This document shows positions 1-64,000 of a stretch of DNA of 64,000 bases, one piece after another. A program made the position numbers and the translations under genes. A model generated the notes under the pieces. The model searched no databases. It saw only the letters and a list, made by a program, of their open reading frames with translations, and was not told where the DNA came from. The stretch is from Isoetes taiwanensis. Its lineage: Eukaryota > Streptophyta > Lycopodiopsida > Isoetales > Isoetaceae. Position 1 is the first letter of the stretch, and each line of letters starts with the position of its first letter. Location of the stretch: positions 188,001 to 252,000 of the forward strand of contig JAJEKV010000104.1 in the NCBI GenBank assembly GCA_021234155.1, written 5' to 3'.

Positions 1-730
1 ATAACAGATCAAAAAGTAGCAGGACCCAGGCATGGCAAAGCAATTGCTCAATTAGCTGACCGCTGCTACAGCTAGTTCTTTGTTAAATTTTTTCAATCCT
101 GATCATGTTTTTCATTCCCTTCATAATCTTACAGACCAAATTTAGCATTTCTTGCATGTGAATGGATATAGAAGAAGAAAAGTTTGAATGCTGGGAATTA
201 CACGTTTTCTTGTAACAGGGGATTTACAAGACACGTAATCTTGCAAGATTATCTTGCAATATGCTAATCCTGCTGGACTCAAACATAATGTAAAGGCTCT
301 TCCGGAACTATGCAAATCGCTCTAATTTCTTGATTTGAATCTACGAATCTAGAGGATATCCAGATGACCTGTTCAATGCGAGCGCCGGTCGCCAATCCGT
401 CGGGCATAGCATCGCCAATCCGCCGCAGCGTCTGCGCCAATCTGTCGTCCGTCGTCAATGTTAAACCCTAAAATATTACTAAATCCGATGCCGTACATTA
501 ATTTAATTAACCTGAAACATTGTCCACAATGATAGGTCCCCGTACATATAACGTTCCCCCTATTCTCCACCCTTTACTCTATATTCTCCACGTGGAGAAT
601 GCGTGGAGATAGGGAGGGAGGATGCTATTTTTTTTCTAATGGCCTGCGGCTAGGCATCTCGTGGAAAAAGGGATGGGAAAAAAGGATGTCTAGGGATAGG
701 AATCCTACAAACTGTCTGATCTAAGCCTGA
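1..730. other. No gene recognised
   Basis: AT-rich sequence with only short ORFs that show no motif I recognise. Nothing in it is supported as a gene or a transposon. Confidence 0.4.
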
Positions 731-739
731 GATCTAAAC

Positions 740-1130
740 CTGAATGATTTTAACCGTCAGATTTTGGGCTCCATGGAAGACACACCGTAAAACTTTATAA
801 TGCCTCGGCCATACACCATGTTTCACGTATGCTACAATTAGGGTAGTCCATGGTAACGTCTCTTTCGTCCATGCTATCAAATAAATTAACAACTTCAAGC
901 AAGCTCCACCACATGCTATACATGTTAAGATAAATGCTTTTAATAACAATATCAAATTCATGGTTGGAGTCAATAAGCAATGCATGGCTTAGTTTTCCTT
1001 TCGATAAACTTTCTAGGCATGATTTAAGAATGAGAGCAAAAGTGGACCTTCGAATCTCTACCCCTCCTAGAGACATCTGTATAATTTGGTTCCCCAGATT
1101 GCTTGTGGTTTCTGTCCTTCGAGGTAGTTT
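740..1130 (-). pseudogene. PPR protein fragment, frameshifted
   Basis: Read on the minus strand, this piece shows the layout of a plant PLS-type pentatricopeptide repeat protein. A segment 'TFALILKSCLESLSKGK' is followed by 'LFDSMDERDV', and then, one frame over, by 'WTTLIVAYVKHG'. The frame change comes directly after the DERDV motif, so the reading frame is broken. PPR proteins bind organellar RNA and aid editing or processing. Only about two repeats are left, with no start codon context, transit peptide or DYW domain. It is most likely a decayed or transposon-carried gene piece; PPR fragments also occur in the Helitron near 55 kb. The family call is fairly firm and the exact ends are not. 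Confidence 0.6.
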
Positions 1131-1984
1131 CATCGCATCTTAAAGGATTTCTTCTTAAGATTAAATCTCCAGAACTGCTTACAGGGGGGCATTACAGCTA
1201 CAATTTGACACCCATTGCAGCTAAATTTGAGACTTGAGATCCAGTGCAGGATTGCAGCAATTAGCAAATCTAATGCTGAGAGTGGAGGAACTGAGCTGGC
1301 CCGGTGGAACAACTCCGCCATAGTCGATGTTTCCATTTTCACCTGCAATGCGGCCATGAATCAAAGCCCGTGGCTTATGCTTGGCACTGCCGTAGACATC
1401 GCCCTCTCTAACACTAGAGTTCTCTCGATGAACCCAAATGGGTTCATTCGTACACTTTTTTTGAAATTCTATTATAGCTCTAAGATAAAGAATTTGTCTA
1501 CATACTCACAATATGTTGTTCTTCATGGGTGTACATATAAGGAAAAATTTATGAAAAATATAGAAAGCTTCTATTATCACGCATAATGTGGAGCAAAATG
1601 CAAAGGGGTCAAGTTTATTCTCAAAGTCTTTAACACTTCTCTTCATTGCTCTAGGTATGGGTTATAACCTTCACATGCACATGTTTCTTTAGTACAGTCA
1701 TGCCATCTCCTCATTTTTTGCTTGATAGTGCAATTGTCTCCATGGTTTTTATTGTGTATATTGACAAAACGTTATTGTATGGAGGGTAAAATTTTCTTTT
1801 TCAGTTGGGACGTATATTTTTGGTAGCAGACATTTGAACCTTTGGTCGAAAGCAGGTTTATATGGGTTTGGTCGGAGTGCTTATTCCTAGACATGTAGGT
1901 TTATGCTGTGTCGTTGCTATGCACGTTTTTTCTTATTGCTACGACCTACATATAATTTCTTAGTCCCTATGTTTTACTAATATT
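1131..1984. other. No gene recognised
   Basis: ORFs on both strands are short and show no family motif. The stretch becomes T-rich towards its right end, leading into the pyrimidine-rich repeat region. Confidence 0.35.
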
Positions 1985-2176
1985 TCTATTTATATGGTTT
2001 ACACATTTTTTCCTAGCCACTCATTTGGTCATCTTACTCCTTTAACCCTGTTTGCTCTTGTGATTGGGTTTCTTTCTCGCTGTACCTTTTGTCCCATGTT
2101 TCTATTTGGATGTTTTGCATTTTTTATGCTTTCTTCCTCTTTTTGTGATCCCAAAATTATGTCGTCCAAAGCATTA

Positions 2177-2244
<68 letters not shown>

Positions 2245-5150
2245 CCTTACCTTCTTTTGTCTCATTCGTCTTAGCTTTTTCTGATTGTTCGGTCTCCTTC
2301 ATTTGTTCATCTCATCTTTTGCCTCGTCGTTGTTCTTTCTGCCTTGTTAGGGTCCAGTTGCTTGGCCTTCTTATTTTTGTTTGTCCTAGTTGCAGGGTTC
2401 CTCGCAGATTTTCTTATTTTTTACGTATATTTTCCTAGCCCCTATGGTTGTCTCATATTCCTATTTATCTGGGTCACATAGATTTTTCCTAGCCACTCCT
2501 ATAGTCATCTTGCTCTCTTAACCCCGTTTGCTCCTGTGATCGGGTTCCTTTCTTGCTTTACATTTCCTTCCATGTATCTCAGTATATCCCCTTCGCTTGT
2601 TTTCATTTGGATGTCTTCCATTTTTTATGCTTTCAGGTTTATCTTCCACATTTTTTTCTAGGCATCACGTGCTCCTTTCGTTCGAGTCGTCTTCTACATC
2701 TTGTTTACCTCATGAATATGCTATCTTGGTGCTCTTGCTTTAGGGTTTTTTCTTGTCCCTTGTGAATGCTTTATCTAGTTTACGACTGTTCTAGTTTACG
2801 ACTGCGCAAATTGTTCTATTATTGTGTTGGTCGTGTGTATTCGCTAGATCAGTCCTTTCTATAACTTCTCGGTTCTTGCTCATGGAGGTCTTTGAGGGCC
2901 TGCTCTTGCTCTTTCCTCAGGTTTTTCTCATAGTTACCTGTGTGGGCTTGTTTGACATTGCATTATTCGACCTTAACTATGTTGTCCCTATGTACTTTGT
3001 TCCTCTGTTCACAATCCCTTTATTTTTCCTGTTCTTTTCACCATTATATCTTGTTTGTCTCTTTGTCCTGCATGTTGATCCTTACCTCTTGAGCCACACT
3101 CCTTGTTCCTCCTCTATTTCTTTCACTTACCCTTTGAAGCATCCTTTCTTTGGTTTCTCATACTAACCATCTAGGAGCATTGTTGTGGGGCTTTATTTCT
3201 CAGGTTTTTGGCATCCTTAGTCAGGTTTGTTTGCAAGCATCCTTTCTCATATCCACATTTCACATGCAGGTTTACAACATGTTTTTAGATAATTTATTTC
3301 TTATTGTCTTTGCGAGCATATTCTCTTTGATTTCATAGTCGACTCTTGCAAGCATATTAGAATAACTTGTCGATTATACAGTTCCACATCTAGTTTACTT
3401 GTGTGTGTATTGGCACAATTGTCTTTCTTTAAGTATCTTATGTGTTTTGATTCATATTTTGATTTGTTTCTTGAGTTTCGCTCATTCCATTTTCCTCGTT
3501 ACATCATGATTTCACAATCATTGCTCGTTTGTTTCTGGCTTTTCATATTTACTCTTCTTACTCCTCCGACACACTTTTGTGCTTTTCAATCCTGTTAGTT
3601 TGTGCCCTATTGCCTCGCTTACCCTCCTTTTTGCCACTGTCGCAGTTCTCTTATTTCTCCTTTGGTCCTTTGGTTTTCGGGTTTATCTCATTCATGAATT
3701 GCCATTACAGGCTCCCACATTTGTCTCTAGGCGTCATGTGCTCCTTTTGTTCTAGTCGTCTTCTGCATCTTGTCTTTCTTATGAATATGGCCCTCTTGGT
3801 TTCTCACTCCTGTCTTGAATTATTATGCTCCTTTCGAGGGCTATTCTTGCTAGTTCCAAGAGTGGAAGTTAGTTAACAATTTTCTATGGTTTTACTGGTA
3901 TTTTCTTTTTTGATTTGCTGCAGTTTACAATTGTCACTATGGTTCTACTGGTGCATGTTGATCTTTTGTTATGATATGGAGGTTTGTCTCATGATATCTT
4001 TTCGTTATTCTAAGAGTCTCATCCTTCATTTTTTCCACCATAGGTTCGTCGGGCTCGTTTGTCTGTTTTTACGCAAATCATTTCTCCTATTGTTTTTGCA
4101 ATATTAGTATCTCTTTTTATAGAGGTCGGACATGGATGTTCTTTCTTGAGTTCTTATCATTTTGAGTTTTTTCCTTTTCTTTGGAAAGCGTTACCCTCTA
4201 GTATTCCGTGGTTGCATGTTCTAGTTCTGCTTTAGGTTTTTCTGGTGTTTCGAGATTACTTCACTGGTATTTCATATTCTAGGGCCCTTAATTCCAACAT
4301 TACGATCAGTAGGTTAGATGCTCTTTTTGTTCGTGTGTTCTAGTGTTATTATTGTGCGAATCATGTTTTTGGTTATGGTGTTATTATATGTGTTCGCTAG
4401 GTCCATGCATGCTTCTCTCTAGAATTTTTCAGTTCTTTCTCATGGAGGTTTTTGAGGGCCTATTCTCCCCTTTTTCCCAGTGTTTCTCATGGTTGCCCCT
4501 ATGGGCTTGTTAGACATTGGTATTATGCGGCCTTCATCATGCGACATTAAGTATGTTGTCCTTATGTACTCTATTCTTTTGTTCACGATCCCTTATCTTC
4601 CCATTTCTTCATCATTATGTTTAGTTCGTATCTTTGTCCTTTACTCGTAATTTCTCCTTATTTCTTTCACTTACCCTCTTGAAACGTCTTGGTCCTTCCT
4701 GAAACGTCTTGATGTCTGCCCTCCTTTGTTTGTTTGCCTCATCTCATGTCTCGCCATAGTTCTTTGCCTTCTTAATGCCACTTTTATCATGCTCTTTGTT
4801 CTGATTCGCTTTGCCTAGCCTTTTTTGTTTCTATTCCGGTCATCCTTCTTTGCATTTTCCTCACTTTGGTTGCTCTGCCCTTTCCCTAGTTATCTTCCTT
4901 TGTTCAGTCCTTTTGAGATAGATTCCTCTTCTATCGGCCAACTTGTTTGTCTCATAGGACCCATCCTAGGAATGCCACGGTTCTATTGCGACAGCAATAG
5001 AACCGACCTTCCTTGGATGGGGACGCCTTTCTTCCCATCTCCTATTTATTCGACCTCTTGTCTCATTTCCAATCATCGGCTCATTTCCAATCATCGGCGT
5101 TCTCTTGAGCTCCCCTTTTCTGTTTGTCTTCTTTAGCTCCTCAAGTTCCC
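1985..5150 (+). repeat. Pyrimidine-rich degenerate tandem-repeat region
   Basis: The plus strand is strongly rich in T and C over about 3.1 kb. Several passages recur in diverged form. The text at about 1985-2100 recurs at 2458-2560. The text at 2650-2720 ('GTGCTCCTTT', then 'CATGAATATG') recurs at 3720-3790. The text at 2879-3030 ('CTCATGGAGGT', 'TTTGAGGGCCT') recurs at 4440-4600. The spacings differ (about 0.47, 1.07 and 1.56 kb), so this is an old, rearranged array. Many ORFs run through it, but they are poor in charged residues and full of Phe, Leu, Ser and Cys, as expected from T/C-rich DNA, so I do not call them genes. Confidence 0.65.
2179..2244 (+). repeat. Uninterrupted poly(T) tract, 66 nt
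   Basis: Sixty-six consecutive T residues. It could be the poly(A) tail of a minus-strand retroposon, or slippage expansion in the T-rich array. No retroposon body is recognisable next to it. Length in such a tract is prone to sequencing error. Confidence 0.9.
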
Positions 5151-5816
5151 CCCCTGCGGTGTCTTTGATGTTGTGGCTCTATAGCCTTCAGTTTTTCTCC
5201 ATAGTTTTTCTTTTTCGGTGAGTGTGGTGTCGTGGCACGCGAATATTCATTTCTTCTCGGTAGCCTTTGTAGCCTCCGGCGGCAAAGACTAATCGAATGG
5301 TTTTTTTTCCCGCGATAATTTTTTTTCGTGGACGGTTCCCGATTGGTCGGCTGTTGTTTCCTCCTCGGCGTGGCCCTGGAGCCTCCGAGTGCTATTATAT
5401 TTGTGATATTTGTGCTTTGGTACGTGTCCAGGCTTGAAGCTACTAACTTTCTAACGGGTCATTCCCCTTTGCATTCTTTCCATTGCAGGTTCTTTTCTTG
5501 CAGCTTGCTCAGTTATCAGCGCCATCACGTTGTATTTCAACTCTTTTCTCGGCAGATGTATGCTAGTAGCAGTCTTCTAGAACATTGATGGTCGTTTGTC
5601 ATAAGGGCGGGGTTTTGTATCCCGATGAGAAGCGGTCGCGGGTTCTTACCTTTGCTTATACCAAGTAGCGAAAAATCACCCTCTATTCTGGCACTCTATA
5701 ATTCATCTTGCTCTCGATAATTGTCTATTTTCAGAGCATATAAAATTTTCAAGTTTCTCAAAATTTTACCCCCTAATAGGCCAACTTGTTTGTCTCATAG
5801 GACCCATCCTAGGAAT
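4936..5816 (+). repeat. 38-bp direct repeats around an 805-bp spacer; hairpin beside the left copy
   Basis: A 38-bp sequence beginning GGCCAACTTGTTTGTC and ending CATCCTAGGAAT occurs at 4936-4973 and again at 5779-5816. Immediately right of the first copy lies a perfect hairpin at 4979-5004, with 11-bp arms (GGTTCTATTGC) and a 4-nt loop. The spacer contains no recognised gene. The repeats are far longer than usual target-site duplications, so a local duplication or short terminal repeats of an unknown element are both possible. Confidence 0.6.
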
Positions 5817-5847
5817 ATAGGATGGTGATTAATGAAGTTGAGAAGGG

Positions 5848-6025
5848 GTAGATAACGCCCTGGCCCTCGGGCGTTAATGGGAATAAAATTCTCGAGCAAT
5901 ATGGCCATGGCCAAAATGGCTCGGGCATGCGGTCCTTAACACCTTGCTCCGAGGGTGTTATGAGCCTTCATGATAACGCCCTAGGGCGTTATGAGCCTTT
6001 GTGATAATGCCCTAGGGCATTATGA
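5848..6025 (+). repeat. Cluster of palindromes upstream of the OVATE gene
   Basis: Two perfect 20-bp palindromes, ATAACGCCCTAGGGCGTTAT (5973-5992) and ATAATGCCCTAGGGCATTAT (6004-6023), sit 31 bp apart. Further left are looser versions: AACGCC...GGGCGTT near 5852-5876 and AACACC...GGGTGTT near 5938-5960. The units share a TGAGCCTT-type linker. The two perfect palindromes differ at mirror positions, so symmetry is kept. The cluster ends about 160 bp before the OVATE start codon and could be a protein-binding array or a decayed tandem element. Confidence 0.7.
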
Positions 6026-6186
6026 CTGTTTTAGCCATAAAAGATTGATAACGGCCCCGAAATCAACCATAGGCTGCCGTTGTAACTAAATCGATGAACG
6101 GAATGGGTGGTATGGCGATCCAAGGACTTTGACCTAAAAAAGGGCCACCCAATTCAGAATTCCGGCACTAGATATGGCGGGATGAA

Positions 6187-8136
6187 ATGGGCAGCCGGAT
6201 TGAAGAGGCTATGTACACAGGATTTTCACTTTGGGATCCAAACATGCCTACCGGGGCTACTTTAAGCTGGAACAGAAAAATGAGGATGAAATTTCAGATG
6301 CCCAAATCGCTTCCTGCATCGCCCGCTTTGATGAAGGAGATGGAAAATAATCGATCCTTGTCGCCCTTCGTTGTTGCTTCGCATTTACAAAATGTAAGGG
6401 GAATGTGTCGCCGGATTCAATCCCAAAATAGTCTCACAGAACGCAGAAAAAATCCTTATGATGTGGGTATTTATCCTGCTTTTGTCAGACGAAGTGGCTT
6501 GATGGACAAAAAAAATGGTTTGATTCAGAAAAGAAGACCTCAAACAGCTCCTCCAGGTGCTCCATTTTCTTACACAACTCCTGAACCCAAGCTTTTGTAT
6601 GATATTTCTAACAATCCAATCTGTAGATTGAATAAAAGAGCTTCTTCTCGTGGATCATTAACAAGCAGATCCAGTAGATCTTCTTCTGCAAGATTATATG
6701 GCAAAATTATTGACAGACCTGTTTCTACTAGTGTTTTTGAAAGAGGGCAAAACAGATCATTGATGAGAATAAAAGGACCTTTATCATCAAGAGGATCTGC
6801 AGAAATTCCATCTCCGGTTTTGAATAGCGAAAGAGCTTTGGTTGAATATAAACCTGGATCAAGTAGTGACAGAAGTGGTAACTTCAAGCAAATGAAAGAA
6901 AATTTTGTAACAGATGAGAAAAAATTGCTACAAAGGCCTCCTTCTAGGTGTATGAATAGGCCTGCTTCAAATCAGCTACACATTGATGCATATAATAAAG
7001 ATTTTTGCTCTGATTCTGATTCTGCAGCTTTGTTAGACTCTCCAAGATCAGAAATTCTTGAAGTAAGGCATGTGCCCTTTACTACCATTTCTCCACTTAA
7101 GCTTGAAAATCTCCGGAATGATGAATCTGGTAGATCAGAAATTTCTTCTCCAATTCAATCTTCTAGATCTTCATCTCAGACCTCTGTTGGTGAAGCATAT
7201 TCTCATTATTTTAGAAGGCCGGAATCAAGATTTTCTAAAGAATATAGAGAATCTTTATCAGGTAGCGAATCAAGACTTGAATCCCCTGTTACGGAGGGGG
7301 ATGAATCAAGATTTTACAGAGCACCATTGTCAGGCAGAGATTCAGGATTTGAATCTCCTGTTTCAGGCAGAGAATCTACTGAGTCAAGGTTTTATAAAGA
7401 ATACAAAGAATGTTTATCAGCTCGGGAAACTCAGGCTATTGCAGAAAGTTATGAATCAAGAGCTTTGAAAGAATATAAGGGATTAATTCCAAGCAGAGAA
7501 TCAGAGCTTGAATCCCCAGTTCTTGAGAAGGGTCACAGTGCCAGAAGTGAAGAATCTTTAAGAAAAAGATCAGAACTGCAAAAAGGGGCAAAGAAGACCG
7601 TTCCTCAGAAACAAGAAATGCCCAAATCAGCAGACAAAAAAATTCAAGCAAATAATCGTGCAGCAACAGCTACAAGGCCTAAATCTGCAGCCGCTGTTAG
7701 ATTTTCTTCAAGTGTTGAATCTGCAAAAAGACCTAAATCTTCAGTTCTAAAAAATGGCAAGGTCACATTTGCCAGTCCTGTTGAAAACAGGCCTCAAACC
7801 CCCGATGCAAGAAGCAATAAAGAAAGAAAACTTATCAGAAGAGAAACTCACTCGATAGCCCGGCGGAAGCCACAGATCGAAGAACCCATTGCAGATCATA
7901 ACTCGGGCGACGTGATTCTGAAGCATTCGTCTGATCCATTCATAGATTTCAGAGATTCTATGCTTGAAATGATCGAGACAGAAGGGCTTTGCTCTGATGA
8001 CCCTGCTTTGGAAGATCTATTTCAGTATTATTTGGATTTGAACCCTGTTAGCCACCACAACATCATCAAGGATGTGATTTTGGAGGTAAAGAAAGAAATG
8101 CAAAGATCAGGCAGGAACCCTAAACACTCTGAATGA
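6187..8136 (+). CDS. OVATE-family protein with long repetitive N-terminal region
   Basis: This intronless 649-aa protein ends in a recognisable OVATE domain at about residues 581-634. It opens with 'SSDPFIDFRDSMLEMIE' and closes with 'LFQYYLDLNPVSHHNIIKDV', matching the DPxxDFRxSMxEMI and YLxLNxxxHHxxI pattern. OVATE proteins are plant regulators that repress transcription, bind TALE homeodomain factors and TRM proteins, and shape organs. The first 570 residues are basic, Ser/Arg-rich and probably disordered. They include imperfect repeats at about 345-460 built on 'ESRFYKEYKE', 'LSGRES' and 'LESPV'. Most OVATE proteins I know are 200-400 aa, so the extension is unusual. The first ATG of the frame is used, and no intron is needed. 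A palindrome cluster lies just upstream. The domain call is strong; the N-terminal function is unknown. Confidence 0.88.
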   Translation: MGSRIEEAMYTGFSLWDPNMPTGATLSWNRKMRMKFQMPKSLPASPALMKEMENNRSLSPFVVASHLQNVRGMCRRIQSQNSLTERRKNPYDVGIYPAFVRRSGLMDKKNGLIQKRRPQTAPPGAPFSYTTPEPKLLYDISNNPICRLNKRASSRGSLTSRSSRSSSARLYGKIIDRPVSTSVFERGQNRSLMRIKGPLSSRGSAEIPSPVLNSERALVEYKPGSSSDRSGNFKQMKENFVTDEKKLLQRPPSRCMNRPASNQLHIDAYNKDFCSDSDSAALLDSPRSEILEVRHVPFTTISPLKLENLRNDESGRSEISSPIQSSRSSSQTSVGEAYSHYFRRPESRFSKEYRESLSGSESRLESPVTEGDESRFYRAPLSGRDSGFESPVSGRESTESRFYKEYKECLSARETQAIAESYESRALKEYKGLIPSRESELESPVLEKGHSARSEESLRKRSELQKGAKKTVPQKQEMPKSADKKIQANNRAATATRPKSAAAVRFSSSVESAKRPKSSVLKNGKVTFASPVENRPQTPDARSNKERKLIRRETHSIARRKPQIEEPIADHNSGDVILKHSSDPFIDFRDSMLEMIETEGLCSDDPALEDLFQYYLDLNPVSHHNIIKDVILEVKKEMQRSGRNPKHSE

Positions 8137-8735
8137 GTTCTCTGTCTATATGTTCTTATGTATGTGTAAATATTTTCCTGCCCTATTTCACATATATAAA
8201 TGACAATGGAACTATCAATTCCTGATATATAAAAATAAATATTTCTCGTGGTTCTACACCTTTTCATTCTCTCTTGATTCAAAGCGAATATAAAAGCAAA
8301 CAATAATAGCAAGGGACTGAAATGCATAAATTTGAAGTAAAGGATAAAGAAAATGTGCAACCAAGATAGAAATATGGACAAAGATTTTTCCGAATCTTTC
8401 ACTCGAATTGCCTCCAATGCGAGATGTTTAGATTTGTGATAGATGAAGTTTCAATATTATAGGTTGAATTTTGTGCCCTAGAATCGTATACCAAGAGGGT
8501 TGCTTCAAAATAAATGGCTTTAAGTAATAGATAAGTAATAACCACTAGCCTGGGATTACTGTAATATTCTGTCTAAATTAAGACACGGAATTTCACGTCC
8601 ACCAGGAATGTTTTCCACCACTTTAAACAATTTTCTTGAGTGCAATTTAATTGGCCCTGACCCAGGAGATCAAGTCTATTCTCAAATAATGCAACACAGA
8701 TTTGGAAATTGGTATGATCTCATCATAATTCTTTA
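8137..8735. other. Downstream flank of the OVATE gene
   Basis: AT-rich sequence including the likely 3' untranslated region of the OVATE gene. AATAAA-like hexamers occur (for example near 8235), but I cannot fix the poly(A) site. No further gene is seen. Confidence 0.4.
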
Positions 8736-8739
8736 ATGG

Positions 8740-9100
8740 GCGATAAAAATGCGAGGTCCAGGTCCCAACAATTACATTCCATATATCAACATGGCAACTG
8801 GGGAGCTCATTCCGTCTCCGGAATGGAAAACGACGCTCCAATTCGGCTCAGCAGGTCATGAACAGGTAATCGGCCGCTAAATCTTTCTCCCCAGTTGCCA
8901 TGTTGTGGGGGGATGGAGTTGGGTCGCTGATTCCACGATCCGCTCTCGGCTCCCGCCGGTCGCAGGACCCCCTGGAATCAGCTTCCCAACTTCCATCCCC
9001 CCATACAACATGGAAATGGGGTCACAAATTCCGTGTGATCTTGAACCCTGTGCTGACACCTGTCACCTCCCTACAATCCGGAATGGAAAAAGGGAAGCAA
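8740..9100. repeat. Fold-back (inverted-repeat) element
   Basis: The segment from about 8893 (CCATGTTGTGGGGGGATGGA) reappears inverted near 8985-9016, with matching inner pieces GCTGATTCCA and TGGAATCAGC. The two arms are about 45 bp and can fold around a GC-rich loop. A further direct copy of one arm lies at 8750-8790 (ATCAACATGGCAACTGGGG). A related unit occurs at 10071-10150 and shares CCCGCTCTCGGCTCC. There is no coding capacity, so it looks like a MITE-like or fold-back repeat. Confidence 0.6.
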
Positions 9101-10790
9101 ATTCCGTGCATATGAAATTTGACAGGCTACTCCCGGTTGTCCAAACAGTAACAGAGCAACCAGAGCAAAAAGCTAAAATCCAACCAAGATTTTATGAAAA
9201 GCTTGCGGTCAATACCTCATTGCTTCAATATTGAAGCCTTCTCACTTTGAACTATAATTGGGTTGCGTGTGTTACATTTGTTCCACAATTCCGTCTGTTT
9301 CTTGAGGTCCTTTGGTTTGGAGGCATGGGATTTTTGAAAAGATAAGCACTGGACGAACTGGACATTAGAACTGGATGAACTAGGCTTTGCCTATATGGCA
9401 CAGCCAGACCCGAGAGTTTTCGTATGCTTCCCTTAACATCTGGTTGTGTCTAGCTTTCTCTACAATCCTTTCAGCTATGGGATTTAAACCCACAAATCCG
9501 AAAACTTTACAACAGGTACAGTGATGGCCCTCAAATGAGGCTTAAAACAGTATATAGCTGCCGGATTTGCTGCCAAGATCAGCCCAAAGAAGGCCAAGAT
9601 TTGCTGCCAAGATCAGCATATAACTGCCGGATTTGCTCTATAAAAGCATCATGGAACGAAAATATGGCACCGCTACCTACATGCAAGAAATATTAACAGA
9701 AGATGAGTCGTGGAAGCATATCCCAAACTTCTGAACACTACCCTGGAAGAAATCGGCCTCAAAGCATCCTTACCTTGGCAAAAACCGCTATTTGCCATGC
9801 AAACTCTGAATACCTGTAAGCAGAAACCAAAGAAAGATTGAAAAAGAAGGCCATCGCCATAGAAACAATAAAAACCTGAAGAATAGGGCGCATCTAAACT
9901 TGGAAATCTGAGGCAAATACCAAGTCTTTTGAGTGCCATAGCCACTAAGCTCCAAGGGCTACAAATCGCCATCAAGCACCACGGGCTGCATCAAGCGCCA
10001 TCAAGCCGGCCACCGCCATCGCCGAACCTCCGCTGGAAAAAATGGAGACGGGGAGGGGCAAATTTGCTCTCCATTTCTATGTTGTGGGGGCATGGCCATT
10101 GGTCCCCCATTCTGGTGTGGCCGGTGACCCGCTCTCGGCTCCGTCGGTGCTTGCGTGCTTTGGTGAATTGTGATTGTCAAGTGCTTTGTCTACTGAGGAA
10201 TGGCATCTTTACTACATTTCTTTGTCATCTCCTTTCATTCTATTCTATTCTGTTCTATTCTTTCAGTACACATTTGTAAATGTAGATCACAATCATTTTA
10301 GAACCTTCTAAAATCCTATAAATGCATTGTGCTATTCAAATTTCATCAGCGTACTAAGATGCTTTCATTGAAGCTCTAAGGGATGATAGCTTTGTGGGGT
10401 GAATAATGCTTCAATTGGTTATTGGCCCTATGAAACCCTCACCATGCTCGGTCTGCATCTATTACTTTTATATGGACCTTTGGTATTTGAAAAATCACTG
10501 GAACCATGAAAAAATATACTACAAATATTAGTATATAGTCACTTACAATATCATTGAGATATTTCTCAAAAAGTATACAAGATTAATGCAATAACTAATG
10601 TAGCTCGTACAGCACGGAGGTAAAACTTAGCGCTTTATTCTAGAATTGGATCAACCCTATGTAGCATACAATGATCAATCATGAAAGACGTGAACAAGCC
10701 AAACCATTCACTATAGATGTTTGTCCATTATTTATGGCTTCTTAAAATAGGTTTCTACACATCAACTATCATTGTGTCCACTAATAAAAA
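9101..10790. other. No gene; related repeat unit and short microsatellites
   Basis: No supported gene. A diverged copy of the 8.9-kb fold-back unit lies at about 10071-10150, and a short CTATT/TTCTA microsatellite at 10236-10262. AGATTTGCTGCCAAGATCAGC recurs near 9564-9620 in two diverged copies. Confidence 0.45.
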
Positions 10791-10794
10791 ACAA

Positions 10795-10960
10795 TGCCGA
10801 CTTTTACCACTTGGAATTGAATATTCAAAACTAGTAATTATGTTCATGGTTAAAGAACCTATTGCTGAAACCCACAGCCGACTTTTTACCACTTAGAATT
10901 GAATATTCAAAACTAGTAATTATGTTCGTGGTCAAAGAACCTATAGCTCAAACCCTAGGC
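10795..10960. repeat. Two-copy tandem duplication, ~83 bp
   Basis: A unit containing TTGAATATTCAAAACTAG and TAATTATGTTC occurs twice, starting near 10795 and 10878, with a few substitutions. It is non-coding. Confidence 0.75.
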
Positions 10961-11800
10961 AATCTAATTGTCTGACATGATCGTTTCAAGATCTTCTGCC
11001 CTTTACCCATCAATTGTCAGGGTCAATTAAACTACAAAACTTGAAGATGTTATCCCATGGGCACTTTAAGGAAACTACATTATACATGTCATATCTGGCA
11101 TAGTACATTAAGTTCATAATATTTGCAATGCATTAGTAGCTGAGTTAAATTGATGCATTCAAGGAACACAAAAGAGGACAATATTTCAAATTTCAATGTA
11201 TATATAATTCAAGATGGTAATTATGTAGATGCAATGAATACCTTTTCTGCAGCAATATAACAAAAGCTATTCATTGAATATCTTGTTCTGCCCTCACATA
11301 TGCCTTTTGCCAAAGTAATATTTTTGCATAAAAAAATCAAACAAATAAATGAGAACCCGAAACAAGCATAAGCTAAGGACAAAGTAACAAAAGTACCATT
11401 CTGCCATGATATACATATCCTTTACTGAATGTTTGCATATATGCTTTTAGCAAATTTTCCAGTCAAAATATTGCACCACAAACATATTCAACCATATCGG
11501 CAACAACTAAATCTAAATGAACTGGCTTCAAATTTTGAGCCCCAAATTCAGCAAAATCTAATGCAAACCAGAGCAATATTGCAAAGCATGACCAACTCAA
11601 GTTCTGCAAGGTTCCTTTTTTTTTTACGTACAACCATTTTCCTTCTACCAAAGGTATTACTATTCTATTCTATTCTATTCTTTAGAAACATTGATAAGCG
11701 TGACTTGATTTGGCTCAACATTTATATTTACCCAGTCTGCCATCATGCAACTAAAACAAAAAAAATCAATCAGTTGTTTTTGTTGGCATGGAAGCCACGC
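10961..11800. other. No gene recognised
   Basis: AT-rich sequence with short spurious ORFs. A TTCTA microsatellite lies at about 11657-11682. Confidence 0.4.
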
Positions 11801-11986
11801 TAGTCTTAAGCCTGAAATTATAACATCCAGCTGATATTCAGGTAGCAAAACTAACTTCTCCATGAAATGAGCTAACTCCCTTGAATGTATGTTTAGTCTT
11901 AAGCCTGAAATTATAACATCCAGCTGATATTCAGGTAGCAAAACTAACTTCTCCATGAAATGAGCTAACTCCATTGAATGTATGTT
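11801..11986. repeat. Two-copy tandem duplication, 93 bp
   Basis: Nearly identical 93-bp units, each starting TAGTCTTAAGCCTGAAATT, lie at 11801-11893 and 11894-11986. The duplication appears recent because only a couple of bases differ. A minus-strand ORF through it merely repeats the same peptide and is not taken as a gene. Confidence 0.85.
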
Positions 11987-13330
11987 CTTCATCAACATGC
12001 GGAGTTCCTTGGCTCTTATATAGAAACCTGGCCCCTTGGATAAGATACAAAAATCTGATTTGCAACTAGGCCAATTCTGGACCCATAACAACAACCTCAA
12101 TATGGTTTGAAAATTTTCGATCCCTCATGGAAAGGTCTGTCTATATACATATGTTTCTGTTTTTCCACATATCTGCAATGAATTTTCTGGCCACTGATTC
12201 TTGATGTGATATCGCAAGTGTCTTCCACTGTAAAAGCCACAAAGCTCTTGGATGCAACTTCAAAAAGCCATCATGTCCTGCTATACCTTATACTTGATTT
12301 ACTCTAAACTTGCTAGAGCTAGGATATTCCCTTGAGCATGTGTGGATTGGGAAAACTTGGATGATGAGCAATTTTCATGGGAATTCGGTTGTCTATTTGC
12401 ATGTGTGAGAAAGAACCATTGTATTTTATATTTGGCAACAAACCATTTTCATATCTAAGAGAGCAGTATTTATCTAATTCCACTTATCTAATTCAGGAAC
12501 AATACCTGATCTTTCAAGATAAAATATACTGGCTTTTTGGGAGGTGCCCCATGCCCCAGTGTGCGTCACAATTCGATGCACAGTTCTGCAAAAACAAGAG
12601 TAAACAGCATCTAAGTTTTAAAATACAGGAGCTAAAAGCTTAGGCAATATCAAAGTTTAAAGAATATCAAAGTTAAAACAAGATAGATGCATACCGAGAT
12701 CGGTTTCTGCAGGATAGATACTGCAGATAAATGTAATAGCATTAGGTGGGTGTGCCAGCACGCATCCCAGTTTGATGCATTTCAGAATATGCAAATCAAA
12801 GCTTAAGGAGTAAAAAGGGGTTTCATGGAACGCCGACCAACAGTGCCTTGGACCTTCAGTAAGGTTATAATGAATTTGTCAAGCTTTCTTGTATGTCTAA
12901 CATCATGGCTATAGTGCAACATTTTTTGGTTTAATATTAACAATAGAAGCATTGGATTGGCTTATACTAATCCATCGAGTCTCAGCTCCATAAATTTTAC
13001 GACATTATTTGGGGAAGGGTTGTGGGTATGCGATGAATGGAATAGGGTACACCATACGTTATGAATTCAATAGGATATGCTCATTCCAGATTCAACGTCA
13101 AAAGCAGATACCAATGAACTCTTTCGTGAAGCAAAATTCTGCATTGATAAAACTATACATGTCAAGCCAGTGACATGCTGGTGCTATGCCAAGCTAAAAC
13201 CTGCCACATCACTACAATTCCACACTGCAACGGAGAAGTTGAATGCAGAGGCTTTTGGAATCTCATACCTTTACGGAGAGTCCTTGGCTTATGATACCTT
13301 TTCATACCTTTAGCTTAGCCTAATATGGCT
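11987..13330. other. No gene recognised
   Basis: Short ORFs without family resemblance. Two similar short passages occur near 12540-12650 and 12740-12810 (GTGC-CA-CA, then CAATTCGATGCA or CAGTTTGATGCA), suggesting an old repeat. Confidence 0.35.
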
Positions 13331-14365
13331 CTTAAGCATGTACATAAGTGATATCCCATATCGAATAAGATGATCTGGTGTTATGGACAAAGTAATGTGT
13401 TTTTCATTTATTTCTTTCTTTGCTTATCATATTTTAAACATAGTATCAGAGCCAAGTTCTTCGGCAGTTACTTTCCAAGGGTTCATCAAAACTAAACTAC
13501 TCTATATATTTTATGGTACTGGACTTTTGGCATGGAAGCTAAAAATGGAGCTGATATTGAAAAGTGACAAGCTTTTTGACTGTGTGATTGAAAAGATTTC
13601 ATTTTATGCACAATCTTTGATAAATGTTGGAGTGCTGATTACAAGCGGAGCCGAATATAACTCTTGGATATAAGTTTTCAATGACATGCATGAAAAAGAT
13701 GAGATAACTCGTTTATTAATCCTTTTTGTGCCCAAAGAATCAATTTTGATGAATGTTTAAAATTTTTTAATCTTCTTCTAAGGTTTGGAGTTATCTGGAT
13801 CAGGTTTACGAGCGGAAGATTGTGTGTGAAGTATATAGCCTTCGTAACAATATTACTAATCTTTGTTATTGATTGACTATCATTTGATTCTCACTTTGAC
13901 AAATTCAAATCCTTGATGGATGAATTGTCTATTGCCAGTAAAACATGACGCTAAAGCAACAAATTGTCAAATTGCTGGAGAACTTGTTGAATGAATTCCA
14001 AGTAATTCAGACTGTATTATTTCCAAAATATAATCTTACCTTAGATTGTGTTCAAGCATCCTTGAAGGACGAAGCCAACAAGCTTCAAAAATGCGTTAAG
14101 GATCCAGAAGATAAGCTTCTTGCTATAGTCAACAAAAGGTGGGGACGTGACAATAAGCATGCTTTCTATTCTGATGATCGCGTTTACTTCGATATTATAG
14201 GCATTTTGATGCTTGTGATGCCCACTCTAGTCATAGTCCGTTTGATCATTATGATCGGCAATCTAGTCGTAGTCACGGTGGTCATGATAGTTCTCCAACT
14301 ATTTGTAAATATTGCAAAAAGACTGGTCATGATAAAGATGGTTGGTTTTACAAGCTTTTAAGAAT
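13330..14365 (+). mobile_element. Ty1/copia retrotransposon remnant (LTR end, PBS, gag)
   Basis: At 13441-13453 stands TAGTATCAGAGCC, close to the initiator-Met-tRNA primer-binding site of plant LTR retrotransposons. It follows an AT-rich stretch that should be the end of a left LTR (GATATCCCATATCG near 13350). Downstream, the gag protein is readable in several frames: 'WKLKMELILKSDKLFDCV' near 13530-13585, 'DKFKSLMDELSIA' near 13900-13935, and a zinc knuckle 'CKYCKKTGHDKDG' near 14305-14345. In the knuckle the last Cys is replaced. Stops and frameshifts break the gag, and pol is absent. It is a dead copia fragment. Confidence 0.72.
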
Positions 14366-14419
14366 GATTCGTGATGAACTTTTAAGTAATATGATATCTT
14401 AGAATATATCTTGTGATTG

Positions 14420-14740
14420 CCCATGAATATTTTTGGCATGTTCTGTTATTCTTATTGTTCTACAATCTCATTGGAGACTGCTTTACTAGAAATTGGCTAG
14501 TATGTATTGAAAATTTTATTGGATATCTTTATTGGAGATTGGCCAATATGTTATTGTAAACTAAGAATTGAACAGTACGAATCTAATTGGAGATTGACTT
14601 ACTGGAAATTGGCGAATATATAATTGAACATCTCATTGTGTTACTAGAAATTGGCTAGTACGCTACTTCAATATCCCCCTGGATATGCTTGCAATCTCAT
14701 TTGAAATTGCCTTACTAGAAATTGGTCAGTTTTGACATGG
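14420..14740. repeat. Degenerate short tandem repeats
   Basis: The motif TTACTAGAAATTGGCTAGTA, itself partly palindromic, recurs four to five times in diverged form together with TCTCATTGGAGATTG. Spacing is 60-90 bp. It could belong to the copia or chromovirus LTR neighbourhood, but no coding is seen. Confidence 0.6.
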
Positions 14741-14892
14741 GCTCACCAATTTGCATGTGCATATTGGTTTGGTTTGTTGTCTCTTTATTTGATGATTATT
14801 AATCCTAATGCTGAATCTTTTACTCATGTTTGAGAAGCATGTGCTATTCTTTGGCCCCCTTCTGAATGAGTTCTTCTATTAATGGGTGTTTG

Positions 14893-15580
14893 GAAGACCC
14901 TTGGTTTCATTGGAAACCAACATCATATATCCACATAACATGATAAATAATGAGAATAACATCTAAGCCTAATCACATGCATAAACTTACAGTTAGGGTT
15001 CATTGATTAGAGTTCAAGATCTAGACTGAGGGTTCTAGGATGGCTCTACTAGAGATACGAAATGCTAACTCATCTGGAATCTTAACTTCCAGATGATCTA
15101 CAAAGGACTCTAACCCAAATACCTGCTCCTGAGGAACTCCCTCCTGCTCCCGGCATCTCCATGGCCTTCAAGGGGTTCAAAGTAGCTCCCGCTTCTACTG
15201 ATGTGCGCACGCTTCGGGGGCTGCTGTGTTATGCTGCGCCACATCAGACGGTTCTCGAAACGAAGTTTCGAGCGTGAACAAGGTTCCAAGACTGTTGGAG
15301 CCAGAAAAATGGCCTAGGGTTAGGGTTTAGCCATTTATAGGTTAGGGTTCCATGTCACTGCCACATGGCTCCAATGGGGTGCTTCCACGTGGCGGGTGCC
15401 CAATAGTGTGAGGCCATGTGGAAATGGCCCTATGCCTAAGGTTGGCTAAGTTATACGAATAACTTAACCATGCTCCATTTTCCACCTACTATGGTGTACA
15501 AGGTTATTAAGGTAGACTTGTACAGTGAAATGGCCCAGAAATATACGTATTTATAGCGTATATTTCAGGGGAACGTCACA
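14893..15580 (-). repeat. 3' LTR of the chromovirus
   Basis: The LTR begins at 15580 on the minus strand with TGTGACGTTCCCC just after the polypurine tract. It contains a likely TATA box, CCTATAAATGG, at about 15330-15340. The far end near 14893 is estimated from a final CA and is uncertain by tens of bases. Confidence 0.6.
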
Positions 15581-16028
15581 TTCTCCCCCCCTTAGGATAA
15601 TGCTGTCCTCAGCATTACGCTAAGATGATGAACCTGCAACAGCCCTGCAAAAACTCACAACAAGAATATAGGAACTTAATTTTATTGAAAAGATCATCCT
15701 TCCATTAGTTACTTATTATGTAATTTATAAGGTTATATTTATAAGTTATACAAAATTATATAGCCATAACAACTATGATTATAAAAGTATGCACACATAA
15801 TATTATTACAATAAATTTAGGAGTTTTCTCGTAACATGCTCACTCCTCCATGCTTCCCTTCACTGGCCTGCACAAGTAGCACATTACGTTATTTAAGTTA
15901 ATAAGTTTGTGGTTTTAGGGGACCACCCCCCTAATTACCTCCTTGAGCCGAATTACTAGCTCAAGGTTACCCCTACTATCTTGCACTCGATCACGGCCCA
16001 AAGGATTTGAGTTTAAGGACCGTTTAAG

Positions 16029-16450
16029 ATGATCCTATCATCGCCCACGATCGGGTGCTACCTTGTACAAGATTCCCTTGATCATGTACACCCGCAATGC
16101 ATCATGCCCCTGGGGGTTTAAGCTAGGGAACGTCCCAGAAGATCCCATCATCGTGCATGATCATGCTTACCTCATTATAACCCCCCTATGGTCATGTGCA
16201 CGTGCCGTGCATCGTGGCATAGAGAACATCTTAACAATGATCCCATCATCGTGCACGATCCCGTGCCTATTCGTGCATGACTCCTTCAGTCATGCACCCC
16301 GCAGTGCATCATGCCCCTGAAGTTTTAAGCTAGGGAACATTCCACTGATCCCATCATTGCCCATGATGCTACGCTCCTTTCACATGACCTTCCTGATCAT
16401 GCGCACTCTTGGTGCGTACTGGCCTAGAGAATACCCTTGGGGGGGAATCT
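16029..16450. repeat. ~105-bp degenerate tandem repeats in the chromovirus 3' region
   Basis: Four units starting GATCCCATCATCG-like occur at about 16031, 16141, 16239 and 16347. Each contains self-complementary pieces (GTGCATGATC, GATCATGTGCAC) and the phrase TTTAAGCTAGGGAAC. They lie between the chromodomain and the polypurine tract. They are non-coding, and their CG- and palindrome-rich character differs from the flanks. Confidence 0.65.
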
Positions 16451-16569
16451 CGTCACCACCTACACTCCAAGATCTTCGCGTATGCATCCCAACTACCCTA
16501 GAATGCATATGCTTTCCTGCACTAACACTAAGGCATACACAAGCTTAGCTAAGAGCACCTGACGAGTTG

Positions 16570-16830
16570 GCGTCGACCAATTCGGAGATGACTTGGCCAT
16601 TGAATTGCTCCAAGAATTCCGAGTATTCCATCTTCCATGGGCAAATGCTTTCACTTGACCAAGTATTGGGGAAACTGAGACCTTATCGTCTCCTCAAATG
16701 CTTTGTCGAGAATTAGCTCGAGGACAATCTCGATTTGCTCCTCCATCATCTCCAACAAGGTTGGAGTCTCCAAACCCTCCTCTGGGTTTGGGGTATGCCT
16801 CTTAAGTAGGCTCACGTGGAAGACTTTGTG
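16570..16830 (-). pseudogene. Chromodomain at the end of the chromovirus polyprotein
   Basis: The minus strand reads 'KVHKVFHVSLLKRHTPNPEEG', a typical integrase C-terminal phrase, with small frame changes. It then reads an 'AILDKAFEETIRSQ' segment and 'YLVKWKHLPMED', the core of a retrotransposon chromodomain. Such domains bind modified histone H3 and steer integration into heterochromatin. Stops break it. Confidence 0.7.
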
Positions 16831-17069
16831 GACCCTTTAGATGGGCGGGCAAGTTGAGCTTGTAGGTTTGGCTCCCTACTCACTCCAAAATCTTGAAAGG
16901 TCCCACCCACCTTGGAGCAAGCTACTTACAATTGTTAATGTGAAGCTTCACTTGCTTGACCTTTACTTGAGCCAAACTTTATCTTCTAGAACAAACTCTC
17001 GAGGAGTTTTATGTCTATCTGCTAGATTCTTCTGATGTGCCTTTGTTGTTTGAAGATATTTTCGCACTT

Positions 17070-17670
17070 CTACCATAAGTTGCTACATATATGCCGTCGT
17101 TGTTGAGAAACTTCCACCTTGGACACTAGATTATGCCACCTAACTGGGGTCAAGCATTGATAACCATAATTAATCATGAAGGGAGACATCTTCGATGACT
17201 CTTGCTTCGTATTATTGTATGTAACTCGACCAGGTGGATATAATTGGCCCATTTGGATTGCTTGTTCCAATATAGTTTATCAACATGTCCTCCAAAATTT
17301 TGTTGGTGCGCTCCATTTGCCCATTTGACTGCAAATGAAAGCAAAACTCATCCACAAGTTGGTGCAGATCGTGTTGAAGTCGTCTTGCCAAAAGGCACTG
17401 AAGAACTTTGGATCTCTATTGGTGATGATCGCCCTGTGCATTCCTATGGCAAGAAGGTGCCCTTTTGATAAGTTACCTACCACAACTATCAATGCATCAA
17501 AGCTTCTTGCTGTCCTTGGAAGGTCTGCTATGAAATACATGCTGATAATTTCCCGCTTCGCATTTGGCACCACCCAAGCCAAGACTCTTGAGTTTCGAAG
17601 TTGTTCTGCCTTTGTCTGTTGACACAACTGACATTCTTGGATATACCTGACTATCTGCTTCTTCATGCCC
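17070..17670 (-). pseudogene. Chromovirus integrase, broken
   Basis: The zinc-binding part reads 'YIQECQLCQQTKAEQ'. The catalytic core follows with 'DALIVVVGNLSKGHLLAI', where the first catalytic Asp of the usual VVVDRLSK is Gly, and 'AIITNRDPKFFSAFWQ', which keeps the second Asp. The end, at 17070-17270, reads 'TKQESSKMSPFMINYGYQ', the usual 'SPF...YG' motif. Frameshifts separate the pieces. Plus-strand ORFs over this area are shadows. Confidence 0.78.
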
Positions 17671-17985
17671 GGCCAGAAATAGCTACTTCTAATCTTGAAG
17701 TAGGCCTTTATAGATTCTGCATGGCCAGAAATAGGGCTATTATGTCTGTCATGGAAGATTAACTTTCTTACTCATGATGCTTCAAGTACGCATACTTGTT
17801 CTTGTGATATAAAAGGTTGCCTTCCTTTTTAACATGTTTGAAGGTCTCCCTTTCCTTTTCCGTCCTTGTGCTCTTGCAAAGATTAGCCCATATGTGCTTG
17901 AACTCCATGCTAAAGGGGAATGGCTTCTTCTATCTTCTTGCCGAATTTGCTTGCCGAAATGGAGATGGCATTGCAAAATGATGCT

Positions 17986-18186
17986 TCAAAAACTTGCCAA
18001 TAAGTGGCGACGTCTTAGCATCTCCAAGGCTTTCCTCAAATGGGCTGCATGCTCTTCCATTGATTTGTTGTAGATCACGATGTCGTCGAAGAAAAAATTG
18101 ATGACGAATTCATCCAAGAAATCTTCGAAGATGTCGTTCCTCAAGTGCATAAAAGTCGGTGGAGCATTCGATAGACTCAGGGGCAT
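17986..18186 (-). pseudogene. Chromovirus reverse transcriptase fragment
   Basis: The frame reads 'MPLSLSNAPPTFMHLRNDIF', then 'FVINFFFDDIVIYNKS' and 'EEHAAHLRKALEMLR'. This matches the Ty3/gypsy RT block around the FDDI catalytic site (YxDD box as FFDD). The flanking RT and RNase H parts are present only as disrupted pieces. Confidence 0.82.
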
Positions 18187-18703
18187 TACTGTGAACTCAT
18201 AGTGCCCATACCGTGTTCTGAAGGAGTCTTATAATTATCTTCCCCCTTCATCCTTATTTGATGATTGCTCGACCTTAAATCGATGTTGTAGAAGAATCTT
18301 GCTCCTTGGTGCTGATACATTACGTCGTTTGTTTGTTGAGTTGATGACGGTTGATATACATCTTTAGACTTTCATCCTAGCCAAAAGGATCCCCAAGTCG
18401 AGCAACTCCTACAACTGCTTCTTGAGCTCTGATAGCTCGAAAGTGCTCATTCTATAAAGAGCTTTACTGGTCGAATTTGCATCTGGTGCAAGAGTGATTT
18501 CAGACTCTACGCCTCTATAGGGCAAAAGCTTTCAAATTTCATCCAGAGGTATATCATGGGACTTCTTGATTAGCTTAGCAATTGGCCGATGCAACTGTTC
18601 CAAAGTAGCATCTTCCTTCTTACTCTCCTTGTCGGGGTCGATGACTTGTAGCTTAGGTACCTCATTCCTCATGATGCACTTAAGTAGTTGCTTTGCTGAC
18701 ATG

Positions 18704-18948
18704 CGTTGCGTGACTGAAATTACTTCCTTAACTTTAATATAAGGTACTTGCACTTTGGTACTTGGATAAACATCTCTTGTGCTTATGATAATCAATTATT
18801 GACTTAGCCGGCTTTAATATTCCAACCGTTGCGTGACTGAAATTACTTCCTTAACTTTAGTATAAGGTACTTGCACTTTGGTGCTTGGATAAACATCTCT
18901 TGATTATGATAATCAATTATTGACTTAGCCGGCTTTAATATTCCAAAC
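18704..18948 (-). repeat. Two-copy tandem duplication, 123 bp
   Basis: A 123-bp unit with GCGTGACTGAAATTACTTCC at its start and GGCTTTAATATTCCAA at its end is present twice with few differences. It duplicates part of the decayed chromovirus gag/protease region. Confidence 0.85.
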
Positions 18949-18949
18949 C

Positions 18950-21470
18950 TATTATGAGGTCATACTTGCCGCCAATGTACATAAGTTGGCGCCCATGCTC
19001 TACTTTGCTCCGCTTAAGGTTGATGTCGAACTTGACTCTTGTTTCTTTGGTGCTGCTAATTGCTCAGCCTTGCCATACTTACTGGTGTAGATTTAGACTT
19101 AAGAGTCTTGCTCTTAAAGATGTTGTCATCTAGGAGCTGCAAGGTCACATGTTAAAGAACTATTTATATAAATCTTATGGTCACAAGGTTTTGTTGACAT
19201 GACATTTCCTTTGGACACACACAAAAAACTATGCAATTAAATAATTATTCTTGTCTTAGATGTAAGCTATAATGACTCTAGGATCTCCCATTTCTTAATT
19301 ATTGCCCTCTTGAAATATTCTCACCTTTGAGTTGATGCCATCTAAGAAGTTGGTCAGACTTATTAGATTGATTCCCTTCATTTGGTTGGATTATTCCTTA
19401 TGTTGTGGAGGTACTTATCGTATACATGGTCGATGGTTATCCTATTCTTGAATCCTGCTTAGCGAGGTGATCAAGCTCATGAAGAGGTTCCAATATGTGG
19501 TCAGCAATATATATAGTTTTAGTACTCTATATGTGTTTCTTCCCAATTCTTGAAGCTTTGCTCAATTTTTGGATCCATCCTTTCTAAAAGAAATGACAAA
19601 AATCTAATCGAAATTTCGTCCCAATCCCATCATGGATGTTATCACCCATAATTCTAAGAGATTCGACTATCTGATAGGTCCTCTAGCTTGCTTAAAGCTG
19701 GTGTAGTCATTAATCGTTGGAATAGCAACGTGATGATCCATAATTCGTTGAAAATCTGGTCTCTTTGGAGTTGCTTTTTTTTGTCGAATATATTCTGACT
19801 CTGCTCGTCTTTAATGTTGATGTTGACTACCTTTATTAAAGTTTTTCATATTAGTGGGACTTGATGATGTACTGGGCAACATAAGGCTCGGTGTCGCATC
19901 CCAAAGGCTTGAAGGTAATGTTCACCACTTTGTAGAATCTTTCATGCCGTCTCATCTGCCTTGGACGTTACGAGATTTGAGGATGATTCTTCTAACTCCT
20001 GAATTGATATTTTTGTTTTGACCTTGTCGATTCGATTCTTCATCTTGGCGGTCACATGCTGCTTTTATAAGGCTGATGATAATGTTGAGTACTTCACCAC
20101 TTCTGACTGTGCAACTTCTCTTCCTGAGAGAAGTTTATTTGCATCCATGTGCAGGGACTATAATCTTGACTGATTAGTTAGTAATGCTGGTATTTGGTCC
20201 CCCATGGTGCCTCTTCTTGATGGTGTTTGACCTCCAATCTCTAAGGTGAAAGATCGTCATGATCTTGAGATGGTACTGTCGCGGTTGATGTAGCTGCTCC
20301 GAAGTATCAGGGCTGATGAGGAAGAAGTTTGTTGCGGTCTCCCCATATTTCTATTCCTGAGCAGCGCACCCTTGCTGGCTTGTAATACCTCCTTAGCCAA
20401 AGCAACTTTGCTTGGAGTCTAAATCTGATACTACTATGGGCCTGTATATCTGCACAGTTGCCCTTCTTAGGAGGTATGTCCAGTCTCATCCTTTAGAACT
20501 CTTGATGTCACAAGTCAATGAAGTCATCTAACTTGTTGATGGCATGGTTGTGACATTAGTCATCGATGTGGGGCCCTTCCTCGAGACGATATGGCACTTT
20601 GAGAATATCATTGACTAGGAGATGTTCCTCCCCTAATGTGATCAATTTTGTAAGTGCCATGATGCCCATTGGCTGTTACATAGCCCTCTTGGCAACTCTT
20701 GTGTCTATTCTTGATGTCGCAATCAACCTTCCTGTAGGCTCCCCTTTATTATTTGTGTTTGGGCTTCCCTGTACACCATCTTTTGATTTGCTGAAGTTTC
20801 CTCCATAAGTTGCCCTCTGCTTTCAATTCGTTGATGTTGTCGAGTGGCTCCCGTCTCAAGGCCTCGAGGATCTGCGACGAAGGTTCTCCTAACCTATTTG
20901 ACTATCCTAAAGTGCACATGGCAGCTAATACTACCACAACAACATTTATTTATATCTACTTACTCTACAAACCCTATTTTTATACCTTTATCCACTCTAG
21001 TGTCCCACTTGGGATTTGGCACTTTATTAGGCACTGAGAAAGGTACTTATTTACTGTTATGGAGTGGTATAAGGAGACTTACTTTCTGGGTGTACTTGGT
21101 GTGTTGGACTAAATTACCTAGATAGAGTGAATTTCTAGATAATTATCTATGATACAAAGGCATGGCGAAAGACACTTAATGGTAGTGCATCTATAACGTG
21201 TGTTGGTGTATCATACCAAGGTGTGACAATAATTTCTAAGCCCTTGGCAACTAGTTGGGTTTCTAAGAAAAAGGTTTGATTATACTACCTATATGTAGAC
21301 AAGAAGACACTTAGCAAGATAAGAGCGACAACTAAGCTAAGATGAATGCAGATGCTATTTGTATCTAGCTTAAGGATCTTGGTTCTAACTCTAAGGGTCT
21401 TGGCCATTAATATTATCTAACATAATTAAAGCTTAAATTTGATTAAGGATTATAATTCAAACATAAATGA
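18950..21470. other. Decayed retroelement and unassigned sequence
   Basis: Probably the gag end of the minus-strand chromovirus, as long scraps read Lys/Arg-rich on that strand, but I cannot name any motif. Beyond about 20.5 kb nothing is recognised. Confidence 0.35.
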
Positions 21471-21474
21471 TGCC

Positions 21475-21575
21475 CCTCCGCAGTGGTTGGCACTGGGGGG
21501 GAGGAGGTGTTTGGGGGTTCATCCCTGTGGGTGGGAGGTTTGATTCTCGCTATTGTGAGAAATTTTTAAGATGAG
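21475..21575 (+). mobile_element. tRNA-derived SINE head (candidate)
   Basis: CAGTGGTTGGCACTG resembles a Pol III A-box, and GGAGGTTTGATTCTCGC, about 55 bp on, resembles a B-box. Together they have the spacing and wording of plant tRNA-derived SINE promoters. No clear 3' tail or target duplication is seen, so this is tentative. Confidence 0.45.
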
Positions 21576-21663
21576 GTTCAAATGGATTGAAAAGCTTGAA
21601 TGGGGTACTACAAGCCACTAGAATGCATGGTAGATGGCTAAAATGTGCACTAAGAACTTTTCT

Positions 21664-21860
21664 CTAGGCAAACTTGCAAAATTGTTGCTAGAAATCACAT
21701 GACTAGGGTCAGACCGTGCCAATTTTCCTGGGCAAACTTGCAAAATTGTTGCTAGAAATCACATGACCCGTTGCAAAATTGTTGCTAGAGATCACATGAG
21801 TCGGGTCAGACCGCGCCAATTTTCCTGGGCAAACTTGCAAAATTGTTGCTAGAAATGCCA
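21664..21860. repeat. Tandem repeat, ~64-bp unit, about 3 copies
   Basis: Units share GCAAACTTGCAAAATTGTTG, CTAGAAATCACATGA and GGGTCAGACCG. One unit is shortened. It is non-coding. Confidence 0.85.
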
Positions 21861-22149
21861 AATATGCCGAGAAGCTCTACTATGCTTGGAATTTGGCCCA
21901 TGGTAGACCTTCTTTGGATAATCGGGTCGAGGTCACTCATCTTAATAGCTTCCCATCGGCAACATTGACATAGCTTGTCCTCTCAAGCTTCTCGGATCTA
22001 TATTCCTATCTTAATTCAACGGTGATGAGCACCTGTGCGAATGGACGCAATGGTCTACGCTTCTTCAGAGATGAATATGTTTGCAGATAATTTTGTGGAC
22101 CCCCTCAAGTGTGGGATTAATCTATCTTTTGTAGTGTGCAGTTTTTATC

Positions 22150-22570
22150 CGTTCCAAAGCCCTATCCCAACGCTTAGTGAGGAAGCATACATCAAAATAC
22201 TTCCGCAAGTAATTGTGATCCTCCTTGGTTTCTACTTGTATGCACTTGTGCTCCTGCACATTCCATCTGGAGAGCCAATAAGACCACCTTCTAGAAGCAT
22301 ATGAGGTGACATTCTAGCGCATCCCTCTATAGAGGTAAGAAACCGATCTCCTGCAGAAGTTCCTAATATGGGACCATGGACTTGAGTCCAAGTGCCCCAT
22401 GCCAGAAAGACATATGTAATAAAGTATTGGTGAGCTTAATAATTATTTACCCAAGTCCTTCTTAGGACCCAATAGAAACATTTCTAGTCTCTTCGATTTG
22501 TCTCTAACTATACCAGCAATTCAGCATGTAACCAAAAAGAAGGAGCATAACCAAATGATAAATTTTAGCA
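22150..22570 (-). mobile_element. LINE fragment (same family as at 51.5 kb)
   Basis: The passage around 22155-22310 matches 51480-51640 at DNA level: ATCCCAACGCTTAGTGAGGAAG versus ATCCCAAAGCTTACAGAGAAAG, then ACATTCCATC in both. The 51.5-kb copy lies on the minus strand next to a recognisable reverse transcriptase, so this is a LINE piece in the same orientation. No intact frame remains. Confidence 0.5.
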
Positions 22571-23360
22571 GTAGTCATGACAGAGTCTCTGCCATATAAA
22601 TTTATGTATTGTTTTACTGACCAATCCATCTGAAACCTGCATATCCACAAGCACTAACTGCGGATGTTCAGATATTGCCAATGGAATACCTATCTTTGTA
22701 TAAATCTATGACCTTTTTTTTCCAAGCTTCATTTTATCTTTATCTAGGGACAAATTAAAATCGATACAGGCTAGCGTAGCCGATGGAGGATTACCAAGGA
22801 CATGGTCCTTATTAATGTTCGACTTATGTATACAGTATCCGGATCAGATATTTCAAGCATGCCTTTCTCTTAGAAATTCTAGAAATCTTGATAGCAAATA
22901 CTCGAAATACTCAAATTGCTCTTTTGAAACACTATTCACATATGCAAGGAACTCTCTTTCCATCAAGGTGAGAGTTAAATAATCCATTGCACGCTGCTTG
23001 TACTCTGTGTGAGAGATGTTGTTATCGAACAACATGTACCACTAAAATGGGTCAAAGCATCCCTTTAGGTGTCTTATGAATGTCTTACTAAAAAATTCGT
23101 TAGACTGTCTTTCTGGAGGATCTTCTAACAATTTGCTTTTACCCTTTTTGGATATAATACTCAACACCTTGTATTATATTGTTTCCAGCATAAGAATCTG
23201 CTACCTCTTGCCCCGTAAATTTCTTACTTTTAAAGTAGCAGTAGCAACTTCATGGAACTCCTGGAAGAAGTGTTAGAGGTTGAAAACATTACGGTTGACG
23301 ATTGTTAGAATCTAAAGGAAAAAAACTCCGAAAGTTAAAAACTAGCTCTTAAACATTGCA
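22571..23360. other. No gene recognised
   Basis: A 60-aa minus-strand ORF at 22853-23035 has good composition but no recognised domain; it may be more of the adjoining LINE. Confidence 0.3.
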
Positions 23361-23363
23361 TGA

Positions 23364-23450
23364 ATGAGAATGAGAATGAGAATGAGAATAAGAATGATTT
23401 TTTATCGTCCACTGAGGCCAATCGGCCTATGGGACCCATAAGGAGCTAGA
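23364..23450 (-). mobile_element. LINE 3' end with (GAATGA)n tail
   Basis: Read on the minus strand: GGTCCCATAGGCCGATTGG, a short spacer, TGGACGATAAAAAATC, then a TTCTCA/TTCTTA microsatellite. This is the same 3' signature as the LINE ending at 49.63-49.80 kb. Only the 3' end is left, as expected of a 5'-truncated insertion. Confidence 0.7.
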
Positions 23451-23944
23451 TATATATATACATATCAACTAGCTCGATCTTAGACTTAGTGGGAGGACCG
23501 TGTACAGGAAGTCCAAGAGCTTTGTGCTAGTTTCTCAGTTGCTGAAATCTTCTCAAGGAGAGGCTCCCTATAGACCATATTAGCAATAATGTGGCCGAAA
23601 TGTGAAATGTTATTTTTATAACATAAGGTTTGCAATGGTTTAATTGGGGTATTCGTATGTGGAATGTTATTTTGCTGACGGTGGCAAGGGGGATTCGAAA
23701 CCCTAGAATATTGGGCGAGCGTCTTGTGCCTGGTTGGCCAGAACTGTGAGTGCCGCCTTAGGGTGCTCCAGGGATGGCGAAGCTGCTGGGGTCGGAGGCC
23801 CTGATGTGTCGTGGCTGTGGGCTGTTGCTTTTTTTGGAATTCTGGATAAGTTGGGGTCAGGTTCGTTGGTGGGGAGCGGAGGTGGAGTGTTCTCGAAGGG
23901 GAGATGGGTAAGCCGGCCGTGGTGTTTTCGGGGCTTTTGTTTTT

Positions 23945-25397
23945 GTGTGTGAGAGTCCTGGTTGCTCTGTCCCTGGTTCTGTGAGCCACATCATAAACCT
24001 GAGTTCTTTCAATTCCCAAGAGAATGGTCGTGGTTTTTCTGCTGAGCAGGACTGGAATCTTATAGATGTGAGTGTCACCTTAGGTCCGTCTGGGCAAGAT
24101 GTGCCCATGAGCTTTTATGATGGTCTTGTGGGATTTTGCAATCGGAGGTGTGTTACTGGAGTTGTGGCCATGGAGCGTGGTGCTACTGTAGATCATTTGC
24201 ATTGTCAGGCTGTGTTTAGAGCCCGGTTTAAAAGTCCTAGGGCCATGAATGATGCCATAAAAAAAGATTTTAATTGGGTTTATAAGCCTCCTGGTGTGAT
24301 ATTGGTGTGTAAAGCCCTCAAGAACACTTGTCTTCATTGTTTTGAGGGTATGATTGGGTATTGTATGAAGGATGTGGGAAAGGTTCATTATGTCTGCCAT
24401 CTTCATAATGTGAGCGAGGCTGCCATCGAGAAAGGTAAGGATTTGTATTTGAGATGGGGAGCTGGTGATACGAAAAACTTAGTTGTTCTTGATAACAAAA
24501 ACTTGTTGAATCGAGCTGCCCATTTTGTAAACTATCACGGGAACCGTAGATTGACTGCTAGCTTGTTGTATACACTGGCCAGAATGATTCGTTCTGGAAA
24601 ATTTACATTGTCCAGTTCTTGGATTATCCCTTCTAATACTGCCCATATTAATGAGCACCGTGTCCGGGCTGCATGGAGGGTCCTGTTGAATCCTAGTCAC
24701 TGCATGCCATCGGATATGAGGACAATTTTGTTTGGGCTGCCAGCAGGTTTTGTACCTGTGGAACGGAATGGGCCTGGGAGGAGGCGGTATTGTGATGATG
24801 CTATTCCTATTGATGAACAAGATAATAACTTTGAGGATATTCATGATGATTCTTATAGTGGAGACAGTGATGGTGTTGTCATTCTTGAGCCTGGTGTGGA
24901 TTTCATCCCTGTGCACAAGGGTGATTGTACCATGGCTGTTGGGTGATGATCTTGGTTGCATCTTCATTGTACATTTGGGTTTGTTTTCATGGCTTTCTTT
25001 GTTTTTAGTTGCAGGGAATATGGAGACTGATGGGGAACCAGTTGCTGGCGTGGAGCAACCTGTTGTGTCTCTGCCTGACTCTTTCATTTCTTCTGCTGTA
25101 GAAGCATCCCATCCAGACCCTGTTGTATTCTCGGCTGAGCCTGAGGCAGTGTTTTGTGCTCAAGAGTTTGTTAATAGCATTATCCAGGTTGGAACTGAGG
25201 CGCATAGGATTGCGGCATCCTTGCGTTTGCTCAGGCGGCAGCTTAGAGGGTTTTATGCCTCAATTCACAATGTCATATCTGCTGTGGAGTGGGATCAGAT
25301 GGAGGTGCCCGTTTCTGAGTTGCACATCTTGCGCTCTCATATGAGCTTTGCGAGGGTCTTGCTTGTGCAAGAAATACGGCAACTAGGAACTTATTAG
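23945..25397 (+). CDS. Rep-like HUH endonuclease of the transposon (two exons)
   Basis: Exon 1 (23945-24920) and exon 2 (25015-25397) join through a GTGATT...TTGCAG intron to give an open frame of 452 aa. Rep motifs are in order: a first strand 'LIDVSVTLG'; motif II 'MERGATVDHLHCQAVF', with Glu ahead of the His-Leu-His metal site; and motif III 'YCMKDVGK', the Tyr/Lys nicking motif. This is the layout of HUH nickases that start rolling-circle replication by covalent attachment to DNA. No helicase Walker motif is seen. Exon 2 has a conserved, largely helical segment ('QVGTEAHRIAA', 'LRSHMS', 'ARVLLVQEIRQL') of unknown role. The start codon is uncertain: earlier in-element sequence is also partly open. 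The intron donor is inferred. The enzyme class is an inference from motifs, but a strong one. Confidence 0.8.
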
Positions 25398-25756
25398 GCA
25401 TGCACAGAGTGGCTCCACTATGAACTGATGTCTTTACATGTTGTTCTGTTGGTTTTTGTTTTTGTGTATGGGCTTGAGAATTTGTATTGTGGGAATAATA
25501 GGTATGCTTTTGTTCTAAATGCCGTATTCAATATGTTTCAGCAGGATGGAAATGCTTGACAGATATGGATGCTTTGCTGGCTCTGAATTTGTCACGTGTT
25601 TGCAGTTGTTAAACAGATTTGTGTGGAATGTTATTTTCATGACCTCTTCAATCTGTTTGAGCAGCCTGCTGCTGTATAATGTGGCCGAAATTTTCAATGC
25701 TGTTTTTCAAATTCTGTGCTTCAAACAATATGCTGGTACTGACTTCTTTGGTTTGT

Positions 25757-25862
25757 TAGTGGGCTTCGGGCCCTAAACATACTAGGCATCCCTCTTCTGG
25801 GATTCCTAGTATACTTGGATGAGCGTCGGAACTTCTACTGGGGTTCGACTCCCCAGGCTCAT
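25757..25862 (+). ncRNA. 3' structured end of HUH element, copy 1
   Basis: Three potential hairpins follow one another. GGGC-TTCG-GGCCC at 25760-25773 has a UUCG loop. TACTAGG...CCTAGTA at 25780-25811 has an inner CATCCC/GGGAT stem. A minihelix at 25819-25862 has outer stem ATGAGC/GCTCAT enclosing CTGGGG-TTCGACT-CCCCAG. The last loop fits the tRNA T-loop TTCRANY, and GGTTCGACTCC is a perfect Pol III B-box. All are kept in copy 2. It may act as DNA (nicking or termination site) or RNA; that it is transcribed is not shown. Confidence 0.65.
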
Positions 25863-26057
25863 AATTATTTGTTTGATCAAACTCCCAATTTTGAGATGTT
25901 GTATTTATTCAATGGTTTGGTTGGATCATTGGGGTAAGTCAAATATAGGGGATTTGACCCCATCTTGACTTGCACTTGAGGGCTGGAATTCCGCCCATGG
26001 CATATGCTGTGAAATATGCCAGCATCGGATGGTCCCCAAAAAATAATGGACACCCAA

Positions 26058-26140
26058 ATGATAATAGAATTGAATTGAATTAAATTGATTTTTATGTCCC
26101 AAGGGACCAAAGAGACCAATGGCCTATGGGATCCAATAAA
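26058..26140 (-). mobile_element. LINE 3' end with (CAATT)n tail
   Basis: On the minus strand: GGATCCCATAGGCCATTGG, then GGGACATAAAAATCAATTT and an AATTC microsatellite. This is the shared LINE 3' signature with a different tail repeat. The HUH element ends directly beside the tail. Confidence 0.68.
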
Positions 26141-26436
26141 GGAGGCAAAGCTAGGCTATGGCCTGTGAAGACATTCCGAAAACTCAAAATAAAAACAGCT
26201 AGGAATCTTTCTGGTCTGAGATCTTTCTGCTATGGCTGCCAAAGATCGGCAAGTCTACCATGGCTGTTAAAAACTGGCTATGGCTTTTTAGCAACCTTGT
26301 CAATTTTCAATATCCCTCTCTTCAGCCCCATTTCTGCCCACCAAGTCTGCATAAAAACCTTAAGCCCCATTTCGGGTTCTTTGTCCAACTCTGCAAAAAA
26401 AATCTTCAAGGCTGAGCATGCTTTTAGAACCGATTT

Positions 26437-26600
26437 AGAAGCAGATGGGCTCTGCAGCAAGCAGAAGCGAAATTTCAGATTTCCCTTCAGCAAGATTTAG
26501 AAATTAGAAGCAGACGGGCTCTGCATGATTTCAGCAAGATTTAGAAGCAGACAGGCTCTGCATGCGTTTTAGAAGTAGATGAGCTCTGCAACAAGATTTC
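26437..26600. repeat. Short interspersed repeats (AGAAGCAGAYGGGCTCTGCA)
   Basis: Four close copies of TTTAGAAGCAGAtGGGCTCTGCA-like text occur at about 26437, 26504, 26544 and 26569, mixed with AGCAAGATTT. There is no gene. Confidence 0.7.
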
Positions 26601-26737
26601 AGCTTTCTCAGGTAAGATTCTGTTAGAGTCACATGTGGAAGGAATTTGTGACAATGCTAGAAGCTCTTGCTCTAAACTATTACTTCACCAGCTGATTTCA
26701 ACATCTGTAAGAGATGCACTCACTATTATAGCACAGG

Positions 26738-26867
26738 TTTCATGATCTTGAATGAAAGAAAGGGGAATTTGCTCTCATTCAAAAATAAAGTAATAAAGGA
26801 CATGATGATCTTGAATGAAAGAAAGACGAATTTGCTCTCATTCAAAAATAAAGTAATAAAGGACATG
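26738..26867. repeat. Two-copy tandem duplication, 65 bp
   Basis: GATCTTGAATGAAAGAAAG to AATAAAGGACATGA is present twice, almost identical. Confidence 0.85.
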
Positions 26868-27765
26868 AAGTATTTTTATGCACTTTAAGGATTTGTTATT
26901 ACAAGTATCATGTTCTCGAGGTCATATTTTGACAGATTTCCATGTTTCTAATTTAAGTGGTTTCTTAAAATTGCCGTTTGTTCCATGCCGTGCAAAGGAG
27001 ATAGCCGTACCCGTTCCTTAAGGCTTGCCGTTCCTAAAACTGTTCCATTCTATGCCAACTATGTCAGAAAAAATACACAATGGTTTAACCAAAAGACCAC
27101 GCACAAACATTCCCTATTTTTGAATAAAACATTCCCCCCCAACAGAAAACTTGTAAAAACCATTTGCAAACGTAATGAGAAAGACAATGGAGGAAGTGCA
27201 TTTGAGAATGAAAAAAAAAAACAATCTAGTTCAGAAGTTTAAGAGACCATCCAACATGGTTAAATGATGCGCAATACAAGCACGCATGCCAGAAAAGCAA
27301 CCAAGAAAGCAATGAAAGACTTCAACATCCTTGTGTTGCATAAAACGTTGTGCAATGTGTGCAATGTTCTCTGCTAGTGAGATAACCTTTTATCTTAACA
27401 AAGAAGGATATACATCAGGAAATTGCTATATTTGTAGACGAGATAATAGGCAAGCATGTATCTAGAGCATCCATCTTGTGTGGATGGAAAGAAAACCACT
27501 CGAAGGTTGCAATAGCTAAGCAGAACTAATACCCCCACTAAAAAAAAAAAAAAAAAAAAAAGCTAAACCTCGGCTAGTTGTTTTAGATGTTTGAATGTGT
27601 AGCACAATAACTTGGGGACATAATATGATTATATGCTTTTTCAATATGATGCTCTTATGATTTTGAAGCAGTATACATGGGACGTAGGTATAGTATACTA
27701 TTTGACAAGTTGGCAAGATAGCAGGATCTACTTCACAACAAATCTTGCAATAAACATATTCAAAG
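26868..27765. other. No gene; poly(A) run
   Basis: Contains an A run at about 27541-27562 just downstream of the thaumatin gene, and otherwise AT-rich sequence. It includes the likely 3' untranslated region of the minus-strand thaumatin gene. Confidence 0.4.
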
Positions 27766-28590
27766 CTACAATAAGTCACCAATTGGACAAAATGTTATGG
27801 TGTAATTACTACAAGCTTGGCATGTGGTTATAGTATTAGTGTCATACAAATAGCCACATGCCTCTGGGCAATATTGTTTGAAGACTCGTGAATATTGACT
27901 TGAGTTACATGTTCGTGGACTACCATATTGTCCTGTGCAACAATATGCATCGGTCTTGAATACTTGGCAAGCACTCTTACAACCAACAATGCCCCCCATA
28001 ATTCCATGAGCCTGCAACTCAACAGGGCAATGTAAGTTCATATTATCATGGCAACCAACAGTGTCACACAAATGATTACTGGGGGCAATTCTCATTGGCA
28101 GATTGAAACCATCAATTAAAGAGACACGATAAAAATTAAAACCTTCATATCCATTTAATTTGAACTCTGCTATTGTCATGGGGGGTGTCCCCTTAGTGCC
28201 ATTGCAATTCCACTTTTTATTACAATCTCCTGTCTCACATTGCCCAATACCACTAGTATTGAAATTACACAATGATCGCCCCCAAAATTGTCCAGCCCAT
28301 CCAAATGGCACTTCAACATTTAATGATTGGAATGGAAAAATATGCCCCCCTCCTCCACTAATTTTTGGTTGATAATCATCTGAAATCCATGCTGGCCATA
28401 TAGGAAATAAGCATGCATTGAACAGGCGAATGCTTGTTGTAGCTTCTCCCCCTACACAACATTTGCAATTCTAGATTTTACTAACATGCAAATTTGATGA
28501 ACCATATATTTGCATTACTAAAAAAGCATGATGAATACCGAATCTCGATGTAGATATGCTAAACATTAAATAAAAAAGAATGATAGACAT
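27766..28590 (-). CDS. Thaumatin-like protein (PR-5 family), two exons
   Basis: Exon 1 (28590-28539) encodes the start of a hydrophobic signal peptide, MSIILFYLMFSIS. An 87-bp GT-AG intron follows, and exon 2 (28451-27766) carries the rest. The join is in frame and gives 245 aa, the usual size. The signature 'GIGQCETGDCNKKWNC' fits the thaumatin pattern, followed by 'PPMTIAEFKLNG', 'VSLIDGFNLP', 'GCKSACQVF', 'YCCTGQYG' and a C-terminal 'NYTITFCP'. I count 18 cysteines in the mature part rather than the standard 16. The family secretes disulfide-rich proteins, often induced by stress or pathogens, some with glucan-binding or antifungal action. In the acidic cleft set (REDDD), the usual 'FYDVSL' Asp is Arg here ('FYRVSL'), so classical antifungal activity is doubtful. 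Confidence 0.92.
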
Positions 28591-29196
28591 TGATCCGTCC
28601 ATCTATACCCAATGCAAGATGAGGATAATATATAAGTCGCTCATTCATCTTCAAGTCACGATTCAACGCTTTGATACCTTCTTGCACTTTAAAAGTTCAT
28701 CATAGTTTTTCCATGTGCACAGTTCTATTGCCTTAAACCTACCACTTACATGTCATTTTCCTTGCTTTGGTTAATTAGTAACTAATCCTAGTGTTTCTTT
28801 TAGGTTATACTAATAAATTGGACCCTTAAGGATCTTTAGTGTTGGATGCGTCCTTCAGAACAAATGAATGCTGCATATAAGTCCATTTTACTGCTTTTTA
28901 TAGCTTTTCCAATGGATTTTGTATTTTTCCCTATAACTTTGGACTGCTGAAGCCTAAACCCTTGCACAAAAGAGCAACTTTTGATTGTCTCATGGTAGGC
29001 CTATGTTCCACAAGGTTTAATACAGTGCTTCATTTTATCTACCCTTTTTGATATGGCACTGTATATTTTCGATTAGATTCTGACTTCATTTGTTGCCATG
29101 GTTGAGTGCAGTTCTTATTGTGTAGTGGGTATATATACTTAAGAGGAGTACACTGCAGGCTATCTTATTCACATGGTTGTCAACACATCAATTATA
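28591..29196. other. Intergenic region between two minus-strand genes
   Basis: It should hold the thaumatin-like promoter and the 3' end of the upstream SDR/CIA30 gene. No further ORF or motif is supported. Confidence 0.4.
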
Positions 29197-32100
29197 TCAC
29201 ACTGGTACGCCACTGTCTACCAAGGCTTCCTTGCCTGTGATCCCTTTCTTCAGAAGCTTGAAGTAGCTATTATAATCCTTTTCCGGTGGAGGGTTGTTTG
29301 TATCAATTGTGAACGGTTCACTAAACGGAATTGTGCTCTTGACCTGCGTCAATTGAAAGGAATATCCTGGATGAAGAGCATTATGTCATATATAATAACA
29401 AAGGATTTAAGTTATAAACCTCAAAATTGATATCACAAGCTGCAGGCGAATCCAAAGCTGCCAAGCAAATGCGAGCAATTTCCTCCCTTGATATTTTGCC
29501 CTATAAACAGTTCAACAAAATTACAGCATGTCCAAATAGACATTTTACTTCATTAGAATTAAATCTTGACCTAACTGATTTAGTGCTTAGCTTTAAATAA
29601 AATCCACTGTTATAATCTCACAAAAATATGAATGCATTACAGTAATGTTGTCCCCTTGTTCGAATATGAGATCAGCTCCAGCAGGTTCTTCAGTCAGTGC
29701 ACATGGGCGGACTATAGTGTATGGAATGCCGCTCTCGCGTAAAACATCTTCTCCCTGCAAAAGTTGCATTATGCGCATGCAGAATAATAAGGCAAATAAG
29801 TATGACAAACCTTTAGCTTAAATGTTAGAATGTAGTTAAGCTCCTTATTGAGACGAACTGCTGGAGGTTGCTTGCTCAAATCCAGCCCAGGTCTGTCAGG
29901 TCTTGTGACACCAGCCGAACTAACATGAACAAACCTATTGGATACAACGTGGTCATGGTTAAAAATGCTACTGGGCATCATTCTAACAAACTTCAAAATC
30001 CAAAGTTGACCTTGGAGTTATAGGTTCCTTCAAGTAAGCTTTAATGTGGGCCACTGGAAGTTGGAATGCACCAGGCTCAAAAGTCGGATTGAGTTTCCCA
30101 TCATATTCAAATTTGCTGTACATTAGCTATAAAGGTGAAACAATTATATCAGAGTTGCTAGAAAAACGACAGGAAGATGGCATCAGCTTATATGAATCCA
30201 GAAAAAAAAAAAGGAAGAGAACTTTACCTGTAATGATGTGACTCTTGAACTGTCAAACGATGGAGCATCTTTTGCTGTCCGAGCACGGAATATAGGCATG
30301 AAACTAGAAAAGGGTAGGCGGACCTGGTAGGCAATTAAGTCATTCTTATATGAACATTCAGCATTATACGTGAAGCTAAAGATAAGCTACCTTTTGCCAT
30401 TGTCCTTTCTCTGTATCAAATGAGCTTGTATACCCAATTGCATCCCAGTCTTCGGTGTTGCGGATAACAAATTTGAATCGATGTCCATCACCTTTGAGAT
30501 ATAACTCTACTCCCTCATATGAAGAGAGGTCCAATGATGGAACAAAGTTCTACAAAAGAAGACAACAATTATTACTTCATGTGTTTTGAAAATATTGAAT
30601 AGATTTCTTCAAGGTTTGAAAATCCATGATGCTAGAGCTTTACGTTGTAAACATAAACTAGGTTGTCATTTCAACGTAGCATGGAAGGAAGAATTTACTC
30701 TCTACACAATCCTGCCCTTCCACATATGGACATCAGATTTCTAGAAACCATTCTACAGAATTCAATGAAGTCTTGCCCTTCTTTTGGATAGAAACCCAGA
30801 GAAAACAAACATGCAGATTGTACGTTATTGTGTTAATCAGAATCCAGAATCTTGTAGCATCATATTATTATAGATACCTTGGTTCTGATGCTTGCAAATC
30901 CACCATTGTTATTGGTTGATACAAATCCTGCCAGGGAAAGGAACTTGTCATTCCACATAGACAGAAGACTAGCTTGTATTATGAGCTTCTTCACAAGAAC
31001 AACAGCTTTTTTATGCAAAGACAATTAAAAAGATGGCTATGTTGTACCTTTGAAAAGGCAAACAGGCTTGTCACCATCTTGACCAATCTGCATAGAACTT
31101 TCACTAACACCACCCATAACAACATCGTCAAGAGAACCCCAATCTTGACCTATGAGCTTACCATTTTCTGCGCAGAAACAAGAAGATGAATAATTAGATA
31201 AGATCATTAAGAAGAATTCAGACTCTATACCCTATGCCAAACTGTCCTAGCCTACAAGAAACAAGCAAATACCCCGACATCCCATCTTTGATCATGCTTT
31301 TTGCAGCCCTGCATGCGACATGCATATTATAAATCAAAATGTCATAGGACCTATATGAATATAAGCAGTGCCTACTTTCTGAGCCTAATTGTTGCTTTTT
31401 ATGCTAACAAACAGCAGAAGCTGGAGCTGTTGGCTGAACTTTCAGCCTCCCAATAAAATGTAACTTTTCTATGCAACAATAAACGTGTCACAAAGAAATC
31501 AGTATTCAAATTCTCGAAGAAAATAGCTTTCAAGCCTGTTACTGAGAATAAATAATTTCATATTTTCTATTGCGCTACTATAGTGCAGTTAGATATAACT
31601 TATTTACCACAAAATCTTCTCCCTCCCTCCCTCCCTCATTCCTTTACCTATCCAATTGTAGGCAGAATTATATTGACATATTCAAATATTAATTATTGAC
31701 TCACTGTCAAAGCCCGTCACTATTTTGCCATCTCTGAACCCAATATGATCCTTTACAGCATCAATCAGATTCTTCATTCCAAAATATTCAACTGCTTCAG
31801 GTGTATCTCCTTTGACCTAATGAATACTTCATCTATAAATTTGTCATTTCTAAGTAATAAGAAATATTACAAACTAATATTCGTTGCAGGCATCTCATAC
31901 CTCAGGATCAAAGAACTTAATTCCCTGCATAAAGGACACAAATTGTGAGAATCAATACTGTATCGGGTAGACAAAGCAGAATAACATACCTGATAATATT
32001 TTGCACGATCATCAGTATCGCCTTCTTTTGGGCCAACGATGCAACTTGCTGCATTGATCACCTTTTGTACACCAGTAAAGTACTCGGGCAGTAAGGTGGC

Positions 32101-35100
32101 CCTCTGTGTAATATCTGCAACTACCTGATTCCTTGGCGTACGGGAACTGGGTCATTGAATTTTATAGCAATTTATATGTACATGTGAATAATGCTAAAAC
32201 ATTTGAATGTGACATGAGAAAGTGGGCCTTAATTTAAGTGTCACGGCAACATAGAGGAGCAAATTCTGATGCAATGATGCATGGGAGCTCATTTAAGACC
32301 TTTTCAAAAGTATCCAAAAATTAGTTGGAACTTAAATTGCTACAATGGAACTACCTTGGTAAAACAGATAAAATTTACAAATTCGATTTCACTCATTCAT
32401 TTTGAAAGCAGCGACTGAAATGAGAACTGCAAAAGGCTTTTGTTGGCCCCAGTGGAGTTTTCATAATATAAGACTAATGTATTTCTTTTTAACACTTTGC
32501 TCAAGCCAGCTGATCCATATGGCATATAAGCAGGCTCTTGACCTTGGAGAAGATTGATGGAACCCAACTGGAGAGGCTTCAAATAAAATCAGAAGTAAAC
32601 CATGACATAATGCAGGCAGAATTTTCTGCCAACCCTCTGCAACTTGCTGTTGTTCTCCATAATCATGCGCTCCAGACCTTTGCTGATGTACTACAGGGGC
32701 TTCCCTATTTAGTACATATGTTCTAAAAAGCTTTGACCAAATTGGGTAACGATGGCCGCTCCTCAAGCTGTTCCACAATATGTGGCTTCTCAAAAAACCA
32801 CATTCCACCACTTCATAAGTTAAATATGGTTGTGTTCGACACGATTCACATTTATGTGGCAACAAAAGTTTCTGGACTGCCCATTAAAAGACAATTCTAG
32901 AAGGAATATTTTGACATGGTTTCCTAGATTGTTTTGAAGTAAAGGCATGGCACCAGAGTAACGCAACTTAATAGTAGTGGAATCAAAAGAACCCATCCCT
33001 TCCCTTCCCTTATATATCTATGAACATAAAGAACATAAAGATATATTATTCCAACCGTGACCCATAGAAGGCCAAAAAGGGCTAAGAAACAGGGGGCATA
33101 GGAAATCTTTCTGCAAGAAGAATAAGACTCGTCATGGTAAATAGGACACCAGGACGCTTTTCCAAGCCCAATTGTCTATGTATGTTTATCATTACACATT
33201 GATGAGCCCCCACATTGGTGATTGGGACTATTAAACTTTACCGTCTCCAAAGCATTCATGGCTGGCATTCAATCTTGAGGAGAAGGCCTCTAAGTTTTCT
33301 GAATCATTACATAAAACTGCTCTATATAGCTTTCTTTACAAAGTTCGGCCCAAAAGTCTCAAACTAATAGAGGGCAGATGCCGCAGAATGGGTGAAATGA
33401 CAAAGACTATAAGGCTCTCCATAAACAGCTCAAACATGGATCACAAGTCATCTCAGAAAGCTTATAAATAGACGTCAACAGGAAGAAACAGGCACTTGAA
33501 CAGGAAGTGCGAGAGGACATGCTGAGTCTTCTACATAGCAACAACTCAGCAAAGGTTTTGAAGAAACTAATGTTGAAAAAACCAGCATGCCCACTCATGG
33601 ACCTTCGGGTTTGGAAGTCTTATGCCACATCTCTTTTTGATGTCTCCATGCAAAAGACTGGTGAGGAGCAATAGTTGGTCAGAGGCCAGATTCCTCATCT
33701 TTCTCCTTCATATCACTCCTCCAACGGGCCATTGAGAAACTGAACAAGGGAAAAGCAAAGGACTGCAAGGACCTACAATTGGAACAGGTAATCCATATGT
33801 GCTGGACTCCCAGAGAATTGGTCTTCTAAGGTTATCAAACCAATCTATAAAGCAGGTAATCCCATGAATCCTGGGAATTACTGGTTAATCACGATTGCAA
33901 GAAATGGCCAAGCTATATGGGACTGCTTTATGGCTGAATGCCAATGAACGTGCAAAGGAAAATGCTTTAAGAGCCAGGGGACAAGCTGGATTTCGGAAAA
34001 ACTTCTCCACAATAGCCCATATCTGTACTTTAAGAGCTGTTATTGAGGAAGCAAAAGCTAATAAGAAGAAGGTGTTTTGCTGCTTTGTGGATTTCCGTAA
34101 AGCTTTTGATACAATTTCTAGAATGAGGCTATTTCAGAGGTTGAAACATTTAGGGCTATCAGATAATCTTATTTGGGCAGTTCTCACTCTTTATGAAAAT
34201 GTCTCGGACAGAATTAGGCTACAGAATTAGGCTGGCAAATGGTCGGAGAAGGTGATGAGTACAATTGGGGTAAAGCAAGGCTGCCCTCTCTTACCTATTT
34301 GGTCTCTACATTGATGAGTTAGAAAACTTAATCAATACACTCGGTGGAGAAGGATGTATGCTAGGTCAAGAGTGCATTCCAATCCTGCTCTATGCCGATG
34401 ATGTGGTCTTAATTTCCATGTCTGCTGAGAGACTGCAGAAACAATTATTGGCTTTGGATGCCTTTTGCAAGAAATAGAGTTGCAAGGAAACTTGCAGAAA
34501 ACCAAAGTGACAATTTTCAACACCTCCAGGCCTGTCATGCATCAAAATAAATTTTCCTTCCGAGCGCCACCAGTGGAAACTGTTTCAGCCTACACATACC
34601 TCGGAGTGTAGTTTCCAAGATCGAAGTTTAGTTTAAAAGCAGTAGCACAGAAAAGACTTGCTAAAGGCTACACTTCATGGGCTCTTATCGAGTGACAATG
34701 CTTTCAGGGGCACTTTTATGATGTCAATATTAAACTCTGAATGGAATCAATTCGAGAGACTCCAAATACTAATGGAATGGTCAGGAGCAAACCCTCAGTC
34801 CCAGGTACACAAGGGGGCAAGCAAAGGCTCCCTCACTTGCCGGCATTCAGTTCATCCAAAGCATTGGCCAACTCAGGTAAAGATGGCTGGTTTTCCCGCT
34901 CATGCAAACTGTTCAGCAAAATGGGCTTCTCATATATCACCTCTCACCATCTAAGCACAGTCGCGCAGCTAACAACCATTTAAAACATTATGAGGTAATT
35001 ATGAATTATCATGAATTATGTGCAAGACAAGTGGACCTTTTCGAAAGATCTATCCACCAAAAGGCAAGGACAATTTCTTGAATATATCTGGAGATGGTTC

Positions 35101-36203
35101 TCTTCGACATCCTAGGTACGTAGATACTCATTTGTTACACAAAACCAAGAATGTATTGGAGCAGTTCCGTGTCTCGTCTCATCAGCTAGAGAATGGAGTG
35201 GCCGGCCTAAGGACACACTTGAACAAATAAACTGTCAAATGTGCAACTTAGGGAAAGTGGAATCAGAAGAACACTTGATAATTCCGTGTCCAGCATACTA
35301 TGAAATAAGAGGAAGGTACCACTATCTTTTCAGGGACCCAACCACTTTGAGGTATTCAAGCTTCTGCCCATTTTGTTTGTGCTTAATCATGCCAAAACAT
35401 CAAATCTGCCCTCAAAACATGCTTGTTAGGGCCCTTGTGTAGATGCTTGTGATGATGACAATAACTTCTTGCTAGTCCTCCTAATTCTTATTTGTTTTTG
35501 ATGAGACAATTCAACAAACTCCAATAAAATAAGTTGGGACGTAGTAGTAACTTACTATATCAACATCTGTTCCAAGCAAGGATCTTGCTTTTTCAGCATT
35601 TCTTACCTGCAAGAAGGGGTAGAATCAGATCATGTAATAGAACAATGAAACAGAATAGGAACTGGGGTAAATGTATACAAGAGCTCGAACAGGAATTCCT
35701 TTTTTCAGCAGAATGTCAACTATCCTTTTCCCAACACCACCTGTGGCCCCAGCAACAAGGACTAATTCGCCAACACTATTTTTGTTCAATGGTTGTGTGA
35801 CACTATTGTCTGACGTTATTCTCCCTAGTACTGCTTGAATAAACTGTATGAGAAAGTAATAGACGTGTTAGGCATCGAGGGTGTAACAAGTTATTTGTAT
35901 GTAGAAATATCCTATCATTTAAGAATAGAAAGAAAATGATTTCTTTCATGCTTGTTGCAACCTTACTTTTCCCAAAGAAGGAGGCCCATTGAAATAGTAC
36001 AGTGTCTTTATAAACCTCCCAAAATCCCATGGTTCCTTGCCTCCTTCAGCAACTACAAGTGATTTCTTCTTAGAAGAATATCCGATTTCTTTACGTCTTC
36101 TTACTCTATGAGAGGAAGTAAGCGGGCTGTATGACTCCAAACGTTTGTGCAGAATATTACTATCTATTCCTCTCACTCTAGAACTAAGCCCTAAATATGA
36201 GAC
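29197..36203 (-). CDS. NAD(P)-binding Rossmann/CIA30-domain protein (At4g18810 type), first exon missing
   Basis: Fifteen exons join in frame (577 codons): 36203-35967, 35843-35679, 35606-35556, 32124-31990, 31924-31901, 31816-31705, 31167-31048, 30927-30878, 30549-30391, 30323-30228, 30126-30011, 29934-29811, 29754-29641, 29500-29420, 29343-29197. All introns are GT-AG. The protein has an atypical SDR fold ('VAGATGGVGKRIVDILLKKG' nucleotide site; 'NAASCIVGPKEGDT'). It is split by a CIA30 domain ('WGSLDDVVMGGVSES', 'NNNGGFASIRTK'), then resumes with 'SGIPYTIVRPCALTEEPAG'. Related plant proteins, including HCF173, act in chloroplasts. The wording matches At4g18810 better than HCF173, whose CIA30 part lacks DDVVMGG. 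The start exon with the expected transit peptide was not found upstream of 36203. One 24-nt exon encodes GIKFFDPE. A LINE lies in the 3.4-kb third intron. Confidence 0.9.
33600..35530 (+). mobile_element. LINE in intron of the SDR/CIA30 gene, decayed
   Basis: Reverse transcriptase is readable on the plus strand, against the host gene: 'RGQAGFRKNFSTIAHICTLR', 'CCFVDFRKAFDTIS', then 'GVKQGCPLL', the catalytic 'LYADDVVLIS', 'LQKTKVTIFN' and 'VSAYTYLGV'. Near 35235 a C-terminal Cys-His motif appears, 'CQMCNLGKVESEEHLIIPCPAY'-like in order C-x2-C, H, C. Several frameshifts and stops make it inactive. A tail may be the CCAATAAAATAAG near 35530. It fills much of the intron between exons 3 and 4 and appears tolerated there. 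The Cys-His motif differs from the LINE family at 48-59 kb. Confidence 0.82.
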
Positions 36204-37249
36204 CTGAAGCAGAGATGAATTAGAAAAAAAAAGATAGTTAGCATTTGTTTAGAATAGCATTCTATAAGCCCGGATTCAAGCAAACTGGAAATATGACCCC
36301 AGTTCTATCAGGGACCCTCTTTAGAAAAAGATAATTATTGGCATAACTTAAGGATCACATATGAAAAACCACCATTATAAGCTAATTGATTACTTAGATG
36401 TAGACAAATGATTGTGATATTTCACTGAATGATCAGAGAACAACCAGTGAAACTGTCTAGAGGGAGGACAAATATTTAATAAGAAGTAACTTCTGCTGAG
36501 AGGCGCTTCATTGAAATAATGAATAAACAAAACAATTGGATGGCATTTTGAAAAAGAAACAGAAGAAGGCTATTTCAAATGAAGATTGAAGATAAGAAAT
36601 TGATTGATTCGATGTGTTACAGACTTCTTTAAATATAATTCATCGGCATATTTTATTTTATAACAATCCAAAATGCCATGCAGCAGCATTACTGCTTTGC
36701 AGCATGTAGCTCTAAAAGAATGGCAAATTCAAGTCTGTGGGGAGAAAGATATGGTGCACCTGGAGACCAGGCGATGAGACAGTTGAGAGAACAGCATTCT
36801 GGGGGGGTGTCGCCATACTGACGAACTCCACTGTGTTCGTGGCCTTAGAAACTGATAAGGTTACAAGCGTGTTTGTTGAGTAAAATAGTATTTTATTCAT
36901 GCAGGATAAAACCCAAACCTTATACTACTACATTAAATGGCTCTGAAAATTCTCTGATTTACGTAAACGACGCTTACGTGTCATCCTGCCTTAGCTTCCA
37001 TTGTGGTGCTGACACGTGGCATTGCAAAGTCAATTAAATTTACTTGCATTCTACTTGCATTTTCACTTGCATTCTGGTTTTTTAGTTGCATTCTGGATTT
37101 CTGTTTACCTTCCAAATATCTACTTACATTCTCCTACACCATCCAACTTTAAAGTTCATAGATTTAACTCATGAATTCAATTAGCAATTCAATAGATTTA
37201 AACTACAAGACAGATTTATATCATGAACAATCAGAAATATATTATCAAT
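36204..37249. other. No gene recognised; expected site of a missing first exon
   Basis: The SDR/CIA30 gene needs an upstream exon with its start codon; I scanned this stretch on the minus strand and found no convincing one. Around 36700-36900 the minus strand reads like an LTR or retroposon end (TGAATAAAATACTATTTTAC), with no coding. Several ACTTGCATT repeats lie near 37045-37100. Confidence 0.35.
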
Positions 37250-37501
37250 ACATCTCTGATTAGCAGCTTCTTCATTATGCTCAGCAGAAGATCACTAAAG
37301 CTTATCGTTGCTCATCTCTAGTTGATGATAAGAAAGAAATAATTTGGCAGACGTATTTACGGTGTTCTTCTTATGCATAGACGGGTGTTTATGCCTAGTT
37401 GGGTCAGCCTATCCACTAGGGTTTTATTCCTATCTATGCATTGTGTATTGCACCTTTGTTCTTGTCAATAAAAAGAGTCTCGCGTCCTTCAAAAAAAAAA
37501 A
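37250..37501 (+). mobile_element. Retroposed sequence ending in poly(A)
   Basis: AATAAA at about 37468, then about 20 bp, then a run of 12 A at 37490-37501. This is the look of a reverse-transcribed, polyadenylated RNA end (LINE, SINE or processed transcript). The body upstream is not identified. Confidence 0.5.
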
Positions 37502-39480
37502 ACTTCAATTTCTTTGTCCTGCAGACCTGCATGTGATAGTATAGCACCTGGACCATCGATATTAACTGGTTGAACTTCCTTGATAGCATCTACCACTGTC
37601 GTAGAAGCTGACACTGGAGCAGACAATATCGAAGCAGACGTAGAAGATAAAGGATTACCATGTGGAGCATCCGTGTTACTGTCAAATTGCCCTTTATCAT
37701 ACTTTTCCAGCTCTTCTTTATAAACCTGTTCAGACATTCTTCTTGCACAGTTGCATCAAATGGCTTTCCAGCTATCTCCATCGCAGCCTTCACTTGTAAC
37801 TCGGAGGTTTTATCATACCTACAGAGATACAGAAATATTAGTACATGAATAACTAACTGTACAACAAATTAAATGACTACATAAAAAATAAATTACCTGT
37901 ACATGAACAACTACCTATAAAATAAATTAAATGACTACAAATTAAATAAACAAATAAATTACCTTTGAAATACCTCTACTGCGGTGCCCTGTAACTTTCA
38001 TGCCAATATTAATAGGTACACTAACTCGCGACATCCTAGAAACTAGTATCGTTCGTCCACTCTTTCCACTGAAAGCACCATCGACTCCTATAATCTTCAT
38101 CATGTATTTTAACCATTGGGACATCTTACGTCCACTCACCCTATGCTTTACATTATACCATGCCTGCACAATTTCAGAAATTAGGATTCAGAAATTAAAA
38201 CAACCAGACAATACAAAAGGAAAGTACTTACCGTCTTACGTGGCGAAACTATTGCTTGTTTGAACAACCAGTCCTCATCAGCGCTTGTGTACGGATAGTG
38301 GCGAAACAATTGTTTGAAGGTCACAATCACGTCATCTTCATAAACACGAAGAGGCATTCGAAAGGACTCTTCTTGCTACCTATCCATGCTCACATCATAT
38401 TGCTTTGAAAGCCTCTCATTATATTCTACAAACTCCTTTCCATTTTCTGCTCCTATCTGAAAATCTTCCACCTTCAGACCTTGCAACTCCTCCTGACCCT
38501 AATACCGAATCTGGATACACAGTAAAAGAGCAGCCTCTTTTGCAGACCAATGGAATGCTGTATTCCATGGTCAATGTCAGATAAAAGGGCCTGTTCATTT
38601 GCAAATGAGATTTCATCTACTTTCTTTCTTTTCTTACAAACCCCCAGTATCATCCTTGACCTTCTCATTGCAGCAATACATGCAAGCCTTGCTCTCGTGA
38701 ACACAACACTATATTTAATATTTAATATTAAAAGAAAATTCTTCCACATCAGTTTCTGCAATCCTGCGCTCCTGCTGACGTCAAATCATGACTCCAAATC
38801 TTCTAAACAAATCTTGAAGCCTGAAAAAGAAGAATGTCAGAATTATATAAAAAGAAATTCAATTAGATATTACAACTTACGTTTTAAAGGGGAACATTGA
38901 TCCATCTAGCTTCACAACGTGAAGCATGAACAACTCTAACATGTCTGCGAACTCCTTTAAATCCAGTTCTTCAACTTTCTTATTAATAGCAATCTTTGAA
39001 TGAACTCTCCAACTGTCAAACCGTTTCCTCGCCCACTGAATTTTTGCCTCAGACTTGCTAATCCCTCCGCTATGAACTTCTTGCAACAAATCATCATCTT
39101 ATTCCAGAAAAGGAACTGCTGCTTATTTCCCAGAATTCTCCTTCTCAGTTTCACATGGAATAAGCACATTTAGATGGCCATTAGATTCTGCTTCTTTGAG
39201 ATATTTGGTAATTGCCTCCTCACAAAACTCGTCTTCAAAGCTAGCATCTTCATCTTGTAGGTTAGTTATATCACATAAAGTGGAAATTTCTGAACTGGGA
39301 CCAGCTCGAGAGAGATGCAGATCAAAGCTTGGCTTAGAACTTTGACTTGAATCCATGCCTGCAAGCCTCCAGGCAGCATGCTCAGAGCCTCCAAATAACA
39401 CATAACAGAATCCATATGTAAGAACTAGTAGATGGAATTCCATGATCCAAACTCCAGAATTTTCAAGTACCATCTTTTTC
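37480..39480 (-). pseudogene. Crypton-like tyrosine recombinase (DUF3504 type), decayed
   Basis: Pieces in order on the minus strand: an acidic N-terminal part ending 'CETEKENSGK' (39473-39123); an SAM-like DNA-binding domain 'ARKRFDSWRVHSKIAI...LKEFADMLELFMLHV' followed by a GT donor (39090-38877); a middle part 'KVDEISFANEQALLSDI' and 'LLFYCVSRFGIR' (38760-38474); and the catalytic end 'KSGRTILVSRMSRVSVP' with 'MKVTGHRSRG' (38169-37942). Cryptons use a tyrosine recombinase for cut-and-paste through circles. The box normally reading HSGR has Lys for His, and two in-frame TAA codons separate the first two pieces, so it is dead. A tyrosine follows TGHRS at about the expected distance. A Gln/Ser-rich tail may run to 37489. 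Confidence 0.62.
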
Positions 39481-40249
39481 CTGTATAAGAAAAAAAAAAG
39501 GATGCCTAAGAACCCTTAGATCACATATATGAATGAAAAACAAACATGCAGTAATCTAAAGTCTATAAAGGGACCTTAAATCTAATAAAGAACTTGCATG
39601 CAGACACTAACATCTACAATAAGTGAAGCTTTATGCGTTCGATCGTCAGAATATCCCTTAAGAATCATCTTCACACGAATCTTCGGCAAGAAATACAACA
39701 AACAATGGCTAAGAACCTGATTTGATCTGCCAATAGATAAAATAGAGTTAAAAAACTTGCATGCAGATGCGAAATAGGGTAAAAAGTTTAGATGCGGACC
39801 CTAACATCTAAAATAACTTAAGCTTTTTACCTTCGATCTTCACAATATTTCTAAGAATCGTCTTCTCGTAAATCTTGGGCAAGATTCCACGCCAGATCTG
39901 CCAGAATACAAAACAAGAAGTTGTTGAGAAAACTTAGTGGTCGGAATATAGTAAACAGTAAGCATAAGCATAAAGACTCAAAACTCACCAAAAAACTCGA
40001 AAAATTTTCAAAAAAACTCCAAAAAACTCGAAATATATTTACAAACCTTCTGGAATACTGCAAAACTGCTGGCGCCAGCTAAAAAATGCAAGCAAGATGC
40101 TTGCAGACCTCGAGCGCCTCCGGTGCTCCACGAAAAATTACGGCAGCGGCTCGTCTTCGCGGCCAAAACAGAGGTAAGGAAAAATTAGGAAGAACAAAGT
40201 TCTTCTTTGGTTGCCACGTAGGTTGACACGTAAATGTCGTCCATATAAT
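39481..40249. other. Probable 5' part of the Crypton-like element
   Basis: AT-rich sequence with no frame, upstream of the minus-strand recombinase. Related phrases (CTAACATCTA-AATAA, CTTCGATCTTCA...AAGAAT) recur near 39610-39690 and 39790-39860, suggesting a duplication. Confidence 0.3.
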
Positions 40250-40349
40250 AGGAATGTCTTTTTACACGACATTCTTGACGTGTCAAAAGGGCGACGCGAG
40301 CGCGTCGCCCTTTTGACACGTCAGGAATGTCGTGTAAAAAAACATTCCT
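40250..40349. repeat. Near-perfect 100-bp palindrome
   Basis: Arms 40250-40298 and 40301-40349 are inverted copies with two mismatches. The centre GGGCGACGCG-AG-CGCGTCGCCC is GC-rich, and the outer arms hold TGACGTGTC and ACACGACATTC. It could extrude as a cruciform or give a long hairpin RNA. It lies about 50 bp outside the 3' end of HUH copy 2 and upstream of the Crypton-like element. Which element it belongs to is unclear. Confidence 0.9.
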
Positions 40350-40611
40350 ATATACATAACTGTCGGTGTATGTTTGGCTTTCTTATATCATTTGGAGTAT
40401 GTTATCATTTGGGGTGTTTCAAAATTTGTTTGGACCATTGGATTGGGCATATTATAGATCATATTCCCTCTCATGGTCTTTTGGCCCTTCAATGCAAGTC
40501 AAGATGGAGTCAAATCCACCCCATTTCACTCACCCCTCCAACAGAAAACCATCCCATGGTTTCGATATTTATGAGAATGGAATATTCCAGCAGCATGACC
40601 ATCAAATTGCT

Positions 40612-40712
40612 ATGAGCCTTGGGAGTCGAACCCCAGCATGATTCCCACGCTCATCCAAGTATAACAGTCATCCCACACAAGGGATGGCTGTTATGCCCAG
40701 GGGCCGAAGCCC
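40612..40712 (-). ncRNA. 3' structured end of HUH element, copy 2
   Basis: Read on the minus strand: GGGC-TTCG-GCCC (40712-40700), then ATAACAG...CTGTTAT with inner CATCCC/GGGATG (40694-40661), then a minihelix 40654-40612 with outer stem ATGAGC/GCTCAT and inner GGG-TTCGACT-CCC. Compared with copy 1, the second stem has other bases but still pairs throughout, while the T-loop and outer minihelix stem are identical. Confidence 0.65.
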
Positions 40713-40968
40713 GCTAATACATCAAACAAGTTAGTCCTTCTGTCAAACAACAATAAACAATGACTTAACAAATGATCTCAAAATAATTTCGGATGAATAG
40801 CAATGACATATGATTTTGCATAAGCAGCATGTTCATATACAACCAACAACATCCACTTTTAGCACAACCATACATTACCTAAAAACAAACTGTACAATGT
40901 GTTGAAGGAGACTCAACCAAGCCATGGAATCTTGCAAGCACTATAGTAAACATCCACATCAAGGTGAA

Positions 40969-42690
40969 TCACAAGCTCACATGGAAATAAGAAAACATAA
41001 ACAACAAGGCACAAGCACAAGCACAATAAGAACATTTCATGGCCGAACCACTCTGCGCATGCCTTATGACCGCATCTAACTGACGTATCTCCTGAACAAG
41101 CAAGGCTCTTGCAAGGCTCATATGAGAGCGCAGTGTGTGCAACTCAAGAACTAGGGCACCCAGGTGCTCCCACTCCACAACGGATATGGCACTATCAATG
41201 GACATGTAGAATGCATTGAGCTGCCGCCTGAATACACGGAGTGGTGCTGCAATCCTATGCGCCTCAGTGCCCACCTGGATCACATTATTAACAAACTCAT
41301 GAGTGAAGAATGCTGCCTATGGCTCAGCTGGATACACAACGGGGTCAGGATGGGAGGCATTTATGGCAGATGAAATCAAAGATTGTGGCAAGGACACAAC
41401 TGGCTGCTCCACACCACGAACTGCATGGGGTCACCCTCCATTACTCCTGCAGCTGTACAGCAAAGAAATACATGAAAACAATAAAACTGAACTATACAAT
41501 GAACACCCAAGCAACTCTATCAACTAACGGCCATCATACGGTCACCCTCCCTTGTGGATGGAGAGGTGAAAGCATGTTAGGGCCTACATAAAAAATTACC
41601 AAAAAGGTACTTTTCTGTGTACTTCTGTGCAAGTACATAGTTGTATTTTAAAGTACCTAGACTGCAAGATTGACTAAAAGAAATTGTGTTATGTTCAAGA
41701 GTAGTAGTACATACATGTTGTAAGGTACCTTGTGATGTCAAGAAGATGTTAAGAACTCAAATATATCATCATCTTTGACTACCCAGAGTATTTTTCAGGT
41801 AGTTTCCAAAACATGTAGGCCCTAACATGCTCTTACCCGGAGATGTAATCCACACCAGGTTCAAGTATGACCACATCAAGGCTATTAGCACTATAAGAAA
41901 GATCATGTATGTTCTCAATATTGTTCTCCTCCTTATCAGCAGGAATGGCGTCATCCCAATAACGCCTACGCCCAGGCCCATTCATTTCCACTGGCACAAA
42001 GTCTGCTGGCAACCCAAATAAGATGGTCCTCATGTCGGACGGCACGCAATGGCTAGGATTCAACAACACCCTCCAAGCTGCTCGAACCCAGTGCTCATTG
42101 ATGTAAGCCGTATTTGAAGGTATGAGAGAGTAAACTTCCTAGATCAGATCATTCTGGCCAAGGTATATAACAGGCTAGCAGTTAGCCTACGGTTACTTTG
42201 GTAATTGACAAAGTATGCAGCTCTATTCAAAAGATTCTTATTGTCAAGAACAACAAGGCTCTTCGTATCACCAGCCCCCATCTCAAATACAGGTCTTTTC
42301 CCTTCTCAATAGCAGCTTCACTGACATTATGCAGATGACAAACATAGTGGACTTTACCAACATCTTTCATGCAATATCTGACCATGCCTTCAAAGCAATG
42401 AAGGCGGCTGTTCTTGAGGGCCTTGCATATCAGAATCATGTCTGCTGGCTTTGAGGCCTGATTAAAATCTTTCTTTATAGCATCATTCATGGCCTGATGC
42501 TCTTGAACCGAGCTCTAAAGACAGTCTGGAGTGCAAATGATCCACACTTTCACCACGCTCCATGGCCATGGCTTCAGCCAGACACCTTCTGTTGCAAAAA
42601 CCAACAAGGGCATCATAGAAGCTTGTGGGCACATCTTGCCTAGACACACCCAAAGTCACGCTCACATCTATGGCGCTCCATTCCTGGCCA
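40969..42690 (-). pseudogene. Rep-like HUH endonuclease, copy 2, inactivated
   Basis: Exon 1 shows 'IDVSVTLGVSRQDVPTSF', the HLH metal site, 'RYCMKDVGKVHY' and 'VGFCNRRC'. Exon 2 shows 'IQVGTEAHRIAAPLR' and 'LRSHMSLARALLVQEIRQL'. A one-base loss occurs directly after the HLH codons, another frame break follows 'LYLRWG', and a TAG replaces the Glu of 'AEPE' in exon 2. The splice donor CCGG-GTAAG is recognisable, directly against the MITE. The protein cannot be made whole. The C-terminal region runs longer than copy 1 ('RHAQSGSAMKCS'). Confidence 0.78.
41571..41831. mobile_element. MITE inserted in the intron of HUH copy 2
   Basis: Terminal inverted repeats AGCATGTTAGGGCCTACAT at both ends, 261 bp apart, no coding. 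Removing it brings copy 2 to almost the same length as copy 1. Target-site duplication is not clear; the flanks GGTGAA and GGTAAG (inverted) are similar, so the repeats may be a little longer. Confidence 0.75.
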
Positions 42691-43407
42691 AGAGAAGGGC
42701 CAGCAGAAGGCCTTCCAATTGAGGATCTCCAGAAGAAGACCCAATTTTAATGAGCTTAGAGAAGGAGGCACAGAGCAGGCGAAACCCTTCCATTCCTCGC
42801 TGCTCTCCTCAAAGACATCACATAATAAAACAGCGAACAGAGATGGCTTACTTGTAGCTGAGATCGCCTGACAATATCCTAGAGCTATAGTCGCAAAAAA
42901 CCCAGCCTATTTATAACAGATGAGCGATACATACTCAGCCAGGAATAGCCGGCCATCTGCGCCTTCGCCATCTGCTGCCCACGTGAACCCAAGTAGTCCC
43001 GACCGACAGTAGGCCAGATTCGAACCCTAGATTCCCCTATTTGGAATCCAGGTTGCCAGCATCACCTTCTACGGTATTCATATACGTATACCAGCAAAAA
43101 CCATGCAAAATCTTAGGTTATATTTCTACCCTTCCTAATTTCGGCCACATTATTGCTATAGGCAAGATTCGCTTGGATATTATATAAAAGATTCTGCGTC
43201 ATCGGGCAAAAAATGGAGAGAAAAAAAAAACACTAAAAATTTAGCGGAGCAACAAGGCAAGGGAAGACCTTCCGAGTTTCGACGCCATAGCCGGCCCTTC
43301 ATGTGCCACCGGATTCTAAGAACAAAGGTCCTCATGCTATACTATGAGATTGCATCTGGAGCCGCTAATCCTGCCGCCGCCTGTTTAATATCGATATTAT
43401 ATAAGAA

Positions 43408-43440
43408 CTAGAAAAAGTGCCCAACGTTGTTGGGCTTTTC
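43408..43440 (-). mobile_element. 3' end of a second Helitron
   Basis: On the minus strand: hairpin GCCCAAC-AAC-GTTGGGC, then ACTTTTTCTAG, followed by T. This is the Helitron 3' terminus and nearly the same as the end of the full Helitron at 57063-57090. The body would run to higher coordinates, but no 5' TC end was found, so it is truncated or too diverged to trace. Confidence 0.72.
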
Positions 43441-45930
43441 ATTGGTATTTAAAATTATGTCCTTGTTCATTATAAATTAATGTTTAAAATTGTCCTCCTA
43501 AAATATTCTATGTATTAAGCTTAAAGTTTAAATGCAATACATGAAGTGCCAATATTGTTATTAACAAATTATTTTTGTTGTTCCTTTAGGTTGTTAGATG
43601 AAAATGCTTATCATGATAAACATCTTAGACAAACAAATTTGATATCATGAAGTTATTCTCCCCAGTCATTCAATTTCTTTCCATTGATACCATGAAGTAG
43701 AATTTCATATTACCTAAACTATCTAAGAATGATAACAAAGTTAACCTCATGCATTACATTCCATGAAAATAGTTTTTGTTGTAATAGATACCTATGAAGA
43801 AATTTTGAATCAATATCTAGTCTAGCTTGTACCTCAATATCAAAGCAAACTTGGTTTTTGGCTTTCCATCATAATAGTGTAGTATATTCTACTCTCACAT
43901 GATGAATGAGGATACTATTGGATAATCAAGCTAAGACATGTTCAAAGTGATAAGGTGTACCATCATCACTTAGTAATACTATTTTACTTGCACATACTCA
44001 AGTATTTAAACTACAAGATACTAAGGTACCGAATATGCTAGGTACATATGACTTAATAACGATGATGGCAGATTAGAGGGGAATGCAAAGGATAGTACAA
44101 ATACTTGAAGAGAATTGGGCAGGTAGTAAATTGGGAGAGAATTGGGCAGGTAGTAAATGTGACGGTCCTTCGCCCGACATCGATCGTTACCGAATTATTT
44201 CACACGAAGTTCAAGATCTCATGGGTGCAGAACCTACAAGTCATCCCCAACCCCAAATAATATGTTGTGGTCCCCATAAGCTACGGGTCTCTAGCCCAGG
44301 GAAATAACCTTCACCTAGAAGCAACTCGATGTGACCAGCATCGAGTCCTCACTAGCGAGCTTCATCAGTGCCCACTCACTAGTGTTGAGTGCTTAACACT
44401 CGTGGCCTCAGTTTCTACTTATTCTCCCCGGAGAGTTGTGGGCAAATCAAGATGCAGCTAGGCTAGCAACAATTTAGACGAATCGATATTGTGATGTTGG
44501 TAAGATCAGTTGTAACGAAACACACCGCTTGCTAAAGATCTTTGAGATGTTCGACAATCTACTACAATCGAGAAAATATTGTTTTAGGTTTATCTTGTCT
44601 ATGCTATGCTTAATTTAAGATAGCTTAGCTACAATAAGATCCAATCATGTTTAAAGCAAAAATCATATAAAACGTATAAAACTAGCAGTATAAAAAACTA
44701 AGACAGAGCGATTTGCTAATAAAAGATTACATCTATTTCACCTATAGCGAGGATTGAACCCTCACCATCTATATGAAAGACAAATGCTCTAACAACAACC
44801 CAATCTTAATATTATTCTTCTTCTTCACAAATTTGTAATGCATTTTAATGATTAATAATATGAAGCTTTAGTTTAGATTATTAAAGGAAGGTATGGCTGA
44901 TAATGGGTTGTATGCTGTTACAGTAGAATCGAACTAACTAGCAAAATGGGTTGCTTGTGGACAACCCGGATTGATCTGTGGCTGGCCGATTTCCATCTGA
45001 ATTTAGTCATCCCAGCCAAATAAAGCTAATTTTGACCTTTTCCCTTTAATTTTGATTCTATTTCTAGTCATTGATAGCAATAAATCAAGGAACCATTTCT
45101 GGTTCTGGTTTAGCGCATGCAGCAGCCCAACGGACATCCTTCCCATCAAAATGATCCCTAGAGAGATCCATAGCATCCGGAAACAGAACCCTTAATAATT
45201 TTGGCCCTTTGGGCTCCAAGAGAATCCATCAATTCGCCATTTGATGCTGTATTTCAGAAATGAAGATTTGCCAAGACAAGCATTACAGTAGCTTCTAATT
45301 GATCTTTTCTTTGATTGCCATCGTTATCCTGAGTCTAGGGCTCTAAATCATGAGCGAAATCAGACTGCCAGATCAAAACTAAGCTAATACAGACTTTCAG
45401 AATCGGATTTTGCTGCCCCATAAACTCTTGGAAGCGGATTGATTCTTTCCTTCTTTTCCATAATTTGTAGCAGAAGAATTATTCCCTTTTGAAACCCCAA
45501 ACTATCTTACCTCTTGATCTCTGTGAATTCCTGATCGTCCCTCCTATGATTTGTTGCCGCTCCTTTTCTTTCTCTCTTCCACGTTTTGTTCTTTATTCTA
45601 ACTTCTCTTGAACTACTATTGTATTTGACAATTGATCTTTGATTATTTTTGAGTAAAAAGATTCAATTCTTCGCCACCATTATCAAATTTGATAAGTTTT
45701 TCATATCAACCTAGATTTAGATTGAATTGACAAGACCCTGAGTTGCCAAGAGGGTCAACTCGGCAGGCTCATCACATCGAAGGGGTTTTGAGCGAAAAAA
45801 CCTTGATAGTAATAAGCATACTAAGAATATTGTACAAAGTATGACATCAATGTCTTAGAGGCAGGCATAAATGTGCTCAGTGATCAAGAACTTTTATGAT
45901 ATATTATGCTAGTACCATTGCAGGCTTTTG
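43441..45930. other. No gene; probably Helitron body and retroelement flank
   Basis: AT-rich. GAGAATTGGGCAGGTAGTAA is tandemly duplicated at about 44110-44156. Just after it TGTGACGG could start an LTR of the downstream chromovirus, but no partner or primer-binding site was found. Confidence 0.35.
44745..44805 (-). repeat. tRNA-like fragment (SINE or tRNA pseudogene)
   Basis: The minus strand has TTGTTAGAGCATTTGTC (A-box-like) and GAGGGTTCAATCCTCGC (T-arm/B-box) at tRNA spacing. The acceptor-stem halves do not pair, so it is not a working tRNA gene. Confidence 0.5.
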
Positions 45931-46352
45931 CAAAAGCAAAAATTAGGGTCCCGATTTGAGAATCTCAAGGATTTGCGTTCTTTTGTATAGTTATACAGCT
46001 ATTACCGAAGATTTGTGGCAAGTAACTCTTCCCCTTAACATGTTTTTGAAAAAGGATATACCTTTTGTTTGGGGTATAGAAGCTGAGGAAGCTTTTCAAA
46101 GTCTGAAAAAGAAAATGACAATTGGAACATTATTAATTTTTTGGTGGATTGGACCAAACCTTTTATAGTATGTTCTTATGCTAGTGGAAATGCTATTGGT
46201 GTCGTACTTATGCAAGATGGGCATCCATTAGCTTATGTTAATCGCATGCTCAAACCATCAGAGCAAGGGCATGGCACCTATGAAAAGGAATTAATTGCAT
46301 TGGTCAATCAATGTTGATCAACTAAAAGTTGGTTGATTGCTCAAGGCAGCTT

Positions 46353-48512
46353 AAATAATCTTCAATCCTTGTCTAGAAGGGATCCTAATATTTCTGTTGC
46401 TTGTCCATTGCTCTGCCTCAATGATGGAACTATGAATCACATTTTCTTCTGTGATAAACTCAATAAGTTCTGGTCCTGGCTCTGTAATAAGTTTGGGATT
46501 TCTCACAGACATGACATCCTTACTATTATTCAAGGCAATGATAAATTCTTAAGGGAAAACTACCAAAATGCCCCTATGAGTTTATATAATTACCAAAATG
46601 CCCTTATGAGTTTCAAAATTACCAAAATGCCCCTGAGTCAAATAGATATACAAATAAATTACCATTTTGCCCCTAGACATCAAACTTAATTACCAAAATA
46701 CCCCTACACACCAAACTTAATTGCTAAAATGGCATTACATACCAATTTTGATTAATCTACACCAAATTTAATTACCAAAATGCCCTATACATCAAACTTA
46801 ATTACCAAAATACCCCTACGCAGCCTTGTTGTGACACTTACAAGGAGCCATTGTTTCTTGTGGTTTTAGCGCACGATGATGCTATTGGAGGCGTGTTACC
46901 ACGAGCCACACGCAAATTGGTTGTCCAAAACCTAAACGCATGTGCACAGGAGAAGAAGATGTAGAGAAGAGGAATATCTTTATGGAAGGTATAATGGAAG
47001 AGACACAATGCATGCAGTTGTATGGGCTCCAATTCGGTGATGGTTGTGACTTCTGTAATCTCTTTGTTGAATTGAAACTTCTATTCTTGAGGCATTTAAT
47101 ATAGATTGAGTAGAATAAGTATGTAAAGGCATTTTGGTAATTAAGTTTGGTATGTAGGAGGTATTTTGGTAATTAAGTTTGGTGTGTAGGGGCAAATTGG
47201 TAATTTGTTTGTATGTTTATTTTATACAGTGTATTTATTTGAGCCAGGGGCACTTTGGTAATTTTGAAACTCATAAGGGCATTTTGGTAATTAAATAAAC
47301 TCATAGGGGTATTTTGGTAGTTTTCCCAATTCCTAAATACCATCATTCATACAACCCTCTGGAATATTTGGAAATCAAGAAATCGAACTCTTTATGGAAA
47401 ATTTTTTTTTTCTCTGTTTTGGATTAAGATGCATTTTCAGTTTGACTTTGAGACATTTGCTAGTACTCATAAAAAGAGATGTGGTACTAACTATGACAAG
47501 AAGTGGGATAATTATGGAGAATTCAAGGGTTATTTTGATCTATTTATATCTAATCTTAATGTTGTTAATTCTAATATATTTTTCTCGGATGATCTTAGGC
47601 TATCTTGAGTTTTTGCGAGGAGAAAGGAGAAGAAAGTTAGACAATCATTCTGATTACCATGAAATGGCCACATTTGGCAAGAAGGATTTGTTTAAGAATA
47701 AGGTAGCTGATATTTTGCAATCATATCAGATGAGGACAGGTCGGTTGCCATATGATAGAGGCAGTGAAGATTTATGGGCTGCCATTTTCTGCAGAGAGGT
47801 TATTCAGGTTCACGGCCTATAGTTCAATACACATTTCGTTTTAACGAAAAGGCAATTGTCTAGGTACAGATTAATGTACTACAATCATAAACAAATTGCA
47901 GACTTATATATGACACTTCTTATTCTGCTAGGAAGAGAAGATACATTTTGCTTGTTTTATAACTATAATTGCCTGTAAACTCATACACATTTGGAATAGC
48001 TCAGTCCTCCAATAACTACTTCAACTCCATCTTCTTTGGTAATTCACCATCCTCTCTTTCATCAATGGACCATCTTACATTGCTGATCCTTGATACCCAT
48101 TACCTCCAACCTTCCTGGATTTTTGTCACTATCAGTGTGCTCGGATCTAAATATTTAATCTTGTCTCACTATTTTGTGTCAGATTTTACTGTGAACAGGA
48201 TATTCGGTCATGACACAACCTTTGAAGACTGTTGGGGTGCTGCTTTGAGGCTGACAGAGACTTCTGTGGTGTTTCAGGAGGAATTCTCCTCTTGTTCGTC
48301 ATACATCTCCTACTTTCTTCTTCTCAAAAATTTATCTTCTGATCAAACTTTCTGCTACTACTCTATTAGTGTCTGTCTTGCTATATAGTGATCTCTCACT
48401 ATAATATTGCTACATGTCTTGGCTAGTATCAAGCATGCTTTTGTACTTGAATTTCTATAATTAATGATAAAACCAACTCTTACTCTCAATAAATAAATAA
48501 ATAAATAAATGG
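46353..48512 (+). mobile_element. L1-type LINE fragment inside the chromovirus
   Basis: A zf-RVT zinc finger is read as 'VACPLLCLNDGTMNHIFFC' and 'FWSWLCNKFGI'. After the MITE it continues as 'HTTLWNIWKSRNRTLYGK', the usual end of plant L1 ORF2. The 3' end is an (AAAT)n run at about 48488-48510. Between 47.6 and 48.4 kb the text is not recognised; an ORF with 'MATFGKKDLFKNKVADILQS' is of unknown origin. Confidence 0.68.
46553..47327. mobile_element. Mutator-type MITE with 9-bp target duplication
   Basis: Inverted ends GGGAAAACTACCAAAAT... run more than 150 bp and consist of repeated ACCAAAATGCCCC units. The flanks AATTCTTAA (46544-46552) and AATTCCTAA (47328-47336) form a 9-bp target-site duplication with one mismatch, typical of MULEs. 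Excision in silico restores the LINE reading frame (DKF-LNTIIHTTLWN). No transposase is encoded. Confidence 0.85.
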
Positions 48513-48799
48513 AGACATTATCTCATTGGATCAAAGTTTGTTGCCCGCTTTTGACCAGCAGAGTTTGAAACATATACAAACTCGGGATATTATCAATGCA
48601 TGTCAATTAAAGCTCATTGACACTTTAAAGGATTTTGAAGGGTTGCATCTTGAGTATAAAGCTGGGAAGAAAAAGTAGGTTGTCGATGCACTGAGCAGAA
48701 TAAACATTTAGGCCATATCCGTAGCAGAAATTGTTGATTTGGAGCCAATGAAAGCAGAATACAAGAACGATCCCTTCTTTGTTGTTTCATGTGCACAGA

Positions 48800-49803
48800 T
48801 AGAAAAGATTGGCAGGGATCCTTTGACCGAGTACAGAACTCATAATGACTTACTCTTAGCATTCCAGAAGGTGGTCGCTATGGCTGATACACGCTTGCCC
48901 AATCTTGCTTTGGCCACGGCGATGGGTCCTCAATGCCTGAAATCCTGCTGGAAAGACAAGCAAGCTCAGTGGTTCTCACGCTGGGGTGTGCAGGCAAACA
49001 AATACGTCCAGGTCAGGACAAAGAAAGATCGCAAGGCACTTAAGCTGTACCTAGATGCTACTTTCCTTCGCAAGCTTTGGGATGCAGATGCTCTGACGCA
49101 TGTTAAACTGGCACACTATCAGCAGCAAGTCAATCCTAGGCTCACGAGAGGCCTACACCAGTACTTGTACACCCAGCTGCCCATGAAGAAGCGCAGACTT
49201 ATAGCTTCCATTCGCACGGGTGCACATCGCCTCCGCATTGAAACAGGACATTGGGCTCGGGAAGCACGGGAGCAAAGGGTTTGTCAGTGTTGCCACCAGG
49301 GTGCTATTGAGGATGAATGTCATGTCCTCCAGATCTGCCCAGCATTTGATCATATCCGAGAGCGATATGCTTGATTACTAGTGCCTGGCTAGCCGTTGCA
49401 TCAGTTATTGACCACGGCGTCAGTGGGTTTGTTGGGGTCATACCTCCAGGAGGTTATGGATGCACGGACTCATTGTGTCCTACGGGACGGCATTGAAACT
49501 GTCCTATAGAACTGTACAGCGTTCCAGCATACTTATTACTGCTAAGGTTTTTCCCTCGAAAACCCTTCGGGGCGGGGGGTTTTTTAATTCTGTCAGTAAT
49601 AGGCTTGCTGCTCTCTTTTTGGTTTGGGTCCCATAGGCCAATTGGTCTCCGTGGACGCTAAAAATCTATTCTTATTCTTATTCTTATTCTTATTCTTATT
49701 CTTATTCTTATTCTTATTCTTATTCTTATTCTTATTCTTATTCTTATTCTTATTCTTATTCTTATTCTTATTCTTTTTCTTTTTCTTATTCTTATTCTTA
49801 TAT
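48800..49803 (+). mobile_element. 5'-truncated LINE inside the chromovirus integrase region
   Basis: An open frame to 49374 encodes the C-terminal end of a LINE ORF2: 'LPNLALATAMGPQCLKSCWK', 'WFSRWGVQ', 'GAHRLRIETGHWAREAREQR', then the Cys-His box 'CQCCHQGAIEDECHVLQIC'. It closely parallels the copy at 58.9 kb ('RLKRCWK', 'WFARWAVQ'). The 3' untranslated part has GGGTCCCATAGGCCAATTGG and TGGACGCTAAAAATC, followed by a (TTCTTA)n tail to about 49803. The ORF begins upstream in chromovirus RNase H text (EPMKAEYKNDPFF), so the frame is a chance fusion across the insertion point. Confidence 0.82.
49663..49803 (+). repeat. (TTCTTA)n tail of the LINE
   Basis: About 140 bp of TTCTTA repeats, with a few TTCTTT variants, at the LINE 3' end. 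Long ORFs of Phe/Leu through it are artefacts. Confidence 0.92.
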
Positions 49804-50599
49804 CAGAATTGCACATGCGTTACACAGGCATACAGGTCAAGAATAATACAAGAATCTCATGAACCTCTATACTCTGGGCATAGAGGCACTCAAGCTATCT
49901 TGGCAACTACAAAAAGATGTCTTTATTGGCCTAAGCTTGAAAGGGATGTTAACAGATATGCAGAAGCATGTGTCATTTGTCAACAAAGAAACCTTCTACT
50001 AGTAAGCCTAGATTGCTACAACCTTTGCCAATTCCTGAAAAACCTTAGAAGCATATTACCATGGATTTCATCCAATGATTACCAAAGACCGCTCACAAGA
50101 ATGATCAGATTTGGACAGTTGTAGACAGGTTGTCTAAACAGGTTCCTTTTCCTCCGTGTAAATCAAACATGACTGCACCACAAGTAAGCAAGATTTCCTT
50201 GAAGGAGATATTGAGGATTCATGGAATGCCGAATGCAATCATAACAGATTGGGATCCATTAGTTTGCAGTCGGTTTTAGTCAGGACCCATAAAAAATTCA
50301 GGCACGACTTTGAAGTTTTCTATAGCCTATAAGGGAAGTGAAATTTCTCCTGAGATCTTGTAGAAGATGGAACATGCGGAACCTCCCAACATCAAGGGTG
50401 ATGAGGAGGTGCTTGAACCTGAAAAGATACTCACGCACCAGGATAAGGAGACATGGGCTTTCTCCTATCGAAGGTATGTAGCTAAGCTCAAATTTCATCC
50501 ACCCTCTGATGCAATGTGATATTCTAAGGACCAACTTAAAGAATACAATGCACATGTGGATGAATATGAGCAAACTTTGCAAAAATAAAAGGCAAAGTT

Positions 50600-50800
50600 A
50601 GGTAACTAACTTGAGGCCACCTTTAAAGAAGCTGAGATGAAAAAAAAAACCCTCTAACTGACATGAGGTCATCTCTAATGGAACTGAGATGAAAAACCTC
50701 TAAGAGAATTGAGGCCATTCCTAACAGACCTGGAATGAATGTCTCTAAGGGAAAAGAGATTAAAAACCTCTAAACGAATTGAGGCTATTCCTACGTGAAC
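50600..50800 (+). repeat. Degenerate ~62-bp tandem repeats after the chromodomain
   Basis: Three units with AACCTCTAA, GAATTGAGGCC and ATTCCTAAC...GGAATGA. They lie where the chromovirus 3' untranslated region would be, as in the other chromovirus at 16 kb. Confidence 0.65.
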
Positions 50801-51479
50801 GGGAATGGTGAGCAATTCTTCCTCGAGCTTGACACGTACGTTCAATCTTGGGAAGGGAAGGATGTTACGGCTTTATGCTGGCTCGGGGGAGTGGCTCAGG
50901 CTCAACAAGAATTTGTCCAGTATAGCTTATATGTATTGGGTAACCGTTATATGGCTATAAGGATTATTTATTTTAATGGTAAGCCTAAGGTTCTAATTGG
51001 ATTTAAGTTATAGAATGGCTGATAACAGTTGGGCATCCGTTATAGCCAAGACCGGTCAAAATTTTTGAACCATGGATGGATCTTTCCGAAAACTGAAGAG
51101 TTAGTCGATCTGCTCCACAAAAGGCTGGATCTTTATAATCTTAGTCGAATTAATGCTATCCATCCACGCTTGCCTTTTCTGCCGGATATTTCAGAGCTTA
51201 AAAAGGCTCTGAGGAATAGCTACCTTTGTTCATGCTATAAGTATCTGTGAATCTTCCATTTTCCTTCAAGTTCTTCCGCTAGCAAGATAAAGATTCGTTG
51301 ATGGGTTGCCATTTATCTCCTAAAGATTGGAGTATTTATCTCTGTTTGCATTGTTATATTTTAAGCTGATTTGTGATTGTATCAACTTCTTCAAGGGTAG
51401 ATGCATGAACAGGTATCCCTGTGGGTCATGGACTAGTTAATATATATATTAAAATGTCCTATCTTAACCATCTCCCAAG
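50801..51479. other. Possibly 3' LTR of the second chromovirus; no gene
   Basis: The position after the 3' repeats suits an LTR and ATTATTTATTTTAATGG could be promoter-like, but there is no second copy in the window to prove it. Confidence 0.3.
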
Positions 51480-52470
51480 CATTGCCATCCCAAAGCTTAC
51501 AGAGAAAGCATACATTTAGTTACTGCTTGAAGCGATCCAAGTCTATGTCATTATTCCCTTGTACACATGCCTGCTTGCACATTCCATCAGAAAAGCCAAG
51601 TCCATTGTGTATGCCAGGTTTGGAAAGTGTGTCCCCCATTTAAAACAACATTTTGACAATAGATATGTGGAGTTCCATTCTAGCGTATCGCAGGGGAAGA
51701 AATCTTGTCTCTTGCAGGAGAATAGAATATATGACTGTAAACTTAACTCCAAAAGCTCGAGTCAAGAAGGCATTATGAACATGCTACAAATCTTCCCATG
51801 TATCAAGTGATATGGCTCTATTCTTCTACACCATAGAGAAGAACTGGCTCAACCAACGCCCGAAACAAGTGTGCCCAGTAGGAACGTTCATAGAGTTTTT
51901 CTTGGTGGAATAGTATACAAAGCCTCCAATCAACAATAGCCCTTTTTTATGTATCCCAATGTAGAGGTCGTAAAATCTACTAAGATAGTTGAAGTGCCAA
52001 TACGTGAAATGAGATTCTCTTGGCTGCCTAGAAGAGGGAACAATCAGAACCTTGGTTTCGGCTAAAACTCGCATACTAATATTTTGGCAAAAATTGTCAA
52101 GGGCATCTAGATGTTGCATACTAGCAGGGGTATGCACTAAAAGGTCCACATCATTTGCATATATCAACTGCCTAATAATATGATGTGCAAGTTTCATCCA
52201 CCTCCATGTTGGGCAACTCAATCCTCAAGTAATCAATGTTTAACAAAAAATAAAGTTGGAAAAAGTGGACAACCCTCATGTACGCCCATACTGCTGGTAA
52301 TAGATTGGCTCGATGGTAGCATCTGAGCTGATGCTGCATACAACCTATAGACAACATTCTGCAAGTCCTGGGGGACACCTAACAGTGACAATATTCTCCA
52401 TAGCTCAACTAAAGAGACTGTGTTGGAAGAAGAGGAAGAAAATATAGACGAATTGAATTCCAACATTACT
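51480..52470 (-). mobile_element. LINE reverse transcriptase, decayed
   Basis: On the minus strand, across several frames: 'LWRILSLLGVPQDLQNVVYR', 'VHEGCPLFPTLFF', 'IIRQLIYANDVDLLVHTPAS', 'ETKVLIVPSSRQ', and near 51.6 kb 'YSILLQETRFLPLRYARME'. The same phrases occur in the 58-kb copy. Asn replaces the first Asp of YADD. It is truncated at both ends and full of frame breaks. Confidence 0.78.
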
Positions 52471-52748
52471 TCAATATGTTTGGCACCTAAAAGGGAAAAA
52501 AATATACCATAGTCACATGAATATTCCTTTAAAATGAACCTCCAGGCTCAGATGCATACCAAAAAACAAAAAAAAAGTAGAAAAAACACACCTATCGGTC
52601 CAATATATAATAGCCTAAAATGAATAGTTTAAGTCGAAACACAAACATTAAAAACAAAAGTAGCAAGATCGATATAATCAACTAAAAAGAACTCAATTGG
52701 AATTGAATATGAATAAATAATAACTTAAGTATAAGTACCATGCATAGA

Positions 52749-52795
52749 ATTGAATTGAACTGAATTGAATTGATTTTTATTGTCCGCGGAGAATA
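52749..52795 (-). mobile_element. LINE 3' end with (CAATT)n tail
   Basis: The minus strand reads CCGCGGACAATAAAAATC, then AATTC repeats. It is the same 3' signature as at 26.1 kb. It does not belong to the reverse transcriptase next to it, because that continues to lower coordinates. Confidence 0.6.
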
Positions 52796-52877
52796 CATAA
52801 TAGATTTGATCTAAACAGAAATAGTTTTATTGAATGGCAAGGCATGTGTCAAAGAAATTTTAAATATTCACAAGACA

Positions 52878-55800
52878 TCTATATATAATAATAAAGGCGT
52901 TTTGTGATAGTCTGTGCGCAATCTTGCGCGTTGAATTTTTTAACTTATTCTCATCCGTTGATTTTGGCAGTTTTTTTTTTGATGTGACGGTTCTGGCTCT
53001 CTTCTTCCCAGAAATAGCCGTAGACTATCTTTCCCACCCACAGCGTCTGTGTCTCTTTTTCCCTTCTATTCCATCCACCTTCTCGCTTGCCTTGCCTTCT
53101 CGCCCAGCCGTCTATTTTATGCTGCAGAGTTTAGGTCTTCTCATCCAGTTTCAATTCGGTCTTGCTCAAATCGCCAGTTAGGCCTTCTTCTTGGAATCGG
53201 CTCTGCAACTCCATTCGGCCTTGCTTCAGTGCTTGTAGCGTCTTCTTTGCTCTTATTTTCCTTGTGGCTTGGTGTGGTCGATTTTATTGTGGCTCAGATT
53301 TGGGGCTGCCGTGCAATCCAAAGACTCCAAGATCTGCTGTGTGCTTGTCTTGTCAGCCCAAGTCGGCCAAGCAAGGGCTGTAGGAGGATTTTCGGCCATA
53401 CCCAGGTACCGTCACTTACCTCTGCTGTAATTTTGATTTCACGGCGAGGTTCATTGGGCCGTTTCAATGTTTGTAGAAGACCTATGTTTGCTTAAGAAAA
53501 TCTTCTGCATTACTTAGATTTCATGACGGATATGCTCGCAAGTGAATTGTCCCTGTTGGGAACCTTTTTGAGAGATGGTTCTTACAATTTTCAAAGCCAT
53601 ATCTGTAGTGTCGATTTTTATTTTGAATACGTTGACGGTTGGGATTGTAAAAGAGGCAGTTTTGTAGGGTGTTTCTTTCATGCGGCTGCATCCAGCTTGA
53701 TTCTGAGATTAGCCAATAGGTTGATTTCTCAATCTGTGGTGGATTTCAAAACTCTGGTAGGTCGATTTCTAAATCTCTGGTGACTTTCGAAACTCTAGCT
53801 ATTACGCAATTTTTTTCTTATTCAATTTATTCTTAAATATGTACATTTCTTTGGGCAGAGGATATGTTTGTGAACATCGTCTCACATTTGGGCAGTTGGG
53901 CGCCTAGCTTTCATTGTAATGCAAATTTGTAAGTTCTGCCTCCTCCTGCCTTTGATCGTTTAGGCATTTTGTTTTTAAGTTTCTACTTCGATCTGATCGA
54001 TGTGTGAGCACTGTGATGGAGATATTTGATCTAAGGGGGAAGAAGGAAGCATAGGATCTGCCCACGAGTTTGCAGGGGGAACCCTATCAATCTGTATCTT
54101 AGCTACTGATGATGAAGCTAAGCTGGCTCCGCTCGACAACTTAATTGAAAACCTCTCTCCCGCTTAGACCATTTTAAAAGATTTTATGATGGTTCAACTT
54201 ACCTTCTAATATGGACTTTGTACTGGCACATTTCTTGAGGCACAAGATAGTAGACTGTGTATTGCATCCAGCAATATTGGGTGGTATTTTTCCAACAAAA
54301 TCTGGGGTCCTGGCGATGGTGCAGATCTGTCTGGCATGTTTACATGGGCGAGCTATGGGCAGAAGAAAAAGAAAACCTGAATAGTTTTTATGTCATCATC
54401 GGGGCATCTCAATGATCTACACAATTAAACTACTACTTTGAAAACTTGGGAGAATGTTGAGATCTTGCATAATCTGAAGACCTAAGTCGTTTCCCACGCT
54501 AATTTATTTGCAGCTTCTATTTCAGATGAAAAGATGGAAGAGTTGTCAGGGAAGCAAAAGGGAATAATGGATCTTCTCCAGTGACAATGATTGTATCATT
54601 GTTGCATCTTTGAATATTTGTATGTGGGTTCTTTCTCTCATTCAAAATCTGCTTAATAATAGATCATTTTTGACATGCGGCATTCCTGTAATCAGTTCTG
54701 ATATGCAGCATCTTGAACTTCACTATGTAGCAGGTTCAGACTTCAAATTATGTGCAGGCATGCTCCCGAGACAAGATGCAGTAGCTTGGACAGCATTGAT
54801 TTTGGATATGTGGAAGGTGGACATTGAAATGCTTTATGCAGATGCAGCTGGAAGGCATGTTTCCAAATATTGTCACATTTATTTATGCCTTATGGCATTA
54901 ACCCAAATGCAATCACAATAGTTCTCTATTTGAAAGCCTATGGCAGCATAAGAGCAGTGTAAATGCAGTGGTCAATATGTTAAGATATACTAAGAATGGA
55001 TTTGGGATAAAGGCACTTCAATGTTTTGAACAAATGCAGCTGGTGGGCATACTTCCGGATGCTATCACATTTGCAGAAGAAGGAAAGGAAACAGGTCACT
55101 AAACGTGCTCAACGTGGTTTTGCTCAGGAGTCATTAAATTGCTTCAAAGAGATGCAAGCGAAGGGCATATGTTCAGACTCTCTCACATTTATTTGTGCCA
55201 TGAAAGCATGTGTAAGCATGGGAGCCATAGACGATGCCCGAGACATCTATACCCTGGTCGTTAGAGATGGATCTGGTGAAGATCTTGTTGTTGGTAATGT
55301 AAGATTTAAACCCGTCTAATTCAGCCCCACAAATCCAGACCGTCGAAAATCTACAACAATCAGGTCTATGAACAATGAGTTTTCCTTAAACTTCTGTTCT
55401 GATACACCCGCTCATCGGATTGCTGCCTGGTTCGTTGCCAAGTCAGCCACAAATTTTGGTGCTTTTCCAGTGGCTTCACAGGGTAAATTATTTTCCTTTT
55501 GTTCTCATCTCTTTTATCAAATTCTAAAGCAGAATTTTGGGTTGTCTATTTGGATCTGCTTTGTATTTGTTGTCAATCCTCTTAATGATTTTCTGGTGCT
55601 CATGCAGAATGCTTTTGCCTGGCATGTAGGCAGGGTCTCTGATACATGTAAGGCTACATTTTTTTCTACATGTTTCATCATATAAAACTTCTTTACCATC
55701 ATGCATAATATTTAAAGATCTTGTGATCATCTATATGCTCTTAGAAGCTCAGAACCCAGCACTATTGAAGAAGGCATGGTAGATTCTTGGGTGCTTGCTG

Positions 55801-57090
55801 GTTGTCAGTTTCTTTGCTAAGGCGTACCACATCCTGGGGATTCGAAGAACATTTCTTGGTTACTGCATTATTTGAAGTCAGTACTCAATTGTTTAGCTCC
55901 ATGATATAAATAAATTGCAGCATATAATGACCTTGATATGATGCTTCATGGATTGCAGTAGTTATAAGTTATATTCTCAGGTTATGTCCTTTGATTCAAT
56001 TTCTCTATATATTTGTGTAATGACATCTCATTTGCAGCATTCCAAGCATTTAACATCTCTTATATTTTTGTGGTAGATGTTAAAGTGATTGATCTCTGAC
56101 ACCAAACAAAGATTACAATAGTAGAATGGCCATTTTGTATCAATTTGTTAAATGCAACTCGAGCTCTGCCGCAGTGTACAAGATTATTCTACGCAGATTA
56201 TGCGTAGATTAAGCGCAAAATCTGGTGCATTATTTTAGAAATAAAGTTAAATTTCTAAAAAACTAAATTCAATGCAGTAGTTGAAATGATGCATGCATGA
56301 TGAGGTAGCAATGTTAGAGAGGGATTCCCTCATATTCTTATCAATTTGACATCATAATCACAATAATTTAAGAGACTATGTTTATGCAGTTTCTTATTTC
56401 ATCTTTTTGTGTCTAAATGAAAAAGATTTCTTGTAGTGTTCACTTCTATATTGCACGTGAAGGAAATGCTTAAGTGCTCTTCTACCGAGCTTTGCTTGCA
56501 ATAATTATGCTTGCAATAACTATGGTCGATAGTCGGGTGATATACAGAGAGGATAAATGTTTATTCTATTAGAGATGTTTTGCATGGATTTCCATTCTTT
56601 AGTATGAAATTCATTAGGCTAATTGTAGAATCACCATTCTTAACCCGAATTCACACCACCTTCCAATACATTGTACACATGAAAATATTATTATTAAACA
56701 AAAGCATATAATCTAAACATCGCAGCTAGAGATGTGACCATACTAAATATTTATGGTCAACAATTATGTAATTTTGCTACTTGTAAATACTTGAAATTAT
56801 ACACTTTGTTATTAGTACGGAAGTTTGAACAAATTGTTGACTTGAATCATCTAAATGTAGGTAATTGCTTTTCATACTCGAAGGTGGAAAAAGGTTAAAA
56901 TCAAACCAAGCAATCTCTAAATCAAATGACCTAAGTGGCCTACCCATGTCTACTTTGCGCATTTGAACCAAGTAGATGGTCTTGCAACATGCTCCATATT
57001 TAACACAAACCCTCAACTTAAATCCACCATCTTTTTTTAGTATTTGAATATGCCTGACGAAAGCCCAGCAACGCTGGGCACTTTTTCTAG
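52878..57090 (+). mobile_element. Non-autonomous Helitron, 4.2 kb
   Basis: It starts TCTATATATAATAATAAAGG, a plant Helitron 5' end, after an A. It ends with hairpin GCCCAGC-AAC-GCTGGGC (57063-57079), ACTTTTT and CTAG, before a T. Insertion between A and T, TC...CTAG ends and the hairpin 8 nt before CTAG are the Helitron hallmarks. No Rep/helicase gene is present. The interior carries PPR gene pieces. A related 3' end lies at 43.4 kb. Confidence 0.88.
54690..55320 (+). pseudogene. PPR gene fragments carried by the Helitron
   Basis: At 55105-55300: 'GFAQESLNCFKEMQAKGICS', 'DSLTFICAMKACVSMGAIDD', 'RDIYTLVVRDGSGEDLVVGN', a typical PLS-class PPR repeat series. Further left are 'RQDAVAWTALI' and, in another frame, 'GINPNAIT', from neighbouring repeats. 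Frame breaks and the lack of a start show a captured, broken piece. Confidence 0.75.
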
Positions 57091-57840
57091 TATTTATGTA
57101 TTGTGATGCATATTCTAATGGTAGGACATTAAATCCGTGACACCGAGGTAATGACTTCGGAATTGGCCAATGTACTTGATGTTGGGTGAGTTGTACTTAT
57201 GTTGCATAGTACTACAAATAAAACATCTAATTAAAAAACAATGCAAGGTGATGTCAAAACATATTCTTAATTCTCTATTCACAAGGTTCACAAAAAGTGA
57301 TATTGATATAGGACAATGTAGTAATGACATACATACCAAAGCGATGAAAATTGAACTTTCTTTTAAGTTAATATTCATTGTGAAAGCATATAAGAGTAGC
57401 CCAAATATTTCAAGGCGAAGTTAAGATAATATATTGCTTAACACATTCACATGGACTTTATGACTAAACATGGAATACCTTGTGAGAGGTGTCATTTAAT
57501 ATTACTCTTTGATGTAATTATTACCGAAAAGGATTACGTTCTAAAAGACCACAAAATGAACCTAGCCAATGTGAGCCAAAGATTCTTCTATTGACCTACA
57601 TGTACTCTATTTTGGACATATTCATACAATCTTATTGCTAAAAAGTCTTGCACAATTCAATCATATATTAGTAATATAATGGGGCATTTATTAACTTTAA
57701 TTCAATTCATTCAAGCAACACCATTGTTGGTTTTTTTTAATTAATTGGTTGGCTTACTAGACTGCAAGGTTTAGCTCCTCATGAGAACATGCAAGTGAAT
57801 GGGGGCAGGGCTTCTGAAGCAACGTTTGGTGTTATTTGTG
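57091..57840. other. No gene recognised
   Basis: AT-rich, short ORFs on both strands, no motif. Confidence 0.4.
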
Positions 57841-57990
57841 TGTCTCATAGATCAATTGGTTCTTAATGGGTGTTAAAGTGAATGGGACCGGACCATAGAG
57901 CATCATTGTTGTTGTGTGTGCATATCATAGATCAGTTGGTCTGCAATGCACACTTCTTCTTCTTCTTTGTCTTCATTTTCTTCTTGATCT
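57841..57990 (+). mobile_element. LINE 3'-end-like fragments
   Basis: Two phrases, TCTCATAGATCAATTGGTTC and ATCATAGATCAGTTGGTCTG, resemble the CCCATAGGCCAATTGGTCTC of the LINE 3' signature. The second is followed by (CTT)n-rich text, a possible tail. They are short and diverged. Confidence 0.45.
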
Positions 57991-58089
57991 ATGTTCAAAA
58001 ACAGATAATTATCATGGGACAAGTTGCACAAAACAATAACGGCAGATTGCGTTTATTTGGCTTTGCGGTGCACTTGGGATTCCACAAGA

Positions 58090-59010
58090 TCTTCAAAATG
58101 CGGTTTATCGGCTCTATGAAAGGGTTTTGCTAAATTTCCAAAGATCGTGTACTCAAATCACTAGCAATATTGGAGTTCGTCAGGGTTGCCCTTTATCTCC
58201 TACACTCTTTGGCTTGTACATTGATCAATTGGAAGAATGGTTTGATAATCATGGCGGCGGAGGTCCACATTTGGCACACTATATCATTAGGCAGACTTAT
58301 GTATCCGATGTTTCACTTCCGGCACATACATTTGCTAGTATGCAAAGAACATTTATATGCTCTGCATAGTTTTTGTGAGAACACAGGTCTGCGTGTTAAT
58401 CTCCAAAAGACCAAGCTTTTGGTAGTTCAATCTTCTCGTCACAATGTTCCCACTATGCACTATGATAGCCGCGAAGTTGAAGTTGTAGATAGCTACAAGT
58501 ATCTTGGTGTAGACATCTGTAAGAACACACTTTGGGAACAGTGTATTACCAAGCGGGTGGCTGCTGGATGGAGAGCACTCTATGCAATGCAAAACAATTG
58601 TTTTCGTGCAGAAATTCATGATTGGCCACGGAAAGCTCACTTGTTTCGGGCTTTGGTAGAGTCTGTTTTACTGTATGGTTCTGAAGTGTGGGGGCCTGCC
58701 ATTAGTGCTAGTGCTTGGGAGAGCTTGGAGTGGGTGCAAAAGTCCTTTCTCACTTACAGCCTTGGAGTTAAAACAACGGTGCCCTATGCTATTCTTTTAC
58801 AAGAGACAGGTTTTTGGCCTCTTCAACATTCTGCCATGAAGCGCCATCTCCACTATATCCGCAAGGTGCACCACATGGATGATGTTAGGTATCATGTTCT
58901 TGCACTTGCCATGGCTGAATCTCCTCAGCGTTTGAAACGATGTTGGAAAGAGCATTGCACTACATGGTTTGCCCGTTGGGCTGTGCAACCAGAGCACTGC
59001 CTGATGCTTG
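58090..59010 (+). mobile_element. LINE reverse transcriptase (truncated, frameshifted)
   Basis: Frames read 'RVYERVLLNF'-like text, 'NIGVRQGCPLSPTLFGLYID', then 'IIRQTYVSDVSLPAHTFASM' (YADD degraded to YVSD). A longer frame follows with 'GLRVNLQKTKLLVVQSSR', 'DSYKYLGVDICKN', 'LVESVLLYGSEVWGP', 'LQETGFWPLQHSAMKRHLHY' and 'RLKRCWK'. It stops near 59000, before the Cys-His box. It belongs to the family of the copies at 48.8 and 51.5 kb. Confidence 0.85.
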
Positions 59011-60548
59011 CCAGTTCTGATCTGGGTAAAAGCATGATGTGGTGTTCCAATTCGGCTGTCCCCCCTGTCCCCCCAAAATGTGGCGTTGCATCCACCACTT
59101 TTGTGGTATGAAAGTATAATTATGGCACCGCTCAGCTGCCGGTATTTAAGAATAGAGTCCCAATTTGTGGGGGAAATTCTAATTTCAAAAACTAAAATTC
59201 AAATTCAAATTCCTATTCTTTGGCCCCTTCCTGTTCTTTGCCTACGTCCTGTTCTTTGGCTCCCTCCCTGCTGCAATCTCCAATCCATTGTGGATATGGA
59301 TGTCAATGAGGTAATCTGTCCACAAACCGGCATTTCAGACAGGAGAAAACGAAGAAGAACCAAGGAACAAGAAATGTTGAAGAAAAGACGCCAGAGGAAA
59401 AGAAGAAGAGAAGAAAAATTGGAGCTTGCAGAATTGGCAGAAGGATCCGGTTCATCAAGAAGTGCAAGCAGTAAATGCCGTATTGTCCTTAATTTGCTAA
59501 CGTCTTCCCATAAACAGACCAAAAGAATGGAGGATAGCACGAAGAAAGAAATTTTACTTGAGTTTTGGAGGGATAAAACATTGGAAAAATTCATTGGTGA
59601 AGAATTAAAGGATTTGGAAGCCAAGAGCATCGTTATAAGGAGCCTCTGGGACTCCATGCAGATTGTCAAACTCTCTACCAGCAATGACTGCCTAGCAGCC
59701 AAGAATAGCTGCCTTGCAATGTCTGTACCACGCCGTGCAGATTCTGAAACAAGTGACAAAATCAGCCAGCGAGATTTTGGAAAGGTATTAGGTGTTCACC
59801 CAAGAAACCTGCAAAAGGCAAAGAAAAAGAGGGAAGAGATCGATTACAATGGTGGGAAATGGGTTTCTTACAAGAGGGCTAAAAGATTCGATGCAATTTC
59901 AGATGAACATATAGAAAAGATTCAAAAATTTTGGATTGAGAACACCAGAGTGTCTCCTAACACAAAGGATGTTAGAACTAGAAGATTGGAGAGAAATGTA
60001 AGAGAAGAACATGCTGCCCACTATCTGGAGGAATCATAGGTTAGTTTATTTCTGTTATTCATGTTTTCTTAGTTATGGTGCTTAGTGTGGTGGTGCATGT
60101 GGTGGTTATTGTGTTGTACAGTGATTGTGGTGTACTGTATGCAGCATGTGAATTGTGTGTAGTTGACTCTAGTCTGAAATACAATATTTAATGTTTGGAA
60201 TATTATTAGAACATGACAGAATTGAGTACTCCTTTACTGGGTGTGTGTACAGTCTAAAAATATTTGAGAATGATAACTAACTGATCCTGAGATACAATTT
60301 TTTGTTGAATAAAGACAATTTTTTGTCAGATTCAAGCACAGCTCTGTTGGAAAGTATGATATATTAAAAAAAGGATCTTACAAAATTTGGTTTTACAAAA
60401 TTTGGCTTTCCATTGAAAGCTCTGTACCCGAGAACTAAATTTACATGCATGATTTCCTAAGCAACAGGAAATGCTGGTATGACTGGCTCGAGAACTGGTG
60501 CATCCAAAATTATTGTTTTCTGCACTAAAGCATCTAAGCTTTCTGCGG

Positions 60549-61008
60549 TCATCGCAATTTAACAGATGAGGTTTGCCGTCTTTTTGCTCGCATCCCCTGG
60601 TGGTAAGTACGCAAATCTGCCAGTAAAACCCGTTGTTGCAGAGTCAGAGCGGACAAGTGACAGAGAACAAATATACCAGCTGCCCTTGCAGCAGCATGTA
60701 ACATAAGCTTATGGACCTTGTCTAAGAGCTCTCTTCCTGTCAATCTGACTCCAAGCATAGCCATTGAAGGCCCAGCATCCAGTCTGTTGTATGCCTTTAG
60801 GTTGGATTCGAAATCAGCAAAGAAGGTGGATTTAGGCATATCCACCTTCAGAGATTGATCACGAGCCCTGTTTAACATGTGGTGAATGCCCTCCTCGCTC
60901 ACCCTACAATAGTCGTAGTGATCTCTGAACATCCCTCCTACCATGTTGCCGGAATGAACTTGTTCGAATTGGCGCGAATTGGGAATGAAACGCCAAAAAT
61001 CAGACGTA
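60549..61008 (-). CDS. Unknown ORF in the transposase intron
   Basis: A minus-strand frame is open from about 61030 down to 60549, with its first Met at 60944 (131 aa from there). It reads 'SDFWRFIPNSRQFEQVHSGN' before the Met, then 'FRDHYDYCRVSEEGI' and 'LTGRELLDKVHKLMLHAAAR'. Composition is ordinary and protein-like, with helical stretches and few low-complexity runs, so it may be an exon of a gene or a transposon protein. I do not recognise the family. No neighbouring exon was found. Confidence 0.35.
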
Positions 61009-61149
61009 GGAACAGGATTTAGGACCCAGATCCTTTTCTAATGATTAGAAGAGGAATGTAGTTATTGTCGTGGTGTACCTAATTTTTGAAGTGTTTATGA
61101 GAGCAGGCTAGGCAGATTTTTTATGTCAGACGAAATAGGATAAAAGTGA

Positions 61150-62030
61150 TGTGATGTGATGTGTGGTGTCGTGATGGTGTGGTGTGGTGTGGTGTGGTGA
61201 TGGTGTGGTGTGGTGTGGTGTGGTGTGGTGTGGTGTGGTGTGGTGTGGTGTGGTGTGGTGTGGTGTGGTGTGGGTTGCGTTATGTCCATGGTGTCATGTG
61301 GGTGTGTGCATGTTAATGTATGATATGTGTGGATTCAATTTTATTTATTCTCCCCCCTCACCCCACCACACCCCATCTATCCCACCACCATAGACTACCA
61401 CCACATCTTTTGCACCACCACATTACCACCACATGCACACACATCCCACCACATCCCACGCCACACCCCTCCACCACCACCACCACACTCCCACCACCAC
61501 CATATCACACCACAATCCACAACACCACACCACACCACCACCACTACACCCCCCCCACCACACTCCACCACCACCACACTCCACCACACACCACATGACC
61601 ACCACACCCCACCACCACACTCCACCACACACCACCATGACCACCACACCCCACCACCACACTCCACCACACCACATCATAGCACCACACACCACCACCA
61701 CCACCCCCGCCACCACGCCCCCCCACCACACCACAAACCACTCCACCACACTCCACCACCACCACCCCCACCACCACCCCCCCACCACCACACCACACTC
61801 CACCACCACCCCCACCACCACACCCCACCACCACCACCACACCACTCCACCACCCCCACCATCACTCCACACTCCACCATTTGGTGTATGGTGTGTGGTG
61901 AATGGTGTGGTGTGTGGTGGGGTGTGGTGTGGTGTGTGGTAATGTACACAGCACTAAGGTGCTCTTTCTGGTGAATATGATGAGTGTGGGGCATGGTATG
62001 GTGCATGGTTTGGTGTGGTATACACATCCT
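61150..62030. repeat. (GTGTG)n / (CCACCA)n satellite block
   Basis: 61150-61275 is TGGTG repeats on the plus strand. 61360-61870 is CCACC/CACCA-rich, that is, the complementary sense. 61870-62030 turns back to TGGTG. The long Thr/His/Pro and Val/Gly/Trp ORFs on both strands are only translations of the repeats. It lies inside the long intron of the broken transposase. Confidence 0.92.
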
Positions 62031-63140
62031 AACAGTTTAGTGTTCATTTCATGCAGATGCTATTGTTCAAGAGGTTTCGGACCAACATCCAAAAATTAAG
62101 ATTCGTCTTGAGCTTTTGAGAAGCTAAAACCCCTGGTTTGTTGTGAAATTGAAGGACTTCAATAGTTGCTGTTGCATTCAAAGACGTGAGGATGCAAATG
62201 CTAGTGGATGGACTCAATGGGATGAGAACCAAACATCAGAAGAATTGCACTTGCACTGCGATGTTTGTAGATCACATGAACTTGGTCAATGCGGGGCACA
62301 CCAAGCATAAAATTGCAAGTACAGGAAGCTTGTGGAGAGATCAGATTGTGTCCAAAGAGTGAATTAGATGAGTTTCACAAGAAGGCATGCATCCTTGGAA
62401 ATTGTGAGTCGTGGTGGAATCAAGAAGTTTCAGACTGTCCCATGGAAGGAAGTGGCAGAGGGAAAGTGAAATGGGAGTACATTGACTATGAAAAAGACAA
62501 CGTCTCGAAGTTACGGTAGGAGGCCCGACTCATCAAGACAATGAGACGTAACCCAAGGAGCTTCGGATAAACTGAAAGAGCGTCTAAAAATCTTTCCACT
62601 GCATAATTTCAGGTACCAATGGCAGGCAAAACAATTTAAGGAGCTTCTGGAGAATCTCCCAGCAGATGCATGTCTTTCGGTAGTGGATTTTGCAGAGAAC
62701 TATACATTCAAGGAACAAGAGGAGGTGCAGTCGATACGCTGGGTCAATAACCAAATTACCATTTTGGTTCAAATAACATATCAGTATGACTCAGGCGAAT
62801 GAGATTATCAAGAAAACACATTACTATATATCAGATGATAGGAAACACGATACTTTGTTCGTGCAACACTGCTTCATGAAGCACCACAAATATCTGGAGC
62901 AGAAAAGAAAGGTACCAAAGAGACATTATGTGTTTTCAGATGGCGGAGCATCTCAATTCAAGGCTTCTAGACCATTTTACTTTGTGGCTAGGTGCACAAA
63001 CGATTAATCGATGTCTATATGATGTGGAATTTTTTGGTTCTAACCCACGGGGAAAGGTGAACACGATGGCAAAGGCTGGCCGAGTTGAAGAGATGGTTAA
63101 GACAACTACAATTAAAATACAACAAACATAAAATTGGGTA

Positions 63141-64000
63141 ATGCTCATGAAGTGGTAGAAGTTGCCGAAGAGATGTTTACTTGTGGAACATCCGAGTAGA
63201 TGAACACATCCAAAACCAAGAAGAGGAAGAATATAAAAAGGTTCTTTTGGGAAGTCAAGGTGGAGGATATAGATAGAAAGAAAGCATGGGGTGCGAGAAA
63301 GGATTTTGGACACTAGGCGGATCCATTGTGTACATGCATTCAATCCCGAATCTCCATTGCGGTTGCACACGAGGGAACTTTCATGCTTCGCAGCCATCGC
63401 TTGGATGGCATGTGGGACGGTTGTGTGAACAAGCACTACGTTGATGATTGAAAACTTCAAGTTATTGTACCATCCTCCAATGTGCATGCTGACATTGAGG
63501 ACCGTAAATCCAAAGAGGTCCTTGTTCTCCTCCAATCCCACGATGTTAGCAGAGGCACTTAGAGTTGGTGATAATTTTTTTGTCGTTGTTCAAAGGGAAT
63601 GATGAGGGTTTGAATTTTGGATTACGATGTGCACAAAACCAAAATGGATAGTGGAGAAAGACTTCCAACTCAATGGAACATGGTACCTCGCCCGGTGATA
63701 GTGTCATAGAAGGTATGTATTACAAGAAGGGCGCAAGATCAACCGTCCGCCTATGATCTTTGCATAAAGACGCCTTTAGGCATAGTATTCACAACACGTA
63801 TCTCGTGCAATCCGGACTTCACATGCCACCAACTAAACATCAAAACAGATTTGTATATATATTTTGGATCCTTTAGATGAGGAGAAAATTTTATGAGAAT
63901 TTACCCAAAGTTCTTTTCGATGATGATGAAATGTAAAACCATTCTCAGTAGTTTTCAAGAACTCATGTGAAGTTTTGTGCTTCATTTGTGAAAATGAGTT
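63141..64000. other. Probable tail of the transposase element; no gene called
   Basis: The plus strand keeps scraps such as 'ANTKTKKRKNIKRFFWEVKV' in one frame, then 'VDRKKAWGARKDFGH'-like text, in keeping with a continued decayed transposase C-terminus. Beyond about 63400 nothing is recognised. The long minus-strand ORF here is a shadow. Confidence 0.35.

Follow-up and report, generated by a model that had tools for sequence, protein, structure and literature searches.

Organization of the locus

The window analyzed here, a stretch of 64,000 nucleotides from Isoetes taiwanensis, contains an insertion with two open reading frames (ORF1 and ORF2) on its forward strand and remnants of a related element on its reverse strand. 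Because copies elsewhere in the genome have common left and right ends, the unit in the window can be delimited as 23586 to 26065, with ATAAT at each end; the original prediction had placed it roughly correctly, at 23581 to 26064, but a few bases off. The features are as follows.

23586 to 26065, forward: Replitron copy of 2480 bases, left end ATAATGTGG, right end GATAAT
23586 to 23590, forward: left direct terminal repeat ATAAT, from the sequence and comparison of copy ends
23607 to 23624, forward: weak palindrome ATGTTAT-TTTT-ATAACAT near the left end
23908 to 23909, forward: donor-like GT (GTAAGC) upstream of ORF1, with GT in 18 of 21 copies; putative use in splicing
23953 to 24946, forward: ORF1, HUH nuclease, 341 aa in intact relatives, stop codon at 24944 to 24946; start region deleted in the window copy
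24092 to 24448, forward: Replitron_HUH domain (positions 8 to 127 of the 128 in PF21859; model pLDDT 82)
24173 to 24175, forward: Glu of the ERG motif, invariant in 12 of 12 family members and in all five rows of the alignment with outside proteins
24194 to 24208, forward: HLHCQ (HUH motif), with H, L, H, and Q invariant in the same 12 and five
24359 to 24373, forward: YCMKD (tyrosine motif), with Y, K, and D invariant in the same 12 and five
24575 to 24703, forward: weak match to Replitron_C (PF21860; E = 0.083, 13.7 bits, cut-off of 27 not reached)
25013 to 25014, forward: acceptor-like AG directly before ORF2, with AG in 19 of 21 copies; putative use in splicing
25020 to 25397, forward: ORF2, a separate small protein of 125 aa in the window and 136 aa in relatives
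25676 to 25691, forward: internal repeat of the left end (ATAATGTGGCCGAAAT), from the sequence
25998 to 26021, forward: 3' hairpin TGGCATAT-8-ATATGCCA, from stem conservation among copies
26061 to 26065, forward: right direct terminal repeat ATAAT, from the sequence; the 3'-end search match stops at 26066
40402 to 43153, reverse: second, older, broken Replitron copy of the same family group, in DNA pieces 69% to 76% identical, with pieces of ORF1 and ORF2

Elsewhere in the window, Pfam matches mark an Ovate repressor (6172 to 8136, forward), a thaumatin-family protein (27766 to 28470, reverse), and a retroelement integrase zinc-binding domain (49603 to 50124, forward). The ORF at 52983 to 53495, near a Helitron noted earlier at 52.9 kb, has no Pfam match. 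By eye, the flanks of the element (approximately 23360 to 23440 and 26066 to 26135) resemble SINE ends, with simple-repeat tails and similar TTTTTAT..GTCC..GGCCTATGGGA sequences; in a check for a concealed SINE, scanning with tRNA and Rfam models yielded no tRNA and one sub-threshold microRNA match.

ORF1 is a Replitron-type HUH nuclease

The frame open from 23912 to 24946 (344 codons from stop to stop) holds ERG...DHLHCQ and then GYCMKD. The Glu, HLH, and YCMKD motifs thus lie in one frame, as had been claimed, but HLH and YCMKD are about 55 residues apart rather than 65. ORF1 matches the Pfam profile PF21859 (Replitron_HUH) with an E value of 2e-20 and 73.9 bits, against a cut-off of 28.5, and no helicase was detected by Pfam in the two frames scanned, in agreement with the original description of a helicase-free HUH transposon. 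All 12 family members match Replitron_HUH, and 8 of the 12 match Replitron_C at E values up to 1 (best 0.0098). The founding paper on Replitrons is reportedly that of Craig, in PNAS in 2023 (e2301424120).

Searched alone, ORF1 of the window found no protein in the database, and a family profile of ORF1 found four outside proteins. Two of these four, P0001 (from EukProt) and P0003, score above both Replitron Pfam cut-offs and carry both domains in the identical order, and P0001 has the tail DYVPL before its stop, as in ORF1 of this genome. They differ from the window protein in being 28% to 30% identical over the aligned part and are known here from proteins alone. The shared domain order, Replitron_HUH followed by the weak, sub-cut-off Replitron_C, lends no support to the separate lineage that had been offered as one option, and the other option, a plant branch of Replitrons, fits ORF1 as a typical Replitron_HUH protein.

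The expected Rep-like fold is borne out by the predicted structure of the ORF1 domain, which is closest to viral Rep nucleases; the nine best structural matches by Z are all viral Rep domains, at middling scores. A single-sequence AlphaFold model of ORF1 had a pLDDT of 34 and was discarded. Among solved structures searched by sequence, the best match had an E value of 0.43, and the profile found none. NCBIfam gave no match for three proteins, PHROGs gave a single weak, unnamed match (E = 0.0024), and 208 pattern matches in viral contigs included no relative.

Replitrons are abundant in this genome. The Replitron_HUH profile identified at least 150 places above the cut-off (all 150 that were scored, of 2165 candidates) and none above it in 14 control genomes. 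We sorted 30 loci by eye into families A (which includes the window element), B, C, D, and E; 4 of the 30 overlap copies fetched in the DNA search described below. Identity to the window ORF1 protein is 89% to 90% for two other members of A, 57% to 67% for B, and 33% to 42% for C, D, and E. In a tree with long branches and open forks, used only for the order of families, A groups with B, C and E join next, and D falls outside.

Copies, ends, and insertion sites

A DNA search of the 1.66-Gb genome returned at least 61 matches when the best 40 of 1334 candidates were scored, the top match outside the window being 92% identical. Twenty copies were fetched, making 21 with the window. The left end is ATAATGTGG in 16 of the 20, ATAATATGG in L026, and ATAATGTGT in L028, and is missing in L017 and L023. 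GATAAT is present at the right end of the window copy and 10 of the 20 others, the remaining 10 being cut off or altered there. The copies with common ends that the original prediction called for therefore exist. CA often precedes ATAAT in the left flanks (GCA in the window, L011, L016, L022, L025, and the second copy in the window), perhaps reflecting a target preference as far as the flanking bases tell.

Among the 11 copies with GATAAT, likeness ends at this sequence in 3 (the window, L012, and L015), and 8 continue with ACAC. A search of the genome with the right end, aimed at solo right ends, scored the best 40 of 554 candidates, and its match stops at 26066. The right ends extending beyond GATAAT in this way are those of L010, L014, L017, L018, L020, L023, L025, and L026; in L014 the last 17 bases of the element (ACACCCCAAATGATAAT) are present twice. 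Such duplicated or extended right ends look as if they had been partly re-copied or read through.

Direct inspection of the ends of the window copy revealed no terminal inverted repeats. Near the left end, the palindrome has a stem of at least 6 bp in 11 of 18 copies, a weak signal that was also reached by 105 of 2000 shuffled versions of this segment of the window. The 3' hairpin has a stem of at least 7 bp in 13 of the 15 copies having that end, and 56 of 2000 shuffled versions of the end in the window reached this length. The left-end sequence recurs inside the 3' part of the element, both in the window and in L011 (as a 58-bp piece); from its sequence, this internal repeat could be a second nick site or the remnant of a nested insertion. 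In L022 and L025, some 80 bases located 3' of ORF2 (near element positions 1930 to 2011) are matched twice, a tandem duplication.

When the flanks of L014 were joined without the element, 40 matches were obtained among 371 candidates, 5 of which, all on contig C908, cross the junction by at least 19 bases. Three distinct places were read, with AAGAAAG-AT-ATTGC in two and AAGAAAG-AC-ATTGC in one, and the filled site reads AAGAAAG-ATAATGTGG ... GATAAT-ATTGC. Judged by this alignment of empty and filled sites, L014 is a clean insertion at AT, so the element is evidently mobile. With this one insertion, a 2-bp duplication of AT and an AT belonging to the element look alike. L020 was considered as a second empty site and rejected, its sole extra match being another filled copy.

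The shared ends and empty sites contradict the reading of the locus as an integrated CRESS-DNA virus or as a host gene family without element ends, which we consider the least probable of the alternatives and close to untenable. The predicted fold, nearest to the Rep domains of circoviruses and geminiviruses, would suit a virus, but the Rep of CRESS-DNA viruses carries an SF3 helicase domain and none was found by Pfam in ORF1 or ORF2. The nuclease domains of circovirus, geminivirus, and nanovirus Reps are also only 8% to 18% identical to that of the window element, which lacks the SF3 helicase of those proteins and is a transposon, not a virus.

A Helitron derivative is very improbable as well. 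Helitrons, likewise eukaryotic HUH transposons, insert at AT without a long duplication and carry a hairpin near the 3' end, and both traits recall the element described here. Their ends, however, are 5'-TC and CTRR-3', whereas those of the window element are ATAAT...ATAAT (in full ATAATGTGG and GATAAT); further, the window element has one tyrosine motif, its HUH domain scores as Replitron, and Pfam identified no helicase in ORF1 or ORF2.

The features are those of Replitrons, for which a review passage gives direct terminal repeats of 5 to 11 bp, a length of 0.9 to 4 kb, and target duplications of 2 to 8 bp (PMC10741241). The window element is 2480 bases long, inside this range, and its ATAAT direct repeats fit the repeat length. 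It shares with Replitrons an HUH nuclease with one tyrosine motif and no helicase, short direct terminal repeats without inverted repeats, a length of 2.5 kb, and a plant-like host. At the one insertion read, any target duplication would be short (2 bp) or absent.

The copy at 23586 to 26065 is defective, having lost about 50 bases that contain the start codon of ORF1; this region is present in 19 of the 20 other copies, and the remaining one, L023, is cut off there. Neither this loss nor the older copy on the reverse strand had been noticed in the original prediction. Without the start region, mobilization of the window copy would depend on other copies, if it occurs at all. An intron between the GT at 23908 and an AG near 24019 was considered as the source of the ORF1 start and rejected, since the alignment puts the start codon in the missing stretch. 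In a pattern test of the 21 copies, ORF1 was open from its start to its usual end in 6, ORF2 (counting the altered ORF2 of the window) in 14, and both in 3. The ORF1 tail of the second copy in the window is split by an insert of about 260 bases with the inverted repeats GTTAGGGCCTACAT and ATGTAGGCCCTAAC, which in sequence looks like a small inverted-repeat transposon.

From domain content, ends, and copies, we interpret 23586 to 26065 as a defective Replitron copy with a nuclease ORF1 and a separate, selected ORF2, with a probability of roughly 0.88.

ORF2 is a separate conserved reading frame

Downstream of ORF1, the frame of ORF2 is uninterrupted in 15 of the 21 copies; the other six carry one to three stops. 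In those 15 copies the two other frames contain 1 to 4 and 10 to 12 stops. Third codon positions vary most across 25030 to 25299, but not across 25300 to 25389. The window ORF2 ends early, and its last residues differ through a 2-base difference. The ratio dN/dS was 0.12 to 0.51 in the 10 of 15 pairs for which it was computable, of which three are close to saturation; at synonymous sites, five A-B pairs are saturated. By these codon patterns, ORF2 is a separate ORF under purifying selection.

ORF2 extends beyond family A. Family B ORF2 proteins are 54% to 58% identical to that of the window. A profile built from A and B also recognizes the ORF in the equivalent position in E, scoring 25.2 bits, and in C, scoring 16.4 bits; none of the 2500 shuffles made for either family (about 2000 of them scored in each case) did as well. 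Against family D the profile scores like shuffles (115 and 466 of 2500 as good), and ORF2 is thus recognizable by sequence in four of the five families. Counted by eye, 25 of 30 loci either match ORF2 or hold some ORF at its position (15 of A or B by tblastn, 7 of D, 2 of C, and 1 of E). The other five (L031, L036, L043, L052, and L056) show neither, and each has a shortened or interrupted ORF1. The ORF2 profile found no relative in the protein database. Pfam gave nothing for four of five ORF2 proteins and, for the one from L051, a sub-cut-off DA1-like match (E = 0.029).

The original prediction had treated this region as the second exon of a spliced, 452-aa protein, conserved between copies and with no known domain. 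Conservation and the missing domain stand as observations, but the region behaves as a separate ORF. That a single transposase of about 450 aa is encoded in two exons, ORF1 and ORF2, with a short GT-AG intron spliced out between them, is improbable. In its favor, many GT-AG pairs in the window would connect the two frames, and for some of them both sites are present in 19 to 21 of the 21 copies; the spacer is as conserved within family A as the coding parts, and an AG lies near the ORF2 start in every family read. However, because so many pairs would join both frames, an open joined frame in the window is weak evidence. The tail of ORF1 and its stop are retained in four families (A, B, C, and E) as well as in P0001; the residues before the stop are DFIPVHKGDxTMAVG in A, DYIPIYTGDHTMAVG in B, DYIPLNFKDHSLSIS in C, AYIPLDFHDFDFDAL in E, and DYVPLHGSTGAFIAAV in P0001. 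When A is compared with B, the changes in this tail are mostly synonymous, and the stop changes from TGA to TAG or TAA. Further, the two families have dissimilar spacers, and the AG precedes the start codon of ORF2 by 5 bases in A but by 7 in B; therefore the phase differs, and the reading frame across the junction is not conserved. The tail is shifted in L029, one copy of B, and family D ORF1 ends differently, in NWNSSFAAE.

Proposed mechanism and expression of ORF2

HUH nucleases use a tyrosine to nick one DNA strand and form a covalent bond with the 5' phosphate. By analogy with this class, the ORF1 protein would nick one strand at an element end via its tyrosine and stay joined to the 5' phosphate. 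The nicked strand, either copied or peeled away, would then be joined into an AT at another site. The ATAAT at each end may be the nick sites, and the 3' hairpin may act as a recognition signal.

ORF2 could encode an accessory protein. Its mRNA may arise by a splice from the donor in the leader (23908) to the AG at 25014 that leaves out ORF1. Family B has AACAG-GTTAGC in the leader of the two copies printed, and an AG is also found near the ORF2 start in those loci of families B to E that were read. Alternatively, ORF2 is real and is translated by re-initiation on unspliced mRNA or from its own promoter, the splice-like sites being due to chance, a reading to which we give slightly less than even odds. 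It is favored by the ATG at the ORF2 start, which is found in all 21 aligned A copies and in L032, L029, and L037 of B. Against it are the retention of GT and AG in nearly all of the aligned copies (18 and 19 of 21, respectively) and the single family E copy, L051, in which no ATG lies near the start of the ORF2 frame, favoring splicing or a damaged copy.

We tentatively propose, at odds of about one in three, that the Replitrons of this genome are two-gene elements in which an HUH transposase and ORF2 have been inherited together, at least in A, B, C, and E and perhaps in D, and in which the ORF2 mRNA arises by splicing out the whole transposase gene. If this is true, Replitron movement, or its control, would use two element proteins.

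Implications for Replitron biology

As a Replitron, the window element is ordinary. The class is an already known kind, so the element is largely explained by an existing description, and the review passage reports Replitrons from lycophytes, ferns, and mosses (PMC10741241). ORF2 is the part that might be new; the window element has a second conserved ORF, whereas that passage on Replitrons names the endonuclease alone as the element protein (PMC10741241). The questions opened are how the Replitron nuclease acts on its own ends and whether Replitrons need a second protein, and both are testable in this genome, which has at least 150 Replitron places in five families, along with empty sites and copies in which ORF1 or ORF2 is open. 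Should ORF2 turn out to help or repress, the one-protein view of Replitrons, as we interpret that passage (PMC10741241), would have to change.
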